Made by a program: the position numbers and the translations under genes
The notes under the pieces: generated by a model
Database searches by the model: none
What the model was told of the DNA's origin: nothing
What the model saw: only the letters and a program-made list of their open reading frames with translations
Shown: positions 1-64,000 of the stretch, piece by piece
Position numbering within the stretch: the first letter of the stretch is position 1
Layout of the letters: every line of letters starts with the position of its first letter
From: Halorubrum salsamenti
GTDB taxonomy: Archaea > Halobacteriota > Halobacteria > Halobacteriales > Haloferacaceae
NCBI RefSeq assembly: GCF_007671685.1
Contig: NZ_VCNL01000005.1
Span: forward strand, 62,001-126,000
Length of the DNA: 64,000 nucleotides
Direction: 5' to 3'

Positions 1-2593
1 CGCTGGACTCGCTCCGGTTTCCATGCGGCGGATCTTCTCGCAGTCGGAGCGTCCGCTTCTCTCGGATGTCACGAGAGGAACTCCCCACCTGCACCACGTA
101 TTCGCCACCCGTCACGGCCCAGTCACTCTCATCGGGACTCCAGTATCTGAAGCTCTCCTCTTTGAGGTCGATCTTAGCGGTCTTGGTCTCGCCTGCGGAA
201 ATCTCGAGCTTTTCGACACCTTTCAGCTCCTTTGGCGGCCGTTCGATTGCCGGATCGACGTCGCTGAGGTACACCTGCACGGCTTCTGCTCCATCTGTTT
301 CGCCCGTATTCGTCACCTCAACACTCACCGTCACACCCTCTTCGGGTGTCGTCGAGGCCTTCGAGAGCTTGACGCGACCGTATTCGAAGGTGGTGTAGGA
401 TTCCCCGTGTCCAAACGGGAACATCGGCTCGATATCCGCTTCGTCGAAGTGGCGGTAGCCGACGAAGACGTCTTCGTCGTAGTACACGTTGCCCTCCACA
501 CCCGGATAGCCACGTGCACTGTCAGGGAGCGTGTCAACCTCCTGTGGAAGATAGTCTTCGACAGATTCGGCGAATGTCACGGGAGCTTTCCCCGACGGAT
601 TCGCGTTTCCGACGAGGAGATCACCGAGCGCACGGCCTCCCTCTTGTCCGGGGAACCACAGCTGCATGATCGCCGGAACGTCATTGACCCACGGCATTGC
701 CACGGCGGAGGTCGCATTCACTAAGACCGCCGTATCATCGTTCGACTCGATGACGCTCTCGATGAGCGCATCCTGGTTGTCCGGAAGCGCGTACTGTTTT
801 CGGTCGTCACCGTAGTCGGTGTACGTCCGGGTCAAGACGACGGCGATGTCGGCGTTCGCAGCCGCCTCGGCCGCCTCCCGGATGCCAGTGGGCGGATTCC
901 ACTCCAAACGGACGGGACCCCCACCGCTCACTTCGACAGCGATCTCGTAGGATTCCCCGGCTGTCAGCGACACTGAGGACACCTCGGTATCAGGGCCTCC
1001 GAACCCTCCCCCCTCCGTGTAGACGACTCGCTCTCCGTCCACGGAGACGGTTCCAGAGCCGCCGCTCGTGAGCGAGATACCGTGGGCCCCCGTGGTACTC
1101 GGCGTGATCTCACCCGTCCACGTAATTGAGATCGCATCCCCCTCATAGTCGATTTCGGAGACGGTACCGGTCTCAATCGGCTCTCCGCTGAAGTCCGCTT
1201 CGTCATAGGACTCGTAGCTGAACCCGTCGTCAGCGGTCACTAATTCGGTGCGGTCCGACGATACCGTCGTGATCGCAGTGTCGTCGTCGGTGACGGCTTC
1301 GAGTCCCTCCACCGGCGAGATTCGCCGGCTCTCGTTAATTCCGTCACTCCCGCCGATGTCCTCTTTAAATTCCGTTGGAGCCGGTCCGACAAGCGCGATC
1401 TCGTCTATCTCGCCGGTATCGAGTGGTAACAGGCCATCGTTCTTCAGGAGTACCGTCCCTTCTCTGGCCATCTGTTCTGCGATGGCGAAGTGACCTTCCG
1501 TGTTTCGAGCCGGCTCACTTCCGATCCGGTCTCCCGAGAGTGCTCCGATCTCTTTTTGTGAGCGAAGGGTCCTAGCGACCATCTCATCAACGACGCCCTC
1601 TCTCAGATCATCGTTCTCCACCGCTTCCCGGAGATTCTCACCGAGGTACTCCGGCTCGTCTCCGACTAGCTCGACGTCGAGCCCGTTGACCGCTGAACGC
1701 ACGCCGCTGTGGGTCCCACCGTAATCCGAGATCACGTATCCGTCGAATCCCCATTCGCCTTTCAAGATATCATCGAGCAGATCTTCGTGTTCGGCCGCAT
1801 ACGTGCCGTTAATCCGATTGTACGCGGTCATTATCGCCCCTGCACCTCCCTCGACGACCCCCGCTCTGAACGGCGGAAGGTAGATCTCTCGGAGTGCCCG
1901 CTCGCTCACCACGACGTTGTGTTCCGAGGTCGAATAGTAGTCTTCGACATCCCCGGTGGTTCGGGTTTGATTGTACGCACAGTAGTGTTTCAGAGTCGCG
2001 ATCACCCCTTCCGATTGAAGTCCGTCGGTGATACTCTTCGTCAACGCCGATGCAAGGTACGGATCCTCTCCGAAGGACTCGCCGCTTCGGCTGTGTAACG
2101 GTATTCGCGTGATATCGATCGATTGGCCGAAGAGTCCGGATGCTCCCCCGTCTTTCGCTTCTCGAGCGATTGCCCGTCCCTGTTCGTTGATCAGTTCCGG
2201 ATTGAAGGTCGCGGCGGCGGCTATCGTGTGCGGGAACTCCGTGGTTTCTGCCCCGTCGATGAAGTCCGCCAACGAGGCACCCGCCGGCCCGTTGACATTC
2301 CTGATACCAGGCACTCCTAACCGGTCAATCCCCTGGATGTACCTGTCAGCAGCGTAGGTACGGCTGACTTTCTCTTCGAGGGTCATCCGTTCGACCAGCT
2401 CGTCGACGTCCGGGTCAGGTGTCGTATCGGAATCCCCGCTCACAGCGCCGCTACCTAGCGCTGCGGCCGCCGACGCGGTTCCGATCAGTTTCATGAGACC
2501 ACGCCGTGAGGTCGCCGTCTGACCCGTGTCGCTGGTGCCGGAGTGATTCGAGACTGATGCCTCTTCGATATCGCTCGGCTGTCTTTCTCGCAT
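1..2593 (-). CDS. Tat-secreted GH3 beta-glucosidase-type glycosidase, C-terminus cut by window edge
   Basis: Retaining glycoside hydrolase family 3 enzyme, expected to cleave beta-linked oligosaccharides outside the cell. From ATG at 2593 the frame is open to the left edge (864 codons visible). Residues about 30-55 carry a twin-arginine signal (RRGLMKLIG, then an Ala-rich segment). Next comes a typical GH3 N-terminal barrel opening with a 'MTLEEKV' helix. The nucleophile motif VISDYGG places the catalytic Asp at about residue 290. The later part in the first 1 kb of the window reads as the second GH3 domain and a fibronectin-III-like tail. It is divergent from the glucuronate isomerase gene, which suggests a role in freeing sugars for that pathway. 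The GH3 call is secure from motifs; substrate is not readable. Confidence 0.88.
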   Translation of the reverse strand, partial: MRERQPSDIEEASVSNHSGTSDTGQTATSRRGLMKLIGTASAAAALGSGAVSGDSDTTPDPDVDELVERMTLEEKVSRTYAADRYIQGIDRLGVPGIRNVNGPAGASLADFIDGAETTEFPHTIAAAATFNPELINEQGRAIAREAKDGGASGLFGQSIDITRIPLHSRSGESFGEDPYLASALTKSITDGLQSEGVIATLKHYCAYNQTRTTGDVEDYYSTSEHNVVVSERALREIYLPPFRAGVVEGGAGAIMTAYNRINGTYAAEHEDLLDDILKGEWGFDGYVISDYGGTHSGVRSAVNGLDVELVGDEPEYLGENLREAVENDDLREGVVDEMVARTLRSQKEIGALSGDRIGSEPARNTEGHFAIAEQMAREGTVLLKNDGLLPLDTGEIDEIALVGPAPTEFKEDIGGSDGINESRRISPVEGLEAVTDDDTAITTVSSDRTELVTADDGFSYESYDEADFSGEPIETGTVSEIDYEGDAISITWTGEITPSTTGAHGISLTSGGSGTVSVDGERVVYTEGGGFGGPDTEVSSVSLTAGESYEIAVEVSGGGPVRLEWNPPTGIREAAEAAANADIAVVLTRTYTDYGDDRKQYALPDNQDALIESVIESNDDTAVLVNATSAVAMPWVNDVPAIMQLWFPGQEGGRALGDLLVGNANPSGKAPVTFAESVEDYLPQEVDTLPDSARGYPGVEGNVYYDEDVFVGYRHFDEADIEPMFPFGHGESYTTFEYGRVKLSKASTTPEEGVTVSVEVTNTGETDGAEAVQVYLSDVDPAIERPPKELKGVEKLEISAGETKTAKIDLKEESFRYWSPDESDWAVTGGEYVVQVGSSSRDIREKRTLRLREDPPHGNRSESS

Positions 2594-2699
2594 CGCATTT
2601 ACAGATGCAAAGTAATACGTAATAATTTTTTGGGCAAACCAACTGACGGCACTTCTCCTCGCTTATCACTGCTTGTCGTGGAGCTAGAACCGCAATGGG

Positions 2700-2708
2700 T
2701 TTATTATG
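2700..2708 (+). promoter_or_regulatory. TATA box of uxaC
   Basis: TTTATTATG centred near 2703, 27 bases before the ATG at 2730. This spacing fits a leaderless archaeal transcript and argues for the 2730 start instead of the in-frame ATG at 2706, which lies inside the box. Confidence 0.55.
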
Positions 2709-2729
2709 GCTACAGACAGATCGACCAAT

Positions 2730-4094
2730 ATGGGATTCCTCGACGAGGATTACTTGCTCGAATCGACATCGGCCCGTCAACTGTACGACGAGATCCGTGA
2801 TCTGCCCATCCTCGATCCGCACAGCCACGTCGACGTGGCGGCGCTGGCGCGAGACGAGGGCTGGAACGACATCTGGGAGGCCGAGGGTGCGACCGATCAC
2901 TACGTCTGGGAACTGATGCGGAAACGGGGCGTGTCGGAGCGGAAGATCACGGGCGACGCGACCAACCGCGAGAAGTGGGACGCGCTCGCGTCGGTGTTCC
3001 CGGAGTTCGCCGGCAACCCCACCTACGAGTGGGTCCACCTCGATCTGAAGCGCCGCTTCGGGATCGAGAAGCCGATCTCGGCGGACACCGCCGACGAGAT
3101 CTGGGCGGAGACGAAGGCGGCGCTCGACGACCAGACGATGCGCCAACGGGAACTCCTCCGAGAGATGAACGTCGAGGTCGTCTCCAGCACGGACGACCCG
3201 ACCTCCGATCTGGAGCACCACCGGACGCTCGCCGAGGAGCTCGACGATGTCACCGTGCGTCCGACGTGGCGGCCGGACGCCGCGATGGGGATCGACGCGG
3301 CGGGCTGGCGCGAGTACGTCGCGACGCTCGGAGACGCCACCGACACGGACGTGACCGACCTCGACGGGTTCCTCGCCGCGCTCCGGACGAGCCACGAGTA
3401 CTTCGAGGCCAACGGCTGCGGCGCGAGCGATCACGGACTGAGCGAGGTCCGTTCGAAGCCGGTCGACCGGCGACGCGCCGCCGACGTGTACGAGCGCGCC
3501 TATGCCGGCGAGGCGCTGACCGACGACGACGTCGCCGATTTCGAGGCGTTCGTCCTCGAGCGGATCGGCGAGATGAACCGCGAGACCGACTGGGTGACGC
3601 AGCTCCACATCGGTCCGGTCCGCGACTACCGCGACTCGCTGTACGACGAGCTCGGAGCCGATGCCGGCGGTGACATCTCCACGGGCGACCTCGACCTCGC
3701 GGGCGGTCTGCGACACTTCCTCAACCGTTTCGACCAAGAGCTGGAGGTCGTCCTCTACGTCGTCGACCCGACTCATTACCCGACCGTCGCGACCGTCGCC
3801 CGAGCGTTCCCAAACGTCAGCGTCGGCGCGGCGTGGTGGTTCAACGACAGCCCGCACGGGATGCGCTCGCAGTTGGAGTACGTGGGAACCGTCGACCTCC
3901 TCGCGAACTACGGCGGCATGGTGAGCGACTCGCGGAAGCTCCTGTCGTTCGGTTCCCGCTTCGAGATGTTCCGCCGATCGCTGGCGAACGCGGTCGGAGA
4001 GATGGTCGAGCGCGGTCAGATGCCGATGACGGTCGCCGAGGACCGCGTGCGACAGGTGGCGTACGAGCGTCCGGCGGAACTGTGGGACTTCTGA
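2730..4094 (+). CDS. uxaC: Glucuronate isomerase
   Basis: Converts D-glucuronate to D-fructuronate (and galacturonate to tagaturonate), the first step of the isomerase route of hexuronate catabolism in the cytoplasm. The 454-residue product has the UxaC/amidohydrolase-like TIM barrel, with the metal-binding motif DPHSHVD (His31, His33) near the N-terminus. Later conserved stretches include the WWFNDSPHGM segment and a C-terminal MVSDSRKLLSFGSRFEMFRR segment typical of UxaC. Length is normal for the family. The start at 2730 is chosen from the TATA box spacing; an in-frame ATG at 2706 would add 8 residues. Neighbouring SDR and UxuA genes complete the pathway to 2-keto-3-deoxygluconate. Function is confident by family. 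Confidence 0.93.
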   Translation: MGFLDEDYLLESTSARQLYDEIRDLPILDPHSHVDVAALARDEGWNDIWEAEGATDHYVWELMRKRGVSERKITGDATNREKWDALASVFPEFAGNPTYEWVHLDLKRRFGIEKPISADTADEIWAETKAALDDQTMRQRELLREMNVEVVSSTDDPTSDLEHHRTLAEELDDVTVRPTWRPDAAMGIDAAGWREYVATLGDATDTDVTDLDGFLAALRTSHEYFEANGCGASDHGLSEVRSKPVDRRRAADVYERAYAGEALTDDDVADFEAFVLERIGEMNRETDWVTQLHIGPVRDYRDSLYDELGADAGGDISTGDLDLAGGLRHFLNRFDQELEVVLYVVDPTHYPTVATVARAFPNVSVGAAWWFNDSPHGMRSQLEYVGTVDLLANYGGMVSDSRKLLSFGSRFEMFRRSLANAVGEMVERGQMPMTVAEDRVRQVAYERPAELWDF

Positions 4095-4139
4095 GTCGCT
4101 GACGCCCCGTTTTCATCTGCGAGAGAAACAGAACGCGCG

Positions 4140-4964
4140 TTAGACGCCGCTGAACGCGGAGAACCCGCCGTCGATGGGGATCGACGCGCCGTGAACGAAC
4201 TCCGCACCCGGAGAGACGAGCCACAGGACGGTCGTCGAGAGGTCCTCCGGCCGTCCGAACCGGTCTTGCGGCGTGTGGTCGATGATCGTCTGTCCGCGGT
4301 CCGTGTACTCGCCCGTCTCCTCGTCGATGAGCAGGTAGCGGTTCTGTTCGGTGAGAAAGAACCCGGGCGCGATGGCGTTCACGCGGATGTCCGTCGAGTA
4401 GTTGTGCGCCATGTGAACCGCGAGCCACTCGGTGAAGTTCGACACCGCGGCCTTCGCGCCGGAGTACGCCGGGATCTTCGTCAACGGCGTGTAGGCGTTC
4501 ATCGAGGAGACGTTCAGGATACAGCCCGTCCCCTCCTCGACCATGTACTCGCCGAAGACCTGCGAGGCGAGCACGGTGCCGGTGAAGTTGACGTTCAGCA
4601 CCTGCTGGAACCCCTCCGCCGGGAGGTCGAAGAAGGACGTGTCCGGCCCCGTGGTCGCGTCGGGGCTGTTGCCGCCGGCGGCGTTGATCAGTATATCGAT
4701 CCGGCCGTACTCGTCGATCACCGTCTCTGCGGCCGCCTCGAGTTCGGCTCGGTCGAGGACCGACGCCGACACCGTGAGGTGTTCTATCCCCGCCGCCGAG
4801 AGTTCCTCGCCGGTCTCGCGCAGCTTCTCCTCGCCGCGTGCGAGGATTACGACGGTCGCGCCGTTCTCGCCGAGCGCGCGCGCCATCTCGGAGCCGAGCA
4901 CGCCTGAGCCGCCGGTAATGACGCACACCTTGTCGTCGACGTCGAAGTCGTTGGGAACGCTCAT
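4140..4964 (-). CDS. uxuB: SDR-family D-mannonate oxidoreductase (fructuronate reductase)
   Basis: Short-chain dehydrogenase of 274 residues that probably reduces D-fructuronate to D-mannonate with NAD(P)H. Visible motifs are the nucleotide-binding ITGGSGVLGSEMA, NAAGG, the catalytic Ser in NVSSMNAY and the Tyr/Lys pair in PAYSGAKAA, plus RVNAIAPGFFLTEQN. Overall form matches the SDR-type mannonate oxidoreductases (YjmF/UxuB-like in Bacillus), not the larger E. coli UxuB. It lies 104 bases downstream of uxuA on the same strand and converges with uxaC, which supports the assignment. A GATACAT element 35-45 bases upstream could give it its own promoter. Substrate is inferred from context. Confidence 0.82.
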   Translation of the reverse strand: MSVPNDFDVDDKVCVITGGSGVLGSEMARALGENGATVVILARGEEKLRETGEELSAAGIEHLTVSASVLDRAELEAAAETVIDEYGRIDILINAAGGNSPDATTGPDTSFFDLPAEGFQQVLNVNFTGTVLASQVFGEYMVEEGTGCILNVSSMNAYTPLTKIPAYSGAKAAVSNFTEWLAVHMAHNYSTDIRVNAIAPGFFLTEQNRYLLIDEETGEYTDRGQTIIDHTPQDRFGRPEDLSTTVLWLVSPGAEFVHGASIPIDGGFSAFSGV

Positions 4965-5068
4965 TGTCTGACTCGTCTCTACCTCGTGCGCACGGCGCTA
5001 TGTATCTTTTCGTCCGTTTCGCCCGTTGGACCGGACCGAAGCGGAGAACGGTCAGAGACCACTCGCGA

Positions 5069-6085
5069 TCAGTCGGCGGTCGTTTCGGGATTGACCGTCG
5101 CCTCGCGGCCCTCGTTCCCCCCGCGGTTCGCCGTCGTCTGCTCCAAGAGCCCGCGCATGTAGCCGATGGCGAAGAGCCGTCCCTTCGTGTGGTACCCGGG
5201 GTTGGAGTTGTCCTCGCCCGCCATCGTTGGGACGTGGTCCGGGCGCATCGGCCCGTCGAATCCCACATCCTCGAACGCCTGCATCGCCGCGAGCATGTCG
5301 GTCGGTCCGTCGTCGTGCCACGTCTCGACGAAGTCGTCGGCCTCCCCCTCCACGTCGCGGAAGTGCGCGAAGTTGATCCGGTCGCCGAAGTGCCGGATCG
5401 TCTCGGGAACGTCGGCGCCCATCGCGGCGAAGTTCCCCTGACAGAACGTCACGCCGTTGTGCTCGCTGTCGACGATGTCGAGGATCCGGTCGTAGGACTC
5501 GACGCTGTTGGCGAGCCGCGGGATCCCGCGGACCGAGTCGATCGGCGGGTCCGCCGGATGGAGTCCGAGCTTCACGCCGGCCTCCTCGGCGACGGGGACC
5601 ACCTCGGTCAGGAAGTGTTCGAGCGCGTCCCAAAGCTGGTCGCGCGTCACGTCGGCGTAATCGATCTCCGGCCCTCCGGACATCCGTTCGTCCGTGTATC
5701 CGGTCGTGTACGCCCCGCCCCGAGTCTCAACGTGGACCTCGGTCCGGGCCCACCTGACGCCGGCCATCCAGTCGTAACACACCACGGGGATACCGACCGC
5801 GCCGCAGTCACGGAGGAACTGCTTGAACTCCTCGATGTCCTCGTCGCGTCCGTCCAACCCCAGGCGGACTCGGTCCGTGAGCGGCACGGACCCCTCGATG
5901 ACCGAGAGGTCGATGTCGACCTCTTCGAACCAGTTGGCCATCCCCTTGAGTTCGTCGTACGTCCAGTTCGTCTTGTCGTCCCCGATCTCGAGCGGGTGGA
6001 CGACCGCGCTCGTGACGCCCATCTGCCGGGCGAGCTGCCACCGGTCGTCCGGCTCCGGCGGCAGGATCAGCGATAATCGTACCAT
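5069..6085 (-). CDS. uxuA: Mannonate dehydratase
   Basis: Dehydrates D-mannonate to 2-keto-3-deoxygluconate, the last step of the isomerase route. The 338-residue protein has the xylose-isomerase-like TIM barrel of UxuA. The family's metal and active-site segments are present: LGLHPADPP, FCQGNFAAMG, FAHFRDVEG and RPDHVPTM, followed by GYHTKGRLFAIGY. It starts at the ATG at 6085, about 29 bases after a TTTTATCA TATA box, so the transcript is probably leaderless. It is first in a likely operon with the SDR gene. A second UxuA-like gene at 11550-12650 is a clear paralogue. Assignment is confident. Confidence 0.92.
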   Translation of the reverse strand: MVRLSLILPPEPDDRWQLARQMGVTSAVVHPLEIGDDKTNWTYDELKGMANWFEEVDIDLSVIEGSVPLTDRVRLGLDGRDEDIEEFKQFLRDCGAVGIPVVCYDWMAGVRWARTEVHVETRGGAYTTGYTDERMSGGPEIDYADVTRDQLWDALEHFLTEVVPVAEEAGVKLGLHPADPPIDSVRGIPRLANSVESYDRILDIVDSEHNGVTFCQGNFAAMGADVPETIRHFGDRINFAHFRDVEGEADDFVETWHDDGPTDMLAAMQAFEDVGFDGPMRPDHVPTMAGEDNSNPGYHTKGRLFAIGYMRGLLEQTTANRGGNEGREATVNPETTAD

Positions 6086-6110
6086 GTGTCAGTAATAACT
6101 CGGCTCCGGT

Positions 6111-6118
6111 TGATAAAA
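6111..6118 (-). promoter_or_regulatory. TATA box of uxuA
   Basis: On the minus strand this reads TTTTATCA, about 29 bases before the uxuA ATG at 6085, as expected for a leaderless haloarchaeal transcript. Confidence 0.5.
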
Positions 6119-6238
6119 TTTGTTCTATAGGGCTTTTTCGGTCCGAACCGATCGATCAGTGACCGGATCCGGCCACCGTCTGCGAGTCAGGGGACGCCGA
6201 ACGCCGTCGACAACGCCGAACGCAGTCGTCGACCGACG

Positions 6239-6356
6239 CCGCCCTCGCGCAACGCCGCCCTCGCGCAACATCATCCATCACGCGACGCTACCCTCGCGCA
6301 ACGACGCCCTCGCGCAACATCATCCATCACGCGACGCTACCCTCGCGCAACGACGC
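6239..6356. repeat. 49-bp tandem repeat, about 2.3 copies, built on CCTCGCGCAAC
   Basis: Two consecutive 49-base units (6256-6304 and 6305-6353) appear identical by eye, preceded by a partial copy from 6239. Inside the array the 10-mer CTCGCGCAAC recurs five times. It sits in the 560-base gene-free stretch between uxuA and the IclR gene. The rest of that stretch (6120-6649) has no open frame with haloarchaeal codon use; it holds only this repeat and the palindromes listed separately. Function unknown. Confidence 0.85.
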
Positions 6357-6446
6357 TATCGATGCAGAACTCCTGCTCGATCACGTTCCTGTTCGCGTCG
6401 GATCCCTGGAGTCGCCGATGTGCGCTGATTTTCGTTCGATAGCATT

Positions 6447-6549
6447 GAACAGATGTTCTCCCGACTATTCGGTCAAAGACCGAGATGACGCCGTGTATCG
6501 CCCGTATCCGTCCGTGGCCACCCGATATCGCCGTTCATACCTATTGAAC
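6447..6549. promoter_or_regulatory. Candidate regulator sites: GAACA-N2-TGTTC palindrome and a TATTGAAC half-site
   Basis: GAACAGATGTTC at 6447-6458 is a 5-2-5 inverted repeat preceded by CATT. TATTGAAC at 6542-6549 matches one arm of the perfect palindrome at 7489-7507. Both lie in the gene-free stretch between uxuA and the IclR gene, so they are plausible secondary sites for the same regulator. The evidence is sequence resemblance only. Confidence 0.3.
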
Positions 6550-6649
6550 ACGATCGTTACTGATGATCGGAGCGTATTACAGAGTTACTGGTGTAATGTT
6601 TTGTCCCGGTGGAGGGGTCAGTCCCGATGGGAACCCCGAGCGGATCCGA

Positions 6650-7432
6650 TCAGTAGTGTTTGTACTGGAGCTCGATGACGTTCGCCGCGTTGCGGAGGGC
6701 TGGGAGGAGCTCCGATTCGATCCGCTCCTCGTCGAACCGGTGTTTCGGGCCGGTGATGGAGATGGCGGAGTTGCCGGCGCGGTTCGCGTCGTCGCTTATC
6801 GGGACCGCGATCGATTTGACTCCCTTGACCCGCTCCTCGTCTTCGACTGAGTAGCCGCGTGACCGAATCTCGTCCACCTCTGTGAGGAGTTCGTCCACGT
6901 CCGTGATCGTGTTCTCCGTCGCGCGAGGGAGCCCGAAACGTTCGATGATGTCCCGGACCTCGTCGTCGGTCCGCTGCGAGAGGAGCGCCTTCCCGACGGC
7001 GGTCCAGTGCATCTCCGTGAACTCGCCCGTCGGTGCGTTGTCCGAGACGCCCTCGAACGGCTCGGTGCGGTACACGAGTACCCGCTGCCCGTTCTCCTCG
7101 TAACCGATCGTCCCGACTTCACCGGTGGAGCCGGCCAGATCGTCCACCTCCGACCGCGCCACTTGAAAGATACTGCGGTTGTGCCGGACCTCTCCGCCGA
7201 GTTCCAAGAATCGGAGGCCGAGCTGGTACTTCTCGCCCTCTTTGACGACGTACCCGAGGTTCCGGAGGGTCTGGAGGTGGATGTGCGCCGTGCTCTTTGG
7301 GATGTCCAAGTGGTCCGCGAGTTCAGTGACGCCGCACCGTTCGAGTTCTTGGATCGATTCGATGATGTTGAACGCGTTCTCGACAGAATCGATCTGTCGT
7401 CCCGCCGGGGCAGTGTCGTCGTCGTCGATCAT
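6650..7432 (-). CDS. IclR-family transcriptional regulator of the uronate island
   Basis: A 260-residue regulator with an N-terminal winged helix-turn-helix (about residues 14-75, including SVENAFNIIESIQ and IPKSTAHIHLQTL) and a C-terminal IclR effector-binding domain (about 85-255; DEERVKGVKSIAVPI, then AISITGPKHRF). Haloarchaeal IclR proteins commonly control sugar-acid genes, activating or repressing according to a bound metabolite. It is divergent from the GH2 glucuronidase gene, and the intergenic space holds a perfect palindrome (7489-7507), the obvious operator candidate. A broken paralogue with almost the same C-terminus lies at 17940-18238. The ligand is probably a uronate or 2-keto-3-deoxy sugar acid, by inference. 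Confidence 0.9.
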   Translation of the reverse strand: MIDDDDTAPAGRQIDSVENAFNIIESIQELERCGVTELADHLDIPKSTAHIHLQTLRNLGYVVKEGEKYQLGLRFLELGGEVRHNRSIFQVARSEVDDLAGSTGEVGTIGYEENGQRVLVYRTEPFEGVSDNAPTGEFTEMHWTAVGKALLSQRTDDEVRDIIERFGLPRATENTITDVDELLTEVDEIRSRGYSVEDEERVKGVKSIAVPISDDANRAGNSAISITGPKHRFDEERIESELLPALRNAANVIELQYKHY

Positions 7433-7488
7433 ACTCTATCGTTCGATCGGCGGGGACTTAGCGTTGTTTCATTTTTACGGCTCATCTG

Positions 7489-7507
7489 AGTTCAATACTA
7501 TTGAACT
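7489..7507. promoter_or_regulatory. Probable IclR operator, perfect inverted repeat
   Basis: AGTTCAATA-C-TATTGAACT is a perfect palindrome with 9-base arms and one central base. It lies 57 bases upstream of the IclR ATG and about 95 bases upstream of the TATA box of the divergent glucuronidase gene. Half-sites (TATTGAAC) recur at 6542-6549 and at 17839-17846, upstream of other genes of the island. Confidence 0.65.
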
Positions 7508-7601
7508 GCATCGGAGTAGTCGAGTCACCCTCACTTTCGCCCGCTTCCCACGAGGGAGGTCGCTGGAGCCCTCCGTCGGACACGCGGAAGTGACCGTTCC
7601 A

Positions 7602-7611
7602 GTATTTTTAA
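7602..7611 (+). promoter_or_regulatory. TATA box of the GH2 gene
   Basis: TATTTTTAAT centred near 7607, 28 bases before the ATG at 7635. This fixes a leaderless start and rules out the much longer open frame that extends upstream through the IclR gene. Confidence 0.6.
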
Positions 7612-7634
7612 TACACTCGTTGCCTCATTTACGG

Positions 7635-9395
7635 ATGATGCACCTGTTAGCACACCCTCGAGAGACGCGATCGCTCGACGGGACTTGGCAGGCGATCCCG
7701 GACCAGTACGAGAACTTCGAGGGGTACTTCGAGGACTTCTTCGACGACGAGGACGACAACCCGGCCGGATTCGCAGTGAAGTCTATCTATGAGCCCGGTG
7801 CGTCCGAGGAGAACGACCCGTGCGACTTCAACATCCACGACGGTCGTTCCGTCTCGATCCCCTCCAGTTGGGGCGAGGAGATCCCCGAGTTCCGCCACTA
7901 CGAGGGGTGGGTCTGGTACGCGCGCACGTTCGACTGGGACGTCGATGCCGGCTCCGACCGGACCTTCCTCCGGTTCGGTGCGGTCAACTACAAGACGAAG
8001 GTTTGGCTGAACGGCGAGCTGCTGGGCGCACACGAGGGCGGGTACACCCCCTTCAGCTTCGAGGCGACCGACGCGCTGGAGGACGGCGAAAACGTACTGG
8101 TCGTCCAGGTCGACAACCAGCGGTACGAGGACGGCATCCCCAACGAGTCGACCGACTGGTTCAACTTCGGCGGGATCAACCGCTCCGTCGACTTGGTCGA
8201 GGTCCCGGACGCCTACGTGCGCAACTTCAAGATCGAGTCCGAGCTCGACGACGGGACCGTCGACGTGAGCGTCTCCGCGTGGGTCGACGGCGCCGACGGA
8301 GACGACCCGTCCGTCTCGGTCGCCTTCCCGGAGCTGGACCGTGAGGCGACGCTCGAACCTGCCGGCGACGGCGAGTTCACCGGTGCGCTTCAGATCCCCG
8401 AGGAGGAGGTCTCGCTGTGGAGTACCGAGGACCCCCACCTCTACACGGTCCGCGTGGAGGCCGGCGGGGACGCCGTCGAGGACCGCGTCGGACTCCGCGA
8501 TCTGCGCGTCCGCGACGGCGACGTGCTGCTCAACGGCGAGCCCCTCTGGCTGCGCGGCATCGCGCTGCACGAGGAGTCGGCGGGCAAGGGCCGCGCGCTC
8601 GACGCGGAGGACATCGAGGAGCGGTTCCAGTGGATCAACGAGCTCGGGTGTAACTACGCCCGACTGGCCCACTACCCGCACACCGAGGAGATGGCCCGAC
8701 GGGCCGACGAGGAGGGGATCCTCCTGTGGGAGGAGGTCCCCGCCTACTGGGACATCAACTTCGGCGACGAGGAGATCCAGGAGCTGTACCGCCAGCAGCT
8801 CCGCGAGCTGATCCAGCGCGATTGGAACCGTCCCTCCGTCGCGATGTGGTCCATCGCGAACGAGACGGACCACACCGACGACACCAGAAACGAGGTCCTC
8901 CCGGAGATGGCGGAGTACGTCCGGAGTCTCGACGACACGCGGCTCGTGACCGCCGCCTGCTTCGTCGACGAGACCGACGACGGCCTCGAGATCCGTGACC
9001 CTCTGCAAGAGCACTTAGACGTCATCGGCATCAACGAGTACCACGGCTGGTACTACGGGGACGCCGACGACATGCAGCAGTTCCAAGAAGATCCCGAGGG
9101 CACGCCCGTCGTCATCTCGGAGACGGGCGGCGGCGCCAAGTGGGGCCACCACGGCGACGCCGACGAGCGGTGGACCGAGGAGCACCAGGCGGAGATCTAC
9201 CGCGGACAGACGGAGGCGGCCGAGGAGAACGACCAGATCGTCGGCTTCTCGCCGTGGATCCTCTTCGACTTCCGCGCGCCCATGCGGCAGAACGAGTTCC
9301 AGCGCGGCTACAACCGGAAGGGCGTCGTCGACCAGCACGGCCGGAAGAAGCAGGCGTTCCACGTGCTGCGCGACTTCTACCAGACGCAGCGCTAA
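7635..9395 (+). CDS. uidA: GH2 beta-glucuronidase-type glycosidase
   Basis: Cytoplasmic family 2 glycosidase of 586 residues, close in layout to E. coli GusA: sugar-binding jelly-roll (HYEGWVWYARTF, HEGGYTPFSFEATD, WFNFGGINRSV), an immunoglobulin-like middle, then the TIM barrel. The acid/base Glu is in MWSIANETDH (about Glu410) and the nucleophile in VVISETGG (about Glu496). FGGINRS corresponds to the 'FNYAGIHRS' signature of beta-glucuronidases. No signal peptide, so it probably acts on imported glucuronides. The start is set by the TATA box at 7602. Beta-galactosidase or a related GH2 activity cannot be excluded, but the surrounding uronate genes favour glucuronidase. Confidence 0.85.
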   Translation: MMHLLAHPRETRSLDGTWQAIPDQYENFEGYFEDFFDDEDDNPAGFAVKSIYEPGASEENDPCDFNIHDGRSVSIPSSWGEEIPEFRHYEGWVWYARTFDWDVDAGSDRTFLRFGAVNYKTKVWLNGELLGAHEGGYTPFSFEATDALEDGENVLVVQVDNQRYEDGIPNESTDWFNFGGINRSVDLVEVPDAYVRNFKIESELDDGTVDVSVSAWVDGADGDDPSVSVAFPELDREATLEPAGDGEFTGALQIPEEEVSLWSTEDPHLYTVRVEAGGDAVEDRVGLRDLRVRDGDVLLNGEPLWLRGIALHEESAGKGRALDAEDIEERFQWINELGCNYARLAHYPHTEEMARRADEEGILLWEEVPAYWDINFGDEEIQELYRQQLRELIQRDWNRPSVAMWSIANETDHTDDTRNEVLPEMAEYVRSLDDTRLVTAACFVDETDDGLEIRDPLQEHLDVIGINEYHGWYYGDADDMQQFQEDPEGTPVVISETGGGAKWGHHGDADERWTEEHQAEIYRGQTEAAEENDQIVGFSPWILFDFRAPMRQNEFQRGYNRKGVVDQHGRKKQAFHVLRDFYQTQR

Positions 9396-9531
9396 CGCCG
9401 GAGTCGGTTCCGTCAGGGCGGCCGTCGTCGAGACCGCTGTCGCCGGGTTCGCCGTAGCCGGAGACAGTACCGCCGAGACGCGCGTAGAAAACGACGGTCG
9501 AGTCCCTTTTCGTCGCCACGCTCGCCGAGCG

Positions 9532-10590
9532 TCAGTTCCGATTCGGTTGCCACTGCATGCAGACGGGCTCGGAGACCGACAGCGATTCGTCAGTCGCGGA
9601 GAGGCGACCGGTCTCGGCGTCAATGTCGAACGCGACGATGTCGTCCGTGTGGCGATTCTCCGCGAACAACCGCTCGCCGTCGGGAGCGATCGCGAAGTGA
9701 CGCGGCCACTCGCCGCCGGTCGGCGTCTGGCCGACGCGCTCGAGCGTCTCCCCCTCGACGGCGAACGTGACGACGGTGTCGAGGCCGCGGTTCGATCCGT
9801 ACACGAACTCGCCGGACGGGTGAACGGCGATCTCGGCCGTCTTGTTGTCTCCCTCGAACTCCGAGGGCAGCGTGGAGACGGTCGCCCCCTCGGTCAGCGT
9901 CCCGTCAGATTCCCGGCGCAGGACGGTCACTGTCGAATCGAGCTCGTTGATCAGGTACGCCCGCTCGCCGTCCGGGGCGAACGAGAGGTGTCGCGGCCCC
10001 GAACCGGGCGCGAGGTCGACGGCGTCGACCCGGGACAGCGAGGCCTCGTCGCGCTCCACCGCGTAGACGTGGACCTGGTCGGTACCGAGGTCTGGCACGT
10101 ACGCGAATCGGTTCTCCGGTCCGAGCGTGATCGAGTGGGGGTGCGGTGCGGTCTGACGCTCGGGATCGACGCTCGACCCGTGGTGTTCGATCACCTCGGC
10201 CGGCGAGTCGATACCGCCGTCGGGATCGAGCGGGAGCATCGAGACGGCGCCCCCGGCGTAGTGGGCCACCAGCAGGAACTCCCCGGTTTCGTCGACGGAG
10301 CAGTAGCAGGGGGCCGCCGCCCCGCTCCGAGCGCTGTCACGCTCGGTCAGCTCGCCGGTGTCGCGGTCGATCGCGTACGACCGGATGGCCCCCTCTTCCT
10401 CCTCCCGAACCGCGGCGTAGAGGTACTCCCCCGACGGACCGAACGTCACGAACGTCGGATCGGGGCCGGCCGCCACCGCGTCGAGCCGGCGCATCGACCC
10501 CGTGTCGGGGTCGACCCCGACGGTGTGGACGCTCTCGTCTGTCGCTGCGCTGTACGTCCCGACGGCCGCGATGCGTTCAGCTGTCGTCAT
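9532..10590 (-). CDS. Lactonase of the 6-phosphogluconolactonase (YbhE) beta-propeller family
   Basis: A 352-residue seven-bladed propeller protein with repeated blade motifs such as FVTFGPSGEYLYAA, FLLVAHYAGGAVS, HPHSITLGPENRFAYVPDLG, LSFAPDGERAYLINE and IAVHPSGEFVYGSNRG. HPHS and NRGLD are typical of the YbhE/Pgl lactonases. It is 55 bases upstream, in transcription terms downstream, of the uronate dehydrogenase-like gene on the same strand. A sensible role is opening the aldarolactone made by that enzyme. A 6-phosphogluconolactonase or gluconolactonase role is possible. Family assignment is firm, substrate inferred. Confidence 0.78.
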   Translation of the reverse strand: MTTAERIAAVGTYSAATDESVHTVGVDPDTGSMRRLDAVAAGPDPTFVTFGPSGEYLYAAVREEEEGAIRSYAIDRDTGELTERDSARSGAAAPCYCSVDETGEFLLVAHYAGGAVSMLPLDPDGGIDSPAEVIEHHGSSVDPERQTAPHPHSITLGPENRFAYVPDLGTDQVHVYAVERDEASLSRVDAVDLAPGSGPRHLSFAPDGERAYLINELDSTVTVLRRESDGTLTEGATVSTLPSEFEGDNKTAEIAVHPSGEFVYGSNRGLDTVVTFAVEGETLERVGQTPTGGEWPRHFAIAPDGERLFAENRHTDDIVAFDIDAETGRLSATDESLSVSEPVCMQWQPNRN

Positions 10591-10645
10591 CGTGATCTGT
10601 ATTCGTGGTCATGATGTGTTCTGTCGTGTCCGTGGTTCCGCGTTC

Positions 10646-11503
10646 TCACGCGCCCCCGTTCGAGTCGGTCGGCGGCCCGTCCCACTCCTCGCCGTTGTCG
10701 TCCGGTTCGTACCCGAGTCGCTCCCGCGCGTTCCGGATCGAGAACCAGCGCCGGTCGTTGTCGCTGACGCCGTTGAAGACGTCGAACGTCACGCTTCTGT
10801 CGGCGAGACAGCGCTCGACCAGGTGGGCGAAGTCCCGACGGGAGTGCCACGTCGCTTTCGTCCGCGCCACCGAGCGGTCGTAGGCGTCGCTACCGCGCTC
10901 GATCTCCCCGTTTTCGACGCGGCGTTCGGCCCGCCCGTACGGGTGGTCGATCCCGTGGGGAAGGACCGAGCAGATCCGGAGCGCGTAGAACCGCCGGGGG
11001 TACTCGTACCGCTCCGTGTAGTACCGCCCGAGGTCCTCCCCGAACGACTTCGTCGCCCCGTAACACGAATCCGGGCGAACCGGATCGGTCGGATCGAGCC
11101 GCAGATCGTAGTCGGGGTCGTACAGCTCCGGCGCGTGCTCCTCCTCGTACATCCCCATCACGTGGTTCGTCGAGGCGAACACGAACGCCTCCACCTCCGC
11201 GTCGCGGGCGGCCTCGAGCGCGTTGTACATCCCAACGATGTTGGGCTCGAACACGTCCTGCCACCCGCCGTCCGTGTAGGGATACGCCGCGAGGTGCACG
11301 ACGGCGTCCTGACCGTCGAACGCTGGTCGAATCGCGTCGTAGTCCGTGATGTCCGCGACGTGGGTATCGAAGCCGCCGTATCTGTGATCGGACGGGCGGT
11401 CGGACCGGTTCAGGTAGGTGAACTCGTAGCTGGGGTCGTCGTCGAGCTGGTCGATGATCGCGGTCCCACACCTGCCGTAGGACCCGGTTATGAGGACGTT
11501 CAT
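10646..11503 (-). CDS. NAD-dependent uronate dehydrogenase/Azf-like SDR
   Basis: Extended-type SDR of 285 residues with N-terminal dinucleotide motif LITGSYGRCG, catalytic ASTNHVMG (Ser about 111) and YGATK (Tyr about 148, Lys about 152). These features match bacterial uronate dehydrogenases and the haloarchaeal glucose-6-phosphate dehydrogenase Azf, which belong to one family. Oxidising glucuronate to glucarolactone fits the neighbouring lactonase, DapA-family lyase and semialdehyde dehydrogenase. The ATG at 11503 starts directly at the nucleotide-binding strand; an upstream in-frame start at 11572 would overlap the next gene. A glucose-6-phosphate or galactose dehydrogenase role remains possible. 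Confidence 0.8.
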   Translation of the reverse strand: MNVLITGSYGRCGTAIIDQLDDDPSYEFTYLNRSDRPSDHRYGGFDTHVADITDYDAIRPAFDGQDAVVHLAAYPYTDGGWQDVFEPNIVGMYNALEAARDAEVEAFVFASTNHVMGMYEEEHAPELYDPDYDLRLDPTDPVRPDSCYGATKSFGEDLGRYYTERYEYPRRFYALRICSVLPHGIDHPYGRAERRVENGEIERGSDAYDRSVARTKATWHSRRDFAHLVERCLADRSVTFDVFNGVSDNDRRWFSIRNARERLGYEPDDNGEEWDGPPTDSNGGA

Positions 11504-11549
11504 GCGGATGTATCGATGGGTTCGTGAACGGCCATGCGAACGCGTCGGC

Positions 11550-12650
11550 TCACCGTCTCCCGTCGTCGGCACATGACAGGATACCGTTCAGGTAGGCGAC
11601 CGCGTGAGCGCGCGACCGGTGCCCCCATTCCGTGTCGCCGACGACCTCGGGGACGTGGTCCGGGACCACGACGCCGTCGAAGCCGACCTCGCGGAGCCGC
11701 TCGATCGCGACCACCGGATCGAAGTTGCTCTGATCGTCGTCGAGGAACGTCTCGGTGAACCGCGGCCACGTGCCAACGACGTCGCGGAAGTGGACGAACA
11801 CGATGTCGTCGTCCTCGCCGAAGTGCGTGATCACCTCCTCGATGTCCGCGTCCGGCATCTCGGAGAAGCATCCCAGACAGAGCTTGAGCCCGTGGTTGTC
11901 GCTCGGGACGATCTCCATCGCCCGCCGGAACGCCTCGAAGTTCCGGAACAGGCGCGGGATCCCGCCGAGCTGCTCCACCGTCGGCGGGTCCGCCGGGTGG
12001 AGAGCCAGCTGTACGCCGGCTTCCTCCGCGACGGGAAGCACCTCTTCGAGGAACGCCTCGTAGTTGTCCCACAGCTCCGCTTCGGTGTACTCGCGTTCCA
12101 GGTCGTCGACGGACTCGTACGGCGCGTCGAGGTCGTCGATGTCGAACTCACGACCCCGCGCCCCACCGCGTAGTCGTACGGTCTGAGACGTTCGCATCGG
12201 CACGACCCCGCGGGGGTTCCACTGGTACCCGAGGATCGGGATGTCCGCGCTCCCGAGGTTCCGGATGAGCCGTTTGATCGTGTCGAGCTGGCTCTCCTTC
12301 CCGTCCTTGTCGAGCATGATCTTCCCGTAGACGTTGTAGCTCAGCGACTGGATCCCCATCAGTCGGAGTCCGGCGTCCTCCGCGCGCCGGCGCGCCTGCA
12401 CGAGCTCCGACACGCTCGGAACGACCCCGTCGTCGATGGTGATCGTCTCGTCGTCTCCGCTCCCCTCGTCCTCGAACACGTCGCCGCGCGGGGACCGGTG
12501 ATCGAGGAACACGTCCTCGACGCCGATCTGGCGGCAGAACGCGAGTCGGTCGTCTGACAGCGTTCGCGTGCGAAGGCCAGTCCGGAGCGGTAGCTGGTCT
12601 CCGTCGGTGATCGGTCGGTTCTGCTCCGTCGCATCGTGATATTGTGACAT
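11550..12650 (-). CDS. Second UxuA-like sugar-acid dehydratase
   Basis: A 366-residue TIM-barrel protein clearly paralogous to UxuA at 5069-6085. It keeps the active-site segments LALHPADPP, LCLGCFSEMP, FVHFRDVVG and VPDHVPEV, but has a different N-terminus (LRTGLRTRTLSDDR) and different substrate-loop sequences. It could be a second mannonate dehydratase. It lies among oxidative-route genes and no enolase-family glucarate dehydratase is present in the window, so dehydration of an aldarate or aldonate is an attractive alternative. It is 46 bases before the uronate dehydrogenase-like gene, probably cotranscribed. Family firm; substrate open. Confidence 0.85.
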   Translation of the reverse strand: MSQYHDATEQNRPITDGDQLPLRTGLRTRTLSDDRLAFCRQIGVEDVFLDHRSPRGDVFEDEGSGDDETITIDDGVVPSVSELVQARRRAEDAGLRLMGIQSLSYNVYGKIMLDKDGKESQLDTIKRLIRNLGSADIPILGYQWNPRGVVPMRTSQTVRLRGGARGREFDIDDLDAPYESVDDLEREYTEAELWDNYEAFLEEVLPVAEEAGVQLALHPADPPTVEQLGGIPRLFRNFEAFRRAMEIVPSDNHGLKLCLGCFSEMPDADIEEVITHFGEDDDIVFVHFRDVVGTWPRFTETFLDDDQSNFDPVVAIERLREVGFDGVVVPDHVPEVVGDTEWGHRSRAHAVAYLNGILSCADDGRR

Positions 12651-12758
12651 GGTATCTTGTATCTCCGTGTTCTCGTCGGTATCGCCGCGTCGTTCGGTGG
12701 TACGTCGTCGGTGCTTACTCGGCTCGTCGGAGCGAGTCTCGCTCGGTTCGCTGACTCG

Positions 12759-13697
12759 TCATCCGATGAGCCGGTCGATCTCGTCGTCTAGCTCCCCGTA
12801 GATCGCTTCGGCCCGTTCGGCCGTCTCGGGCGTGAGCGGGCGGATCGGCTCCCGCACCTCACCGCCGTGCAGTCCGGCGAGTTCGAGGCCCTTCTTGACG
12901 GCCGGAACGCTGATCGCTCCCGAGAGCGCGTTGTTCTGCCCCGTTTCGTCTCTGAGTCGCTGGTACGGGAGACAGATATCCCTGAGCGCGCGGGCGCGCT
13001 CCCAGTCGCCCTCCGAGAGAGCGTCGAACAGCTCCCGGCCCACTTCCGGTCGGAAATTGCTCACGCCGGCGGTGAAGCCCTCGACGCCTTCCGCCCAGAA
13101 GGACACCGCGTACGGCTCCGCGAGCCCGTTGACCCAGACCACGTCGTCGGCGCCGGCGCGGATCGCCTCGCCCAGCTTCACCGGGTCCTTCAAGGCGTAC
13201 TTGATCCCGACGACACCGTCGACGCGGGTGAGGTCCGCGAGGTATTCGGCCGAGGGATCGAACCCGCGCACGTACGGGACGAGGGGCGCGTCGGCCCCCG
13301 CCGACAGCTCGCGGTAGTACTCCAGTAACCCCCGCTCGTGGAGGTAGGTGTGGTCGGGCGGCATGATCATCATCGCGTCGGCACCGATCTCGTCGTACGC
13401 CTCGATCAGCTCCAGCGCGTCGGCCGTGCTCCCGCCGACGCCGGCGAGGACGCACGCGTCCGAGGGGAGCGCCTCGACGACCGTCCTGACGCTCTCGATC
13501 CGCTCTTGCTGAGAGAGAGAGTGGTACTCGCTGATGTTCGCTGCCGCCAAGAAGGTCCGCATCCCCTCGTCGTACAGCGTTCGCGCGTTCTCCTCGATTT
13601 TGTTGTACTCGATCGCTCGCTGCTCGTCGAAGGGCGTGAGCACTCCGACGGCAACGTCTCGCAGCTGCTGTTTGACCTGTGCTGCCGTCATTGGCAT
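12759..13697 (-). CDS. DapA/NanA-superfamily lyase, probably 5-dehydro-4-deoxyglucarate dehydratase or ketodeoxy-sugar-acid aldolase
   Basis: Class I lyase of 312 residues with the DHDPS fold: GVLTPFDE near the N-terminus, AGVGGSTADAL, catalytic Tyr in VPYVRGF (about 142) and Schiff-base Lys in VVGIKYA (about 166), then GFTAGVSNFRPE as in KdgD-type enzymes. Next to a ketoglutarate-semialdehyde dehydrogenase, the best guess is decarboxylating dehydration of 5-keto-4-deoxyglucarate. A 2-keto-3-deoxygluconate aldolase is the main alternative. GTTTAAATC-type TATA sequence (near 13723) is 26 bases before ATG 13697; a second ATG at 13691 is also possible. Confidence 0.78.
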   Translation of the reverse strand: MPMTAAQVKQQLRDVAVGVLTPFDEQRAIEYNKIEENARTLYDEGMRTFLAAANISEYHSLSQQERIESVRTVVEALPSDACVLAGVGGSTADALELIEAYDEIGADAMMIMPPDHTYLHERGLLEYYRELSAGADAPLVPYVRGFDPSAEYLADLTRVDGVVGIKYALKDPVKLGEAIRAGADDVVWVNGLAEPYAVSFWAEGVEGFTAGVSNFRPEVGRELFDALSEGDWERARALRDICLPYQRLRDETGQNNALSGAISVPAVKKGLELAGLHGGEVREPIRPLTPETAERAEAIYGELDDEIDRLIG

Positions 13698-13846
13698 CAC
13701 TTCACAGGATACGGTCGCGGGGGTTAAATCCATCGTTGATGGGTTACAAATGCCGCATTCGCACGCTGACAGGAGAAAAGCGATCGGGGGAGATGACTCC
13801 GGAGCCGTGCGACTTCGACTCCATCCGTCTCCGGTCGTCCGCGCTG

Positions 13847-15298
13847 TCAGTAGTTCCGGTACACCGTCTTCGTCGACGTGAAGAAGTCGAGACCGGCGTC
13901 GCCCTGCTCTCGGTACGTGTTCGTCGAGGAGTTCTTGTACCCGCCGAACGGGACGTGCAGCTCCAGCCCGGTCGTCTTCTCGTTGACCTTCGCGACGCCC
14001 GCCTCGATCTGATCGACGAACTCGTCGGCCTCGGTGAGGTCCTGCGTGACGATGCTCGACGAGAGCCCGTAGTCCACGTCGTTCGCGACCGTCAGCGCCT
14101 CCTCGAAGTCGCTTACCTCGATGACCGACAGGACCGGCCCGAAGATCTCCTCTTGGGCGATCCGCATGTCGTTGTCGACGCCCGAGAACACCGCGGGCTC
14201 GACGTAGTAGCCGTCGCCGTACTCGTTACCAGTGAGCCGTTCGCCGCCGGTTTCGAGGGTCGCTCCCTCCTCCCGTCCGAGTTCGACGTACTCGAGCGTC
14301 GACTCGAGCTCGCTCTCGGAGACGTGCGGCCCCATGTCGGGGTCGTCGAGACCCGGCCCGATTGCGACGTCGTTGGCGTACTCAACCATGGCGTCGACGA
14401 ACTCGTCGTAGATGTCCTCGTGGACGATCGCGCGGGAGGCCGCCGTACACGACTGGCCCGTCGTCCCGAACGCCCCGACGCCGAGGATCTCCGCCGCCTC
14501 GTCGACGTCGGCGCTCGGCATCACGACGGTCGGGTTCTTGCCGCCCATCTCGCACTGGACGCGCTTGAGGTCGTCAGCGGCGCTCTGCGCGACGCTCGTC
14601 CCCACTGCGGTGCTGCCGGTGAACGAGACGCCGTCCACGTCGTCGTGTTCGGCCAGCGGTGTCCCAACGTCGCCGCCGGATCCGGTCACCATGTTCGCGA
14701 CCCCGTCCGGGAGTCCGGCCTCGTCGAGACACTCGAGGAGGACCGCCGTCATGCCCGGCGCGGCGGAGGCGGGCTTGATGACGGCCGTGTTCCCGGCGGC
14801 CAACGCCGGGGCGAGCTTCCACGCGGGAATGGCGATCGGGTAGTTCCACGGGGTGATCAGCGCGACGGTCCCGAGCGGTTCGCGTTTGGTGTACAGCTCC
14901 GTGTTCCGCCCGCTCGCCGACTTGCTGATCCCGCCGAGATCGAGACACTTCTGAGCGTAGTAGGCGAAGATGTCGATCGCTCGCTGGACTTCGCCGGCGG
15001 CCTCGGCGCGCGTCTTCCCCTCCTCGCGAACGAGCGTCTCGGTCACCGACTCCTTCCGTTCCTCGAGGAGTTCGCTGGCGCGTTTGAGGACGTCGCCGCG
15101 GTCCGGGCCGGGGGTGTCCGCCCACGTCTCCTGCGCGTCGACCGCCGCGTCGATCGCGCCCTCGACGTCGCCGGCCGCAGAGGCCTGAAACCGACCGGTG
15201 ATCGACGACGGCTCCGCCGGGTTCCGAACGTCGAACGTCTCGCCCGTCTCGGAAGTCGTCCACTCTCCATCGACGTAGTTCTTGTAGACCGTTGGCAT
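13847..15298 (-). CDS. Aldehyde dehydrogenase, probably 2-oxoglutarate semialdehyde dehydrogenase
   Basis: ALDH-superfamily protein of 483 residues. Visible motifs: TPWNYPIAIPAWKLAPAL, cofactor site FTGSTAVG, catalytic Glu in CEMGGKNP, catalytic Cys in TTGQSCTAASRA, and the closing HVPFGGYKNSS. The form resembles haloarchaeal and bacterial ketoglutarate-semialdehyde dehydrogenases of pentose and uronate oxidation, which deliver 2-oxoglutarate to the citric acid cycle. It sits 149 bases upstream of the DapA-family gene on the same strand, the product of which it would oxidise. The ATG at 15298 begins the conserved KNYVDGEW segment; longer in-frame starts lack support. ALDH class is certain, substrate inferred from context. 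Confidence 0.87.
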   Translation of the reverse strand: MPTVYKNYVDGEWTTSETGETFDVRNPAEPSSITGRFQASAAGDVEGAIDAAVDAQETWADTPGPDRGDVLKRASELLEERKESVTETLVREEGKTRAEAAGEVQRAIDIFAYYAQKCLDLGGISKSASGRNTELYTKREPLGTVALITPWNYPIAIPAWKLAPALAAGNTAVIKPASAAPGMTAVLLECLDEAGLPDGVANMVTGSGGDVGTPLAEHDDVDGVSFTGSTAVGTSVAQSAADDLKRVQCEMGGKNPTVVMPSADVDEAAEILGVGAFGTTGQSCTAASRAIVHEDIYDEFVDAMVEYANDVAIGPGLDDPDMGPHVSESELESTLEYVELGREEGATLETGGERLTGNEYGDGYYVEPAVFSGVDNDMRIAQEEIFGPVLSVIEVSDFEEALTVANDVDYGLSSSIVTQDLTEADEFVDQIEAGVAKVNEKTTGLELHVPFGGYKNSSTNTYREQGDAGLDFFTSTKTVYRNY

Positions 15299-15628
15299 CC
15301 GGCTTGAAGTCGCCGCTACTGATACAAAGGCTTTGATAAAGTGGCCAGCCCCTTCGGTTCGAGAGACATTTTCATGCACGTAGTGTCCCGACCGTCGGGA
15401 CTAGGTGAGTAGCGGTTACGTACGGCTAGGCCCTTCAACGATACGGAAACCGGGACTGGCACGTAACTAAACGACTGACGAAGGATTGGCCGCTCCGTGT
15501 CTCCGTGACGCGAATGTCGCTCGGTGTGCGGACCGGACGACCGGAGCGTTCATCGCGTCGCTTCTAACGCGTGACTCGGTTCGTTCGGTATCGCCACCAA
15601 CACTCGAGTCACGCGGTCGTCGGCGTCG
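15299..15628. other. Gene-free stretch
   Basis: About 330 bases between the aldehyde dehydrogenase start and the end of the UspA gene. It contains the likely promoter of the dehydrogenase (TTTATCAAAGCC on the minus strand, near 15325-15341). I see no coding frame, repeat or RNA gene in the remainder. Confidence 0.5.
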
Positions 15629-16138
15629 TCAGTCACCGTGGACGAAGGTCACGGGGCAGGGCGCCTCGAGGAGAAGCGTCTGTGACAGGCTTCCGAAAAC
15701 GGCCTTGTCGGCCGGAGTCCGGCGGCTGCCGCCGATAACGAATCGGTCGGCGTCGACGTCTTCGGCGAGTTCGAGGATCGCCTCGCCGGGGTCGCCGACC
15801 GCGCCGCGAACTTCGTACGCGATGCCGGCGTCGTCGAGGCGCTCCGTCACCGCCTGCACCGTCTCGTGTTCGGCGACGACGTCGTCGACGGAGTGTTCGT
15901 CGTCGGGATACCTGTCGAGTAGGTCGTCGTACTCGGTCCGGGAGAGAACCTGCGGGTAGTTACCACCGCTTATCGCAGGTATTGTGGTCACGATATCGTC
16001 GTCCCCGTCCTGAATGGCGTGAGCCACCACGACGGTGGCGCCGGTCGGATCGGCGATCTCCAAGACGGCATCGACGAGCCGACTGAGTCGGTCCTCGTCC
16101 GAGTCGCTGACTGGCAGCAGAACTGTCTCGATGGTCAC
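15629..16138 (-). CDS. Universal stress protein (UspA family), single domain
   Basis: A 169-residue UspA-fold protein beginning VTIETVLLPVSD and ending IGGSRRTPADKAVFGSLSQTLLLEAPCPVTFVH. The ATP-binding G-2X-G-9X-G(S/T) motif is present but its second Gly is Arg (GSRR), so nucleotide binding may be weak. The GTG at 16138 is preferred because an AATATAAATTTA element at about 16168-16178 places the transcript start near 16145. It lies downstream of, and on the same strand as, the MFS transporter. Role in the uronate island unknown; UspA proteins often accompany transporters in haloarchaea. Confidence 0.85.
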   Translation of the reverse strand: MTIETVLLPVSDSDEDRLSRLVDAVLEIADPTGATVVVAHAIQDGDDDIVTTIPAISGGNYPQVLSRTEYDDLLDRYPDDEHSVDDVVAEHETVQAVTERLDDAGIAYEVRGAVGDPGEAILELAEDVDADRFVIGGSRRTPADKAVFGSLSQTLLLEAPCPVTFVHGD

Positions 16139-16292
16139 GGTAACCCTTTCGTTTACCAGATACAAGTAAATTTATATTTGCGAGTTTCGGAATATGCAAC
16201 AAAGAGGCGACTGCGGAGAATCCTGCCGACCGATCGTTGCGCGACGGAGTGGTGACCGCTCTCACCGCTCACGTCGGTGTCGTGTCCGCGGA

Positions 16293-17537
16293 TCAGTCGT
16301 CAGAGAGCGCCCCGCTCGGCGTCGACGGCGCACTGGATCGGCTGACGAACCAGGTCGTCACGAGGGCGCCCGCGACGATGAGCAGGAGGAAGCCGGCAGT
16401 TCGGAGCATTCCCACGCGCCCGAACGCGTCGACCAGCGGCATCGGGGCGAACGGCGAGAGAGCGAACCCGCCGTACATCATCATCGTCACGCCGCTGAGT
16501 GCCCGTCCGCGGACCTCCTCCTGAACGATCGACGCGATCCAGTCGTTCACCGTCGGCAAGAGGAGCCCGAACCCCATCCCGCCGGCGACGATGATGCCGA
16601 CGAGCACGACCGGGAAGAGCTCCACGGAAGTGAACAGCAGGAAGCCCACCGCGGCGAGGGCGAACGCGGCCGCGATGAGCGTGATGTGTCGGAAGTGCTG
16701 TTTGATACGGCCGTACATCGATGCCATGACCACGCCGGCGATCATGACGCCCGAGATGATCAGGCCGGTCTGGGAGTCGCTCACGCCGAGCGATCCCTGG
16801 AGGTAGTACGGGACCTCGATCATGATGAGGTTGTTCGTCAGCATCCCGAACAGCACGAGGAAGTAGATCCCGGCGATGACCTTCGTCGGCGACTCTCGAA
16901 CGAGCTTGGCAACGGCCTCGACCCGGCTGATCTCGTCGTTCCGCTGGGACTCCTGGACGTCGGGTTCGGGCAGGAGACGCAGGATTGGCGGGACGAACAG
17001 CAGCGCGCCGGCGAAGACGAGGAAGATGTATCGCCAGCCGAGGGTCCCCGCGATGTAGCCGCCGAGGACGGCCGCGACGGCACCGCCGCCGGCCTGCACG
17101 GCGCCGTAGTACCCCATGACCGACTCGCGTCGGCCGCCGGAGTAGTAGTCGGCGATCAGCGTCGGGACGGTCACCATGAGCGCTCCGACGGCAATGCCGT
17201 CGAGGATGCGCGTCGCCAGGATCAGGTAGATCGAATCGAGGAAGAACGCGATGCTCGTCCCGGCCCCGTAAATGACGACCGCGGCGATCAGGATCGGCTT
17301 GCGCGCGTACTTGTCGAGCAGGTACCCCGTGAGGGGCGCGACGACGATCACGATCCACGCGGACGTCGTGCTGACCAGCTGTGCCAGCGTCTCGGAGTTC
17401 GGTACGTGCGAGAACGTCTGTTGGATCGCGGGGATGGTCGGGTTGATCAGCGCCCCGGAGAAGGAGGGGATGATCCCGATCAACACCAGTGTCAGGAGCT
17501 TCGACCACTTGAAAGACTCAGTGTAGCTCTCCGACAT
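16293..17537 (-). CDS. MFS transporter, probable sugar-acid permease
   Basis: Twelve-helix major facilitator of 414 residues. The inter-helix 2/3 motif reads GYLLDKYARKPILI, and R-I-L-D-G-I-A-V-G in helix 4 is typical. The protein shows two six-helix halves separated by a charged loop near residues 195-220 (LLPEPDVQESQRNDE). No substrate signature is readable. Position at the end of the uronate catabolic genes suggests import of glucuronate or a related acid. ATG 17537 is used; a GTG two codons upstream is possible. The likely TATA box (17637-17646) implies a leader of about 75 bases. Transporter class certain, substrate inferred. Confidence 0.85.
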   Translation of the reverse strand: MSESYTESFKWSKLLTLVLIGIIPSFSGALINPTIPAIQQTFSHVPNSETLAQLVSTTSAWIVIVVAPLTGYLLDKYARKPILIAAVVIYGAGTSIAFFLDSIYLILATRILDGIAVGALMVTVPTLIADYYSGGRRESVMGYYGAVQAGGGAVAAVLGGYIAGTLGWRYIFLVFAGALLFVPPILRLLPEPDVQESQRNDEISRVEAVAKLVRESPTKVIAGIYFLVLFGMLTNNLIMIEVPYYLQGSLGVSDSQTGLIISGVMIAGVVMASMYGRIKQHFRHITLIAAAFALAAVGFLLFTSVELFPVVLVGIIVAGGMGFGLLLPTVNDWIASIVQEEVRGRALSGVTMMMYGGFALSPFAPMPLVDAFGRVGMLRTAGFLLLIVAGALVTTWFVSRSSAPSTPSGALSDD

Positions 17538-17939
17538 ACTCACTCACCGGAGTTTCTCCCGGTCTTTGGATCGGGCGTAGTCTGTAGTCTACCTTCTATG
17601 AGACGGTGTTGCATACACTCATAGTTATATACAAACATTATAAATATCTTTCCAAAGTGCGGAGTGAGGCGTCCCCCTCCCAGATGACCATTCTGCCCCT
17701 CTATCAGATCCTTCTGCCCCTGCACCGGATCCCGTCGAGCGACGCTTCTGAACGGTCGCTGACCGCGGGCCCCCGATCGACGGCAACTCGGGCGAGTGGG
17801 TTCCTCTGTAACTTTCTGAGATAGCTGCTGTCCGATGATATTGAACGATAAATCTCCGCAAGATCGAGCATCGTTGGCTGGTGGCAAAGACAGCTACCCG
17901 ATGATTAAAAATACGGACCCTGAAAAAGGGACAATCACA
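17538..17939. promoter_or_regulatory. Promoter region of the MFS gene with TATA box and regulator half-site
   Basis: A gene-free 400-base stretch. ATTTATAATG on the minus strand at 17637-17646 is a good TATA box for the MFS gene. TATTGAAC at 17839-17846 matches an arm of the putative IclR operator at 7489-7507. No coding frame is credible here. Confidence 0.45.
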
Positions 17940-18238
17940 TCAGCTCCGTAGATAATGCGTTCAATGTCATTGAAATAGTTCGGGAGACGGAACCAGACCG
18001 GTATCCGAACTTGCGGACGAGATCGCCGTCCCGGAAAGTACCGCTCACATCCGTCTCAAGACTCTCGAGGATCGGTCGGGTCTCGGAGCGGACCCGCGAG
18101 AACCTCGGTTCGGAGAGCGTCGCCATCTCGATCGCGGGCCCGAAACACCGGTTCGACGCCGAGCGCATCGACGACGAACTACAGTCCGAGCTACGGAACG
18201 CCGCGAACGTGATCGAGCTGCGATCCCGGCACTCCTGA
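17940..18238 (+). pseudogene. IclR-family regulator remnant with internal deletion and frameshift
   Basis: The first part reads ISSVDNAFNVIEIVRETEPD, shifts frame near 17998, then continues VSELADEIAVPESTAHIRLKTLED. This is an IclR winged helix. Without any effector-domain core it then jumps to ENLGSESVAISIAGPKHRF and RNAANVIELRSRHS, the extreme C-terminus. Around 160 residues of the effector domain are missing. Its two ends match the intact IclR protein at 6650-7432 closely (ISITGPKHRF, LRNAANVIELQ). It is a dead paralogue, probably once the local regulator of the MFS or neighbouring genes. Confidence 0.8.
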
Positions 18239-18406
18239 CTCGAAGGAATTACACGCGTATGTGTGTAAACTCCACCTCCGCCGTTCGATGTCGTTGGACA
18301 AACGGGTGCAGCGTGGTTTCGGTAAATGTCCGCGCTTCTCAGGCCGTTTCTCATATAACTGTTAGCTGATGTTTTCTTGGAACCATATATTTTCTATAAT
18401 AAATAA

Positions 18407-18634
18407 GCGATCGCCACCCTCCTCAACGTCGAGACCGAGACGTCTCCGATGGAACACCTGTTTGAGACCGTTTGAACCGCTGACACAGTATTTCACGTCG
18501 ATATCTCGCGTCTCACCGACGACGACGCACTCCCAGTGCGATCCCGAGGTGTCACTCGTCCGATCCCGACAGATTACTCTACGGAAACCTTCAAAAACGC
18601 CGAGGTTAGCGCTTACAGCTATATAACTGGCTAA
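18407..18634 (+). pseudogene. C-terminal remnant of an unidentified gene with an internal stop
   Basis: One frame reads IATLLNVETETSPMEHLFETV, a TGA stop, then TADTVFHVDISRLTDDDALP and continues through TRPIPTDYSTETFKNAEVSA to a TAA at 18634. The text on both sides of the stop has haloarchaeal codon use and protein-like composition, so it is probably the tail of a decayed gene. I do not recognise the family. It follows the IclR remnant on the same strand, so both may belong to one eroded operon. Confidence 0.45.
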
Positions 18635-19034
18635 TCATCGATTAGCGTTTCGCCGGTCATCGACTGCCCGTCCGCTCTTCGAGATCGGACGTGAACTGCC
18701 CCTCGTGTGCTACTTCGAATTGTATCAAATACTATGGCTATATTTAAATCAGACACTCTGGGAATCTCGACGGGCGCGTCACGATCGACTGCAACGGCGG
18801 GGCCGGGATCAGCAGCCGCCAGAGACGAGGCGGAGTCCGACGGTTCCGAAGGCGATCACAAATAAAGACGATCATAGAGTAGGGACGATCATACGTATAC
18901 AACGCGCACGCGACCGGGCTCACCACCGTGGACAGCCGGATCGACTCTTCGAGGAGAGTGAGGAACTCTGGGAATCTCCGCGGAGTAGACGAGCGAACCG
19001 GCCCGGTCTGGGCGCGGGAGGGCCTAATAACGGA
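18635..19034. other. Gene-poor decayed stretch
   Basis: About 400 bases without a convincing gene. A 43-codon open frame from ATG 18733 (MAIFKSDTLG at its start, acidic end) overlaps a TATA-like ATATTTAAAT and could be a small protein, but nothing else supports it. The segment GGGAATCT occurs twice (near 18769 and 18972). The end of the TauE/SafE gene follows at 19035. Confidence 0.35.
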
Positions 19035-20102
19035 TTAGTCCGCAGTCGTAGTCGCCTGACGACGAGTCTGACGGAGCGACGAGACCGTCGTGTAGAGGAT
19101 CGCGAAGGCGACGACGACCGCCGCACCGATGACGAGCACCAGCCCGAGCAGTTCGAGAGTCGAGTTGCCGATGTAGGAACCGATCTCACCGATACCGACC
19201 GCGATGGCACCGATCAAGAGCATGCCGCCGAAGTAGACCTTGATGCCGTCAGCGTCGACGACGGCGGTCGCGGCGGAGCCGATACGTGCACCGAGTGCGC
19301 TCCCGAACAGCAGCGGGGCGACGATACCGAGGTCCACGCCGCCGCCCTGTCCGTAGAGGTAACTCCCGAGGCCGCCGGAGAAGACGATCTCGAAGAGGTC
19401 GGTACCGACGGCGACGGGCACCGGGACGCCGATCGCGTAGATCATCGCCGGCATCCGGATGAAGCCGCCACCGACGCCGAGGAAGCCGGACAGGAGGCCG
19501 GTCGCGAAGGCGACGGCCGTGATGACCCACGCGGAAACGCGGACGTCGCCGCGGAGCGTCACCATCGGCGGAATCCGAACGGTCTGTTGAATCGTCTTCG
19601 CGATTTCGGGAATCTCGTACTCGTCGAGGTCCCGGTCGGCCGCCTCGTGGTCGACCCCGCCTCCGCCGTCGCTGTTCAACGCGTCACGAGTCACCATCGC
19701 TCCGACGCCGCCGAGCAGGACCACGTAGGCGACGCTGATGATACCGCCGGCGAGTCCCAGCGACTCGAGGTAGTAGACGCTGGCACGCCCGGCCTCGATC
19801 CCGATGGTCGTCCCGGTGATCATGATCGCGCCGAGCTTGTAGTCGACCTGCCCGAGGTCGTGGTGTTTCAGGGTCGCGATGACGGCCGTCCCGAAGACGA
19901 ACGCCATCCCGCTCCCGACCGCGACGGGCGCCGGGTAGTCCAACATCAGTAGCGCGGGGGTTACGAGGAACGACCCGCCCATGCCGAAGAACCCGAACAG
20001 GACGCCGACGACGAGGCCGAACCCGACGAACAGAGCCAGCATCTCGGGGCTCGTCTCCAGGATGCCAAGCCCGCCGAGGAGGCTATCGAGCATTCGCTTC
20101 AC
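19035..20102 (-). CDS. TauE/SafE-family sulfite/organosulfur exporter
   Basis: Membrane protein of 355 residues with two related halves of about four helices. Each half carries the family's glycine-rich helix pair (FGFFGMGGSFLVTPALL near residue 40 and SGFLGVGGGFIRMPAMIYAIG in the second half). The halves are joined by an acidic cytoplasmic loop near residues 140-190. TauE/SafE proteins move sulfite, sulfoacetate, taurine or related anions out of, or into, the cell. It overlaps the upstream small gene by 20 bases, so the two are translationally coupled. Membership of the sulfur island supports a sulfite or thiosulfate role. Confidence 0.88.
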   Translation of the reverse strand: MKRMLDSLLGGLGILETSPEMLALFVGFGLVVGVLFGFFGMGGSFLVTPALLMLDYPAPVAVGSGMAFVFGTAVIATLKHHDLGQVDYKLGAIMITGTTIGIEAGRASVYYLESLGLAGGIISVAYVVLLGGVGAMVTRDALNSDGGGGVDHEAADRDLDEYEIPEIAKTIQQTVRIPPMVTLRGDVRVSAWVITAVAFATGLLSGFLGVGGGFIRMPAMIYAIGVPVPVAVGTDLFEIVFSGGLGSYLYGQGGGVDLGIVAPLLFGSALGARIGSAATAVVDADGIKVYFGGMLLIGAIAVGIGEIGSYIGNSTLELLGLVLVIGAAVVVAFAILYTTVSSLRQTRRQATTTAD

Positions 20103-20247
20103 CTCCGATCAAGAGCTTCATGAGATAGGGTCCGAAGAGCCGTTCGAGGCCACCGTATCCCACGTACAGCACGATCGCTTCCAGTAGAATCGTGCCGATA
20201 AGCAAGGCTGTCTCCGGGTCCCACGTGGGAATCTCTAGTCCTGCCAT
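20083..20247 (-). CDS. Small membrane-associated partner of the TauE/SafE protein
   Basis: A 54-residue protein, one predicted membrane helix (ETALLIGTILLEAIVLYVGYGG) with a short charged tail. ATG 20247 is chosen because the minus strand carries a strong Shine-Dalgarno sequence (GGAGGGAG) about eight bases upstream, unusual in this mostly leaderless window. Its 3' end overlaps the TauE/SafE start by 20 bases. Similar tiny proteins precede TauE/SafE genes in other haloarchaea (I recall a DUF7512 label, not verified). Probably an accessory subunit; function unknown. Confidence 0.75.
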   Translation of the reverse strand: MAGLEIPTWDPETALLIGTILLEAIVLYVGYGGLERLFGPYLMKLLIGGEANAR

Positions 20248-20347
20248 CGATTCTCCCTCCGACGTCCGAACACGATAATTCGCTGTTGGCACATTTCTGC
20301 TCAATACACCCTACCCGCTTCGTGCCTATAACGGTTTTGGGGTCGTT

Positions 20348-20361
20348 GCACAATACTATAT
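20348..20361 (-). promoter_or_regulatory. Shared sulfur-island motif, copy A (ATATAGTATTGTGC)
   Basis: On the minus strand it reads ATATAGTATTGTGC, about 100 bases before the small gene that leads the TauE/SafE operon. The core GTATTGTG recurs upstream of other sulfur genes in the window. Confidence 0.4.
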
Positions 20362-20511
20362 CCAGGTAACCTCGGCTGGAGTATCGATAACTTACGGAGA
20401 ACGTACGGTACTCCGGCGGTTCCAGAAACCGGTCAGTGGACGTCCCGTTTCTCGACTACCCCTCCGAGATCGAACAAAACTGTGTTGTCGACGCCCGACG
20501 AAGGTGTCGGT

Positions 20512-21357
20512 ATGAGAGCCCTGTGCGCGACCGACCTGTCGGCAGCGAGTGAGGCCGCGATAGAGAACGAAACCTGCCTCAACTGCCTGGGACGTATCGG
20601 CGTCGATACGATCCATCTCGTGACGGTCGTTCCGGCGAACGTCCACTCCGGGATGCCCGGCGTGAATTTCGAGGAGCGACGCCGACGGGGACTGGACCGG
20701 TATCGCGCGGTAATCGAGGCCGCCGGGTTCGACGCCGAGACGCACGTCGTCCGCGGGACTCCCTACCGACGTATCAACGGCATCGCCGAGACCGTCCACG
20801 CCGATCTATCGGTCGTCGGCTCACGGGGGCAGAGCCCGCTGGAGAACCGGGTCATCGGCTCGACCGCCCGCAACCTCGCGCGGACGACCGTCGTTCCGTT
20901 ATTGGTCAACCGCGTCGAGCGGGCGACCGCCGACCCCGACGTTCTCCGAGAACACCTCTTTCAGCGTATTCTCTTCGCGACGGACTTCTCCGAGAACGCC
21001 GACCGAGCGTTCGACGCCTTCTCGTACCTCCGTCACGCGACCGAGGAGGCGACTCTCGTTCACGTGCGGTCGCCGAAAGACGAGGGCGTCGACGCCGACG
21101 TCAGTCCACGGGAGCAGCTGGCCGAGCACGCGCGCACGCTGGAAAACTGGGGCATCGAGACGCGGACCGAGGTCCGGCAAGGCGATCCCGCCGACGAGAT
21201 CCTCGCCGTCGAAGCGGAGGTAACGCCGTCGACGGTCCTCGTCGGGTCGAAGGGGCGAAGCCGCATCCGGCGGCTCCTGTTGGGGAGCGTCTCCGAGGAG
21301 ATCGTCGCACAGGCGACGGGAAACGTCTTCCTCGTTCCGCCGCCTCGGGCGGTCTGA
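20512..21357 (+). CDS. Tandem-domain universal stress protein
   Basis: A 281-residue protein made of two UspA domains (about 1-140 and 150-281). Each has a full nucleotide-binding motif: VGSRGQSPLENRVIGST in the first and VGSKGRSRIRRLLLGS in the second, so ATP binding is expected in both. An NETCLNCLGR segment gives two cysteines near residue 27. ATG 20512 begins the first beta strand (MRALCATDLS). It lies between the TauE/SafE operon and the PiT gene, transcribed opposite to both. Probably a stress or metabolite sensor for the sulfur island, by position only. Confidence 0.87.
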   Translation: MRALCATDLSAASEAAIENETCLNCLGRIGVDTIHLVTVVPANVHSGMPGVNFEERRRRGLDRYRAVIEAAGFDAETHVVRGTPYRRINGIAETVHADLSVVGSRGQSPLENRVIGSTARNLARTTVVPLLVNRVERATADPDVLREHLFQRILFATDFSENADRAFDAFSYLRHATEEATLVHVRSPKDEGVDADVSPREQLAEHARTLENWGIETRTEVRQGDPADEILAVEAEVTPSTVLVGSKGRSRIRRLLLGSVSEEIVAQATGNVFLVPPPRAV

Positions 21358-21385
21358 GGGAACCGACGATCAGCACGACAGCCGC

Positions 21386-22561
21386 CTACAAGAGGAGGAA
21401 CGCGGTACCGTACGCGAGCACGAACGAGAGGACGAACGACCCGGCCCACGCCCCCACCGTCAGGAGGATCTTCCGTGCGTCGACGGCCTCTCGACCGCCG
21501 ACGGCTGCGCCACTCCCGATGATGGCGCTGACGACGATCTCGTTGAACGAGACCGGGACCCCCAGCAGGACCGCCAGCTGTGCGATCAGGAACGACGGCA
21601 CGAGCGCCGAGATGGAGCGCCGCGGGCCGAGCGACGAGTAGTCCTGGGCGAGCGACTTGATCATCCGCGGCGCACCCGTCCACGAGCCGACGAGCATTCC
21701 GAGGCCACCGCCGACGAGCACGGCGAACGTCGAAACCATCCCCACCTCGTCGAGCAGCGGCAGCAGCGGCCCGACGGCGAGCCCGACCTGGCTCCCGCCC
21801 GCGGAGAAGGCGACGAGCGACCCGAGCGCGAGCAGCACGCGCCGCAGGCCGCCCCGTTCGTCGCGACTGACGTCCCACCAGACAACGCCGGCGACGGCCA
21901 GCGCCGCGAGGCCCGTCATACCGACCGCCGACGCGACCCCGTCGACTGCGAGCGCCCGCTGTCCGAGGCCGCGGAGGGTTCCGGCCGCGCCCCCCTCACC
22001 CAGGAAGCTGAACTGGACGTTCACGAGGACGGCCCCGACGAGGCCGGCGAGGACGGGGATACTGTACCGTTCGGGGACGTCGGAACGCGGGAGGAGGCTG
22101 GCGATGGTGAACGCGATGCCGCCCCCGACGAACGGCGTCAACACCCAGACGGCGGCGATCTGTTGGTACTTCGGCCAGACCGGCGTCCCGCCGAGCGCGA
22201 GGCCGACGCCGATGACGGCGCCGGTCACGGTGAACGCGGTCGCGATCGGGTAGCCGGTCGTGATGCCGATCGCCATCAGCCCCGCGCCCAACACGAGCAC
22301 GAGGATGACGCCGGCGACCGGCAGACTGATGCCGCCGACGAGGCCGCTGCCGATGGCTTCCGAGACGTTGCCCCCCTGAGTAACGGCACCGGCGAAGCCG
22401 AAAATACCGACTAGGAAGGCGGCGCGCATCGTCGCGATGGCGTTCGCGCCGACGGCAGGGGCGTACGGCGTCGCGCCGCTCGACCCGGCACCGATGACCC
22501 ACGCCATGAACAGACTCGCGAGACCGGCACCGACGAAGAGGGCGATAAGCGCGGGCTCCAT
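21386..22561 (-). CDS. PiT-family inorganic anion transporter (phosphate or sulfate/thiosulfate)
   Basis: Membrane protein of 391 residues with the PiT family's duplicated half-motifs: GANAIATMRAAFLVGIFGFAGAVTQG in the first half, and SWTGAPRMIKSLAQDYSSLGPRRS with SAIIGSGAAVGG in the second. Family members import phosphate with Na+ or H+, but CysP of Bacillus is a PiT protein that carries sulfate. Here the next genes are YeeE-type sulfur transporters and a persulfide-type hydrolase, so a sulfur oxyanion is the likelier cargo. It is 10 bases downstream of the YeeE half-gene, in one operon. Family certain, substrate inferred. Confidence 0.85.
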   Translation of the reverse strand: MEPALIALFVGAGLASLFMAWVIGAGSSGATPYAPAVGANAIATMRAAFLVGIFGFAGAVTQGGNVSEAIGSGLVGGISLPVAGVILVLVLGAGLMAIGITTGYPIATAFTVTGAVIGVGLALGGTPVWPKYQQIAAVWVLTPFVGGGIAFTIASLLPRSDVPERYSIPVLAGLVGAVLVNVQFSFLGEGGAAGTLRGLGQRALAVDGVASAVGMTGLAALAVAGVVWWDVSRDERGGLRRVLLALGSLVAFSAGGSQVGLAVGPLLPLLDEVGMVSTFAVLVGGGLGMLVGSWTGAPRMIKSLAQDYSSLGPRRSISALVPSFLIAQLAVLLGVPVSFNEIVVSAIIGSGAAVGGREAVDARKILLTVGAWAGSFVLSFVLAYGTAFLLL

Positions 22562-22571
22562 AATCGGTGAG

Positions 22572-23033
22572 CTAGTCTGCGCGCGTCGCGGCGGTGCCCT
22601 GCGCCTGGGTATGGCTCCGCCAGTAGCCCTGGGCGTACGCGCCGACGAACATCCCGGCGAGCGCCCAGAGGATGGTGACGTTGCCGACGCCGAGGCTCGC
22701 GTACGCCGCGCCCGGGCAGATGCCGGAGAGCCCCCAGCCGACGCCGAAGACGGCGCCGCCGACGAGGACGTTCCGATCGAACGGCTTCAGCCGGCGCTCG
22801 TAGGGGTCGCCCGTGAGGGGCGCGGCGTCTCGAATCCGTGGCAGCAGGGCGAACGCGATCCCGGAGACGATCGCGGCGCCGAACATGACGAACGGGAGGC
22901 CGAGGTCGTCGAACTGCAGGAAGTTCAGCACGACCTCAGGCCGCGCCATGTGGCTGAACCCGAGCCCGAACCCGAATATCAGGCCGCCGACGAAGACCAG
23001 CGGCTTGAACAGCGGATGTCTGTCCGCGCTCAC
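22572..23033 (-). CDS. YeeE/YedE (TsuA-like) transporter half, DUF6691 type
   Basis: A 153-residue membrane protein with four to five helices and the conserved cysteine in GWGLSGICPGAAYASLG (Cys106). In YeeE/TsuA thiosulfate importers, conserved cysteines line a translocation path and thiosulfate passes by transient hydrogen bonding. The other half is the adjacent upstream gene. The two genes are separated by 58 bases and probably form a heterodimer equal to one full-length bacterial TsuA. A TusA partner is encoded nearby, as is common for this family. Confidence 0.83.
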   Translation of the reverse strand: MSADRHPLFKPLVFVGGLIFGFGLGFSHMARPEVVLNFLQFDDLGLPFVMFGAAIVSGIAFALLPRIRDAAPLTGDPYERRLKPFDRNVLVGGAVFGVGWGLSGICPGAAYASLGVGNVTILWALAGMFVGAYAQGYWRSHTQAQGTAATRAD

Positions 23034-23091
23034 GTGTCGCTCCCTCCGGTCGCTCCCGTTCGCGCAGTTCGAGACGCAAGCGTCTCGCGCA

Positions 23092-23649
23092 TTACGGGCT
23101 CACCCCCATCGCGGCGACGACCTGGGCGGTCCCGATCGCCACGGTCAGGAACGTCACCACGCCGGCCAGCGACGTCTTCGACGCCGAGCCGACGCCGCAG
23201 ACGCCGTGCCCGGACGTACAGCCCTTGCCGACTCGGGTCCCGATGCCGACTAGGACGCCGCCGACGAACAGCCGCCACGGCTGGACGTCGGTCATCCAGA
23301 GCGTCACGCCGGCGACCTCGTACAGCCGGCCGGTCGTTCCGGGCTCGTACAGCGAGCTCGTGACCAGACCGGACTGGAACGTCGCCGCGAACGCCAGTCC
23401 GCCCAAGATGATGCCGGCCGTGAACACGAGCCGCCAGTCACGCGAGCCGACGTACCGTTCGAACCGTGACTGGTCGGAGACGTACGACAGCGTCGACTCC
23501 AAGAACGTGCTCGCCCCGGCCGGGATTCCCGTCCCGACGTAGATCAGGACGGTTCCGAGGCCGACGAACAGTCCGCCGACGGCGTACCGACTGATCCCGT
23601 TGGGGAACAGGTCGGCGACCGCCTGAAGCAGTACTGGGTCAGTGACCAT
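23092..23649 (-). CDS. YeeE/YedE (TsuA-like) transporter half
   Basis: A 185-residue membrane protein with five predicted helices. It contains the family signature GTRVGKGCTSGHGVCGVGS with Cys144 and Cys151, the cysteine pair used in thiosulfate transport by TsuA. It follows the rhodanese-hydrolase gene with an 8-base gap and precedes the DUF6691 half, so the set is one operon. Expected to import thiosulfate or a related sulfane-sulfur compound together with the neighbouring half-protein. Confidence 0.86.
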   Translation of the reverse strand: MVTDPVLLQAVADLFPNGISRYAVGGLFVGLGTVLIYVGTGIPAGASTFLESTLSYVSDQSRFERYVGSRDWRLVFTAGIILGGLAFAATFQSGLVTSSLYEPGTTGRLYEVAGVTLWMTDVQPWRLFVGGVLVGIGTRVGKGCTSGHGVCGVGSASKTSLAGVVTFLTVAIGTAQVVAAMGVSP

Positions 23650-23657
23650 CGGCGTCG

Positions 23658-24851
23658 TTAGTCACCCGCGAGCGAGTCCTGGCTGGCGGCGCAGTTGTTC
23701 GGGCCGAGCTCCAGGGTGAACGCTTCCTCGTCGTCGACGGCGTTCTGCCCGAGGTTCGTCGCGATGATGTCCTCGTAGTTGGCCGGCCGCGGGGGCATGT
23801 CCGAGAGGATGAGGTCGACGAACGCCTGTTCGTCCATCGTGAGCGCGTCCATCTCCTCGACGAGTTCGCCGATGGGCGCGGTGTAGGTGCCGTCCGCGGC
23901 GGGCTCGGCGGCGTCGCTGAAGTGCGCGCCACCGACGAGCGTGTCGTCGGGCAGCGTCAGCACGCGCTCCTGCAGGGACTCGTAGAGCATGCGCGCGGCG
24001 TCCGGCGCCCCCTCGTCGCCCTCTTCGAGGTCGGGGCGGGCGACGCTCTCGATGAACAGCCCGTCGCCGGTCGCGAGCAGGCCGTCGTCGACGAGGTACG
24101 AGGTCATCCCGGTCGTGTGGCCGGGGGTGGAGACAGTCTCGATGGTGGCGTCGCCGACCTGGAAGGTGTCACCGTCCTCGGCCGTGGTCAGCTCGTCCGC
24201 GTAGGTGACGCCGCGGTCGACGGCGGCCTCGGGGATGACGCCCTCGACGCCCTCCGCGTCGAGGTCGCGCACACCCGAGATGTGGTCGGCGTGAATGTGT
24301 GTGTCCAGCGCGTACTGTAGCTCGACGCCGAGGTCGTCGGCGTCGTCGAGGTAGCGGTCGGTGAAGGCGCGCAGCGGATCGATGATCGCGGCTTCGCCGT
24401 CGTCGTAGAGGAGGTAGCCGAGACAGCCCGAAGAGGGGCGCTGGTACTGGAGGAGCGTGCCGGCGCCGTCGTAGCGGTCGACCTCGACGGCCTCGTAGAT
24501 GCTCGCCCAGCCGTTCATGCCGTCTTCGAGGTGGTCGACGTCGTAGCCGCGCTCAGCGAGGGTGCCCGCGACGTACTCGCTGGCGCCGCCCTTCGCGCAG
24601 AGGACGGTCACTTCGCGGTCGTCGGGGATCCGGTCGAGGACGTCGTCGTCGATGTCGTCCTCGAGGAACTCGAAGTACGGGACGTTGATCGACGTGACGT
24701 TCTCGCCGTCGATCCGCCACTCCTCGTAGTCCGATTGCATGCGCGCGTCGAGGAGCGTGACGTCCTCGCCGGCGTCGATACGGTCTTTGAGCGATTCCGG
24801 GTCGACGGATTCCACGTCGGCATCCGGAGTCGGGAAGTCGTCGGCGTTCAT
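23658..24851 (-). CDS. Rhodanese-metallo-beta-lactamase fusion, persulfide dioxygenase-like
   Basis: A 397-residue two-domain protein. Residues about 15-110 form a rhodanese domain with catalytic loop LCAKGGASEY. Residues about 125-350 form an MBL-fold hydrolase with metal motif THIHADH and TPGHTTG, as in ETHE1/PDO persulfide dioxygenases and glyoxalase II. In bacterial fusions the dioxygenase oxidises glutathione persulfide to sulfite and the rhodanese exchanges sulfur with thiosulfate. Here the rhodanese is N-terminal and the thiol carrier unknown. ATG 24851 is used because the upstream extension would need a TTG. It leads the operon containing both YeeE halves and the PiT gene. Confidence 0.87.
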   Translation of the reverse strand: MNADDFPTPDADVESVDPESLKDRIDAGEDVTLLDARMQSDYEEWRIDGENVTSINVPYFEFLEDDIDDDVLDRIPDDREVTVLCAKGGASEYVAGTLAERGYDVDHLEDGMNGWASIYEAVEVDRYDGAGTLLQYQRPSSGCLGYLLYDDGEAAIIDPLRAFTDRYLDDADDLGVELQYALDTHIHADHISGVRDLDAEGVEGVIPEAAVDRGVTYADELTTAEDGDTFQVGDATIETVSTPGHTTGMTSYLVDDGLLATGDGLFIESVARPDLEEGDEGAPDAARMLYESLQERVLTLPDDTLVGGAHFSDAAEPAADGTYTAPIGELVEEMDALTMDEQAFVDLILSDMPPRPANYEDIIATNLGQNAVDDEEAFTLELGPNNCAASQDSLAGD

Positions 24852-24912
24852 GTTGTGCAATCATTCCTACCGGACGGACGTACAAAAGCATTTGCATAGA
24901 TATCCCCTAATA

Positions 24913-24926
24913 ACACAATACTGTAT
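24913..24926 (-). promoter_or_regulatory. Shared sulfur-island motif, copy B (ATACAGTATTGTGT)
   Basis: On the minus strand reads ATACAGTATTGTGT, about 62-75 bases before the rhodanese-hydrolase ATG. It is nearly identical to copy A upstream of the TauE/SafE operon. Confidence 0.45.
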
Positions 24927-25052
24927 CAACGAGGAGACCGGTGTTTTGCCTCGCAACCACGCGTAACTGGGTATAGCTCGTGTCTCAGCTGTATGGAGTC
25001 ATTAGTTTATTGGAGTATTCCCAAAAACCGACAATCTTTTACTCCGGTAGTG

Positions 25053-25065
25053 AATATTGTGCGAT
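25053..25065 (+). promoter_or_regulatory. Shared sulfur-island motif, copy C (AATATTGTGCGAT)
   Basis: Reads AATATTGTGCGAT about 35-46 bases before the TusA ATG, so it overlaps or adjoins the basal promoter. It differs from the GTATTGTG core by one base. Confidence 0.35.
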
Positions 25066-25098
25066 AGCTCCAATACAGATAAACGGAGCAGATAACCA

Positions 25099-25344
25099 AT
25101 GAGTGCTGAATTCGACATTACGGAGACGCTCGACGTGAAAGGCGCATCGTGTCCCATGCCAGTGGTGAAGACGAAGACGGCCATCGACGACCTCGCCGAG
25201 GGTGACGTCCTCGAAGTGCTCGCGACCGACCCCGGAAGCATGAGCGATATCGACGGCTGGGCGGCCGGCACCGAGGGCGTCGAGCTCGTCGACCAGGAGG
25301 AAGGCGACGACGTGTACAAACACTACGTCCGCAAGACGGAGTAA
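25099..25344 (+). CDS. tusA: TusA-family sulfur carrier protein
   Basis: An 81-residue TusA protein. The active Cys is in GASCPMPVVKTK, the family's CPxP motif, which carries sulfur as a persulfide or bound thiosulfate. The two-layer alpha/beta sandwich of the family fits the length. A GGAG sequence ten bases upstream may serve as ribosome binding site. The DsrE-like gene begins two bases after its stop codon, so they are cotranscribed. TusA plus DsrE2 sets hand sulfur between rhodaneses and downstream enzymes in sulfur oxidisers. Confidence 0.92.
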   Translation: MSAEFDITETLDVKGASCPMPVVKTKTAIDDLAEGDVLEVLATDPGSMSDIDGWAAGTEGVELVDQEEGDDVYKHYVRKTE

Positions 25345-25346
25345 CG

Positions 25347-25919
25347 ATGAGCACGGACACACCCGACGCGTCGGCCGACGACGCGCCGTCCCGTGCGGAG
25401 CTGGCCGCGCGCGTCGACGAGCTTGAAGACGCGCTCGCGGAAGCCACCAGCGACGACGGCGGCAAGAAGATGAGCATCATCGCGACGAAGGGCACGCTGG
25501 ACATGGCGTACCCGCCGCTCATCCTCGCCAGCACCGCGGCCGCATTCGGCTACGAGGTGACCGTCTTCCACACGTTCTGGGGGCTGGAGATCCTCCACGA
25601 GGAGCGCTCGAAAAACCTCAAGCTCAGCTCCGTCGGCAACCCCAACATGCCCGTCCCGAACGCCGTCGCCGCGCTCCCCGGCATGGACCGCGTGACGACG
25701 AGGATGATGGAGAAGAAGATCGCGGACAACGACACCGCCACCATCGAGGAGCTCATCGAGACGAGCCTGGACATGGGCGTGGAGTTCCAGGCCTGTCAGA
25801 TGACCATCGACCTGATGGACTACGACGAGGACGACTTCTACGACGGCGTCACCACGGGCGTCGGCGCGGCGACCGCCCTTCAGGACATGGCCGACGCCGA
25901 CATCCAGCTCCTCGTTTGA
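25347..25919 (+). CDS. DsrE2-type (DsrE/DsrF/DrsH-like) sulfurtransferase
   Basis: A 190-residue protein with an N-terminal acidic and coiled segment (about 1-45), then the DsrE fold: KMSIIATKGTLDMAYPPLILASTAAAFGYEVTVFHTFWG. The conserved cysteine is in VEFQACQMTIDLM. DsrE2 proteins are membrane-associated or soluble partners of TusA and rhodanese in persulfide relay. The gene starts two bases after the tusA stop. The weakly hydrophobic YPPLILASTAAAFGYEV helix matches the family's segment thought to contact the membrane. Confidence 0.88.
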   Translation: MSTDTPDASADDAPSRAELAARVDELEDALAEATSDDGGKKMSIIATKGTLDMAYPPLILASTAAAFGYEVTVFHTFWGLEILHEERSKNLKLSSVGNPNMPVPNAVAALPGMDRVTTRMMEKKIADNDTATIEELIETSLDMGVEFQACQMTIDLMDYDEDDFYDGVTTGVGAATALQDMADADIQLLV

Positions 25920-26098
25920 CCGTCGACGGACGAACCTGCGCCCGATTCTCGAACAACGGCCCGGCACAGCGGGCGCCGTGCTGCCCCGCACAGCAGGTAT
26001 CGCTCCGACTGTCGTAGACTGTTTATAAAGGAGTCAGGGCGACGAAACCGGGAGTCGTTCGATCGCGCCGCGGAGCGACGCGAACCGCCGATCGGCCG

Positions 26099-26725
26099 CT
26101 AGTCGGACTCCGCAGTGGCGCGCTCGCGGCCGATCGCGCTCGCCACCGTCAGCAGGTAGCCCAGCCCGTACTGGACCTCCGGGTCGCGCACTCCGCGGAG
26201 CAGTCCGACGGCTCCGACCCGCTCGGGCGGTTCGCGCTCCGCCTCGCCGACGCTCTTCAGCAGTGTCTCGACGCCGTCGCGGGTGTCGTCGTCGGCCGCG
26301 GTCTGTGCCACTTCGCCGAGCGCGGCGCCGGTCCCGGCCAGCGACGTCACCATCTCGTCGTCGAGCGCCGCGGTCGCCAGCGACCCGACTTCCGCGATCT
26401 CGGCCAGTTCGTCGAGCGTGCCGCTCCGCTGGAGCGCGAGCAACGTGTCGAGTGCCTCCCGCAGATCGTCGCCGTTCTCGCCGACCGTCTCGGCCAGCGC
26501 CACGGTCTCGTCGGTCGCCAGCCCGTCGGCGGACTCCGCCAGCGTCGACCCCGTGGCCGAGAGTTCGCGGACCATCTCGTCGTCGAGCGCGCTCTCGCCT
26601 AGGGAGAGCACGTCCAGTAGCTCGTTGACGGCGTCGAGGTGTGCCACGAACTCGGCGACCGCCTCGGGGTTCTGTTCGATCGCCGCCTCCAGCTCGGAGT
26701 GATCGGGGTTCTGCTGTTCAGACAT
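26099..26725 (-). CDS. DUF1641 protein associated with sulfide:quinone oxidoreductase
   Basis: A 208-residue, strongly acidic helical protein. The C-terminal DUF1641 signature lies in LLRGVRDPEVQYGLGYLLTVASAIGR. The central region has internally similar segments (ALDDEMVRELSATGSTLAESAD and ALDDEMVTSLAGTGAALGEVAQ), suggesting a duplicated helical unit. It begins two bases after the SQR stop codon and is surely cotranscribed. DUF1641 proteins regularly accompany SQR or formate dehydrogenase genes in archaea. Molecular function not established to my knowledge. Confidence 0.87.
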   Translation of the reverse strand: MSEQQNPDHSELEAAIEQNPEAVAEFVAHLDAVNELLDVLSLGESALDDEMVRELSATGSTLAESADGLATDETVALAETVGENGDDLREALDTLLALQRSGTLDELAEIAEVGSLATAALDDEMVTSLAGTGAALGEVAQTAADDDTRDGVETLLKSVGEAEREPPERVGAVGLLRGVRDPEVQYGLGYLLTVASAIGRERATAESD

Positions 26726-26727
26726 GG

Positions 26728-27873
26728 TCAGAGCAGCCCTCGCGCGGTGAGCCAGTAGGACTCGTTGTACGCCAGCTTCGACCAGTGCAGCTTCTCCGAG
26801 GGCGGCGCGGGCGACGGCGGATTCTCGTAGTCGAACTCGACGAACGATGCCGCGTCCATCCCCGTCTCGATAAAGCACAGCGTCTTGCCGTCGTAGGTCG
26901 CCGTCGCCGGTCGGCCGCGGAGTTCGCTGGCGAGGCGTTGGCCGACGACGCCGGCCTGGTAGTGGGCGACGCTGCCCGCGTTGGGGACGCCGGTGTCGGC
27001 GGTGTCGCCGAGCGCGTAGACGTTCTCGGCGGCCTCGGCTTCCAGCGTGTGCTTGTCGACGTCGACCCAGCCGTCGTCGCCGAGCCCCGCCTCCTCGATC
27101 AGGTCGATGCCGCCGTGGGGCGGAATCGTCACGAGGAGGTCGTAGTCGAGTTCGGTCCCCTCCATCGACGTGACGGTCTCCGCCTCGGGATCGACCGACT
27201 CGGCGTTGAAGAACGTCTCCACCTGGATGTCCCGTTCCTCCATGATGGGGCGGGCCCACTCGGCGATGTGGGGGTTTCCGTGGACGCGCTGGATCGGGTA
27301 CGTGTAGGTGATATCGACGTCCTCGCGGAGGCCGCGCTCGCGGAGCCAGTCGTCGGCCATGAACACGAACTCCAGTGGTGCCGCCGGACACATATGGGGC
27401 GTCCCGATGACGCTCAACACGAGTTCGCCCTCGGTGAACGCCAGCAGTTCGTCGCGCAGGTCGGTCGCGCCCGACTCGCTGTAGTAGTTGTGACCGCCCT
27501 CCGTGAGGCCGGGGATTCGGTCGGGCTCCAGCGTCGATCCGGTCGCCAACACGAGGTGGTCGTACTCCGTCGACGGCCCGTCACCGTCGAACCGGAGCCG
27601 CTGGGACTCGGTGTCGATGTCGGACACGCGGTCGATCCGGATATCGACGGCGTCGTCGACGAGTTCGTCGAGCGCGCGGCGACCGTCGTCCGGCTCCCGC
27701 TGGCCGAACGGCACGTACAGCCAGACCGGTTTGTAGACGTGGTCGGGGTCGTCGTTGACCAGCGTGACGCGAACGTCACCGGCGTCGAGTTCGGGTTCGA
27801 GTCGGTCGGCGAGGTCGTTCGCGAGGACGGTACCGCCGGTCCCGCCACCGACGATGACGACGTGTTCAGTCAT
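26728..27873 (-). CDS. sqr: Sulfide:quinone oxidoreductase-type flavoprotein
   Basis: FAD-dependent oxidoreductase of 381 residues. The N-terminal dinucleotide motif is VVIVGGGTGGTVLANDL, the second FAD motif ENVYALGDTAD, and the C-terminus has an amphipathic helix-rich end (KLHWSKLAYNESYWLTARGLL) for membrane attachment. Cysteines at 162 (PHMCPAAPLE) and 333 (TLCFIETG) are placed like the polysulfide-bearing pair of SQR. The third N-terminal cysteine found in some types is absent. It oxidises sulfide to polysulfide and passes electrons to the quinone pool. ATG overlaps the preceding TusA stop (ATGA). Confidence 0.88.
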   Translation of the reverse strand: MTEHVVIVGGGTGGTVLANDLADRLEPELDAGDVRVTLVNDDPDHVYKPVWLYVPFGQREPDDGRRALDELVDDAVDIRIDRVSDIDTESQRLRFDGDGPSTEYDHLVLATGSTLEPDRIPGLTEGGHNYYSESGATDLRDELLAFTEGELVLSVIGTPHMCPAAPLEFVFMADDWLRERGLREDVDITYTYPIQRVHGNPHIAEWARPIMEERDIQVETFFNAESVDPEAETVTSMEGTELDYDLLVTIPPHGGIDLIEEAGLGDDGWVDVDKHTLEAEAAENVYALGDTADTGVPNAGSVAHYQAGVVGQRLASELRGRPATATYDGKTLCFIETGMDAASFVEFDYENPPSPAPPSEKLHWSKLAYNESYWLTARGLL

Positions 27874-28106
27874 GCTTTCTCCACGTAGAACGCGTTGTGG
27901 TCGTCGCGTTCCTCGACCGCGAGTAGTTCGTTTCCGGCTTCCTCAGCCCACTCGGGAACGTCGGTGAGCGACTGGTCGTTGTCGCTCAGAAGCCGGATCA
28001 CGTCCCCCGACTCGGCGCTCCGAATCTTTCCGATGAGGTCCATCAGCGGACCGGGACATGCTGCGCCTCTAGCATCGACGGTGTCGTCAGGCTCGATGTC
28101 AGTCAT
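27870..28106 (-). CDS. Second TusA-family sulfur carrier
   Basis: A 78-residue TusA paralogue with the carrier motif GAACPGPLMDLIGKI. It leads the operon TusA2-SQR-DUF1641 and overlaps the SQR start by four bases (ATGA). The partner is therefore probably SQR, accepting or delivering polysulfide sulfur. The protein is only distantly similar to the TusA at 25099 outside the CPxP region. Expression may be controlled through the GTATTGTG site at 28142-28156. Confidence 0.9.
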   Translation of the reverse strand: MTDIEPDDTVDARGAACPGPLMDLIGKIRSAESGDVIRLLSDNDQSLTDVPEWAEEAGNELLAVEERDDHNAFYVEKA

Positions 28107-28141
28107 AGATATCTCACAGGCGGCAGTTGGAACCGCTTCGT

Positions 28142-28156
28142 ATTAGTATTGTGTTC
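28142..28156 (+). promoter_or_regulatory. Shared sulfur-island motif, copy D (ATTAGTATTGTGTTC)
   Basis: Lies 36-50 bases upstream of the TusA2 ATG, in the orientation opposite to copies A, B and C relative to its gene. The core GTATTGTG is exact. Confidence 0.4.
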
Positions 28157-28337
28157 AAGTTCCACGATTCTGAAAATCTGTGGAGTCGGCATGTGCCAGC
28201 GACGGCAATCGAGAAATAGCCGATTCAGGATGGTTATCGCTCGATTACGAACGCGTAGTGGTACGGTGGCAGATCGACTCATCGATCAAGCTCAAACGCC
28301 GTGACCGGAAGCACGGCAGCTCCGGTTTCCCTCGACG

Positions 28338-28460
28338 TCAGCCGAAGTACCGTCTGGGGCCTCCGAGTGATGTCAATCCGACGACTGCCAATCCCAGTCC
28401 GATACCGATGCGGGTCGGTCTGTCTGTCGCATTGATATTGTCTTTTATGTACAGAAACAC
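28338..28460 (-). pseudogene. Truncated DUF2892 (YgaP-type) membrane protein
   Basis: The frame reads YIKDNINATDRPTRIGIGLG then LAVVGLTSLGG and stops. This is the N-terminal helix of a DUF2892 protein, a family commonly found with rhodaneses, where a second helix should follow. Only about 37 residues remain and the start codon is unclear (GTG at 28460 is possible). The rest of the 28157-28537 interval shows no credible gene. Family call rests on the T-D-R-x-x-R-I-G-hydrophobic pattern. Confidence 0.45.
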
Positions 28461-28537
28461 ACTATACTGATAGGCCTCCTCGGCGACTTCCACTCGCCGG
28501 CCAAGCGACCCGGCACAACCGTCACGTCCAAAGACTG

Positions 28538-29788
28538 CTACCGGTCGATCTGAGACAGCCACCTCGCCGGGAGCTGAGCGTAGACGACGGCGTTGTCGCC
28601 GAGCACGTCGACCGGGACGTATTCGTCGGGCGCGTGGACGGTGTCGGTCCCAAGCGCGAACTCGACGGTCGGGATGCCCGCATTCCGGAGTTTCTTGGCG
28701 TCACCGCCACCCGTGGCGCTCCGTCTGAAGACGCGATCTCCCGTGGCGTCCTCCGCCGCCGACGCGACGGCTTCGACGAGTGCGCTGTCGGGGGCTTCGG
28801 CGGTGCCGACGCTCCAAGCGACGTCGGTGATCGTGATACCTTCGCAGTCGGCGACGCACTTCCGAATCTTCTCGAGCACGTCGGGCGTGTGGACACCCGC
28901 GGTCAGCCGCACGTCGACCTCGGCTCGCGCGGACTGCGGGACGGTGTTTATCGCGTCGCCGCCCTCGAGCACGCCGAGATTGATTGAGGGGTACCAGAAC
29001 AGGTCTCGAGCGGTGGCCTCGCCCATCGAGGGGGCGTAGTATTCGACCGACTCCTCGACGATCGGTGCCACGTCAGCGTCGATATCGAGCCGCTCGGTGC
29101 CGAATCGTTCGCGCATCGTCTCGACGGCGTCGTAGAGTCGGTCGACGGCGTTGACGCCGAGTACCGGCCGAGAGCCGTGGGCCCCTTCGCCGCTGGCTTC
29201 GAGCGTCAGCCAGATGCTGCCCCGATCCGCGACCGTGACGGAGTGGCGGCCTTCCTCACAGGTCGGCTCGCCGATCACGCACGCGTCCGCGTCGAGGTGT
29301 CCAGCTTCCAGCAACGCTGGCAGGCCGGCGTCGCCACCAACCTCCTCGTCGCTCACGAACGCGAATTGGAGGTCGACGGGCGGATCGGTGCCGGTGGCTG
29401 CGAAGGCCCGAATTGCGAACAGCATCGACGCCACGGCACCTTTCATGTCGGTCGCGCCGCGACCGTAGACGCGGTCGTCGACGCGCTCGCCGAGCGGGTC
29501 GTGGGACCACGCGTCGGCGTCGAATGGCACCGTATCGAGGTGGCCGTTGTATAACAGCGCGTGGTCAGACTCGCCCGGGATTCGAACGAGGAGGTTCGGC
29601 TTCGCCGGATCGACTGCGAAACGCTCGACGTCGACCGAAAGCGGGTCGAGGAACCGCTCGATTTCAGAGGCGATCTCACGCGTATCGCCAGGGGGGTTCG
29701 ACGTATCAATCGCGAGGAGTTCGAGGGTCAGCGAGACCAGTTCCTCGCGGTGGGCTCGCACGTACTCGTGGGGGGTCATGTCGTTCAT
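28538..29788 (-). CDS. M20-family (ArgE/DapE-type) deacylase or dipeptidase
   Basis: Zinc hydrolase of 416 residues with the M20 motifs: LLYNGHLDTVPFD (first metal His and Asp), GRGATDMKGAVASML, catalytic Glu in FVSDEEVGGDAG, CVIGEPTC, an internal dimerisation domain, and a C-terminal GTDTVHAPDEYVPV metal His. Substrate cannot be assigned: acetylornithine, succinyl-diaminopimelate or N-acyl amino acids are candidates. A CACTATAAGA TATA box centred near 29815 is 27 bases before ATG 29788, so it is probably leaderless. It has no evident link to the sulfur genes around it. Confidence 0.9.
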   Translation of the reverse strand: MNDMTPHEYVRAHREELVSLTLELLAIDTSNPPGDTREIASEIERFLDPLSVDVERFAVDPAKPNLLVRIPGESDHALLYNGHLDTVPFDADAWSHDPLGERVDDRVYGRGATDMKGAVASMLFAIRAFAATGTDPPVDLQFAFVSDEEVGGDAGLPALLEAGHLDADACVIGEPTCEEGRHSVTVADRGSIWLTLEASGEGAHGSRPVLGVNAVDRLYDAVETMRERFGTERLDIDADVAPIVEESVEYYAPSMGEATARDLFWYPSINLGVLEGGDAINTVPQSARAEVDVRLTAGVHTPDVLEKIRKCVADCEGITITDVAWSVGTAEAPDSALVEAVASAAEDATGDRVFRRSATGGGDAKKLRNAGIPTVEFALGTDTVHAPDEYVPVDVLGDNAVVYAQLPARWLSQIDR

Positions 29789-29843
29789 AGACAGTCGAGT
29801 TCTTATAGTGGTTCGAATCCGCTGGGACGATCGCGTGCCCTCA

Positions 29844-29860
29844 GTCGTCTGAAAGACGAC
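29844..29860. terminator. Small hairpin GTCGTC-TGAAA-GACGAC
   Basis: Perfect six-base stem between the M20 promoter and the thioredoxin remnant. It may terminate transcription coming from the thioredoxin side or be a leftover end of an IS200/IS605-type element; neither is proven. Confidence 0.3.
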
Positions 29861-29904
29861 GGGCCGCGTCTGGAAGTCCGTCAGTCACAGCGTGGTCGAG
29901 TCAC

Positions 29905-30240
29905 TTGCGCTTCTCGATCGCAGAGCGGAGCCGCACTTCGTCCTGCATGCCGACGAGCCGTTCGGCCGGCTGGCCGTCGGAAAACAGAACGATCGTCGGT
30001 CTCAGCGGCAATCGTTTCGATGACCGGTTCGAGCATCCGACACGGCCCACACCAGTCAGCGTGGAAGTCGGCCAGCACGATATCGTGTTCGGCGATGGTT
30101 CCGGACAGCTCAGCGTTTCCGTTGATCGGAACTGGTTCGGACGGGCTCTGCAGCTCTGTCTCCTCGTCACCGCTCGTGTCGCCCCTCTTTCGAAGCTCCC
30201 CTCGTTTCTGTCGTCGGACCTCTTCGAGGTCTCCCGTCAT
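29905..30240 (-). pseudogene. Thioredoxin, broken by an internal deletion and frameshift
   Basis: From ATG 30240 the frame encodes an N-terminal extension, then VLADFHADWCGPCRMLEPVIETIAAETD, a normal thioredoxin with the WCGPC active site. The central strand and cis-Pro approach are missing. In another frame the gene resumes at TIVLFSDGQPAERLVGMQDE and ends RSAIEKRK at 29905. Roughly 25-30 residues are deleted near 29990. A functional thioredoxin is unlikely, although the active-site half is intact. It sits among sulfur genes and its upstream region has the shared GTATTGTG motif. Confidence 0.8.
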
Positions 30241-30285
30241 TGTTCCGCTGTTTGTACCGAGGCCGTTTATGTGTTTTGTATAATA

Positions 30286-30299
30286 CTCACAATACCACT
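30286..30299 (-). promoter_or_regulatory. Shared sulfur-island motif, copy E (AGTGGTATTGTGAG)
   Basis: On the minus strand reads AGTGGTATTGTGAG, about 46-59 bases before the thioredoxin remnant's ATG and followed by TATTATAC, a possible TATA element. It also lies about 100 bases upstream of the divergent DUF302 gene. Confidence 0.35.
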
Positions 30300-30398
30300 T
30301 CGGCACAGATGCGGCATGAGTAGTTCTACATAAGAAGACCTGTCCTTCGACAGTGTATCCGAAGAGACTTTGTTCTGTAGGCACAAGACAATACACGA

Positions 30399-30839
30399 AT
30401 GACGCTCCCAATCGACCCGAGCCAGATCGACCCTGCGGACATCGGCGAAGAACAGGCGACCCTCGAGATGAGCCACGAAGACGCGATCGAACACGTCCGC
30501 GACGTGTTCACCGACGCCGGATTCGGCGTCCCCGTTGAGTTCTCCCCCTCGGAGATGCTCAACGAGAAGGTCGACGCGGGCCGCGATCCCTACTACGTGC
30601 TCGGCGCGTGCAATCCCGAGGTCGCCGACCGCGCGCTCGACGCGACCGACAACAAACTCGGTGCGCTCATGGCCTGTAACGTCGTTATCTGGGAAGAGGA
30701 ACCCGGTAAACAGGTCGTCTACCACGTCTCTATCATGCGCATCGGACGACTGGTCGGGATGGCGCCCGATAACGAGGAGATGGCGGACATCGTCTCCGAC
30801 ACCGGCGAACTCGTCGACGAAGCGTTCCGGAACCTCTGA
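30399..30839 (+). CDS. DUF302-domain protein
   Basis: A 146-residue acidic protein whose residues about 20-140 are a DUF302 domain: HEDAIEHVRDVFTDAGFGV, then DPYYVLGACNPEVADRALDA, then LGALMACNVVIWEE. Cysteines at GACNP and MACNV could bind a ligand or metal. DUF302 proteins are often found with sulfur-oxidation and TauE/SafE genes. Function is not established. The N-terminal 18 residues are an acidic extension. It is divergent from the broken thioredoxin and is the last clear gene of the sulfur island. Confidence 0.87.
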   Translation: MTLPIDPSQIDPADIGEEQATLEMSHEDAIEHVRDVFTDAGFGVPVEFSPSEMLNEKVDAGRDPYYVLGACNPEVADRALDATDNKLGALMACNVVIWEEEPGKQVVYHVSIMRIGRLVGMAPDNEEMADIVSDTGELVDEAFRNL

Positions 30840-30844
30840 CGTGG

Positions 30845-31440
30845 GCTCCCACGCGTTCGACGTCGATCGCGCCGACAAGCGCGAGAGCGCCCAGTAGCGG
30901 TACCGGGTTCGACACCGACGACGTCGCGGCGGTCGTCGACCGGAGCGACAACACCGTCACACGGTCAACCGCGTCCTCAAGCGACTTTGCGACCGCGATC
31001 TCGCCGACATGGACGACGGCAGTACCGACTTCAGTGACAACTTCGTGATCGACTCCGCGAGTTCGCGCGCGAGCTGACACACCACCTCCCCGACAAGGCC
31101 TCGATGCGGTCGCGCCGGACGGGACGATTCTCCGGGAGGGTCACGACGAACACGCTGCCGATCGACGACGACTCCCGCTACCGCTCGTACCGTCTCCTAC
31201 TGCTCAGCTATGCCGACGTCGGCTTCGCACCGAATTCCACACGCGGACTGCACCCCGTATCGACCGCCTTTCGAGAGAAGAGAGACGTCTACCGCTCCGC
31301 TGACGGCGCGCTGGGTGCGTGGCCCGAGATCGTCTTGGCCGTGGGTCATCGCCGACGACCAGTCGGTCGCGGACGTGGCCCGTTCGGTCACTGTCCGGGG
31401 CGACGGCTTCGGGCAAGTTTCGAGCTGGCTCAAGCACGAG
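30845..31440 (+). pseudogene. Decayed region with remnants of an HTH regulator
   Basis: No intact frame, but fragments look protein-derived. FDTDDVAAVVDRSDNTV followed after a shift by HTVNRVLKRLCDRDLADMDD resembles a winged-helix recognition region. Further on, VIADDQSVADVARSVTVRGD and then GFGQVSSWLKHEITENI read well in one frame. Haloarchaeal codon composition persists while stops and shifts break it. Treat as an eroded regulator or plasmid-type gene; the family is not identified. Confidence 0.35.
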
Positions 31441-31441
31441 A

Positions 31442-31870
31442 TTACTGAAAATATCCGCAAACGGTACTGTTCGTTATCCTACTTTTTAAGTGATATATAA
31501 CGGCAGTTAGTTCTGCGTGAGAAGCGATTTCAAATCGATAGCCGTCTTCGGTGAGAACCGGCCCGAGACAGTCTGTGTCATCGACGGGAAGTACCGCGTT
31601 GTCGAGTTGATAGCGCCGATGTGGCTCGGTCAGAAACCATCGTGTCGTCCGTTTCGTTGCGGTCGGATAGCGGCTTTCGTGGTGGATTTCGCTCGTATAC
31701 GGTCCAACCACGCCGTACTGCCAGAACTGCTGACCACGGAGGCGGATCGTCTTCTCGGCAACCGCGAGTTGATCCTCGGAAACGGTCATGACCGGCTGTA
31801 CCTCGGCTTCCCGTTCCTCGTCGCGGATGGAGGTTCGACTCCGCTCGGGATTCGAATCATAGAATATCAT
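31442..31870 (-). CDS. Hypothetical protein
   Basis: A 142-residue open frame with haloarchaeal codon use over most of its length and a TATA-like ATATTTAAATATAG about 20 bases upstream of ATG 31870. A shorter start at the internal MTVSEDQLAV is possible. The text is Trp/Tyr-rich (QFWQYGVVGPYTSEIHH, TRWFLTEPHRRYQLDNAV). The last dozen codons are AT-rich and read less well, so the C-terminus may be altered. I do not recognise a family. It stands alone between the decayed region and the exchanger gene. Confidence 0.55.
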   Translation of the reverse strand: MIFYDSNPERSRTSIRDEEREAEVQPVMTVSEDQLAVAEKTIRLRGQQFWQYGVVGPYTSEIHHESRYPTATKRTTRWFLTEPHRRYQLDNAVLPVDDTDCLGPVLTEDGYRFEIASHAELTAVIYHLKSRITNSTVCGYFQ

Positions 31871-32125
31871 AACTATATTTAAATATGATATATTCTGATA
31901 ACGGACGTCTTCTCAGCGATCTCACGGAGTGCCTTCTCTCGCTCGATGAACTCCAGGTAGATCCATTCGACGCGCTTGGCGAGGCAAGCGCTTTTCGGCA
32001 AAGCAGTGAATCCCCGTTCCGATTTATCCCTGACTCACCAACGACCGAATTGCATATACAATAGTTCAATGGAATATGGTACCCAATTCCGTATTTTCAT
32101 AAGGGACTCCGATCTGTCGGCAGTC

Positions 32126-33310
32126 ATGAACGTGTCTCGGCTGGTCGCCGCGTTGTTCATTGTCATGGTGCTGGTGTCGCTTCCGGTTGCTCCCGCGGCC
32201 GCTCAGGACGGCGGCGGAGAAGCGGGAGAGTCGGGTGAAGGCGGTATCGAGGGACAGATCGAGGGGTTCATCGAAGGGCTCGGACTGGCGGGCGCCGTGG
32301 CCGTCCTCATCGTCGGCGCCGTCATTCTGACCGTCTGTGTCGAGAAACTGATAAGATATCTCACTCGGGCGGCGCTGGGGTTGCGGGTCTCGCTGTTCAC
32401 CCTCGCGATCATCTTCACCGGGATCGAGTTCGACGACACGGTCCTCGCGCTGGTGTTGTCCGCGGGCGACCTCGAGGGAGCCGCGCTCGGGACGGCGCTC
32501 GGTACGGGGCTGGCGATCGTCGGCGTCACGCTGGCGCTCGCCGCGATCATCAGGCCGTTCCCGGTCGATCTCCCGATCGACTACGTCGTGCTCTTCGCGT
32601 CGGGGCCACTACTGCTGATTCCGTTCGTGCTCATGGGGACCCTGACGACTATTCACGGGCTGCTGCTTCTCGGCTTCTTCCTCCTGACGTTCGGGTACAT
32701 CGTCGTCCGCGAGCGCCAGCGCGACACGCCGGTGTTTCGCAACACCGAACTCGGAGAGTCGCTCCGGGCCGACGGCGGGGTCACCGCGCCCCAGTCTCTC
32801 TCGGAGATCCCGGAAGACCGGCTCGTCGGCGGGCGGTCCGCGTCCGGGTGGCCGTGGATGGCGCTCTCCGTCCTCGCGCTGGCCGGGATCGTGTTCGCGT
32901 CGATGCTACTCGAGGGCGGCTCGGAGGTCGTCATGGAGGGCTTCGGCCTCGAACAGACCGTCTTCGGCGCCACCGTGCTGACGGCGATCCTGACGTTCGA
33001 GGACGTCATGCTCACGATCGAGCCGGTACGGCGGGGCGTTCCCGAGATCGGCGTGGGGAACGTCATCGGGAGCGTTCTCTTCTCGGTGACGGGCAACGTC
33101 GGCGTCATCATGCTACTCAGCGACCTCGAGATCTCTCAGTCGGTGCTGACGTTCCACCTCCCGTCGGTGATCCTCGTCACGACGCTGGCGGCGTACTTCC
33201 TCTACTCCGGGGAGCTCAAGCGCTGGCACGGGTTCCTCCTCGGCGGGCTCTACGTCGTCTACTGGGTGGCCGCGATCCTCGTCTTCGGTGGCGTTCCGAT
33301 CGGCGGGTGA
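32126..33310 (+). CDS. Sodium/calcium exchanger-type (CaCA) membrane protein
   Basis: A 394-residue membrane protein. A cleavable signal-like N-terminus (ending VAPAAAQ) is followed by a Gly/Glu-rich linker and about ten helices. The two inverted alpha-repeats of the CaCA superfamily can be seen as GIEFDDTVLALVLSAGDLEGAALGT and ILTFEDVMLTIEPVRRGVPEIGVGN followed by VIGSVLFSVTGNVG. The usual Ser/Thr-Glu core is partly changed (acidic Asp/Glu pairs kept), so the ion is uncertain. ATG 32126 fits TATTTTCATAAG about 30 bases upstream. Long open reading upstream of it is not used. Confidence 0.78.
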   Translation: MNVSRLVAALFIVMVLVSLPVAPAAAQDGGGEAGESGEGGIEGQIEGFIEGLGLAGAVAVLIVGAVILTVCVEKLIRYLTRAALGLRVSLFTLAIIFTGIEFDDTVLALVLSAGDLEGAALGTALGTGLAIVGVTLALAAIIRPFPVDLPIDYVVLFASGPLLLIPFVLMGTLTTIHGLLLLGFFLLTFGYIVVRERQRDTPVFRNTELGESLRADGGVTAPQSLSEIPEDRLVGGRSASGWPWMALSVLALAGIVFASMLLEGGSEVVMEGFGLEQTVFGATVLTAILTFEDVMLTIEPVRRGVPEIGVGNVIGSVLFSVTGNVGVIMLLSDLEISQSVLTFHLPSVILVTTLAAYFLYSGELKRWHGFLLGGLYVVYWVAAILVFGGVPIGG

Positions 33311-33410
33311 TCAGCGGCGTTCCGATCGATCCAGCGACGCGCTGACGGCGCGGGCGCCCGCCGGTCGCCGAGGCGAGCATTTTTATCTCGGTTCGACTCA
33401 TACGTGAACG

Positions 33411-34718
33411 ATGGACACGGTTGAACACTGGGTGCTCGACGACGACGACCGCGTGCTCGTCGAGCGGTTAGCGGCTGGGCTCGGCCGCGACGCGGCGCGG
33501 GTGCTCGCATACCTTCTCTTGCGCCGCGACCACGACCGGATCGAGCGGGCGCGGGCGACGTCGATGGCGATCCGCATCGGGACGGGACTGAACGGGAAGG
33601 CCGTCGACGACGCCGTCTCGAAGCTCGAAACGCGGGACCTGATCGAGCGAGCGACCGTCGAGTCGTCCGGGGGCGGACGACCGCCGAACGCGTGGCGGCC
33701 CGCGCGCGACCGCCGCGAGACCCTCGACCGCGTGTACCATTCCCACTCGATCGCTCTCCTCGAACGAGCGGCCGCGGTCGCGGAGCTCGATCGAGAGCCG
33801 ACGGAGGGATCGGGCTCGCTCTCTGGGCCGGGGGACGAATCGGCGCCCGAGCGCGGTCCCGAGGTCGTCGTCGCGCTTAACTGGCGCCCGAACTCGCTCC
33901 ACCTTCCGCTGTACGCCGCCGTCGACGAGGGGGCATACGAGCGACGGGGGCTCGACGTGACCGTCACCAACCACCGCGGCTCGCACCGAGCGCTCGAAGC
34001 GGTACTGGACGGGGACGCGGACGTCGGGCTCGTCGGGGCGGGATCGGTCGTCCGGGCGCTGGCCGCGGACCGCCCGGTCGTACCGCTGGCCGTACTCCAC
34101 CAGCGAACCGCGACGGTGCTGTACGCGCTCCGTGGCCGCTTCGGCGAACCGTTCGAGAGCGTGAATCAGCTGCGCGGACGGCGGATCCTCACGACGACGG
34201 GCTCCGAGACGTGTCTACTTGCGAGGCTGTTCCTCTCTCAGGCCGACCTGCTCAGCGAGGTCGAACTCGTCGACGCCGACGGCGAGGAGCGCGACGCGCT
34301 GATCGCCGGCGACGCCGACGTAGCGACGGGATCGCTCGCCGATCCGCTCGAACTGGAGGCGGACAGCCGGACGGTCGACGTCCTCTCGATCGGCGACCAC
34401 TTCCCGATCTACGGGCTCACGCTCGTGGCCCCGGAGGCTGCGTTCGAACCGGAGAACGGCCGTTGGCGGCGATTCCTCGCGGGAACGTCCGCGGGCTGGG
34501 CGACGGCGAGGACCGATCCCGGCCCGGCGGCCACGGCGGTAGCCGCGGAGACGGACGAGTCCGCGAGCGCCGTGAGCGAGCGCTTCGCGCGGGCGGTCGA
34601 GTCGTTCGGGACGCGCGACGCGCTCCGAGACGAGGGGTGGGGGTGGCACGGGCCAGCGACATGGAACCGGCTGAAGACCGCGCTGGAGCAGGGCGATCTG
34701 CTCGGTGGGGCCCCATGA
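33411..34718 (+). CDS. HTH regulator fused to an SsuA/THI5-like substrate-binding domain
   Basis: A 435-residue protein without signal peptide. Residues 1-100 are a winged helix-turn-helix of TrmB/MarR type (ARVLAYLLLRRDHDR, KAVDDAVSKLETRDLIER, GGGRPPNAWRP). After a charged linker, residues about 150-435 form a type-2 periplasmic-binding fold: VALNWRPNSLHLPLYAAVDE, GDADVGLVGAGSVVRALA, and a tail RDEGWGWHGPATW. That tail matches REEGWGWSDPEPW in the transporter's binding protein at 37256-38431. It should sense the transported ligand in the cytoplasm and control the operon it heads; its stop overlaps the ATPase start by four bases (ATGA). Confidence 0.85.
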   Translation: MDTVEHWVLDDDDRVLVERLAAGLGRDAARVLAYLLLRRDHDRIERARATSMAIRIGTGLNGKAVDDAVSKLETRDLIERATVESSGGGRPPNAWRPARDRRETLDRVYHSHSIALLERAAAVAELDREPTEGSGSLSGPGDESAPERGPEVVVALNWRPNSLHLPLYAAVDEGAYERRGLDVTVTNHRGSHRALEAVLDGDADVGLVGAGSVVRALAADRPVVPLAVLHQRTATVLYALRGRFGEPFESVNQLRGRRILTTTGSETCLLARLFLSQADLLSEVELVDADGEERDALIAGDADVATGSLADPLELEADSRTVDVLSIGDHFPIYGLTLVAPEAAFEPENGRWRRFLAGTSAGWATARTDPGPAATAVAAETDESASAVSERFARAVESFGTRDALRDEGWGWHGPATWNRLKTALEQGDLLGGAP

Positions 34719-35494
34719 TCGAGATCGACGGTGTGACCGTCACGTTCGACGACGTACGGGCGATCAAAGACGTCGATCTGACGGTCGAAGACGGGGAGTT
34801 CCTCACGGTGGTCGGCCCGTCCGGCTGCGGAAAGACCACGCTGTTGCGGACCGTCGGCGGGCTCCAGGAGCCGACGACGGGCAGCGTCCGCGTGAACGGA
34901 GCGACCACGGACGCGGCGCGGACGAACGCGGAACTCGGGTACGTGTTCCAACAGCACACGCTGCTGCCGTGGAAATCGGCCGTCGAGAACGTCACGTTCC
35001 TCCGAGAGATGGCCGGGAAGTCGGCCGACAGGGAGGAGGCGAGGCGGCTCCTCCGCGAGGTCGGGCTGGAGGGGTTCGAGAGCGCTCGGCCGGCGGCGCT
35101 GTCGGGAGGGATGAAACAGCGGGTCGCCATCGCGCGGGCGATCCACCTCGGGGCGGAGATCCTGCTCATGGACGAGCCGTTCGGCGAGCTCGACGAGATA
35201 ACGCGAGAGCGGCTGGGCGTCGAGATTCGCAGGCTCTGGCGGGCCGAGCGGAAGACGGTCGTGTTCGTCACCCACAGCGTCCCGGAGGCCGTCTTCCTCG
35301 CCGACCGCTGCGTCGTCATGGAGAGCGATCCCGGCCGGGTCATCGAGACGTTCGAAGTCGACCTGCCTCGGCCGCGGACGGACGAGGTGTACAGCAGCGA
35401 CGCGTTCCAGGAACAGGTCGCCGCGATCCGGAGCGTGTTACACGAGAACCGCTCGGAGCCCTCGACCGCCGGACCGACGCTCACGGAGCCATGA
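34715..35494 (+). CDS. ABC transporter ATPase, nitrate/sulfonate/taurine (SsuB) type
   Basis: A 259-residue ATPase with Walker A GPSGCGKT, Q-loop YVFQQHTLLPW, signature LSGGMKQR, Walker B ILLMDEPF and switch His in FVTHSVPEA. The LPWKSAVENV segment is typical of SsuB/TauB/NrtD. It probably energises both membrane proteins encoded at 35491-36273 and 36336-37184. ATG 34715 overlaps the regulator's stop; its own stop overlaps the permease ATG (ATGA). Substrate class is nitrate, sulfonate, taurine or a thiamine-pyrimidine precursor by family; not resolvable further. Confidence 0.92.
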   Translation: MIEIDGVTVTFDDVRAIKDVDLTVEDGEFLTVVGPSGCGKTTLLRTVGGLQEPTTGSVRVNGATTDAARTNAELGYVFQQHTLLPWKSAVENVTFLREMAGKSADREEARRLLREVGLEGFESARPAALSGGMKQRVAIARAIHLGAEILLMDEPFGELDEITRERLGVEIRRLWRAERKTVVFVTHSVPEAVFLADRCVVMESDPGRVIETFEVDLPRPRTDEVYSSDAFQEQVAAIRSVLHENRSEPSTAGPTLTEP

Positions 35495-36273
35495 ACGAAC
35501 GCGTCCGAGGATCCGGATCGCCGGTGAGGGCGGCCGACGTGGCCCTCCCGCTCGCCGGGCTCGCGGGGGCGACCGGGGCGTGGTGGGCGCTCGTCGCCGC
35601 GTTGAACGTCCCCTCGTACCTCCTCCCCCCGCCGGACGCCGTCGCCGCGGTGATCGTCGGCAACCCGGGGATGTTCGCCCGGAACGCCGTCGCGACCGCG
35701 GAGAAAGTGGCGATCGGCGGCAGCGTCGGCGTCGCGACCGGGTTCCTTCTCGCGGTGTCGATCTCCCGCCTTCCGTGGCTCAGGCGTGCGGTCTACCCGT
35801 ACCTCGTCACCGTGCGAGTGCTCCCGAAGATCGCGATCGCACCGCTGCTGCTGATATACGTCGGCACCGGCACGACCACCGCGGTCGTCTTCATCGGGCT
35901 CATCGCGTTCTTCCCGATGGTGTTGAGCACGGCGGCGGGGTTCGAGCGCGTCCCGACCGAACAGCGGGACCTGCTTCGCTCGGTCGACGCCGACCCGCTG
36001 GACGCGTTTCTGCGGCTCGAACTGCCGTACGCCGTCCCCGACCTGTTCGCCGGGCTCAAGCAGTCGGTGACGCTCGCCGTCATCGGAGCCGTCGTCGCCG
36101 AGTGGCTCGTCTCCGACAGCGGACTCGGGTTCCTCATCCTCCTCGGCTCGGAGAACGTCCAGGTGGACCTCATGCTCGCCGCCCTGGCGGTGCTCGTCGC
36201 CCTCGGGCTCTCGCTGTACGGGCTGGTCGTCCTCGCGCAGCGCCGCCTCGGCTGGACGCCGGCCGCCGGTTGA
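35491..36273 (+). CDS. ABC transporter permease, SsuC type (first)
   Basis: A 260-residue membrane protein with about six helices and the binding-protein-dependent permease EAA-type loop (RSVDADPLDAFLRLELPYAVPDLFAGLKQSV). PSYLLPPPDAVAAVI near the N-terminus is typical for SsuC/TauC. Its start overlaps the ATPase stop by four bases. It converges on the second permease gene across a hairpin. Together with that gene it could form a heterodimer, which is unusual because SsuC transporters usually use one permease as a homodimer. Confidence 0.9.
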   Translation: MNERVRGSGSPVRAADVALPLAGLAGATGAWWALVAALNVPSYLLPPPDAVAAVIVGNPGMFARNAVATAEKVAIGGSVGVATGFLLAVSISRLPWLRRAVYPYLVTVRVLPKIAIAPLLLIYVGTGTTTAVVFIGLIAFFPMVLSTAAGFERVPTEQRDLLRSVDADPLDAFLRLELPYAVPDLFAGLKQSVTLAVIGAVVAEWLVSDSGLGFLILLGSENVQVDLMLAALAVLVALGLSLYGLVVLAQRRLGWTPAAG

Positions 36274-36320
36274 GGGGCCGGAAGCCGGTTCCCCGCGAGA
36301 GGCGGAGCGGACTCACAAGG

Positions 36321-36350
36321 AGGAAGCCCACGGCTTCAGCCGTGGGAGGA
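36321..36350. terminator. Strong hairpin CCCACGGC-TTCA-GCCGTGGG that contains the stop codon of the second permease
   Basis: Perfect eight-base stem at 36327-36346 flanked by GGAAG and AGGA. It lies between the two convergent permease genes and overlaps the last codons of the minus-strand one: the stem encodes His-Gly and the TGA is in the loop. The sequence resembles the 3' hairpin of haloarchaeal IS200/IS605 TnpB elements. It could terminate transcription from both sides. A near copy is at 46115-46139. Confidence 0.6.
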
Positions 36351-37184
36351 ATCCGACTCCGCCCACACCGCGCGTTCGAGGAGGACGGGACCGAGGTAGA
36401 AGGCGACACCGAGCGCCGACAGCGCGACCAGCGCGGCGTACGTCTCCGCGGTCTGGAGGCGTTGCGCGGTCACGAACACGCGGTAGCCGATACCGGCCCT
36501 GAGAGTGACGAACTCGGCGACGACGGCGCCGACGATAGACAGCGTCGCCGCGAGCTTGAGGCCGGCGAACACGCTCGGCGCGGCCGCGGGGACGCGCACC
36601 CGGAGGAACACGGACGGTTTCGACGCGTCGACGGAGCGCGCGAGCGCGAGGTATCGATCGGGCGTCGACCGGAGCCCGTCCAGCGTCGCAACGGTCATCG
36701 GGAACAGCGTCAGCGTCGCGACCAGCGCCGCGCGGGCGGGGATCCCTCGGCCGAACCAGAGGAAGACGAGCGGCGCGACCGCGATCAGCGGCGCGACCCG
36801 GAGCGCGATGACGTACGGTAACGCGATCCGAGCCGCCGTCCGAGAGTAGGTCATCGCGAACGCCAGCACGCCGCCGACGACGCAACCGGCCAGCAGGCCC
36901 GTCGCCGCGGTCGCGCCCGTCACGGCGGCGTCGGCGAGCAGCGTCGCGCCGCGGGCGACGAGTGCGTCGGCGACCGCGGCGGGCGTCGGCAGAATGATCG
37001 CCGGGATCGCGAGCGCGACGACGGTCGCGTGCCACGCGAGGACGAGCGCCACCAACAACAGCAGCGGCGGGACGACGGGCGTCGCCGCCGCGAGGGCCTG
37101 AGTCCGTATCCGACGTTCCCGACGCTTCCAGTTCGGGACGCCGGAGAGCGTCTGCGACTCGCGCGATCGCTCGGGTTCGGCCAT
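36336..37184 (-). CDS. ABC transporter permease, SsuC type (second)
   Basis: A 282-residue permease with a basic N-terminal extension (NWKRRERRIRTQ) and about six helices. IPAIILPTPAAVADALV corresponds to the PPPDAV segment of the first permease and SVDASKPSVFLRVRVPAAAPSVFAGLKL is the EAA-type loop that contacts the ATPase. It is downstream of the binding-protein gene by 71 bases on the same strand. No ATPase is encoded in this arm, so it must share the one at 34715. Its last residues (SSHG) and stop are supplied by the hairpin at 36327-36346. Confidence 0.9.
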   Translation of the reverse strand: MAEPERSRESQTLSGVPNWKRRERRIRTQALAAATPVVPPLLLLVALVLAWHATVVALAIPAIILPTPAAVADALVARGATLLADAAVTGATAATGLLAGCVVGGVLAFAMTYSRTAARIALPYVIALRVAPLIAVAPLVFLWFGRGIPARAALVATLTLFPMTVATLDGLRSTPDRYLALARSVDASKPSVFLRVRVPAAAPSVFAGLKLAATLSIVGAVVAEFVTLRAGIGYRVFVTAQRLQTAETYAALVALSALGVAFYLGPVLLERAVWAESDSSHG

Positions 37185-37255
37185 CGCTCACGGCACCCCG
37201 CTCGCGGGGCCGCCGCTCGTCGTCCGCCCGTCGACCGGGCGGAACGTGGCGGGGA

Positions 37256-38431
37256 TCACTGGTCGACGAGGTCGGCGTAATCGCCGATGTGCTCGTCGTC
37301 GGTGTCCAGGTACTCGTTCGTCCAGACCGCGTCGGGGTCGACCGACCCGTCGAAGAAGTCCCCGGCGTCCAGCGTCTCGTAAGTCTGCCGCCACGGCTCC
37401 GGATCGCTCCACCCCCATCCCTCCTCGCGGACCGTCTCGGAGACCATGTACTCGGAGCGCATCAGGTCCCACTTTGCGCGTTGGTTCTCCCGGACCTCCG
37501 ACAGTTCGCTCTGAGCGTCCACGAGCGCGTCGATCGCCCCCTCCGGATTCCGGTCGGCCCACACCGCCCCCCGCGCGGTCGCTCGGAGGAACGCGGCCAC
37601 GGTCTCCGGGTTCTCCTCGGCGAACGACTCCCCGACGGTGAGCAGGTGACCGTACGACGGGACGGCGTCGTGTACCGACAGCACGTCGATCTCGGCGCCC
37701 TGGTGGCGCGCGTCGACGACGTCGCCGAAGACGCCGCCCGCGGCGTCGATCTCCCCGTTGAGGAGCTGTTGGACCGTGTCGAACCCGGTATCGACGTATT
37801 CGACGTCAGTGACACCGGTGGCCTCGAAATACCCGCGCATCATCTGTCGGACCATCCCGGGTCCGCTCCCCACGGTCGCGCCCGACAGCTGCGACGGGTC
37901 CGTCAGTTCCTCGCCGAACCGCTCCCGCGACGAGAAGACGACGACGGGGCTCCGCTGCATCACGATCCCGACGGCCAGCGGCGAGAGGTCCCCGTCGTTG
38001 ACACCGAGGATCTGATCGCTGCTGGAGACGCCGAACTCGGTGTTGCCGAGCGCGACCTGCTGGGCCGAGAAATCGGACCCGTCGCCGCTCTCGATCGCGA
38101 CCGACTCGAACCCCTCGTCCTCGTAAAATCCCTGCGACTGCGCGGCGAAGTACGGCGCGTGAAGTCCGCTTATCCGCCAGTTGAGCAGTAGCGACGGGTT
38201 CTCGACGGCGAGGGCGTTGTCCTCGCCGCCGTCGTCGCTGTCGCTGCCGCCGCCGTCGCTATCGCTGCCGCCGTCGCTGCCGTTAGTGGTGTCGCCGCCG
38301 TCGTCGCCGTCCCCGTTCCCCCCGCCGTCGTCGCCGTCGCCACTGAAGCGGCCGGTACACCCCGATACCGCGGCCGTTCCGAGGGTGGCGAGGATCGCTC
38401 GCCTGGATCGGATCATCTCGTTTGACATCAT
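37256..38431 (-). CDS. ABC transporter substrate-binding lipoprotein, SsuA/THI5 type
   Basis: A 391-residue Tat lipoprotein: RSRRAILATLGTAAVSGCTG holds the twin arginine and the lipobox Cys. Then comes a long low-complexity Gly/Asp/Ser linker (about residues 30-75, encoded by GAC/GGC-type triplet runs), then the binding domain: LLLNWRISGLHAPYFAAQSQ, GNTEFGVSSSDQIL, EIDAAGGVFGDVV. The family binds sulfonates, nitrate, taurine or pyrimidine precursors. The C-terminal REEGWGWSDPEPW matches the fused regulator at 33411. ATG 38431 or 38428 are equally possible; an ATAAAT element lies near 38465. Confidence 0.9.
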   Translation of the reverse strand: MMSNEMIRSRRAILATLGTAAVSGCTGRFSGDGDDGGGNGDGDDGGDTTNGSDGGSDSDGGGSDSDDGGEDNALAVENPSLLLNWRISGLHAPYFAAQSQGFYEDEGFESVAIESGDGSDFSAQQVALGNTEFGVSSSDQILGVNDGDLSPLAVGIVMQRSPVVVFSSRERFGEELTDPSQLSGATVGSGPGMVRQMMRGYFEATGVTDVEYVDTGFDTVQQLLNGEIDAAGGVFGDVVDARHQGAEIDVLSVHDAVPSYGHLLTVGESFAEENPETVAAFLRATARGAVWADRNPEGAIDALVDAQSELSEVRENQRAKWDLMRSEYMVSETVREEGWGWSDPEPWRQTYETLDAGDFFDGSVDPDAVWTNEYLDTDDEHIGDYADLVDQ

Positions 38432-38548
38432 GTGAACGCCAATACATAATGGTTTTCCGTAATCATTTATCAGTGCCCGGATTCGACGGCCCTGTGATTG
38501 AGTTTCGCGGGTCGGGCGGCCCGGTACGTGGATCGCGTGAGACCGCGG

Positions 38549-40816
38549 TCAGCGTCCCTCATCGGGCCGGTTCGATGTCGACTCGGCGGTTCGGTCTGCC
38601 TCCGTCTCGGCGGGGCGATCTCCCGCTGACCCGTCGGCCGGTTCCTCCTCGGACTCGCTCGGAGCGATCTCGTCGAGCGCCCGATCGAAGTGGTCGCCGG
38701 TGATCCGGATCCCGTCGACGTCGCGGTCGTGGTCGCGCACGTACTCTCGGATCGCCGCGGCCGCGGCCTCGCGACAGACCGCCTCGATGTCGGCGCCTAC
38801 GTACCCCTCCGTTCGGTCGACGAGGGCCTCGATGTCGACGTCGTCGGCGAGCGGTCGATCGCGACAGTGAACCGAGAAGATCTCCCGCCGCGCCGCTGCA
38901 TCCGGTCGGGGTACGCGGAGGTGCCGCTCTATCCGACCGGCCCGCAACAGCGCGTCGTCGATCAGGTCCTTCCGGTTGGTCGTGGCGACGACGACGACGT
39001 CCTCCATCTCTTCCAATCCGTCGAGCTCGGTGAGCAACTGCGAGACGACGCGCTCGCCGACGTTCGCGTCGGTCGATCCGCCGCGCTCGGCCGCGATCGC
39101 ATCGATCTCGTCGAAGAAGACGATCGTCGGCGCGTTCTGTCTGGCTTTCGAGAACACCTCGCGAACCCCCTTCTCGGACTCGCCGACGTACTTGTCCAGC
39201 AGCTCGGGACCCTTCACCGAGACGAAGTTCGACCGGCTCTCGTTGGCGACCGCCTTCGCGAGCAGCGTCTTCCCCGTCCCGGGCGGGCCGTACAGGAGGA
39301 TCCCGCGGTCGGGAGCGAGCGAGACCCGCTCGAACGCCTCGGGGTGTTCGAGCGGCCACTGCACCGTCTCGCGGAGCCGCTCTTTCACCGCTGTGAGCCC
39401 CCCTACGTCGTCCCAAGTGATATCCGGGACCTCGACGCTGATCGCTCGGAGCGCCGACGGCTCGACCTCCCGCAGGGCCGCCCGGAAGTCGTCGTCGGTG
39501 ACCGCGACCGACGCGGTGACCTCCGGGGGTGCGGTCTCCGGGTCGTCGGCGAGATCGGGCCATACGCGGCGGAGCGCGTTCATCGATGCCTCCGTCACCA
39601 GGCTCTCCAAGTCCGCCCCCACGAACCCGTGGGTGTTCCCCGCGTAGGCGTCGAGGTCGACTCCGTCGCTCACACGGAGCTCCCGCGTGTGGACCTCGAG
39701 AATCTCCTCGCGGCCGTCGCGATCGGGAACGCCGATCTCGATCTCTCGATCGAACCGGCCGGGCCGCCTGAGCGCCGGATCGATCGCGTCGACCTCGTTC
39801 GTCGTCCCGACCACCATCACGGGGTCCCGCTCGTCCAAGTCGTCGAGCAGCGAGAGCAGCTGTCCGACGAGGCGACCGCCTTCCTCCCCGCCGCGGGATC
39901 GGTCGCCGGCGATGGCGTCGAGTTCGTCGAGGATCAGAAGCGACGGCGCTTCCGCCGTCGCTTCCGCGAAGGCGTCACGGAGACGCTCCTCGCTTTCCCC
40001 TCGGTACTTCGAGGTCACTTCGGGGGCGCGGATCCGTACGACGTGGGCGTCCAGTTCGTTCGCCACGGCGTTCGAGAGGAGCGTCTTTCCCGCGCCCGGT
40101 GGCCCGTGTAACAGCACGCCGGTCGGTGGATTGGCACCGAGCTGTCGGAACAGCGACGGGTTCCGCATGGGCATCTCGACCGTCTCCCGGATCCGCCGTA
40201 CTGCGGAGTCGAGACCGCCGATATCGTCGTACGTCGCGTGCCCTTCCGGCCCCGCCGCCGGGAGTTCGACGTCCGTCGCGGGCTCCTCGGACACCCTCAA
40301 CCGCGTCCCCTCCCGCACGACGACTGGGCCGGACGGGTTCGTCTCCACGACCTTCACGGGCACCGTGCGCTCCGGCGTCCCGGGGACGGACTCGAGGCCG
40401 AGGGCGACCGGAACGACCTGTCCGGCCGCCAGGATCCGGTCGACGAGCGCGTCGCGGAAGGTAAACCCGAGCGCGTCGTCGATGTCGACCGCGTCCGGCA
40501 GCGCGACGACCGCCTCGTCCGCGTCGCGCGCGGCGGCGAGTCGGACCGCGACGGTGTCGTCGACGCCGGCACCGAGGGACTGCCGCATCCAGTGGGTCAC
40601 CCGAACGAGTCCGCCGTCGTCGGGTGCGGCGGGCCAGGCTCTCGCGGCGACCGATCCCCGCGGTCCCTCGAGGACGACGACATCGCCCTGACTCGCCCCG
40701 AGGGACCCCATCGTGTCCGAGTCGACTCGGACCACGCTGTCGTCGTCGTTCGCGTCGCCCCGCACCGACGCGACGCGGAGGGTCGCCTCCGACTTTCGGT
40801 CGTGGTTCGTTGGCAT
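38549..40816 (-). CDS. cdc48: CDC48/VAT-type AAA ATPase
   Basis: A 755-residue archaeal CDC48: double-psi barrel N-domain (about 1-180), D1 with Walker A GPPGAGKT (238-245) and Walker [12 protein letters not shown], and D2 with GPPGTGKT and [11 protein letters not shown] plus arginine fingers in RAGRIERH-type segments. It unfolds or segregates protein complexes and may feed the proteasome. The C-terminal tail (about 710-755) is acidic and low complexity. ATG 40816 is chosen because it starts the N-domain; the upstream extension is poor. Haloarchaea carry several CDC48 paralogues; this is a divergent one with an unusually short D1-D2 link. Confidence 0.93.
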
Positions 40817-40984
40817 GGTTGTTTCCGTTGGGACGACGACGGGAAGCGTAATGAAACCGTGGGACGCCACCGCGACCGTAGGGACCTACCGGCCCCGAAA
40901 TTCCGGCTCCGGGCGGTTCGACCGGGCGATCGAGACCGCCGCTCCAACCGTACGTTGAAGAGAACCGCGCACGTGGGACTCGGC

Positions 40985-41260
40985 ATGACGCGTCAAAACG
41001 CGCGCTGTGCGGACTGCGGCTCGTGGTTCCCGCGGTCGCGTGCCGAGACGGGGGGTACGACCGCACTCGAATGTCCGATCTGCGGCTCCGGTCTCGTTCA
41101 GGGGAACCCCACCGACGGAGTGCGCATCGACCGGAACAACGCACGGTGCGAGGCGTGCGGTGCGGAGTTCCCCCGACGGGAGAGTATCACTGACACGAAG
41201 GGCGTCCTCGAATGTCCCGCGTGCGGGTCAGCCGGCGATGTCGTCCTGATCGAGGAGTAA
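40985..41260 (+). CDS. Small double zinc-ribbon protein
   Basis: A 91-residue protein with two similar zinc ribbons: NARCADCGSWFPRS with LECPICGS, then NARCEACGAEFPRR with LECPACGS. Each half supplies two CxxC pairs, so two zinc ions are expected. The halves are clearly an internal duplication. Such small ribbons are frequent in haloarchaea; partner unknown. It is divergent from cdc48 with a 168-base gap, and no other gene shares its strand nearby. Confidence 0.82.
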   Translation: MTRQNARCADCGSWFPRSRAETGGTTALECPICGSGLVQGNPTDGVRIDRNNARCEACGAEFPRRESITDTKGVLECPACGSAGDVVLIEE

Positions 41261-41597
41261 CACGGGAGAACCGACGACTCACGGCTAAATCGGGGAAGGG
41301 TGGGGAGAGCGACCCCCGGGCCGATGCCGGTAACGAACCGAGGGCCGACGTCGGTGACCGGTTCGGAACGCAACCGTGATCCCCGTCGTCGACCCAATTG
41401 GTGTTGGCACGACTACCGCCGCGCGCCACCATCGACTCGACCATATTGATATTAATTCGGTATCATGTTTGTGCGAATACCGCGGAGACGACCGGAGTCC
41501 CCCGAACACATTCCAGAATATCGATAGTTATCTGGCGGCCAGATTTCAATTACACCTATAGGGATGTAATCTCTGTTCGGGCATCGAAATAGTGGCT

Positions 41598-41661
41598 CCG
41601 GATACATAACTAACATCCCTTATATTATATATTATTTATAATATATATTATGTATGTCCGG
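41598..41661. repeat. AT-rich imperfect palindrome of about 64 bp
   Basis: Outer arms CCGGATACATAA and TTATGTATGTCCGG pair with a two-base bulge, enclosing nested TATA/ATAATATATATTAT sequences. It is strikingly AT-rich against the high-GC surroundings. It sits in the gene-free 41261-41978 interval, in which I see no other feature except the 16-bp palindrome at 41931. No Orc1/Cdc6 gene is in the window, so an origin role has no direct support. Confidence 0.7.
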
Positions 41662-41930
41662 TATGGCTGCCAAAAATATAAGATATTAGGTATTAAACGC
41701 CGACGTTCCGAACGTTACGGCGGAGCGGTCACGTATCTGGCTCCGCCGAACCCGGACGCTGCCGAGTTTCGGAAGTCGATTTGTAGCTCTCGAGTCACTC
41801 GTCGTGGCCGGTGATCGTCCCGTCGCGTCCCGCGATCGGTACCACTCCTTGACGCGGGGCGAAATCTCCGCCGACGCTTATCGGAGCGATGACCGACTGT
41901 GACGTCGATCGCGCAATCATGTCACATTGT

Positions 41931-41946
41931 TATAATAATTATTATA
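41931..41946. promoter_or_regulatory. Perfect palindrome TATAATAATTATTATA, probable promoter/operator
   Basis: A perfect 16-base inverted repeat upstream of the gene at 41979. Its right half (TTATTATAT) is placed to act as TATA box for a transcript starting near 41971. A protein binding it would block that promoter. A GTATTGTG motif (reverse, ACACAATACT) follows at 41961-41970. Confidence 0.5.
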
Positions 41947-41978
41947 TGGTTCAAAGTACCACACAATACTGCGGGTAC

Positions 41979-42908
41979 ATGGTGTCTCCGCACCACGATA
42001 CCACTATGACGAGACCACAGATCACGATCGACGGCCGAGACGAACTCACTGATACGCTCGGAATCAGTCGGTCGGATGTCGGCGAGAGACCTACGTTATC
42101 GGAGCTCAGACGAACAGTCGAGACGGAAACAGATCCGGAGTTCGCCTCGATGGGCGAGGCGATCCGCGACGACCTTTCGGGGGAGCTCGACGCCGAACTG
42201 CTCGCGTCGGAGCTCGCGGCGTTCGAAGAGCAGATCGCTCGGCTCCCAGAGATCCGTGATGCGGGGATTCCGGACGGAGAGAAAGAGCCGGAGGCGCTGT
42301 ATCGTGAGGTCATCCAGCCCGCGTGGCGCCTCTACGATCACCTCGTCGAGACCGGGTTCTTCGAGAGCCTCGAGGAGCGACTCCCGCGGTTCACGCCGGA
42401 CCACATCGAGCGAACGGCACACGAGCTGGTTCGACTCGACGCGTTGGGCGACGAACTCGGAGATCTCGGGTTCGATGAGCGAGAGAGGACAGTGCTCGTG
42501 ATGAACGTGGTGAACAACAACACTCGCCTCGCTCGGTGGGTCCCGACGAAAGAGATCCCGAGCGACGTGGAGTTCGATGTCGAACACGTCCCACCGCTCC
42601 ATAAGCGCGCTATGGGCGGGGCGTTGCTGTGGATCAACTCCATGGACGTCCACCTCTGGCAGAAGGAGGTGCTCGTTACCGAGGAGATCCTCGACGACGG
42701 CTACTGGGACGTGAAAGCGATGCTCGCCGGCGTGGATCTGATCGCGCGGGCGGCGCTCGACATCGCCGAAGGAGGAGCGATGAGCGACTCCCAGCTGGTA
42801 GCCGCGCTGACCGGCGGTGCCGCGATCGCGATCGTCAATCAAGAGGAGATATGTAAGGACGTGTACTGGATCACGGAAGAGATGCGCGCTCCGAGTCCGG
42901 CACGTTAG
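41979..42908 (+). CDS. Unrecognised helical protein coupled to the PQQ dehydrogenase
   Basis: A 309-residue soluble, acidic, mostly helical protein. I do not recognise its family. Notable segments are VMNVVNNNTRLARWVPTKEI, PPLHKRAMGGALLWINSMD and CKDVYWITEEM. No signal peptide, cofactor motif or membrane helix is visible. Start 41979 fits the TATA element in the palindrome; ATG 42006 (MTRPQITIDG) is nearly as likely. Its stop codon overlaps the Shine-Dalgarno sequence of the quinoprotein gene, so the two are translationally coupled and the protein may assist PQQ insertion, stability or electron transfer. That role is inference only. Confidence 0.75.
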   Translation: MVSPHHDTTMTRPQITIDGRDELTDTLGISRSDVGERPTLSELRRTVETETDPEFASMGEAIRDDLSGELDAELLASELAAFEEQIARLPEIRDAGIPDGEKEPEALYREVIQPAWRLYDHLVETGFFESLEERLPRFTPDHIERTAHELVRLDALGDELGDLGFDERERTVLVMNVVNNNTRLARWVPTKEIPSDVEFDVEHVPPLHKRAMGGALLWINSMDVHLWQKEVLVTEEILDDGYWDVKAMLAGVDLIARAALDIAEGGAMSDSQLVAALTGGAAIAIVNQEEICKDVYWITEEMRAPSPAR

Positions 42909-42913
42909 GAGGT
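42907..42913 (+). promoter_or_regulatory. Shine-Dalgarno sequence AGGAGGT of the PQQ dehydrogenase
   Basis: A full anti-16S match six bases before ATG 42920 and overlapping the previous gene's TAG. It fixes the start codon and indicates translational coupling. Confidence 0.75.
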
Positions 42914-42919
42914 TCAACA

Positions 42920-44638
42920 ATGGCAATAGAAGAAGACAGAGCGGTCAAGGCCGCACAGGACACGGTCGTACGTGAGACAGATCAGGGGTATCGAGTGCTC
43001 GGATCGCCCGAGGAGTCCGTTACCCACCAGCACGACACCGATCGCATTCCGCGCAAGGATATCACCGAGGAGGACATCATCGACTCGGCGGACGATCCGG
43101 AGGCGTGGCTCACGTACGGCGGGAACTACGAACAGCACCGCTGCACCACCGCGGACGTGATCACTCCCGAAAACGTCGGCGACCTCGAGCTCGAGTACGA
43201 GCTCCACGTCGGCGCGGAGTCCAGCATGGAGGGCACGCCGCTGGTGGTCCCCGGCGATCCGCCGGTGATGTACCAGTCGAACGGACCGAACCACGTCAAG
43301 GCGATCGACACGCGGTCGGGCGACGTGCTGTGGAGCTACACGTACGCGGTACCGTCGGACGTCGTTCTCTGCTGTGACGACAACAACCGCGGCGTGGCGA
43401 TCCTCGACGACAAGGTGTTCATGACGACGCTCGACTCGGGCGTCGTCGCGCTCAACCGATACACCGGCGAGGAAGAGTGGTACACGGGCACGGCCGACCA
43501 CGAGTCCGGATACTCCGCGACGTGGGCGCCGGTGGTGTACGACGGCAAGGTGTTCACCGGCAGCGCCGGCGGCGAGTACGGCGTCCGCGGCTTCCACGTC
43601 GCGCTCGACGCCGAGACCGGCGACGAGGTGTGGCGCACGATGACGTCGCCCGACGAGGAGTGGGTCGGCGACAGCATCGAGCAATCGTGTGCGACCAACT
43701 GGATGACGGCGACGATCGACACCGAAAACGAGAAGCTGTACATGCCGGTCGGGAACCCCGGCCCCGACTTCGACGGCTCCGTCCGACCGGGACCGAACCG
43801 GAACAGCGCGGGAACGCTCTGTCTCGACATGCAGACCGGCGAGCGCGAGTGGTTCCACCAGGAGTCTCCCCACGACGTGTGGGACTACGACTCCGCGGCG
43901 CCCCGGCTGCTCATCCCTGACTTCGAGATGGAGCACCGCGACTTCGAGGGCGACGCCGTCGTCTCCTTCGGAAAGACCGCGTGGGGCTACACGCTCGACG
44001 CGGACACCGGCGAGCTCCTCAACCGGAGCGAGCCGGGGGTTCAGCAGCTGAACATGTTCCGGATGATCCCGCACATCGACGAGGGCCGGCGGATGCCGTT
44101 CATGCCCGGCGCGATGGGCGGTAACGACTGGCAGCCGCCCGCGTACAACCCCGAGCTCGGCCTCGCGTACTTCAAGATGAACAACTCGCCCCAGGAGGCC
44201 TGGTGGCGGTTCGAGGAGTACGAAGAGGGCAAGAAGTACTGGGGCGGTATCCTCGAAGACGAGATCGACCAGCCTCCGGAGGGGTACAACGACCACATCA
44301 GCGCCGTCGGCGCTATCGATCCGGAGACCGGACAGCTCGTCTGGCGCGACTGGATCGACAGCGACGCCTACATCTGGGGCGGGCTGTTGACCACCGAGAG
44401 CGGCGTCGTCTTCGGCGGGACCCAGAACGGCGACGTCATCGCCTGGGACGGCGAGACCGGCGACCGTCTTTGGGAGTACTCCACGGGTGAGACGGCCATC
44501 TCCGGCAGCCCGATGAGCTGGTACGACCCCGAGACAGAGAAGCAGTACGTGGCCATTCAGGTCGGCGGCAGCGGCTGGCTCCGCCGCGGCACCGCCGGCC
44601 GCGACGACCGGCTCTGCGTGTTCTCGCTCGAGGCGTAA
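42920..44638 (+). CDS. PQQ-dependent alcohol/methanol-type dehydrogenase with lanthanide-type active site
   Basis: A 572-residue eight-bladed quinoprotein propeller with tryptophan-docking repeats (GDVLWSY, GEEEWYT, GDEVWRT, GEREWFH, GQLVWRD, GDRLWEY). The vicinal disulfide pair of quinoprotein alcohol dehydrogenases is present (VLCCDDN, Cys151-Cys152). Metal ligands align with XoxF/MxaF: Glu219 in AGGEYGVRG, Asn279 in VGNPGP, catalytic Asp322 in HDVWDYDS. Asp324, two residues on, is the extra ligand that marks lanthanide-dependent enzymes (Ala in calcium MxaF). No signal peptide is visible, unlike periplasmic bacterial relatives. Substrate and electron acceptor unknown; no PQQ synthesis genes or cytochrome are in the window. 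Confidence 0.88.
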   Translation: MAIEEDRAVKAAQDTVVRETDQGYRVLGSPEESVTHQHDTDRIPRKDITEEDIIDSADDPEAWLTYGGNYEQHRCTTADVITPENVGDLELEYELHVGAESSMEGTPLVVPGDPPVMYQSNGPNHVKAIDTRSGDVLWSYTYAVPSDVVLCCDDNNRGVAILDDKVFMTTLDSGVVALNRYTGEEEWYTGTADHESGYSATWAPVVYDGKVFTGSAGGEYGVRGFHVALDAETGDEVWRTMTSPDEEWVGDSIEQSCATNWMTATIDTENEKLYMPVGNPGPDFDGSVRPGPNRNSAGTLCLDMQTGEREWFHQESPHDVWDYDSAAPRLLIPDFEMEHRDFEGDAVVSFGKTAWGYTLDADTGELLNRSEPGVQQLNMFRMIPHIDEGRRMPFMPGAMGGNDWQPPAYNPELGLAYFKMNNSPQEAWWRFEEYEEGKKYWGGILEDEIDQPPEGYNDHISAVGAIDPETGQLVWRDWIDSDAYIWGGLLTTESGVVFGGTQNGDVIAWDGETGDRLWEYSTGETAISGSPMSWYDPETEKQYVAIQVGGSGWLRRGTAGRDDRLCVFSLEA

Positions 44639-44744
44639 TCCGCTCGCCGCCCATCATTTTTCGACGCACATCGACGGCCCCGTCGGAGCGCCGCCGCCGC
44701 GACTCCCTCGCGGGAGCGTCCCCTGCGTCGGAGCGACGGACGAT

Positions 44745-45488
44745 TCACGCCGGCGTCGCGACGAGGACGACGTACGGCTCGCCGCCGTCGCGTCGCGGGA
44801 CGCGCTCGACGGTCCGGATGGCGAGGCCGGCGTCGGCGACGCGGGTCCGCCAGTACCGCTCCGGGGAGACGTCGACGGCGTCCGGAACGATCGGGAGTTC
44901 GAGGATCCCGACCGCACCGTCGGCCCGGCAGACCCGGCGGAGCTCTTCGAGCGCGGCGCCGTGGCGCTCGGCGGGGAGGTCGTGAAGCACGCGACACGCC
45001 GTGACGACGTCGAACGAGTCCGGCACGAACGGAGCGGCGCCGGCGTCGCCGCGGACCGGTTCGACCGCCACCCCCGCCTGCCGAGCGTTCCGTCGAGCGA
45101 GCCGGGGACCGTTACCGAGAATCACCCTGTCGTCGAAGACGTCGCTCCCGACGACCGTCGCCGATCCGGGGAGCCGGGGGGCCAGCCCGGCGAGGGACCG
45201 TCCGGTCCCGCAGCCGACGTCGAGGACGCGACCCGCGTCGGCGAGCGGCAGATTCCGGGCGAGCGCATCGTACTTGTACCGCTCGAGACTCCACGGCGGC
45301 GGCGACGCCAACGTCGAGAGCGTGCGGGCCGCGCGGGTCCCTCCGATCCCGACTGCGACGGCGGCGAGGACCCGGCTCGCCCGCCCGGACCGTCGCCGTA
45401 CCAGGGCGATCCCGGCGATCGCGACGACGAGCCCCTCGCCGAGCGCTCGGACCCGACGCCGCCAGTGATACAGTCCGAACCAGTACAT
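44745..45488 (-). CDS. Class I SAM-dependent methyltransferase with membrane anchor
   Basis: A 247-residue protein. The first 60 residues hold a basic stretch and two hydrophobic segments (GLVVAIAGIALV and VLAAVAVGIGGT), an anchor. The methyltransferase follows: SAM motif I RVLDVGCGTGRSL, acidic motif II VVGSDVF, motif IV DSFDVVTACRVLHDLP, and ELRRVCRADGAVGILE. UbiE/type 11 group. Substrate unknown; a lipid or quinone is plausible because of the anchor. ATG 45488 is preferred to a GTG nine codons upstream. It converges with the PQQ dehydrogenase gene. Confidence 0.82.
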   Translation of the reverse strand: MYWFGLYHWRRRVRALGEGLVVAIAGIALVRRRSGRASRVLAAVAVGIGGTRAARTLSTLASPPPWSLERYKYDALARNLPLADAGRVLDVGCGTGRSLAGLAPRLPGSATVVGSDVFDDRVILGNGPRLARRNARQAGVAVEPVRGDAGAAPFVPDSFDVVTACRVLHDLPAERHGAALEELRRVCRADGAVGILELPIVPDAVDVSPERYWRTRVADAGLAIRTVERVPRRDGGEPYVVLVATPA

Positions 45489-45554
45489 CGCGCGTCTTCT
45501 TGGTGCAGTCGCCACCCTCGACGACGTCGACCGGCGGGGTTCGGGCGGCGAGAG

Positions 45555-45857
45555 TTAGGCCGCGTCGATCCCCCCGCCCTCCGTGCGCTCGGTGAACTCT
45601 ACCTCGAGTTCGAGTTCGCGCTCCCGCCGGGAGGAGAATTCGACTTCCACCTCGATCGGCTCCGCGAACGCGAAGGGGATCTCCCAGTCGTCTCCGCTGA
45701 TCGTGAGCTCATCGCCGTCCTCGAGCGAGTCTGCCACCGACCGGAGGAACGCGGCCGTTTCGGATGCCGAGAGGTACACTTCCCGCTCGAAGAACCCGTC
45801 GGAAACCGTTCTTTTGTCGCTCTCTTCGGACTCCGGAAACTCCACATCGTCGGCCAT
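45555..45857 (-). CDS. Amphi-Trp domain protein
   Basis: A 100-residue acidic protein. Residues about 20-90 (SDGFFEREVYLSASETAAFL, then LEDGDELTISGDDWEIPFAF) match the haloarchaeal amphi-Trp domain, named for a conserved Trp in an amphipathic strand. EVEVEFSSRRERELELEVEF gives paired beta strands. Function is unknown. ATG 45857 starts just before the domain; the longer open frame upstream runs through an unrelated intergenic region. Confidence 0.8.
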   Translation of the reverse strand: MADDVEFPESEESDKRTVSDGFFEREVYLSASETAAFLRSVADSLEDGDELTISGDDWEIPFAFAEPIEVEVEFSSRRERELELEVEFTERTEGGGIDAA

Positions 45858-45966
45858 ACGTTCACGATACGCGTCTGCAATCTTATGTCTTGTGACCGTC
45901 TGACACGCTCGCCTCGGATTGGGGCCTTGGGGAACGTTGATTATCTCTCGTACGGATCGAGTTGGT

Positions 45967-46125
45967 ATGGCACGGATCCCGACTACCTGCCCCGAGTGCG
46001 GCGTCGAGTGGTACCGCGGCGGAACCGCTTCGTCCCGAAAGCACCACCGGAAGGTCGACGAGGACAGCTGGCAGTGCACCGAGTGTCACGCCGTCGTGCC
46101 CGAACCGTCGGCGGCCCACGACTGA
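45967..46125 (+). CDS. Small zinc-ribbon protein
   Basis: A 52-residue protein with one zinc ribbon: TTCPECGVEW and WQCTECHAVV supply four cysteines. GATTATC at about 45938 is 27 bases before ATG 45967. The stop codon TGA lies in the loop of a hairpin that continues downstream (46115-46139). Unknown function; haloarchaea encode many such microproteins. Confidence 0.72.
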   Translation: MARIPTTCPECGVEWYRGGTASSRKHHRKVDEDSWQCTECHAVVPEPSAAHD

Positions 46126-46139
46126 CGCCGTGGGCTTCC
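46115..46139. terminator. Hairpin at the zinc-ribbon stop codon, near copy of 36321-36350
   Basis: Reads CCCACGACTGACGCCGTGGG on the plus strand, followed by CTTCC. The stem is slightly imperfect and holds the TGA stop in its loop. In the gene's direction the permease hairpin reads CCCACGGCTGAAGCCGTGGG followed by CTTCC, only two differences. It probably ends transcription of the zinc-ribbon gene. Confidence 0.5.
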
Positions 46140-46208
46140 GCCGCGAGTCGGGTCCCGATCGGTACCCCCTAAGAAACGCTTTTGTGTCCTTGTACTGAGA
46201 CGTAGACG

Positions 46209-46505
46209 ATGTCGTTGATCGAAGCGCTGGGAAACGCACAACGGCTCCGGATCATCCAGCAGCTGTCGGACGGACCGATGTACGTCACGGAGCTGGCCGA
46301 CGCCGTCGGAATGAACGGTAAATCGGCGGTACACCACCTCTCGGTGCTGGAGGACGAGGACCTCGTCGATCACTTCTGGGACGGTAATCGGAAGTACTAC
46401 CGACTGATCCGGACGGTCGAACTCGACATCTCCCCGCCGCCGGAGCGCCGATTCATCCTGCAGCGCGGCGCGGAGCGAGCGACGGAACCGGTCGGCGACG
46501 AGTGA
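46209..46505 (+). CDS. ArsR-family winged-helix regulator
   Basis: A 98-residue winged helix: LGNAQRLRIIQQLSDGPMYV, ELADAVGMNGKSAVHHLSVLEDEDLV, and the wing DHFWDGNRKYYRLI. The ArsR layout is clear but no metal-binding cysteines are present, so it is not a classical metalloregulator. Target unknown; the next gene on the strand (46557) is 51 bases away but has its own TATA-like TTTAAG. Confidence 0.86.
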   Translation: MSLIEALGNAQRLRIIQQLSDGPMYVTELADAVGMNGKSAVHHLSVLEDEDLVDHFWDGNRKYYRLIRTVELDISPPPERRFILQRGAERATEPVGDE

Positions 46506-46556
46506 CCCGCCGCAGCGCCACCAAAATTTAAGCCCCGTTGTGTCAATTGTCACCGT

Positions 46557-47099
46557 ATGGCTACGTTGCCTAACACGCCGGATCCGGAACCGGAGGAGAC
46601 CGAGGACCCGACCGTCGTCGCCGGACTCGAGGCGGACGACGAGCCAGCAGCGGACGACGAGACGGAGCGAGACGGTGAGGTGGCAGGCGACGCGAACGTC
46701 GAGCCGGGCTCGAACGGAGCGATCGAGCGCCAGATCGAGACGCTGATCGACGAGCGCGTCGCCGAGATCGAACGGGACATCGAGGCGCTCGAGGCCGAAC
46801 TGGAGGAGCTGGACAACTTCGCTCGGATCAGCCTCGGTGAACGGTACTCACAGCGGATCGAACAGAACGTCTCGGAGCTCTCGGACTCCCTCACGGGGTT
46901 CGCGGAGCGGAACTTCCAGAAGCTCAACAGCGTCGAGGGTCGAGTCGACGAGATGTCGCTGGTGTTGACTGCGGTGCTCGAGGCGCTCGACGAGGAGGAC
47001 ATCGACGTCGACTTCTCCGAGGTCAGACGCATGCAGGAGGCGGGGGTCGTCGAGCAGGCCCCGGCCGAGCGACTGGAGGCCGCGAGTCGCGACGAGTGA
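46557..47099 (+). CDS. Acidic coiled-coil protein of unknown function
   Basis: A 180-residue very acidic protein. Residues 1-55 are disordered and Asp/Glu-rich; about 58-90 (RQIETLIDERVAEIERDIEALEAELEEL shortened here to its core IERDIEALEAEL) form a strong coiled coil; the rest is helical. TTTAAG 27 bases before ATG 46557 gives a leaderless start. Conserved haloarchaeal proteins of this shape exist, but I know of no function. The C-terminal AGVVEQAPAERLEA may be a short docking element. Confidence 0.75.
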   Translation: MATLPNTPDPEPEETEDPTVVAGLEADDEPAADDETERDGEVAGDANVEPGSNGAIERQIETLIDERVAEIERDIEALEAELEELDNFARISLGERYSQRIEQNVSELSDSLTGFAERNFQKLNSVEGRVDEMSLVLTAVLEALDEEDIDVDFSEVRRMQEAGVVEQAPAERLEAASRDE

Positions 47100-47136
47100 G
47101 GACCGTCGGCACCGTTCCGGCGGCGCCGGCGCCCAG

Positions 47137-47625
47137 TCAGACCTCGCGCTCGCCGATGACGCGGTCCTGCAGGTAGTCGAGGTGTTTCGCGCTGTGGATC
47201 AGGCGGACGTGGTCCGTCGTGGGCTTGCTCTGACAGGTCAGCCGGATCCCCCGCTCTTCGACCTCCTCGTCGGTGATGATGAGATTCATTTCCATCTCCA
47301 ACTCGCCGTCGACGAGGATCCCGGCGCAGTTCGCGCACGACGCGGCGCGACAGGAGAAGGGCCACTCGAATCCGTTGTCCTCGGCGGCGTCGAGGATCTT
47401 TCGGTTCCTGCTCACCTCCATCGTGCCGTACTCTTCCTCGTCTAGGTCGGCGGCGGCCGCTTTCTCGAAGAGGTCGTCGTCGTCGATCCCCCAGTCGTTC
47501 GCGTCGACGACCTCGTAGTCGAGGTACTCGACGGTCGACACCTCCGTCTCGCCTCCCTCGAAGTCGGGATCCTTGGCCGCGTCGCTTCCGATCTTGATGT
47601 TCGGGAGGCTGGAGTCCTCGGCCAT
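47137..47625 (-). CDS. fer: 2Fe-2S plant-type ferredoxin, haloarchaeal
   Basis: A 162-residue ferredoxin. Cluster ligands are in [13 protein letters not shown] and a distal LTCQ. The haloarchaeal acidic insertion ([20 protein letters not shown]) before the core matches Halobacterium ferredoxin, and the protein ends with the typical [11 protein letters not shown] 35-residue N-terminal acidic extension distinguishes it from the standard 128-residue form. It could serve the aldehyde ferredoxin oxidoreductase encoded 1.6 kb away. ATG 47625 fits GTTTAGG 27 bases upstream. Confidence 0.92.
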
Positions 47626-47773
47626 ACATCCGTGATACCACCCCACGTACCTAAACGTCACGGCAAGAACTCCCGGACACGACGGATGTCGCCGGCACAG
47701 AGACCGCCCCCGACGCGCCGACGAGACGCGCAGAAAAAGTTACAATCCCGGGAGACGCACCCTTCGACTGCGT

Positions 47774-48067
47774 ATGAGCGACACCAACGACTACCTGATC
47801 CTGCGCGAACTGCCCGAGCCGATAACCGAGGACGAACTGGACGCCGCCGCCGAGGCGTCCGGCGAGACGCTTTCCGAACTCCGCGATGAGGGGGTCGACA
47901 TCCGGTGGGTCGACTCCGAGGTGATGACCGACGGAGACGGCGGTATCGTCGGCACGTTCTGTCACTACCAGGCCGAAAGCGAGGACGCCGTGCGCGAGCA
48001 CGCGGAGCGCGCCGGGCTCCCGGCGACGAAGGTGACTCGACGCGGCGAACCGCTGTCCGGTGAGTGA
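47774..48067 (+). CDS. DUF4242-family small protein
   Basis: A 97-residue ferredoxin-like-fold protein. DYLILRELPEPITEDELDAA, VDIRWVDSEVM and GTFCHYQAESEDAVREHAERAGLPA match DUF4242, whose members were once labelled nickel-binding. Cys at GTFCHY is the family's conserved cysteine. Its end overlaps a GTG that could start the next gene, so the two may be coupled. Function unknown. Confidence 0.78.
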   Translation: MSDTNDYLILRELPEPITEDELDAAAEASGETLSELRDEGVDIRWVDSEVMTDGDGGIVGTFCHYQAESEDAVREHAERAGLPATKVTRRGEPLSGE

Positions 48068-48107
48068 ACACGGGCGGGCCTCCCGCCACGAACGGACGCG
48101 CGACCAG

Positions 48108-49151
48108 ATGACGCACCACGACCGGATCGCCGTGCTCGCCCACGACCGGTTCCCGGACGACGCGCGGGCGGCGATCGAACTCGTTCGGTACGGGCGCCCG
48201 GAGGTCGTCGCCGTGATCGACACGGCCAGGCGGTCCCCCGTCACCTCACAGCTCGTCCGGACGCTCCCGCAGATCCCGATCGTGCGGCAGTTCGACGACG
48301 TCGACGAGCCGGTCGACGCGCTGTACGTCGGGATCGACCTCGCCCGAGACGGTCCGATCGCCGACCTGTCGGAGCCGGTGCGCCGGGACGTGCGCGCCGC
48401 GCTCGCGGTCGGCAGCGACGTGGTCGTCTCCCAGGCGGGGTTCCCCGTCGACGCTCCCGAGTTCGAGCGGCTGACGGCCGACGGCGACGGGCGAATCGTC
48501 GACGTCGGCGCGCCGCCGCCGGATCGGCCGAGAGAGGCCGGCCGCGCCGCCGAGATCGGCGCAGAGGTCCTGCTCACGGTCGGGACCGATCGGTACGTCG
48601 GAGCCTCTTCGACGGCCTTCGAACTCGTCGCCGCGGCCCGAGAGCGGGGGATCGACGCGGCGCTCGTACCGATGAGCCACGTCGGCGCCTTACTTGAGGG
48701 GCCGGGGGTTTCGCTCGGCCGCGTCCCGACCGGACGGGTCCACGACGTGGTCGACGGGCTGGTCCGCGAACGCGGCGAGCGCCACGACCTGCTCGTCGTC
48801 GAGGGGCAAGGAGCCATCTGTCATCCGGGGTCCTCCGGACAGATCTGCGGGCTCCTCCACGGCGCGAGACCGGACGGTCTCGTCCTCTGTCACTCGGCCG
48901 GCCGCGAACTCATGCACGGGTACGACGTCGACCTGCCGTCGATCCCGGCCCACGTCGACCTGTACGAGCGTCTCGCCGCGCCGGTCGCACCGACGACCGT
49001 GATCGCGGGGGCGCTCAACACGATGAACGTCGCGACGCCCTCGGCGGCGCGCGGGGCGATCGCCGACTTCGCCGAGCGGCTCGGCGCGCCGGCGACCGAC
49101 CCCCTTCGATTCGACGCGGACGCGCTCCTTGACGCGGTCGACCTCGACTGA
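48108..49151 (+). CDS. DUF1611 (DgcN-like) protein with an altered P-loop
   Basis: A 347-residue protein with an N-terminal Rossmann-like domain (residues about 1-145) and a C-terminal P-loop-type domain. Relatives include DgcN, an N-acetyltransferase of D-glutamate metabolism. The usual GTDCxVGKxTTA loop reads GTDRYVGASSTAFEL here, so the Walker lysine is gone. The rest is conserved: EGQGAICHPG, GLLHGARPDGLVLCH. A GTG at 48060, overlapping the preceding stop, is an alternative start. With no dipeptide epimerase gene nearby the role is open. Confidence 0.8.
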   Translation: MTHHDRIAVLAHDRFPDDARAAIELVRYGRPEVVAVIDTARRSPVTSQLVRTLPQIPIVRQFDDVDEPVDALYVGIDLARDGPIADLSEPVRRDVRAALAVGSDVVVSQAGFPVDAPEFERLTADGDGRIVDVGAPPPDRPREAGRAAEIGAEVLLTVGTDRYVGASSTAFELVAAARERGIDAALVPMSHVGALLEGPGVSLGRVPTGRVHDVVDGLVRERGERHDLLVVEGQGAICHPGSSGQICGLLHGARPDGLVLCHSAGRELMHGYDVDLPSIPAHVDLYERLAAPVAPTTVIAGALNTMNVATPSAARGAIADFAERLGAPATDPLRFDADALLDAVDLD

Positions 49152-49238
49152 GGACGCCGGGCGTCGCCGTCGCTCACCCGCGTTCGTCGCGCGCGACGGT
49201 AGAAAAAACGGCTGACGGTGACCGCGGCGCGGTCGCGG

Positions 49239-51185
49239 TCAGTCGTCGGCGGGGGCCGCGGAGTCGCCGGCGGAGACGCCGGTGCCGGGACCGACCTCGA
49301 TCCCGAGTTCCTCGAGCTTCTCGTCGGGAACGACGCCGTCGACCCACCCGCGGGTCTCGTAGTACTCGGCCTTCATCTCGTCGAGTTCGCAGAGTTCGCC
49401 CTCGCTACCCCCCTGTCCGGGGATGGCGTCCGGGTGTCCCTCGACGAAGCGCCCGGGGAGGTCGTCGTCCTCGGCGTCGAAGCCGGCGAGGTTGTTGAAG
49501 TAGCGCTCGAGGTTGTACACCCGCTCGCCGGCCTCGAACAGCTCGTCCTCGGTGACGTCGCGGCCGGTCATGCCGCTGTACTGGAGCACGTACTCCTCGA
49601 TCCCCTCCGCGAAGGCGTTGAACTTGCAGATGTCGAACGAGTCCGAGATCGCGTGCAGGTCTTGGAAGGTGGCGGTGAGCTCGCCCTTGCCCTCCCACTC
49701 GTACGGGTCGACCTTCTCCGGGATCCCGAGGATCTCGGCCGCCGGCGTGTAGGCCCGGAGGTGACAGGCGCCCCGGTTGGAGGTCGCGTACGCGATCCCC
49801 ATCCCCTTCATGCAGCGCGGGTCGTACGCCGGGATCGACTGCCCCTTAACGGCCAGCGAGTTGTCGTGTGCGTCCTTCGCGTCGGCGACGCGGTCCGCTC
49901 CCTCCGCGAGGAGGTCGCCGAGGTCCGAGGAGCGGTAGCCGATCTCGTCGATGAGGTCGATCATCGTCTCGGAGTCGCCCCAGTCGAGGTGGCCGACGCC
50001 GTCGAGCTTGCCCTCCTCGCTCATCTCCATCGCCATCGCCATCATGTTTCCGACCTCGATCGTGTCGACGCCCACCTGGTTGCAGCGCTGGATCATCAGC
50101 GCGATCTCGTCGCGGTGGGTGTGTCCCGAGTTCGGCCCGAGCGCGAACGCGGACTCGTACTCGTACGACTCCATGTGGACGTTCATGTCCTCGCCTTTGT
50201 GCTGGAGCTGGACCTCGACCTCCTTCTTGCACGCCACCGGACAGGAGTGACAGGTCGGGTCGTTGACGAGGATGTTCTCCTCCACGTTCTCGCCGGAGAC
50301 GCGCTCGGCGTCGATGTCGGCCCCCTCGGCGTCGCCGTACGCCCTCGTGGAGGTGTACTTCGCGTTCTTCGTCGGGAGCCCGTCCATCTCCTCGGTCGCG
50401 TTCATCAGGACGTTCGTCCCGTACACGGAGAGCCCGCCCTCGTTGGGCGCGGTGACCTCCGACTCCTGAATGACGCCCATCGCCTGCTGGTACCCCTCCT
50501 GGAACGTCTCGGGGTCGGCCGGCTTCGGCATGTCGGTACCGCTCTTCACGACGACGGCCTTCACGTTCTTCGCGCCCATCACGGCGCCCGTGCCGCCCCG
50601 GCCAGAGGCGCGGTCGTCCTCGTTCATCACGCAGGCGTATCGGACGCCGTTCTCGCCGCCCGGTCCGATCGTCATCACGGAGAGGTTCTTGCCGACGGAC
50701 CCGTCGACCTCCTCGCCGAGCATGTCGATCGCGTCGTGCGTCTCCTTCCCCCAGAGGTGGGAGGCGTCGCGGATCTCGACCTCGCCGTCCTCGACGAACA
50801 GGTAGACGGGGTCGTCGCTCGCGCCGTCGAGCAGGATCCCGTCGAGTCCGGCCCACTTGAGCCGCGCGCCGGACCAGCCGCCGTGGTGCGAGTCCGTCAC
50901 CGTTCCCGTCAGCGGCGACTTCGTCACCAAGGCGATCCGGCCGCTCATTACGGTCTGGGTCCCCGTGAGCGGGCCCGTCATGATCGAGAGCCGGTTTTCC
51001 GGTCCCAGCGGGTCGACGTCCGGCCCGGCCTCGAAGAGATACTTCACCCCGAGTCCGCGCGCGCCGATGTACTTCTCCGCGTCCTCCTCGTCGATGCCCT
51101 CGTAGCTGACGTCGCCGTCGCCGAGATCGACCTGTGCCACTCGGTCCCTGTAGCCGCCCATTTCAGTCATGGCAGTGTTCAACAT
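49239..51185 (-). CDS. aor: Tungsten-dependent aldehyde ferredoxin oxidoreductase
   Basis: A 648-residue AOR-family enzyme that oxidises aldehydes to acids with ferredoxin, using a tungstopterin and one 4Fe-4S cluster. The cluster ligands are C312-x2-C315-x3-C319 in TCHSCPVACK plus a distal Cys in DSFDICKFN. AOR N-terminal motifs are present (GARGLGVKYLF, MTGPLTGT, SHHGGWSGARLKWAG, GRGGTGAVMGAKN). The TATA-like AATAATTAAC near 51211 is 27 bases before ATG 51185. Two internal ATGs (51170, 51161) are possible. Partner ferredoxin could be the gene at 47137. Particular aldehyde unknown. Confidence 0.93.
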   Translation of the reverse strand: MLNTAMTEMGGYRDRVAQVDLGDGDVSYEGIDEEDAEKYIGARGLGVKYLFEAGPDVDPLGPENRLSIMTGPLTGTQTVMSGRIALVTKSPLTGTVTDSHHGGWSGARLKWAGLDGILLDGASDDPVYLFVEDGEVEIRDASHLWGKETHDAIDMLGEEVDGSVGKNLSVMTIGPGGENGVRYACVMNEDDRASGRGGTGAVMGAKNVKAVVVKSGTDMPKPADPETFQEGYQQAMGVIQESEVTAPNEGGLSVYGTNVLMNATEEMDGLPTKNAKYTSTRAYGDAEGADIDAERVSGENVEENILVNDPTCHSCPVACKKEVEVQLQHKGEDMNVHMESYEYESAFALGPNSGHTHRDEIALMIQRCNQVGVDTIEVGNMMAMAMEMSEEGKLDGVGHLDWGDSETMIDLIDEIGYRSSDLGDLLAEGADRVADAKDAHDNSLAVKGQSIPAYDPRCMKGMGIAYATSNRGACHLRAYTPAAEILGIPEKVDPYEWEGKGELTATFQDLHAISDSFDICKFNAFAEGIEEYVLQYSGMTGRDVTEDELFEAGERVYNLERYFNNLAGFDAEDDDLPGRFVEGHPDAIPGQGGSEGELCELDEMKAEYYETRGWVDGVVPDEKLEELGIEVGPGTGVSAGDSAAPADD

Positions 51186-51293
51186 TAGTGTTTGAGCTTC
51201 TGTGTGTTAATTATTGCCATTATTGACCCGCCTATCGGATCGCGAATCGGTCATACGCCCTACGTTTATCACCGTTGACCGGTATCCCTGGAT

Positions 51294-52175
51294 ATGGGTG
51301 ACCGGAACGCCGTCGTTGACCGACTCCGCCGGCCGGAGTACACGGGCGAGAATCGATGTCTGCCGTGCACGGTGCTGAACGTCGCGCTCGCCGTCGTCGC
51401 CGCGGTCGCGGTCACGGCTGTCGGTCTCGCCGCGGGCGGATCTCGCGGCGTCGCGACCGGCGTCGGCGGCACCGTATTCGCCGTCGCTCTGGCCGCGATC
51501 GCGCTGCGCGGCTACCTGATCCCGGGGACGCCCGCGATCACGCGTCGATACTTTCCCGACCGAGTTCTCGACGCGTTCGGTAAGGCGGACACCGACCGCC
51601 CCGTCCTCGAATCGGTCGACGACGAGGCGGTCGTGACGACGCTGTCGCGGGCGGGTGTGCTGGCCGAGAACGACGGCGCCGTCGTTCTCGCCGACGGGTT
51701 TCGAACCGCCGTCCGCGACAGGGTCGGGCCGGGTGATCCGGACGCGGAAGACGTCCGTGTGGCGCTGCGCGCGGACGACGTCAGGCCGCTGGGGTCGGCG
51801 TCGTTCGAGGTCGACGGCGAGGGGATCCACCGCTGGGTCTCGACCGAGGCGGTCGCCGTGGACACGGCGCTCGCCGCCGAACTCGACGACCGTCTCGACG
51901 GATGGGGCGGCCTCGACCGCGACGACCGACGCGACGTGCTGACCGGCCTCCGGCTGCGCGTCGACCGCTGTCCCGCGTGCGACTCCCCCACGGAGACGAC
52001 GGTCGAACGGCTCGACCACTGCTGCCGTCGCCCGCACGTCGCCGTCCGGTCGGCGTGTCGGGAGTGCGACACCCTGCTCGGGGACCACGTGGTGCCCGCG
52101 TCTGCCGCGGACACGTGGATCGAACGCGTGGACGGTACCGAGCCGCCCGATCGGACCGCGTCGCCGTCGCCCTGA
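51294..52175 (+). CDS. Haloarchaeal membrane protein with a C-terminal cysteine-rich domain
   Basis: A 293-residue protein. CLPCTVLN is followed by two membrane helices (ALAVVAAVAVTAVGLAAG and GGTVFAVALAAIALRGYLI), then a soluble domain, and at the end a zinc-ribbon-like set: RCPACDSP, LDHCCRRP, SACRECDTLLG. The cytoplasmic side probably holds the metal site. No family name recognised. It is divergent from aor, 108 bases apart, and convergent with the MscS gene. Confidence 0.75.
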   Translation: MGDRNAVVDRLRRPEYTGENRCLPCTVLNVALAVVAAVAVTAVGLAAGGSRGVATGVGGTVFAVALAAIALRGYLIPGTPAITRRYFPDRVLDAFGKADTDRPVLESVDDEAVVTTLSRAGVLAENDGAVVLADGFRTAVRDRVGPGDPDAEDVRVALRADDVRPLGSASFEVDGEGIHRWVSTEAVAVDTALAAELDDRLDGWGGLDRDDRRDVLTGLRLRVDRCPACDSPTETTVERLDHCCRRPHVAVRSACRECDTLLGDHVVPASAADTWIERVDGTEPPDRTASPSP

Positions 52176-52337
52176 CCCGAGCGACGGAGCTCGTCGACGT
52201 CCGCCTCCGGATCGGACGGCTGTGCCTTCTCCGAGTCAGCTGTTCGAGAGGGGAAACGCCGTTCAGCAGCGTCACACTCCACGGGATTTCTCACCCTCGC
52301 CGGTACTCCTCGGAACCGCTATTTACTCCGGCTGTGG

Positions 52338-53219
52338 TCAGTCGCTGGTGACCGCTTCGAATTCGCCGGCGTTTGTGACCTCGATACCACCTGAGAGTTC
52401 TGTGTTGGGGTACGGCATGTCGATCCCTTCGCTATCGAAGCGGTGCTTGACCGCCTCGACGAATTGTGCACGTATTGCCCCGTAGCTACTCTCGTTCGGA
52501 TCGATCCAGATCCGCCCTTGGAGCACCACAGCCGAATCACCCAGTCCTGTGACCGGTGCCGTAGGTGCAGGCTCCTCAAGAACGCCGTCGATCTGCGTCC
52601 CCTCATCGATAATGGCATCTCGCGCTTGGCCGGTGTCATCGTCGTACCCGATACCGAAATCAACCGACACCCGGCGCTGATCGTTCGCCACGTTATTGAT
52701 CACCGCTGCACTCGCGAGATCGCTGTTCGGCACGGTGACCAGTTGGTTGTCGAACGTGTCCAGTTTCGTCACCCGCAGTTGGATGTCTCGAACCACGCCG
52801 CTGTTTCCGTTCCATTCGATCCAGTCACCAACCGTGAACGGTTCATCCTGAATGATGAACACGCCGGCAACGAAGTTGGCGATGAGATCTTGGGCCGCGA
52901 AGCCGACGGCGAGCGCGAGCGCACCGGCGAGGGTCGCGAACGCAGCCAGGACGACGCCGAAGCCAGCAACTGTGGCGGCTAGCGCTACTGCCACGACGGC
53001 GATGACCACAACTGTCGTGCTTACCATGAGGCCGACGAGCGTCTCATCGAAGTCCCGACGCCTGAGACTGTGTTCCACCGCTCGGGTTAGGAAATACTTC
53101 CCGAGCAGATAGATGATCACGAACACGACGATGAATAACACAACCGTCGTGACCGCACTGACAAGCGGTGGGACGTACTGTTGTGGATCGAGAGCGACTC
53201 CTTGTATGGGTGTTACCAT
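52338..53219 (-). CDS. MscS-family mechanosensitive channel
   Basis: A 293-residue channel with three N-terminal helices; the pore helix is the Gly/Ala-rich FATLAGALALAVGFAAQDLIANF and the beta domain reads PFTVGDWIEWNGNSGVVRDI and DNQLVTVPNS. It releases solutes on hypo-osmotic shock. TTTAAATATT at about 53240-53249 is 27 bases before ATG 53219, giving a leaderless start. Normal family length, intact. A truncated TnpB remnant starts about 80 bases upstream, just beyond the promoter. Confidence 0.92.
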   Translation of the reverse strand: MVTPIQGVALDPQQYVPPLVSAVTTVVLFIVVFVIIYLLGKYFLTRAVEHSLRRRDFDETLVGLMVSTTVVVIAVVAVALAATVAGFGVVLAAFATLAGALALAVGFAAQDLIANFVAGVFIIQDEPFTVGDWIEWNGNSGVVRDIQLRVTKLDTFDNQLVTVPNSDLASAAVINNVANDQRRVSVDFGIGYDDDTGQARDAIIDEGTQIDGVLEEPAPTAPVTGLGDSAVVLQGRIWIDPNESSYGAIRAQFVEAVKHRFDSEGIDMPYPNTELSGGIEVTNAGEFEAVTSD

Positions 53220-53297
53220 ACACCATATGTTACTCCGGCAATATTTAAAGACACACCATGACTGGAGTACCGACGCGGGACCGGAGCTGAGGCCGGT

Positions 53298-54085
53298 AAT
53301 TGGCGTACGTTTCCGACGAGGATTTCGAGTTTCGGATGGCGCACTTGCAGTACCGCGACGGTGAGTGGTATCTCCACGCCTCAATGCGGAAAGTCGAAGT
53401 AGACGAAGAATCATCTGGATCCGAGTCCAAGCACAGAACAGTTCTTGGTGTGGATTTAGGCGTGAACAACCTCGCCGTTGCTTCGACGGGGGGATTCTGG
53501 TCGGCAGACGAGTTCAACCACTGGCGTCGGGAGTATGAGAAACGCCGTGCATCACTACAGCAGTGCGGTTCTCGACACGCCCACGAGAACATCGAGAGCG
53601 TCGGACAGAAAGAGTACGGACGCTTCGAAATATACCTACACACAGTGGCGAACGAACTCATCGAGGAGGCCATCGAGAACGACTGTTCGCACATCGTGTT
53701 CGAGGATTTAACCCACATTCGGGAGAACATTCCCGAGGCGACGTGGCAACACATCTGGGCGTTCCGACGCCTCTACGAATACGTCGAATACAAAGCCAAC
53801 GAGCACGGCGTCGACGTCGTACAGGTTGACCCACGCAATACATCGAAGCGATGTTCGACATGTGGGTTTACCCACCCGGACAATCGGTCGGGTGAGACGT
53901 TCAGGTGTCAGCAGTGCGGATACGAGAACCATGCCGACTACAACGCTGCGAAGAACATCGGTCTACAGTATCTCCGTCATCGGCAAAACGCAGACGATGG
54001 AGGCGCACCCGTAGATGTGCGCTTGAATCGCGGGACACTGAACGTGAGTGGGGAGTACATACCCCCTGCCTCGGCTGAGGCATAG
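53298..54085 (+). pseudogene. TnpB (IS1341-type), N-terminally truncated
   Basis: About 262 residues remain of a protein that is usually near 400. The RuvC catalytic residues are kept: Asp in [10 protein letters not shown], Glu in VFEDLTHI, Asp in HADYNAAKN, together with the four-Cys zinc finger ([16 protein letters not shown]). The N-terminal helical and RNA-binding part is missing, so RNA-guided cleavage is unlikely. Its 3' end is followed by a hairpin at 54106-54126, the place of the omega-RNA end. It has no start codon of its own at the homology boundary. Confidence 0.85.
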
Positions 54086-54105
54086 AACGGGAGTCCACGC
54101 GAAAG

Positions 54106-54126
54106 CCTCGGGGCTTGACCCCGAGG
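54106..54126 (+). terminator. Hairpin CCTCGGGG-CTTGA-CCCCGAGG at the TnpB remnant's right end
   Basis: Perfect eight-base stem 21 bases after the TnpB stop; a second stem (GCCTC-GGCT-GAGGC) lies at 54068-54081. This is the expected omega-RNA 3' structure and right end of an IS605-superfamily element. Confidence 0.65.
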
Positions 54127-54134
54127 TGATTTAC

Positions 54135-55076
54135 TCACAGCAACTCGTTGACCTCGTCGATCGAGCGAAGGTCAGCGAGGAGGTTCTGCTCGGCTTCGGT
54201 GAGGCTGTCCTCGGCCTGCAGTTCTTTCGCGCGCTTCAGTTTCGAGAAGTTGTCGTAAGACTCCATCGTGTCGAGGAGGAAATCCACGGCTGCTTTCTCG
54301 TCAGACTGTCCCTTGCCGTTCAGTTCCGTCATGAGCTTGGCAGCCTTCTGACTGAGTTCCTGTTCGCGCTTTTCGTACTGCTCCCGTGCGAGTTCGAAGA
54401 CCGCGTAGTTTCCGTCGTAGGAGGCTCCGTCAGCGGTACACACCTGTCTGTCCTCTTGGAGTTCGTAGTCATCCTCCGGTGCCGAGTCATCGAAACAGAC
54501 GAGATAGCACGGCTGGAGCTGGGGCTGGCGGTCGTCCCGTGGATCCTTCTCGAGTGTGATCCGCCGATCGATGATCGCGTCGTGATCGTTGATGTCGTCG
54601 ACCAGTTGCAGCAGCTTCTCGCCGCTCATCTTGGGGAGGTCGCCAACGGGCGCGAGTGCCGGCAAGACGATCTCGGTCAGCGGAGCGAGCTCGTCCACCC
54701 GCTCAATCAGCCAGGTGGGAACGCCATCGACGTCGTATACCTTCACCTCCAGCGTGAGTCGCTTGTCGCTGAAATCGCGTAACGACAGTAAGACGTCGTA
54801 GAGGAAATCGTTCTTCCATCCGAGTTCGACTTCGCGTTCGAGGGCGTGGAGGCGGCAGACCGGGGGTTCACTCCCGAATCGGGTTTTCGTCACCACGATA
54901 AGGTCGTTGTTACCGATAAGGGGGAGGTCAACGTCACGGCGCTCGGTGACGTTCAACCCGCGCAGGCGGATGGACAGCGGTGCCGCCTCCTCGAACTCGG
55001 CCGACCCGGAGATGTCCGATGTCGGTGCTCGCAGCGAGATACCAGCGTCCGTCTGTAGTGGTGTTCCGAGCCACAT
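54135..55076 (-). CDS. Hypothetical protein between two TnpB elements
   Basis: A 313-residue soluble protein. The N-terminal half looks beta-rich (SIRLRGLNVTERRDVDLPLI), the C-terminal half is helical and charged, with a coiled-coil-like stretch (ELAREQYEKREQELSQKAAK) and a final LLADLRSIDEVNELL. No signal peptide or catalytic motif is visible and no family is recognised. Codon use is normal for the window. It is bracketed by a TnpB remnant and an intact TnpB element, so it may be cargo or simply a neighbour of an insertion hotspot. Confidence 0.75.
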   Translation of the reverse strand: MWLGTPLQTDAGISLRAPTSDISGSAEFEEAAPLSIRLRGLNVTERRDVDLPLIGNNDLIVVTKTRFGSEPPVCRLHALEREVELGWKNDFLYDVLLSLRDFSDKRLTLEVKVYDVDGVPTWLIERVDELAPLTEIVLPALAPVGDLPKMSGEKLLQLVDDINDHDAIIDRRITLEKDPRDDRQPQLQPCYLVCFDDSAPEDDYELQEDRQVCTADGASYDGNYAVFELAREQYEKREQELSQKAAKLMTELNGKGQSDEKAAVDFLLDTMESYDNFSKLKRAKELQAEDSLTEAEQNLLADLRSIDEVNELL

Positions 55077-55283
55077 ACTATAACGGACAACGACGAGTCT
55101 AATGAGTGTTCTCTCCGTTTAGCTGATTGAGGCGCTAAGCCCCCTTCCTCAGCGAGCGACCAACGGGAGCGAGCAGGGAGGGGATACAGCGCCGCACAGT
55201 TCTCAAACACCTTCGACGCTCGGCTCACAGGCCAACGCTTCACCAAAACTATCATACGTATAACGTGTATACCATGCATTACG

Positions 55284-55403
55284 GTGAAACGGAAGACAAT
55301 CACCATCCGGGAGGACCAAGGCGAGTGGATAGAGGACCAACACCTCAACCTCTCGTCGTTCGTTCGAGAGCAGTTGGACGAACTCATCGAGGAACGAGAG
55401 TAA
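55284..55403 (+). CDS. Ribbon-helix-helix protein of the TnpB element
   Basis: A 39-residue protein starting GTG and reading KRKTITIREDQGEWIEDQHL, then SSFVREQLDELIEERE. This is a complete ribbon-helix-helix: one strand followed by two helices. A CATACGTATAACG box about 27 bases before the GTG supports a leaderless start. It ends three bases before the tnpB ATG. Small RHH genes often sit before haloarchaeal tnpB and may repress it. Confidence 0.8.
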   Translation: MKRKTITIREDQGEWIEDQHLNLSSFVREQLDELIEERE

Positions 55404-55406
55404 CGG

Positions 55407-56648
55407 ATGTACTACGCCTACAAGTACCGTCTCAAGCCGTCCGACGCCCACCGTGAGGAGTTGGACCGCCACCGAGACATTTGTAGGCAACTCTACAACC
55501 ACACGCTCTACCGCCTCAACGAGTACCAAGACGAACACGGCGAACTACCGTCCATGACCACGCTTCGGTCGGAACTCCCCGACCTCAAGAAGTGGTGGGA
55601 CGGCCTCTCGGACGTGTACTCGAAGGTTCTCCAAACCGTCGTAGAGCGTCTGTTCGACAATCTCAAAGGTCTCTCCGCACTCAAGGAGAATGGCTACGGC
55701 GTCGGTCAACTCAAATGGAAGCCACCGCGGGAGTTCCGCAGTTTCACGTACAGTCAGTCTGGCTTCAAGCTCGACAAGAAGGGCGGTCAGGCTGTCCTGT
55801 CACTCTCGAAACTCGCGGACATACCGATTCGGCTCCACCGCGCCATTCCCGACGACGCGAACCTCAAGCAGGTCACGGTCAAGAAGGAACCGACGGGCAA
55901 GTGGTTCGCCACCTTCGGCGTCCAAATGGCTCGTGAACCACCCGAACCGCCTGAGAAACCCGAGCAGTGCGTCGGTATCGACGTGGGCATACTCAAGTAC
56001 GCCCACGACACGGACGGCACGGCGGTCGGGTCGCTCGACCTCTCGGACGAACGTGACCGCTTGGAACGCGAGCAACGGAAGCTCTCGCGCAAACAGCATG
56101 GGTCGAACAACTGGGAGAAACAACGGCGACGAGTCGCGGAGTGTCACGCCGATCTCCGACGGAAGCGCCGTGACTTCTTACACAAGCTCTCTGCGTACTA
56201 CGCTCGGGAGTACGACTTTGTGGCGGTTGAAGACTTGAATGTGAAGGGGATGATGGAGTCGCCGTCGAACAGCCGCAACACGGCATCTGCCGCGTGGCGA
56301 ACGTTCCTCTCGTTGCTCGAATACAAGTGTGAGCGAGAGGGGACGCACTTCGTCGCGGTCAATCCGAGAGGGACGACCAAGGAGTGCGCGGGGTGCGGCG
56401 TTTCGACCGACAAGCCGTTGTGGGTCCGTGAACACTCCTGTCCCGCCTGCGGGTTTGAGGCGGACAGGGACGCGAACGCGGCGTGGAACATCCTTTCTCG
56501 CGGTCTCGAAGACTTAGGAGTGGGACACTCCGAATCACCGCCTGTGGAGACTGCGCTCTCTGTGGATACGCCTGTATCTGCAAAGCGCGTCGTAGAAACA
56601 GGAAGCCCTACCCTCAAGGAGCGAACGGCGCAAGCCGTGAGCGAGTAG
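55407..56648 (+). CDS. tnpB: TnpB, intact RNA-guided nuclease of an IS1341-type element
   Basis: A 413-residue TnpB of normal length. The N-terminal helical/OB part (MYYAYKYRLKPSDAHREELD) is complete. RuvC residues are Asp192 (VGIDVGIL), Glu275 (VAVEDLNV) and Asp355 (EADRDANAAWN). The zinc finger is CAGC (327-330) and CPAC (345-348). TnpB uses an omega-RNA from the element's right end to cut target DNA and promote element retention. It is cotranscribed with the RHH gene. The 3' end of the gene overlaps the right-end stem that should form the guide scaffold. Confidence 0.93.
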   Translation: MYYAYKYRLKPSDAHREELDRHRDICRQLYNHTLYRLNEYQDEHGELPSMTTLRSELPDLKKWWDGLSDVYSKVLQTVVERLFDNLKGLSALKENGYGVGQLKWKPPREFRSFTYSQSGFKLDKKGGQAVLSLSKLADIPIRLHRAIPDDANLKQVTVKKEPTGKWFATFGVQMAREPPEPPEKPEQCVGIDVGILKYAHDTDGTAVGSLDLSDERDRLEREQRKLSRKQHGSNNWEKQRRRVAECHADLRRKRRDFLHKLSAYYAREYDFVAVEDLNVKGMMESPSNSRNTASAAWRTFLSLLEYKCEREGTHFVAVNPRGTTKECAGCGVSTDKPLWVREHSCPACGFEADRDANAAWNILSRGLEDLGVGHSESPPVETALSVDTPVSAKRVVETGSPTLKERTAQAVSE

Positions 56649-56655
56649 GGTAGGG
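56606..56655 (+). ncRNA. Probable omega-RNA 3' scaffold of the TnpB element
   Basis: CCCTACCCTC (56606-56615) pairs with GAGTAGGGTAGGG (56643-56655), with an inner ACGGC-GCAA-GCCGT hairpin. It overlaps the last tnpB codons and is directly followed by TTCAC and the flanking gene. This is the layout of TnpB omega-RNAs, where the guide lies just past the element's right end. Confidence 0.55.
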
Positions 56656-56663
56656 TAGTTCAC

Positions 56664-57127
56664 GCATCAACGCGCACATCAACTACGATCTCGCCTTGGC
56701 GCTCTCGGAGATCGGACTGGACCCGGATCGCCCCGACAAGTACGCTGATCACAACCGGATCAACGACATCCTCTACCGGCTGGTGAGCGTCCAGCAGGAC
56801 TTACTCTCGCAACGGTACGCCCCGGGGCTGTCACGGATTGGGGACCAACTCGGGGAGTTGGACGACTCGATCGTTGGTCTGAACCTCCAAACGGCCAGGG
56901 AAATGGCGTGGCAGGTGGCCGTACTCCGGTCCGACGTCAGGTGGATGCTGGTGGAGAAGTACACCCGGTGGATTCTCAGCCGGACTGCGACGGGTGGGGC
57001 GTATCTCCTGTTACGGCCGAAGGCGAGTCCGGAAACGATGGCGGTACTGCGAGACATCGAAACGAACGAGTTCGACCTCTCGTCTTTCGCGGAAACATTC
57101 CATAACTATACAGAGAGGCCTCCGTGA
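56664..57127 (+). pseudogene. DUF5995 family protein, N-terminus lost at the TnpB insertion
   Basis: The frame resumes right at the element's end as RINAHINYDLALALSEIGLD and continues through NRINDILYRLVSVQQDLLSQ to a normal end at 57127. HINYDLALAL and the Asn-Asp-Ile pattern are DUF5995 features. About 90 N-terminal residues and any start codon are absent, and no matching fragment is visible on the left side of the element, so sequence was also deleted. A stop codon from the element lies just upstream in frame. Confidence 0.75.
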
Positions 57128-57304
57128 GTATTGGCGGCCCACCGGTATTGCGGCGCGGAACCGACGACTGGCCGTACCGCTCCGGTCACACCGGAGCTCC
57201 ATCTATAATCTATATGGACAACGGTTCCAGATTATGGTATCTTCTGGGGCACGCCGGCTACACACGACCTGCTGAATTCATTCTCTGTATCTCGCAAGGC
57301 ATTC

Positions 57305-57694
57305 CTACCGAAAGGGGAAGGGGAGTAGACCGGCACTGGTCTGTAAGTCCCTTGTATTGACCGGAATCGGATCAGAACAGGGTGGATCGCCGCCGTCGCC
57401 GAGCCCGCCCCCGTACCGTTCGAGCACTTCCGTAACGGTGACTTCGAACGCGTCGTACCACTCCGTCCACCGTCGCTTTGCTCGCCTGTGGTCTGTATCC
57501 GCTCCAAACGATTCGAGTCCGTCGAGCGACTCCCAGTAGTAGGCAACGAGAACCTCGTCACTTTCGGGGTTGTTCCACGTACGTTCACCGAGATACCCGT
57601 CTGTGTCTTCGGCGGCCGCCTGTATCGTGTCGTTCAATTCGTGGAATTCCTCGTCGTACTCTCCCGGATCAAGACGAAACGTGACGAGATACAT
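57305..57694 (-). CDS. Antibiotic biosynthesis monooxygenase (ABM)-type small protein
   Basis: A 129-residue ferredoxin-like protein. MYLVTFRLDPGEYDEEFHEL, DTDGYLGERTWNNPESDEVLV and WESLDGLESFGADTDHRRAK show the ABM pattern of an initial strand, a helix and a Trp-containing strand. Relatives are cofactor-free monooxygenases or heme-degrading enzymes. The C-terminal 30 residues (GGLGDGGDPPCSDPIPV...) are atypical and may be read-through of a lost stop. ATG 57694 begins the first strand. It is divergent from the PLP enzyme, 58 bases apart. Confidence 0.7.
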   Translation of the reverse strand: MYLVTFRLDPGEYDEEFHELNDTIQAAAEDTDGYLGERTWNNPESDEVLVAYYWESLDGLESFGADTDHRRAKRRWTEWYDAFEVTVTEVLERYGGGLGDGGDPPCSDPIPVNTRDLQTSAGLLPFPFR

Positions 57695-57752
57695 CGACAC
57701 CTGTTTGCCCTGCCACGTGGATAACACAAACGGGTTTACCGTCGATTCACCG

Positions 57753-58937
57753 ATGACACGAGACACTAACCGTTCCCCTGAGCACCAATTCAAAACGCTC
57801 GCCGTCGGATCAGATCCGAACGGCATACGTCCTCCGGAAGGCGGACCAAGCGACGTCATCCCGCCGTTGCACCTCTCGACCACCTTCGAGTGGGCCGGTA
57901 CTGACGAAGTCACTGAACACGCGTACTCGCGTGAGAGCAATCCGACGCGGGCGGCCTTGGAAGGTCAGATCGCCCGCCTCGAAGGCGGCGAACACGGATT
58001 GGTGTTCGCCTCGGGGATGGCCGCTATCTCGACGACGATGCTATCGCTGGTTCCGCCGGGGGGTCACGTCGTATCGTCGGACTCCGTCTATAGCGGTAGT
58101 GAAAAGCTACTCACAGAACTGCTCGCGGCGCAGTTCGGTATCGACGTTGACTTCGTCGACGCCTGTGATCCCGAAAACGTCGCTGCGGTGGTCGACTCCG
58201 AAACTGACCTGATCTGGGTGGAGACGCCGTCCAATCCGCTGCTGCGTCTGTGTGATGTCCGCTCGATCGCCGACATCGCTCAGGGCCACGGCGTCGCGTT
58301 CGGGGTGGATAGCACCTTTGCGAGCCCGTACTTCCAAGCGCCGCTCGAACTGGGTGCAGACGTCGTCGTCCATAGCACCACGAAGTACCTCAACGGCCAC
58401 TCCGACTCGACTGGTGGCGCCGTCGTCACCGACGATGATGCGGTGTTCGAGAACGTGGCGTTTTCCCAGCAGACCGGACTCGGAAACATGCTCGCGCCCT
58501 TCGACTGCTATCTCGTTGCGAGAGGGATCAAGACGTTGCCGACACGGATGGAAGACCACGAGGAGAACGCGATGGCAGTGGCTCGACTGCTCGAGAACCA
58601 CGACTGGGTCGATCGCGTCCACTATCCGGGGCTTGAAAGCCACCCGCAACATGACCTTGCCGCCGAACAGATGTCCGGGTATAGCGGGATGCTCTCCTTC
58701 GAGTTCGACGGCACGCTCACCGAGATCGAAGCGTTCGTCGAAGGGCTCGAGATATTCACTCCCGGAGCGAGCCTCGGTGGCGTCGAGAGTTTGATCGAGG
58801 TACCCTCACTGATGATTCCCGATGAGGTTGGTCACGGGCCGGCTACCGCTGAGATTCCCGAGAACCTCGTCCGGATGTCGGTCGGTATCGAAGACGTCGA
58901 TGACCTCCGTAACGACCTCCGGACAGCGCTCCCGTAA
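57753..58937 (+). CDS. Cystathionine gamma-synthase/lyase-type PLP enzyme
   Basis: A 394-residue Cys/Met metabolism PLP-dependent enzyme. Motifs: TLAVGSDPN, AYSRESNPTRAALEGQIARLEGG, GLVFASGMAAIST, VDSTFASPYFQAPLELGADVV, Schiff-base Lys in VVHSTTKYLNGHSD, and a C-terminal LGGVESLIEVPSLM then VRMSVGIEDVDDL. The reaction may be cystathionine formation or cleavage, homocysteine synthesis or methionine breakdown; sequence alone does not separate them. ATG 57753 is used. The adjacent sulfur-related DsrE gene is 1.8 kb away; no direct operon link. Confidence 0.92.
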   Translation: MTRDTNRSPEHQFKTLAVGSDPNGIRPPEGGPSDVIPPLHLSTTFEWAGTDEVTEHAYSRESNPTRAALEGQIARLEGGEHGLVFASGMAAISTTMLSLVPPGGHVVSSDSVYSGSEKLLTELLAAQFGIDVDFVDACDPENVAAVVDSETDLIWVETPSNPLLRLCDVRSIADIAQGHGVAFGVDSTFASPYFQAPLELGADVVVHSTTKYLNGHSDSTGGAVVTDDDAVFENVAFSQQTGLGNMLAPFDCYLVARGIKTLPTRMEDHEENAMAVARLLENHDWVDRVHYPGLESHPQHDLAAEQMSGYSGMLSFEFDGTLTEIEAFVEGLEIFTPGASLGGVESLIEVPSLMIPDEVGHGPATAEIPENLVRMSVGIEDVDDLRNDLRTALP

Positions 58938-59005
58938 ACGCCACCTCGACGGAACAGTGGGAGACAGTCACCACGGCTTTGCCGGTCCGGTTCGTAGGTC
59001 GTCCC

Positions 59006-59725
59006 ATGACGCGCACAGCCGTTATCGCAGGTGTCGGTCCGGGGATCGGGGAATCGCTCGCACGAAAATTCGCAGCCGAGGGCTGTCAGGTCGCACTCTT
59101 CGCTCGCTCGGAGGACTACATCGAGGAACTCGCGGACGATCTTCCGGCTCCCGGTGAGGGGCTTGCCGTCCAGACCGATCTCACCGACGTCGATCAGATC
59201 CGAGACGGGTTTGAGGCGGTTCGAGAGGGATTCGGGCCGGTCGACGTCCTCGTGAATCACGCGAGTGCCGCCTCATGGAAGGGCCTCATGGACGCGGACG
59301 TTGAGGAATTCGAACGGGCGTGGGCGGTCAACGGGCGCGGCGCGTTCGTCTGTTCGCAGGAGGCGGTCGGCGACATGCTCGAGACCGGTGGCGGGACGGT
59401 CATTTTCACGGGCGCGACCTCCGCCGTACGGAGCCTCGGCGGCGCGATCGGATTCACGGCCGCGAAGTTCGCCGCCCGCGGGATGGCGATGGATATCGCC
59501 CAGGAGTTCGGTCCCGAGGGGGTTCACGTCGCGCACGTCGTCATCGACGGTCAGATCGACTCCCCGGGCGTTCGTGACCGGTTCCCCGACCGGGAAGGCG
59601 AGACGTTCATCGCTCCCGACGAGATGGCCGAGACCTACTGGCACCTCGTCGAACAGGACGACGTCAGTACGCAGCCGTTCGAGGTCCACATTACGAACGG
59701 CCCGCAGAACTCCGAGTTCATCTGA
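59006..59725 (+). CDS. SDR-family oxidoreductase lacking the catalytic tyrosine
   Basis: A 239-residue classical-length SDR. The cofactor motif reads GVGPGIGESLARKFA, and VLVNHASAASWKG takes the NNAG position. The expected Tyr-x3-Lys is GFTAAKFAARG, with Phe150 in place of Tyr and Lys154 kept; Ser139 in GATSAVRS is also present. A Phe at this site occurs in a sub-lineage of SDRs, so it may be a genuine family trait, but standard hydride-transfer chemistry would be impaired. ATG 59006; 68 bases after the PLP gene, possibly cotranscribed. Confidence 0.85.
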   Translation: MTRTAVIAGVGPGIGESLARKFAAEGCQVALFARSEDYIEELADDLPAPGEGLAVQTDLTDVDQIRDGFEAVREGFGPVDVLVNHASAASWKGLMDADVEEFERAWAVNGRGAFVCSQEAVGDMLETGGGTVIFTGATSAVRSLGGAIGFTAAKFAARGMAMDIAQEFGPEGVHVAHVVIDGQIDSPGVRDRFPDREGETFIAPDEMAETYWHLVEQDDVSTQPFEVHITNGPQNSEFI

Positions 59726-59810
59726 CGCGTCGATCGCGATCCTCGCCTGTGTGAAACACACGCACGATCGCTCGGCAATTAATAGGATCGTGTGGCTATC
59801 TCCACGCGTA

Positions 59811-60068
59811 ATGCCGGACGAAACCACTATTTCGGCGCGATCGGCGCCCACTGAACTCCGCGACCTCTCGCCCAGTGCGAAACTGGTCGCGAAGACCCTC
59901 GAGTACGAGGGCGAGAGCACGCAGTCGGCCCTCGCCGAGTCGACGCTACTTCCCCCGCGGACCGTTCGATACGCGCTCGATCAGCTCGAAGAGGCCGAGA
60001 TGGTCTCGTCACGGATCTCGTTCGTCGACGCCCGAAAGCGGATCTACTCGCTCGAGCTGGAACCTTGA
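59811..60068 (+). CDS. Small MarR/TrmB-type winged-helix protein
   Basis: An 85-residue winged helix: LSPSAKLVAKTLEYEGESTQ, SALAESTLLPPRTVRYALDQLEEAEMV, wing SSRISFVDARKRIYSLEL. The structure is complete without an effector domain. TTAATAGG at about 59778-59786 is 27 bases before ATG 59811, giving a leaderless start. Similar one-domain regulators are common in haloarchaea. Target unknown. Confidence 0.84.
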   Translation: MPDETTISARSAPTELRDLSPSAKLVAKTLEYEGESTQSALAESTLLPPRTVRYALDQLEEAEMVSSRISFVDARKRIYSLELEP

Positions 60069-60090
60069 GCGACGCGGGCCCTGACGCCCG

Positions 60091-60618
60091 CTACTCACGG
60101 CCCGTTTCGCGGTCGTACGTCCCGCTGTACACCCGGTAGCCATTCCCAGACGGGGGTGTTCGGAGCGCAACAGCAAGCGACATCCGTGGATCGACCGCGA
60201 CGCCCGATGCTCCGCCGGTCATCCCGTTCGTGCCGGAGGGAACGTCGAGCGAGACGACCGATCCCGCCGCGTCGATGCCGGGGTCGGGGGCGCAGTCGGT
60301 CGCTTCGATCGGCACGTCTATCGCCTCGAAGATCCGGAGCCGTTCCGCGGTGACGTCACCGATCCCGGCTGGATCCCGATCGAGGACGACTCGGACAGCG
60401 AGGCCTCGGTTCGCGGGGTGGCGAGCACACGCCAGGCCGTCGTTACCGTTCCCGCCGTTACCGGCGAGCACGGTGACTGGGCCGCCGGTCCGATGAGCAA
60501 TCACCGCCTCGGCGAGTCCCCGACCGGCGTGTTCCATCATCCGAGGGAGATCGAGGCCGACCGCTTCGACAGCGACGCGGTCGATCGCTCGCGTCTCCTC
60601 AGTCGTGACCGCCGTCAC
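60091..60618 (-). pseudogene. NAD(P)H-hydrate epimerase (YjeF N-domain)-like, internally shortened
   Basis: A 175-codon frame from GTG 60618. It keeps the YjeF-N start (TEETRAIDRVAVEAVGLDLP, RMMEHAGRGLAEAV), the VTVLAGNGGNGNDGLACARH loop and VVSLDVPSGTNG. The catalytic segment that should link them (the Asp-Ala-Leu-Leu-Gly-Thr-Gly type stretch, about 30 residues) is absent: DPGIDAAGSVVSLDV joins the flanks directly. The normal C-terminal end is also replaced. The frame stays open, so a shortened protein could be made, but epimerase activity is doubtful. Confidence 0.6.
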
Positions 60619-60729
60619 GGGGCGACCGTCCGGACAGACGGGGGTGGACGCGTCCACGCGTGGCCGTTCGAAACCGGTGTGCAAAAACGGTGAGGCCGTC
60701 TCCGAGGCGGTGAGACCGGCTGCGACCGC

Positions 60730-61095
60730 TCAGAACGTGATGATCTCGTAGTCGTCGTCGACGAGCGAACGGATGCTCGGGTGGCCGTCGTACTCGTCGA
60801 GGGTGACGAGTCCGGAGTCGGCGACGGCGTCCTCGACGCCGAACGCACCGGAACAGAAGTCACAGACCGCGGCGTCGTCGCGGACCGCCTGGTAGAGCTC
60901 GTGGTAGTCGCTCTCCTCGTCTTCGAGCTCCGGGATCCACTGGGTCCCGGCGCCGTCGAAGATGAGTTCCACCTCGTCGCCCTCGGTCTCGGCGAACTCC
61001 TTCGCGGCCTCAAGCGCGTTCGCGAGGCGACCGTAGTCGGAGTGCGATTCGTTGCCGGCGAGAATCACGATTGCTGCTTTTGCCATCGTGTTCAT
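60730..61095 (-). CDS. DsrE-family protein
   Basis: A 121-residue DsrE/DsrF-like protein. AKAAIVILAGNESHSDYGRL, ELIFDGAGTQWIPELEDE and the cysteine pair in AAVCDFCSGAFGV define the family. The cysteines may bind sulfur or a metal. A GGTTATCTA box lies about 22 bases before ATG 61095 and 31 before ATG 61086, so either ATG may be used. It stands alone, not near the main sulfur island. Role likely in sulfur transfer or persulfide handling. Confidence 0.85.
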   Translation of the reverse strand: MNTMAKAAIVILAGNESHSDYGRLANALEAAKEFAETEGDEVELIFDGAGTQWIPELEDEESDYHELYQAVRDDAAVCDFCSGAFGVEDAVADSGLVTLDEYDGHPSIRSLVDDDYEIITF

Positions 61096-61205
61096 TTACG
61101 AGTGCCACCCGTAGATAACCCATCCGCGGGTGTGTGTCTGGCACGCCGATTCGACATGCGATGACGTACCACTGTCCGTCGAGCCCGCCACGGTAGGTCG
61201 GTGTG

Positions 61206-61766
61206 TCACGGACAGTCGCTCGCGTCGAACGTGCGCGGATCGGACCCCTGATCGACTCGCCGGACCGCGCCGCCGTCGAGGTCGACCGCGGCGGCGACCC
61301 CGCCGTACCCGTGCGTCTGATCGTGACCGCGGACGACAAGGCAGGACACATCGTCGGGGACGTCGACCGTCTCGGACCGCGTGAACGGCTGCTCGGAGTG
61401 CGCGTGAAGCAGCTCCCGCCGACCGAGTCGCGTCCCGTCGAGCCGCTCGATCTGCCACCAGTTCGCGTACCCCTCCTCGCCGCCGTCGTCGTGATGGAGT
61501 GTCACGTCGAAGGCGTGCCCCCCGTCCGTCTCCTCGAACGCGACAGCAACGACGTTCGCCTCCCGGAGGTCGATGTCGCCTCCGGCGGGCGATTCCACCG
61601 TAGAACCGTCCTCGCTGTCCGATTCCGTTCCGTCCTCGCTGTCGGAGTCGTCGGTCGTCGGGTCGGAGCCGCCGTCGCCGGTGCAGCCGGACAGCGCGAC
61701 GAGCGCGGGTCCGCTCGTGAGACCGGCCAGCAGTCGACGGCGAGAGAGGAGTTCCTGCCTGACCAT
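61206..61766 (-). CDS. Tat-exported lipoprotein of unknown function
   Basis: A 186-residue protein. SRRRLLAGLTSGPALVALSGCTG holds the twin arginines and the lipobox Cys; an acidic Ser/Asp/Glu linker follows. The remaining 110 residues (NVVAVAFEETDGGHAFDVTL, GYANWWQIERLDGTRLGRRE, LVVRGHDQTHGYGGVAAAVD) form a beta-rich domain with paired His. It is anchored outside the membrane. No family recognised. It precedes the flavin reductase gene by 57 bases in the reverse order, on the same strand. Confidence 0.82.
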   Translation of the reverse strand: MVRQELLSRRRLLAGLTSGPALVALSGCTGDGGSDPTTDDSDSEDGTESDSEDGSTVESPAGGDIDLREANVVAVAFEETDGGHAFDVTLHHDDGGEEGYANWWQIERLDGTRLGRRELLHAHSEQPFTRSETVDVPDDVSCLVVRGHDQTHGYGGVAAAVDLDGGAVRRVDQGSDPRTFDASDCP

Positions 61767-61822
61767 GGAACCGATTCGGCGCTGAGGCGAAAAAGCTCAC
61801 TGCCGATGGACGGTCCCCGCGC

Positions 61823-63283
61823 TCACCCGTGATGGTGGTGGTCGTGTCCGCCGCCCCGCGAGAACTGCCCCGAGAAGGCCCGATCGACGACCTCGGAGAG
61901 CGCGGGGTGGATATGGACCGCCTCGCGGATGTCCGCGACCGTCCCCGAGCCCGCGGTCATCGCGACGACGACCTCCTCGATCAGGTTCGACGCCTCGGGA
62001 CCGACGATGTGACAGCCCTCGATGTTCCCGTCGAGGTCGATGAGAACCTTCACGAAGCCGTCGGCGCGCATCGCGCTCCCGCGGGCCGTCTCGTCGTACG
62101 CGTACGTGTTGGTGGCGTACTCGACGTCGGCCGCGCGGAGGTCCTGCTCACGCGCTCCGACTCCCGCTACCTCGGGGGAGGCGAACACCGCGAACGGCAT
62201 CGCCGAGTAATCGACCGGCTCCGGCTCGTCACCGAGCAGGTTCCGGATCACGGCCTTCGCCTCGTGGTTCGCGCTGTGTTTGAGCAGGTACTCGCCGACC
62301 ACGTCGCCGAGCGCCCACACCCCCTCGGCGTCCGTCCGGAGGTACTCGTCGGTCTCGACGAAGCCGGCCGCGTCGGTCTCGACGCCGGTCGCGTCGAGAT
62401 CGAGGGCGTCGGTGTTCGGGCGGCGGCCCGCCGCGACCAGCAGCGCGTCGCCCGTGACGGTCACGTCCTCGGCCTCGTCGGGCGCGCCGACGGTCTCGCC
62501 GCCCGCGCGGACCGAGTCCGCCTCGGGGTACGGGCGGGCCTCGACGGTCACCTCGCCGTCGGCCTCGTCGGCCGCGCCGGCCTCGTACCCGGTGTACACG
62601 TCGAACCGGTCGGCGTAGCGGTCGGTGAACGCCTCGCCGACCTCCTCGTCCGCCTCCGGGAGGAGGTGCTCGCGCCGGCCGACGATCGTCACGTCGGTGC
62701 CGAACGTCCCGAAGAAGTGGCCGAGCTCCGCCGCGATGTACCCGCCGCCGACGATCACGAGGCGGTCGGGCGGCGACTCCAGCCGGAGCGCCTCCGTACT
62801 CGTGAGGTAGTCCACGTCCTCGATCCCGTCGATCGGCGGGATCGAGGGGCGCGTGCCGGTGGCGACGAGGACGGTGTCGGCCCGAAGCGTGGCGCCCTCG
62901 TCGTCGCCGTCGACGATCTCGACCGTGCGGTCGTCGACGAACTGCCCGGTCCCCGAGAACAGGTCGTGGACGTTCGAGGACGTGAGCCCACGTCGGATCG
63001 ACTCGGAGCTGCCCGAAACGTCCTCGGTGACCTTCCGGACGATCTCCGCGAAGTCGACGTCGGTCACCTCGGCGTCGATCTCGAACGCGTCGGCGCCCTC
63101 GATCGTCTCCATCACGTCGGCGTGATAGAGGAGGCGTTTCGAGGGGATACAGCCGCGGTTGAGGCAGGTCCCGCCGAGCCGCCCCTCCTCGACGACCGCG
63201 ACCGAGTTCTCCCGTCCGGCCATCGCGTTCGCCACGTCCAGTCCCGATCCCGACCCGATTACGAGGAAGTCGAACTCCTGCAT
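61823..63283 (-). CDS. Pyridine nucleotide-disulfide oxidoreductase (dihydrolipoyl dehydrogenase/mercuric or mycothione reductase type)
   Basis: A 486-residue flavoprotein. FAD motif FLVIGSGSGLDVANAMA, redox pair GGTCLNRGCIPSK (Cys40, Cys45), NAD motif RLVIVGGGYIAAELG, second FAD motif GVWALGDVVGEYL, and the catalytic His-Glu in HIHPALSEVVDRAF. Substrate is not given by sequence; the first motif (GSGSG) and length fit the mycothione/dihydrolipoyl reductase-like group. The natural C-terminus GGGHDHHHHG is an unusual metal-binding tail. ATG 63283 starts the first strand; an in-frame ATG at 63310 would add nine residues. Confidence 0.88.
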   Translation of the reverse strand: MQEFDFLVIGSGSGLDVANAMAGRENSVAVVEEGRLGGTCLNRGCIPSKRLLYHADVMETIEGADAFEIDAEVTDVDFAEIVRKVTEDVSGSSESIRRGLTSSNVHDLFSGTGQFVDDRTVEIVDGDDEGATLRADTVLVATGTRPSIPPIDGIEDVDYLTSTEALRLESPPDRLVIVGGGYIAAELGHFFGTFGTDVTIVGRREHLLPEADEEVGEAFTDRYADRFDVYTGYEAGAADEADGEVTVEARPYPEADSVRAGGETVGAPDEAEDVTVTGDALLVAAGRRPNTDALDLDATGVETDAAGFVETDEYLRTDAEGVWALGDVVGEYLLKHSANHEAKAVIRNLLGDEPEPVDYSAMPFAVFASPEVAGVGAREQDLRAADVEYATNTYAYDETARGSAMRADGFVKVLIDLDGNIEGCHIVGPEASNLIEEVVVAMTAGSGTVADIREAVHIHPALSEVVDRAFSGQFSRGGGHDHHHHG

Positions 63284-63366
63284 GGGCCGGCCGACGGCGG
63301 CCAGCGACATCAAAGCCCGTAATGGCGTCTCCGGCACACGGCCGCGGTGATCGGGGGCGGCGGTCT

Positions 63367-63646
63367 CTACACGCCGAACGTCGTCGCGAGGACGATCCGC
63401 ATCCAGAAGACCATCCCGCCGACCATCAGAACGAGCCCGAAGGCGAGGCCTCAGAGCACGCTTCCGACGAGGACGCCGGCGCCGACGTCGAGCGCCAGCG
63501 CGGTCGCGCCGACCGCGAACGCGACTCTCGTCCCCGACGTACTTCGCCCAGAGCGCGGCCGTCGGTGGCGGCGAGTCGTCTCCCACCGCCATCATGAACA
63601 TCGTCATGACGAGGGTCGCGATCAGTCCTGTGAGTCTGATCAACAT
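63367..63646 (-). pseudogene. Small membrane protein broken by frameshift and stop
   Basis: From ATG 63646 reads MLIRLTGLIATLVMTMFMMA then PPTAALWAKYVGD, after which the frame shifts; it resumes TRVAFAVGATALALDVGAGV, meets a TGA, and continues GLAFGLVLMVGGMVFWMRIV to a stop near 63367. These are three or four clear membrane segments of one ancestral protein. Family not certain. It lies between the reductase and peroxiredoxin genes. Confidence 0.6.
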
Positions 63647-63682
63647 GGTGTGTTACTCGCGCCGGCGAGCCGACGGGAGACC

Positions 63683-64000
63683 TCACAGATACGACTTCCC
63701 GTCCGGCAGTTCGCATTCGTCACCGTGGCACTGCGCGGCGTGTTCCACGGCCTCCAACTCCGGTTCGTCGGCCGGCTCCTCGCTTCGCCACGCGTACTGG
63801 ACGGTACGGTCGGGAGCGACCACGAAGACCGCCGAGCGCGCGACCCCGCGGTGGTCGTCTATCTCGTCGGCGCGTACCCCGTACGCCTCGGCGACGCGTC
63901 CGTCGCTGTCCGAGAGCAGCGGGAAATCGATCCGGTGCTGCGCGGCGAACGCGCGGTGGCTGTAGACGCCGTCCGTGGAGATCCCGAGCACGACGGTGTT
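63683..64000 (-). CDS. Peroxiredoxin (AhpC/TSA family), N-terminus cut by window edge
   Basis: The last 105 residues of a peroxiredoxin. TVVLGISTDGVYSHRAFAAQ, IDFPLLSDSDGRVAEAYGV and RSAVFVVAPDRTVQYAWRSE are typical of the Prx5/AhpE or BCP group. The peroxidatic Cys lies beyond the right edge. The C-terminus holds AAQCHGDECELPDG, two cysteines that could act in resolution. It reduces peroxides using a thiol donor, which could be supplied by the adjacent disulfide reductase, one gene away on the same strand. Confidence 0.88.
   Translation of the reverse strand, partial: NTVVLGISTDGVYSHRAFAAQHRIDFPLLSDSDGRVAEAYGVRADEIDDHRGVARSAVFVVAPDRTVQYAWRSEEPADEPELEAVEHAAQCHGDECELPDGKSYL

Follow-up and report, generated by a model that had tools for sequence, protein, structure and literature searches.

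A MarR-like head joined to an NMT1/THI5-fold domain: a putative regulator of an importer/quinoprotein module in haloarchaea, with PQQ as candidate ligand

A 435-aa open reading frame in Halorubrum salsamenti (window positions 33411-34718, plus strand; the window is the 64-kb stretch of NZ_VCNL01000005.1 analysed here, and all coordinates refer to it) encodes a helix-turn-helix domain joined to an ABC binding-protein fold. We propose that this protein, R, acts as a one-component regulator of an importer/quinoprotein module and that its most likely ligand is PQQ, a reading to which we assign a probability of about 0.5. Regulators built on binding-protein folds are known; what is new here is the joining of a MarR-like head to the NMT1/THI5 fold, a fusion that our scans returned from haloarchaea only. 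In public records R is annotated as a plain ABC substrate-binding protein, and its role has therefore been hidden.

The binding-protein part of R is readily recognized. PF09084 (NMT1/THI5-like) matches residues 162-371 with an E-value of 3.7e-25 (89.5 bits against a gathering score of 20.5) and, in a Pfam and NCBIfam scan of 41 aligned family members with Pfam matches listed at E<=0.1, was found in all 41; the SsuA family TIGR01728 gives E 1.8e-8 for R, under its cut-off. In the AlphaFold model (pLDDT 90.9, pTM 0.89), residues 26-97 (33486-33701) follow the helix-helix-helix-strand-strand order of a predicted winged helix, with an invariant GRP..W in the wing. There follow a long helix (101-126), which probably serves in dimerisation, a disordered linker (130-144) and the sensor domain proper (150-434; 33858-34712). 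The head is less easily classified: the winged helix of the window's R has no Pfam match, MarR_2 matches 21 of the 41 members weakly (best E 7.7e-6), and NCBIfam MreA matches 37 of 41, again weakly, with the window's R under the MreA cut-off. By eye, the N-terminus starts with the winged helix and carries no hydrophobic signal sequence of the kind an exported binding protein would have, which supports a cytosolic location. Pfam detects no ATPase domain within R, and the ATPase is encoded by a gene of its own, so that R is not a fusion of the NrtC/CmpC type. The winged helix and the SsuA/THI5-type domain without signal peptide that had been predicted from the letters of the DNA alone are thus both borne out.

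R heads a compact importer locus. Its stop codon overlaps the start of an ABC ATPase gene (A; 34715-35494, plus strand; PF00005, with the best NCBIfam scores going to taurine/Sao/nitrate types, all under cut-off) in an ATGA at 34715-34718, and a second ATGA (35491-35494) joins the ATPase to permease 1 (P1; 35491-36273, plus strand; PF00528). On the minus strand lie permease 2 (P2; 36336-37184; PF00528) and S, an exported binding lipoprotein (37256-38431; NMT1 domain at residues 91-299), which, unlike R, starts with a lipobox-like RR...GC; together these genes make up the importer S-P1-P2-A. Directly upstream of R is a gene for a Na+/Ca2+-exchanger family protein (31976-33310, plus strand). Full-length R occurs in 59 of 391 haloarchaeal genomes surveyed, an ATPase gene follows it in 40 of the 59 loci, and the ATGA overlap is retained in 37 of those 40. 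The fusion is therefore not a product of chance, and the translational coupling put forward in the original prediction holds well beyond this genome. The whole arrangement, R-ATPase-permease facing permease-lipoprotein, is kept at 37 of the 59 loci. With coupling and five-gene layout both conserved, R is naturally read as a local regulator.

Might R simply be a copy of the binding protein next door, sensing the same ligand from the inside? The likeness between the C-terminus of R (RDEGWGWHGPATW) and that of S (REEGWGWSDPEPW), from which such copying had been argued, is real; however, the GWG(W)..W tail occurs in every family branch examined, and being family-wide it is no evidence, and is ruled out as a sign, of copying between the two. 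Two trees place R and S in separate, well supported clades (support for the R sensor clade 100/99), which rules out a recent origin of R by copying from S and marks the R sensor as an old clade of its own. In an AU test, a grouping of R with S on one side of a branch is not rejected (p 0.19). The further claim that R senses the ligand of S is weakened. Both proteins keep W158, R/K232, R241, G307 and D311 (R numbering, here and below), but E266, G291, E292 and E293, invariant in R, correspond in S mostly to M, F/Y, D and T. The invariant sites that differ among R, S and S2, a third lineage of the family, may line the pocket, and R may consequently not read exactly what S binds. R/K at 232 and R at 241 are common to R, S and S2 and missing from all four other haloarchaeal NMT1 proteins compared; two basic sites would suit an anionic ligand. 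The window's own genome (G000 in our survey) also encodes an NMT1 protein (G000:C1:189474) that begins like a lipoprotein and is followed by a permease gene.

The strongest clue to the ligand, which the sulfonates, nitrate and thiamine precursors suggested originally leave out, is a link to PQQ-type alcohol dehydrogenases. The window carries one such enzyme (42920-44638, plus strand; 572 aa), XoxF/PedH-like and with CC 151-152, E219, N279 and D322-Y-D324, which scores 371 of the 480 bits required by TIGR03075 (methanol/ethanol quinoproteins) and so stays under that cut-off. Across 31 dehydrogenases, the catalytic N and the D-Y-D (the lanthanide DYD motif) are present in all, the catalytic E in 28 (D in the other three) and the CC in 23. 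Neither the window's enzyme nor its relatives have a signal peptide visible by eye; this lanthanide-type quinoprotein would thus appear to be cytosolic, or to be loaded with cofactor in the cytosol. Directly before the quinoprotein gene lies gene 4 (42006-42908, plus strand, with a longer frame starting at 41889), which encodes an all-helical protein of unknown family: a search of solved structures gave no match at E<=1, and the best fold comparison (Z 6.2) is uninformative.

Counting raw genomes, kin included, 59 of the 391 have R, 68 have the dehydrogenase and 57 have both, and S is found in 47, of which 45 have the dehydrogenase. An R relative (E<=1e-10) is present in all 68 dehydrogenase genomes and in only 7 of the 323 others. 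Within the window's genus, all three co-occurrence searches pick out an identical set of four genomes (G000, G194, G279 and G292). S orthologues are absent from 17 of the 59 R genomes. R and dehydrogenase lie within 20 kb of each other in 47 of 54 same-contig pairs (the pair in G191 is ~249 kb apart), and a divergent gene 4-dehydrogenase pair adjoins R at 9 of the 59 loci.

None of the 68 dehydrogenase genomes has PqqC or PqqE over cut-off, although for PqqC the 14 control genomes provided no positive control. Such cells, with a quinoprotein but no PQQ synthesis that can be recognised, would have to take PQQ up from outside. PqqT, a PQQ-binding protein with a Kd of 50 nM as quoted in PMC12124388, shares the fold of the sensor (9b1u, Z 20.8; 9ooz, Z 21.1; 20.7-21.1 when 9b1v is included). 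Quinoprotein company, missing PQQ synthesis and common fold all speak for PQQ, alone or with Ca2+ or Ln3+, as the most likely ligand. A fuller version of this model, in which R senses PQQ (or PQQ with Ca2+/Ln3+) in the cell while S-P1-P2-A imports PQQ into the cytosol of archaea unable to make it, to supply a lanthanide-type quinoprotein that folds in the cytoplasm and, in this clade, probably acts there as well, is a tentative proposal that we regard as plausible but short of probable.

Sequence comparison on its own points elsewhere. Profiles of R, S and S2 match pyrimidine and thiamin binders (ThiY 3ix1; thiamin-bound 4nmy) and THI5, PqqT is not among their sequence-profile matches at E<=0.01, and in fold comparison ThiY (Z 29.1) stands above PqqT (Z 21.1). 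R also shares with ThiY a W-x-P-N-x-x-H stretch where the domain begins and an acidic residue (E292 in R, D218 in S). Perhaps, then, R and the importer handle thiamine or its pyrimidine (HMP, formyl-aminopyrimidine), in which case R would sense thiamine precursors and its link to the quinoprotein would be a mere neighbour effect. We consider this unlikely and rank it under PQQ: the window's own genome has ThiC and therefore does not need pyrimidine import for thiamine, the presence of R tracks the dehydrogenase, and on our reading of the alignment R232 and R241 face non-basic residues of ThiY.

Alternatively, the importer might take up a lanthanide or calcium chelate, or the substrate of the dehydrogenase, with R sensing that compound or the aldehyde product. 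Such a scenario has precedent in Pseudomonas, where PedA1A2BC is described as a lanthanide importer tied to PedH (PMC6839425), and would give a place to the Na+/Ca2+-exchanger genes that recur at 34 of the 59 R loci and the aldehyde ferredoxin oxidoreductase genes at 12 of them. However, the NMT1-type proteins in our fold lists whose ligand is known take small organic compounds or oxyanions, and the R/S/S2 group accompanies dehydrogenases as divergent as 35-45% identity with that of the window, enzymes that may well differ in substrate. We therefore see this scenario as possible but on balance doubtful. Finally, the sensor-like domain might bind no small ligand at all and be a docking or dimerisation part, R answering some other signal such as protein contact with the importer, in the manner of the cytosolic regulatory domains of NrtC and CmpC. 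Those domains share the fold, and no ATPase gene adjoins R at 19 of the 59 loci; yet W158, N161, G209, E266, G291-E293, D311, W410 and W418 are each conserved in all 59 sequences or in all but one, as one would expect of a working site, which makes this explanation very improbable.

How might R work under the preferred, PQQ-based reading? The model and the conserved layout would fit a regulator in which ligand arriving in the cytosol makes the two lobes of the sensor close and thereby changes how an R dimer binds DNA. Its targets would be the ABC importer of its own operon and, in some relatives at least, the divergent operon of gene 4 and the quinoprotein. Neither alignments nor a search for palindromic motifs in 88 promoters yielded an operator common to the R, S and gene-4 promoters; motifs differ between the three and each exceeds dinucleotide-resampled controls, but they are AT-rich and partly TATA-like. 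The nearly exact company that R keeps with quinoproteins of lanthanide signature, in genomes lacking known PQQ synthesis, makes for a concrete, testable claim on how archaea obtain and sense PQQ and, if true, would open the uptake of PQQ into a cytoplasm to genetics and provide a ready PQQ biosensor. A literature search, mostly outside subscription papers, turned up no account of a haloarchaeal quinoprotein accompanied by a regulator of this sort; PMC9499683 mentions haloarchaea just in passing, and passages of PMC11996626 contain nothing on them.

Several known systems resemble R in part. SgrR-type regulators of enterobacteria are likewise one-component proteins that sit beside an importer and join a DNA-binding head to an ABC binding-protein fold. 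SgrR uses the SBP_bac_5 family and a head family of its own; the 25 families listed for the 41 R members (E<=0.1) include neither of these, and the members have NMT1 instead. LysR-type regulators also combine a helix-turn-helix with a periplasmic-binding-protein-like effector domain, in their case an HTH_1 head with LysR_substrate; in R the head is MarR-like and the binding-protein part a complete NMT1 domain, and among the 41 members LysR_substrate appears once (E 0.049) and HTH_1 is not listed. An example is CysB (PMC11329422), with its type II binding-protein-fold effector. The cytosolic domains of NrtC and CmpC (9uai, 9uak, 8wm7; Z ~21) are likewise cytosolic copies of a binding-protein fold, in their case inside an importer, but are joined to the ATPase rather than to a DNA-binding domain. 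These regulatory domains are thought to act on transport.

Among the binding proteins, ThiY, the thiamin-binding protein and THI5 (3ix1, 4nmy, 4h65) are closest to R, S and S2 in both sequence and fold, but belong to a thiamine context; R differs from them at the basic sites 232 and 241 and carries a helix-turn-helix. PqqT of Methylorubrum extorquens has the same fold and binds PQQ, but is periplasmic and has no helix-turn-helix. The closest parallel in gene content comes from the bacterial Ped/Xox systems, in which a lanthanide-type PQQ alcohol dehydrogenase likewise has its own ABC importer and regulator (PMC6839425 and PMC12997753). There, the enzymes are periplasmic and a different kind of importer is used, and the lanthanide regulator of the Ped system is the two-component pair PedS2-PedR2 (PMC12997753), whereas R would do the work of a regulator as a single component.

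The protein encoded at 33411-34718 on the forward strand (435 aa, hereafter R) ends in an NMT1/THI5-like domain (PF09084 in Pfam, E 3.7e-25). In an AlphaFold model built from 41 aligned sequences (mean pLDDT 90.9, pTM 0.89), its head is a winged helix, with helices at 26-40, 51-58 and 62-74 and a strand pair at 78-82/93-97; from there the chain runs through one long helix (101-126) and a disordered linker (130-144) into the binding-protein fold, which spans 150-434. Domain match and model together bear out the original prediction of a helix-turn-helix (HTH) joined to a binding-protein fold. Within the wing, G89-R90-P91 and W95 are invariant across the alignment. Pfam names no family for the head of the window's R; across the R family, heads give weak matches to MarR_2 (21 of 41 members) and MreA (37 of 41). 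The closest solved fold is ThiY (3ix1; Z 29.1, rmsd 3.0, 281 aligned), with thiamin-bound 4nmy (Z 27.1), THI5 (Z 22-25) and SsuA (Z 22-23) further down.

R overlaps the following ABC ATPase gene by ATGA (34715-34718), as that gene does permease 1 (35491-35494), while permease 2 and S, an exported binding lipoprotein (37256-38431, reverse strand), lie on the opposite strand, facing this run. Translational coupling to the importer, as predicted, holds up well beyond the window: comparing 59 R loci, the window's own and 58 fetched ones, we find the ATPase directly after R in 40, 37 of which keep the 4-nt overlap, and the complete order (R, ATPase and permease 1 facing permease 2 and S) in 37 of 59. 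An overlap conserved this deeply supports R being translated jointly with its importer. At two loci from different genomes (L076, L081), R is divergent, and in place of the ATPase, both permeases and S it adjoins different NMT1 lipoproteins and another permease gene. Scanning a collection of named genomes with the R alignment, which reaches close relatives only, returned 44 loci, 10 of them matching the binding domain only; all are haloarchaeal by title (Halorubrum lipolyticum, Natronococcus, Haloterrigena salina and Natrinema among them) except L134, labelled only 'Euryarchaeota archaeon'. Homologues of R are entered in public plasmid records as either 'ABC transporter substrate-binding protein' or 'hypothetical protein'; in L181 and L183 the former name misses the winged helix.

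Where did the sensor domain come from? It had been proposed that R carries a copy of the neighbouring S, a view our trees do not support. Using two author-chosen subsets (80 and 48 domains, the latter with two distant outgroups added) of 147 collected NMT1 domains, we find that in both trees R and S each form a group of their own, as does the signal-less third lineage S2, arguing that R did not arise as a copy of the adjacent gene. R falls on one side in 30/30 rows (SH-aLRT 95) and 17/17 (100/99), respectively, and S in 21/21 (support 100) and 15/15 (100/100); the outgroup-bearing tree places S and S2 together, apart from R (95/96), though an AU test does not reject grouping R with S (p 0.19). 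The C-terminal tail that R and S share, W410, G411 and W418 in R numbering, is found in R (59, 59 and 59 of 59), S (42, 43 and 43 of 43) and S2 (28/28 each), and at each site in 4/4 other NMT1 proteins. Those four proteins lack both a basic residue at 232 (R 58/59, S 41/43, S2 28/28) and R241 (53/59, 41/43 and 27/28). Sites 266 and 291-293 read E, G, E, E in all 59 R sequences, whereas the majority of the 43 S sequences have M, F/Y, D, T and most of the 28 S2 sequences have K, P/K, H, T; if these sites line the pocket, the three lineages would bind different ligands or ligand forms.

A PQQ-type alcohol dehydrogenase (42920-44638) lies nearby, and its distribution tracks that of R. Our search for the fusion elsewhere, across 391 genomes of the class, found R in 59 and the dehydrogenase (E<=1e-60) in 68, with 57 carrying both; G029 and G163 have R alone, and 11 genomes the dehydrogenase without R. 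S orthologues occur in 47 genomes, 45 of them with the dehydrogenase and 42 with R. Any relative of R (R, S, S2 or kin; E<=1e-10) is present in 68/68 dehydrogenase genomes versus 7/323 others. Fisher tests give p values of 1e-54 and 1e-68, which ignore relatedness; cleaner evidence comes from the window's genus, where the same four genomes are positive for R, dehydrogenase and S, and at least 20 others among those listed are negative in each search. Of 53 measured pairs that share a contig, 47 have R and dehydrogenase no more than 20 kb apart; a 54th pair, in G191, is separated by ~249 kb.

The closest solved relatives of this enzyme are PedH (6zcv) and XoxF (4mae). Among 31 aligned members (the window's plus 30 from fetched loci), N279 and D322-Y323-D324 are kept in 31/31, E219 in 28 (D in three) and a CC pair in 23; for lanthanide-dependent and bona fide methanol dehydrogenases, both DYD and the CC pair have been given as marks (PMC7300363). 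By eye none of the 31 carries a signal peptide, a few rows having over-extended starts, whereas the bacterial counterparts of these XoxF/PedH-like enzymes are periplasmic. Preceding the dehydrogenase is gene 4 (42006-42908), whose product is confidently modelled as all-helical (pLDDT 91) and has no match in Pfam, NCBIfam or solved sequences (best fold Z 6.2). Some divergent gene 4 proteins (e.g. L067, L072, L077-L080, L103, L110) start with a Tat-like RRxFLK, so in these cases the two proteins may be exported jointly in folded form; exported or not, cofactor insertion would be cytosolic. Upstream of gene 4, at about 41931-41946, a perfect 16-bp AT palindrome, TATAATAATTATTATA, is a candidate operator or promoter element; relatives have a different dyad, GATAAGTATTATC, at this promoter.

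Cells with the dehydrogenase probably obtain PQQ externally, given that none of the 68 genomes yields PqqE (best 139 bits versus 381) or PqqC at cut-off (best E 0.0045, with 0/14 control genomes giving the positive control). PqqT, which shares the sensor's fold (9ooz, Z 21.1 against the R model; 9b1u, 20.8; 9b1v, 20.7), binds PQQ with a reported Kd of 50 nM (PMC12124388). Sequence counts against PQQ, placing R, S and S2 closer to pyrimidine/thiamin binders than to PqqT, which is absent from their profile matches at E<=0.01. This proximity would favour a thiamine- or pyrimidine-type ligand, an explanation weakened, as regards thiamine need, by ThiC in the window's own genome. Import of a lanthanide has a precedent in the route described for PedA1A2BC (PMC6839425). 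We hypothesize that the ligand is PQQ, which we rank highest since the pattern of occurrence tracks the entire dehydrogenase class.

Other neighbours recur. Single-linkage clustering of our gene calls in the flanks of the 59 loci, with one or two members per cluster compared with Pfam or NCBIfam, recovers Na+/Ca2+-exchanger proteins (34 loci, frequently paired), dehydrogenase, gene 4 and amphi-Trp proteins (29 each) and aldehyde ferredoxin oxidoreductase (12); R is divergent from gene 4-dehydrogenase in nine. An exchanger family gene lies directly upstream of R (31976-33310), possibly for Ca2+/Ln3+ handling. Between S and gene 4, 38549-40870 encodes a large Cdc48-like AAA ATPase, in which two such modules can be recognized by eye; its cluster is present in 10 of 59 loci. 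S2 itself (E<=1e-60) occurs in 38/391 genomes, 37 with the dehydrogenase, and has no match in the window's genome. Elsewhere (L039, L056, L058, L062, L094, L102, L183 and others) three successive signal-less NMT1 genes (S2, clusters 12 and 7) accompany a cupin and a glyoxalase-fold protein, often alongside an aldehyde oxidoreductase. Might these NMT1 proteins be cytosolic binding-fold enzymes or chaperones?

Most likely, then, R serves the importer/quinoprotein module. Regulators joining an HTH to a binding-protein fold are already known as a kind, and R would be a variant with a specific candidate ligand.

Follow-up and report, generated by a model that had tools for sequence, protein, structure and literature searches.

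A two-gene locus in a 64,000-nucleotide stretch of the Halorubrum salsamenti genome (the window) encodes a protein that, judged from its sequence, is best explained as a type-I quinoprotein alcohol/aldehyde dehydrogenase predicted to bind PQQ, and a small helical partner that is probably its Tat ‘hitchhiker’ escort and subunit. The two proteins would together form one enzyme, whose dehydrogenase appears to be of the lanthanide (Asp-x-Asp) type and may use a lanthanide, and whose substrates are predicted to be alcohols or aldehydes. The proposal as a whole, a lanthanide-type dehydrogenase with a former Tat-escort subunit, the pair being cytoplasmic in the window's branch of the family, is one that we favour with modest confidence. 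The locus comprises the following features, numbered within the window:

42006 to 42908, plus strand: partner gene, 300 amino acids, all helices, from no known family; proposed as a Tat-escort (‘hitchhiker’) subunit whose Tat signal would have decayed in the window's branch
42033 to 42110, plus strand: putative relic of a Tat signal region (GRDELTDTLGISRSDVGERPTLSELR) in the partner, from alignment to the Tat signal region of the relative L034
42909 to 42914, plus strand: Shine-Dalgarno-like GAGGTT between partner stop and dehydrogenase start, read from the sequence
42920 to 44638, plus strand: PQQ-dependent dehydrogenase, 572 amino acids, lanthanide-type Asp-Tyr-Asp (DYD) site, no signal peptide
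43370 to 43375, plus strand: vicinal Cys151-Cys152
43574 to 43576, plus strand: Glu219, predicted metal ligand
43754 to 43756, plus strand: Asn279, predicted metal ligand
43883 to 43891, plus strand: Asp322-Tyr323-Asp324, the catalytic Asp and the lanthanide-type Asp

The first-pass annotation had called a quinoprotein at 42920-44638, and this call stands: the open reading frame is exact, and the residues named there (Cys151-Cys152, Glu219, Asn279, Asp322 and Asp324) are all present, align in register with PedH (6zcv) and XoxF (4mae), and are invariant in 55 close relatives. The dehydrogenase matches the Pfam profile PF01011 (1.5e-52) and the methanol/ethanol PQQ dehydrogenase profile TIGR03075 (7e-111), the latter with 371 bits, which is below the curated cut-off of 480. 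Its quinoprotein beta-propeller fold is matched in the PDB with an E value of 2e-39, and the solved structures nearest to it in sequence are PedH (6zcv/6zcw) and XoxF (4mae/6dam). A fold search of the PDB with the predicted structure, in which some active-site loops are of low confidence, places PedH at rank 1 (TM approximately 0.79), with XoxF at TM 0.75-0.77. PedH, the lanthanide-dependent PQQ alcohol dehydrogenase of Pseudomonas putida, shares the fold, the Cys-Cys pair, the Glu, the Asn and the Asp-x-Asp with the window dehydrogenase at 28% identity in a structural alignment; the XoxF methanol dehydrogenases 4mae and 6dam share the whole ligand set and an identical WDYD motif, which in PedH reads WDFD. 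In contrast to PedH, XoxF and the XoxF/ExaF/PedH class in general, which is periplasmic, the window dehydrogenase lacks an export signal of its own and has a partner protein instead, and no cytochrome or XoxJ-like gene was noticed nearby. The missing signal peptide had already been remarked upon, and none was found in the window protein, its close haloarchaeal relatives or the divergent loci; in the close relatives the N-terminus is a conserved soluble stretch.

Conservation within the family bears on both the cofactor and the metal. Twelve residues, namely Glu104, Cys151, Cys152, Arg157, Glu219, Trp261, Asn279, Asp322, Tyr323, Asp324, Lys352 and Trp486, are invariant in 55 of 55 close haloarchaeal relatives, in which every catalytic or PQQ-site residue checked shows little or no variation. 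Eleven deeper relatives keep Asp322 and Asp324, have lost the Cys pair and, in nine cases, have Asp, Tyr or Gln in the Glu219 column; another 18 deeper relatives also lack the Cys pair and mostly have Gln in place of Glu104. A deep haloarchaeal branch with Asp-Tyr-Asp kept and the Glu ligand and Cys pair mostly lost is represented by loci L056-L059, L061-L063, L065, L066, L068 and L069. Vicinal Cys pairs of this kind usually form a disulfide outside the cytoplasm; here the pair is invariant in the supposedly cytoplasmic branch of the window and lost in some exported ones. Homologues lacking Asp324 and the partner had been named beforehand as a refuting condition; Asp324 is present in every full-length homologue aligned, and a single locus, L021, lacks the partner. 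The PedH residue equivalent to Asp324 is associated with lanthanides and is a Ser in the calcium enzyme PedE (PMC5487730). The earlier reading of Asp324 as a lanthanide sign thus fits the site type and the nearest structures, which are lanthanide enzymes, and is weakened by the retention of Asp324 where Glu219 is lost: because DYD persists in branches without Glu219, it is by itself no proof of lanthanide use, and would be a weak lanthanide marker in the haloarchaeal family. DYD in archaeal quinoproteins was already known from marine Thaumarchaeota, in enzymes that lack the Cys pair (PMC7300363). These thaumarchaeal PQQ dehydrogenases, some of which have DYD and which possibly feed blue copper proteins, differ further in that many carry their own signal peptides, and the passages drawn on here (Aylward and Santoro 2020, PMC7300363) mention no partner.

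The partner gene starts at the ATG at 42006, where both the start codon and the frame are kept in alignment with the two nearest Halorubrum loci; the start at 41979 given in the first-pass annotation falls on an ATG that is not in frame in these two loci. Nor do the two genes overlap through a Shine-Dalgarno sequence, as had been suggested, as 11 bases separate the partner stop from the dehydrogenase start and GAGGT begins directly after the stop codon; in most other loci the gap is 5-20 bases. The protein, labelled ‘hypothetical protein’ in annotated public records, could not be matched credibly to any Pfam, NCBIfam or PDB entry, the last database searched by sequence and by predicted fold, and the same searches gave no credible homology to known hitchhiker proteins. 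A match to hypoxanthine phosphoribosyltransferase PRK09162 in NCBIfam was dismissed as noise (17.6 bits against a cut-off of 181). The AlphaFold model (pLDDT 87) consists of helices throughout, with no recognised redox motifs. The earlier statement that the partner belongs to no recognised family therefore holds at the level of family and fold; what it had missed is that the N-terminus can be aligned, with no gaps, to a relative's Tat signal peptide, and it is for this reason that we read the partner as an export escort and subunit.

The arrangement of partner and dehydrogenase is far beyond chance. The partner lies directly upstream of the dehydrogenase in every family locus read except L021, a metagenome contig with a dehydrogenase of the window's branch and no detectable partner gene. 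Both genes occur, adjacent, in the same 51 of 292 Halobacteria genomes (dehydrogenase E below 1e-60; the pair is broken in genome G193), which supports a near-obligate pairing of the two genes, whose co-occurrence had been suggested as a check. In G193 (C1, 1278000-1287500; L071), a broken partner and dehydrogenase remnants lie beside an intact-looking Tat cupredoxin gene. Pairwise distances of the two proteins are correlated (r = 0.90), as expected for co-inherited genes. Matches to the partner in a 393-genome sample of the phylum are confined to the window's own order, its plasmid matches are haloarchaeal only, and the collections searched gave no bacterial match to it. The locus is patchy, with 3 occurrences in a sample of at least 35 genomes from the window's genus, and much of the window's gene order recurs in Natronococcus, which together suggest spread by horizontal transfer; in the Natronococcus comparison, DNA identity is approximately 79% for the pair and approximately 68-72% for the flanks (76% in one short stretch).

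In the deep branches of the family, partners open with a motif such as DRREFLKALGVGGAVAAGG, with RRxFLK and a hydrophobic stretch, and the Tat signal profile TIGR01409 scores above its cut-off in five of six partner N-termini tested, with zero matches in two partners classed as lacking a Tat signal (those of the window and L028). It is thus in the deep branches, and not in the window's own protein, that the partner carries a Tat signal for a signal-less dehydrogenase. The N-terminal stretch of the window partner, GRDELTDTLGISRSDVGERPTLSELR, can be aligned gap-free with the L034 Tat signal, offset by at most a single residue, and therefore reads as a decayed signal. Two deep loci, L065 and L068, have the dehydrogenase fused to a cupredoxin domain and still without a signal peptide; the fused domain of L065 belongs to PF00127 and has the copper-site motif CSVHPNSM. 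The simplest reading of the deep branches is that the dehydrogenase would be exported as a hitchhiker of its Tat-bearing partner. Hitchhiker export has been shown for the three-subunit PaoABC (PMC4273604) and for an FAD glucose dehydrogenase, BcGDH, whose gamma-subunit is, like the proposed partner, a small helical protein with a Tat signal that exports the catalytic subunit (PMC6719666); it differs in that the haloarchaeal partner matches no solved structure in sequence or fold and that the cargo here is a PQQ enzyme.

The order of these changes was read from a quick tree built from 87 dehydrogenases of haloarchaea and 8 of bacteria (row L121, also bacterial, left out because its extracted reading frame was wrong), with SH-aLRT support values. 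The haloarchaeal family has Tat-bearing partners at its base and changes state twice, each time by loss; placing all no-Tat rows in one clade, as a single loss would require, was rejected by the AU test (p 1.7e-9). Outside the window's branch there are 23 no-Tat rows (18 plus 5, two separate losses), in all 23 of which a same-strand cupredoxin gene follows the pair; wherever its true start is readable, that start is Tat-like. In the 32 rows of the window's branch no cupredoxin lies beside the pair. The Haloplanus type, sister of both no-Tat branches, bears a Tat signal on both the partner and a cupredoxin encoded on the same strand. The suggested order is that an operonic cupredoxin would have been gained first, after which the partner would have lost its Tat signal, and the cupredoxin would then have been lost in the window's branch; as there are only two independent losses, the tie between Tat loss and an operonic cupredoxin is suggestive and not statistical.

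Genes around the pair offer candidates for its redox partners and for a transporter:

37256 to 38431, minus strand: NMT1/THI5-like ABC-transporter binding lipoprotein, repeatedly found near the pair, with a permease at 36336-37184
46557 to 47099, plus strand: acidic, probably coiled-coil protein; 14 of 33 loci of the first set have a homologue near the pair
47137 to 47661, minus strand: 2Fe-2S ferredoxin paralogue, with a homologue no more than 6 kb from the pair in 25 of the 32 dehydrogenase rows of the window's branch

In many other loci of the family, cupredoxin genes with their own Tat signals adjoin the pair. The ferredoxin is one of three of the same type in the genome and is only a candidate electron acceptor; its standing as the proven acceptor was rejected, as redox potentials disagree and the association is seen on one branch only. 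An ordinary haloarchaeal ferredoxin could not be reduced by PQQ, which is too oxidising, and the locus ferredoxin may therefore be a bystander. In Halococcus dombrowskii (L127, 11075-12793), a second gene annotated as a PQQ-binding-like beta-propeller protein follows the same-locus ferredoxin. Window positions 49239-51185 encode an aldehyde ferredoxin oxidoreductase; 9 of the 33 loci of the first set have a homologue close to the pair.

Of the adjacent genes that were inspected, none was recognised as a PQQ synthesis or cytochrome gene, in agreement with what had been noticed from the window alone, and a wider check of the pqq genes gave the same picture. No pqqC scores above the cut-off in 292 Halobacteria genomes, the window's included, and the same search found it in four of nine bacterial replicons with dehydrogenases of this kind; for pqqB and pqqE, 30 dehydrogenase-bearing haloarchaeal genomes gave no match over the cut-off. 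The PqqB matches in these 30 genomes, mostly weak and partial, were not accepted as synthesis genes, nor were those to PqqE, all of which are below the cut-off, occur likewise in 14 of 14 control genomes and are consistent with generic radical-SAM proteins. From the absence of pqqC in the 292 genomes it follows that PQQ is probably imported; bacteria are known to take up PQQ from their surroundings, and many of those with PQQ enzymes scavenge the cofactor (PMC12124388). NMT1/THI5-type transporter genes occupy window positions 34705-38431 and have homologues near the pair in other genera; a role for this transporter in the import of PQQ or of the substrate is a guess. A genome with four dehydrogenase copies encodes a PqqB-like protein (L116, G191:C3:228020-228796; 114 bits against a cut-off of 245), and two other multi-copy genomes encode PqqE-like radical-SAM proteins (L114 and L115; 138-139 bits against 381); these proteins possibly belong to another quinone cofactor pathway. 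On a plasmid of Streptomyces sp. NBC_01483 (L124), a bacterial PQQ dehydrogenase with WDYD, apparently without a signal peptide (the start codon is uncurated), lies just over 1 kb from pqqC.

In the model that we propose, the dehydrogenase would hold PQQ and a metal, the latter through Glu219, Asn279, Asp322 and Asp324, which match the ligands of the lanthanide enzymes PedH and XoxF, and the small helical subunit would descend from a Tat-targeted escort that is the sole Tat bearer of the pair in the deep branches. There, the dehydrogenase would leave the cell folded and cofactor-loaded, as a hitchhiker, and hand its electrons to a cupredoxin, either the product of an adjacent gene or a fused domain. 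In the window's branch, the Tat signal of the partner would have decayed and the pair been kept, probably as a cytoplasmic complex with PQQ from outside and a different electron acceptor, for which the linked ferredoxin is a candidate only. Relocation to the cytoplasm is suggested by the finding that no Tat or copper protein is conserved near the pair in this branch, and that a 2Fe-2S ferredoxin usually is present. The first-pass annotation had proposed a cytosolic system, which is probably right for the window's branch and does not extend to the deeper branches, with their Tat-bearing partners and their cupredoxins beside or fused to the dehydrogenase; the family thus looks extracytoplasmic by origin, and the cytosolic state would be derived.

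Several other explanations have to be set against this model, one of which concerns the location of the pair. In the window's branch, a third protein with a Tat or Sec tag, encoded elsewhere, may still carry the pair out of the cell, where the pair would work as its relatives do; we regard this as unlikely: neither partner nor dehydrogenase has a signal, and within 7 kb of the pair this branch has no conserved gene bearing a Tat signal. This route would, on the other hand, account for the full retention of the Cys-Cys pair, and in a sister branch with a partner lacking Tat a Tat cupredoxin in the operon could carry both proteins, resembling the three-subunit co-export of PaoABC (PMC4273604). 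A similarly low probability is given to the partner being a dedicated chaperone or a PQQ- or metal-loading factor, with a Tat signal only for its own location, and not a structural subunit. An all-helical protein without recognised redox motifs that was kept after its Tat signal decayed fits such a role, but Tat-proofreading chaperones normally have no signal of their own, and here it is the partner, rather than the dehydrogenase, that bears the Tat signal.

As regards chemistry, the enzyme may be calcium-dependent or metal-promiscuous, with Asp324 having no lanthanide role. The invariance of DYD even where Glu219 is lost, which unties the motif from an intact metal site, speaks for this, and hypersaline media can be calcium-rich; the wholly invariant ligand set of the window's branch and the nearest structures, all lanthanide enzymes, speak against it, and we consider it improbable. 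Still less likely, in our view, is a protein of quinoprotein fold that has ceased to use PQQ. Such a protein would explain why no PQQ synthesis gene exceeds the cut-off in the haloarchaea searched, and relatives thought to lack PQQ are catalogued as TIGR04528, in which the window dehydrogenase reaches 244 bits, far below the cut-off of 650. Relaxed use, however, would allow the catalytic residues to drift, and nearly all of those checked are invariant in 55 sequences; many bacteria with PQQ enzymes, moreover, scavenge their PQQ (PMC12124388).

Under the model of a lanthanide-type dehydrogenase with a former escort, the set of lanthanide-type (DYD and Cys-Cys) quinoproteins would be extended to a large haloarchaeal family, and a new Tat-escort subunit without known relatives, with a PQQ enzyme as its cargo, would be added to the known systems. 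The family forms a natural series, with the Tat signal on the partner, on an operonic cupredoxin or on neither, in which a change of compartment is directly testable, and it raises the question of where archaea without pqqC obtain their PQQ. That a lanthanide quinoprotein has moved into the archaeal cytoplasm through the decay of its escort's Tat signal, with PQQ imported and a new intracellular acceptor, is put forward tentatively, as a rather doubtful possibility; if true, a type of enzyme that is usually extracytoplasmic may work inside the haloarchaeal cell.
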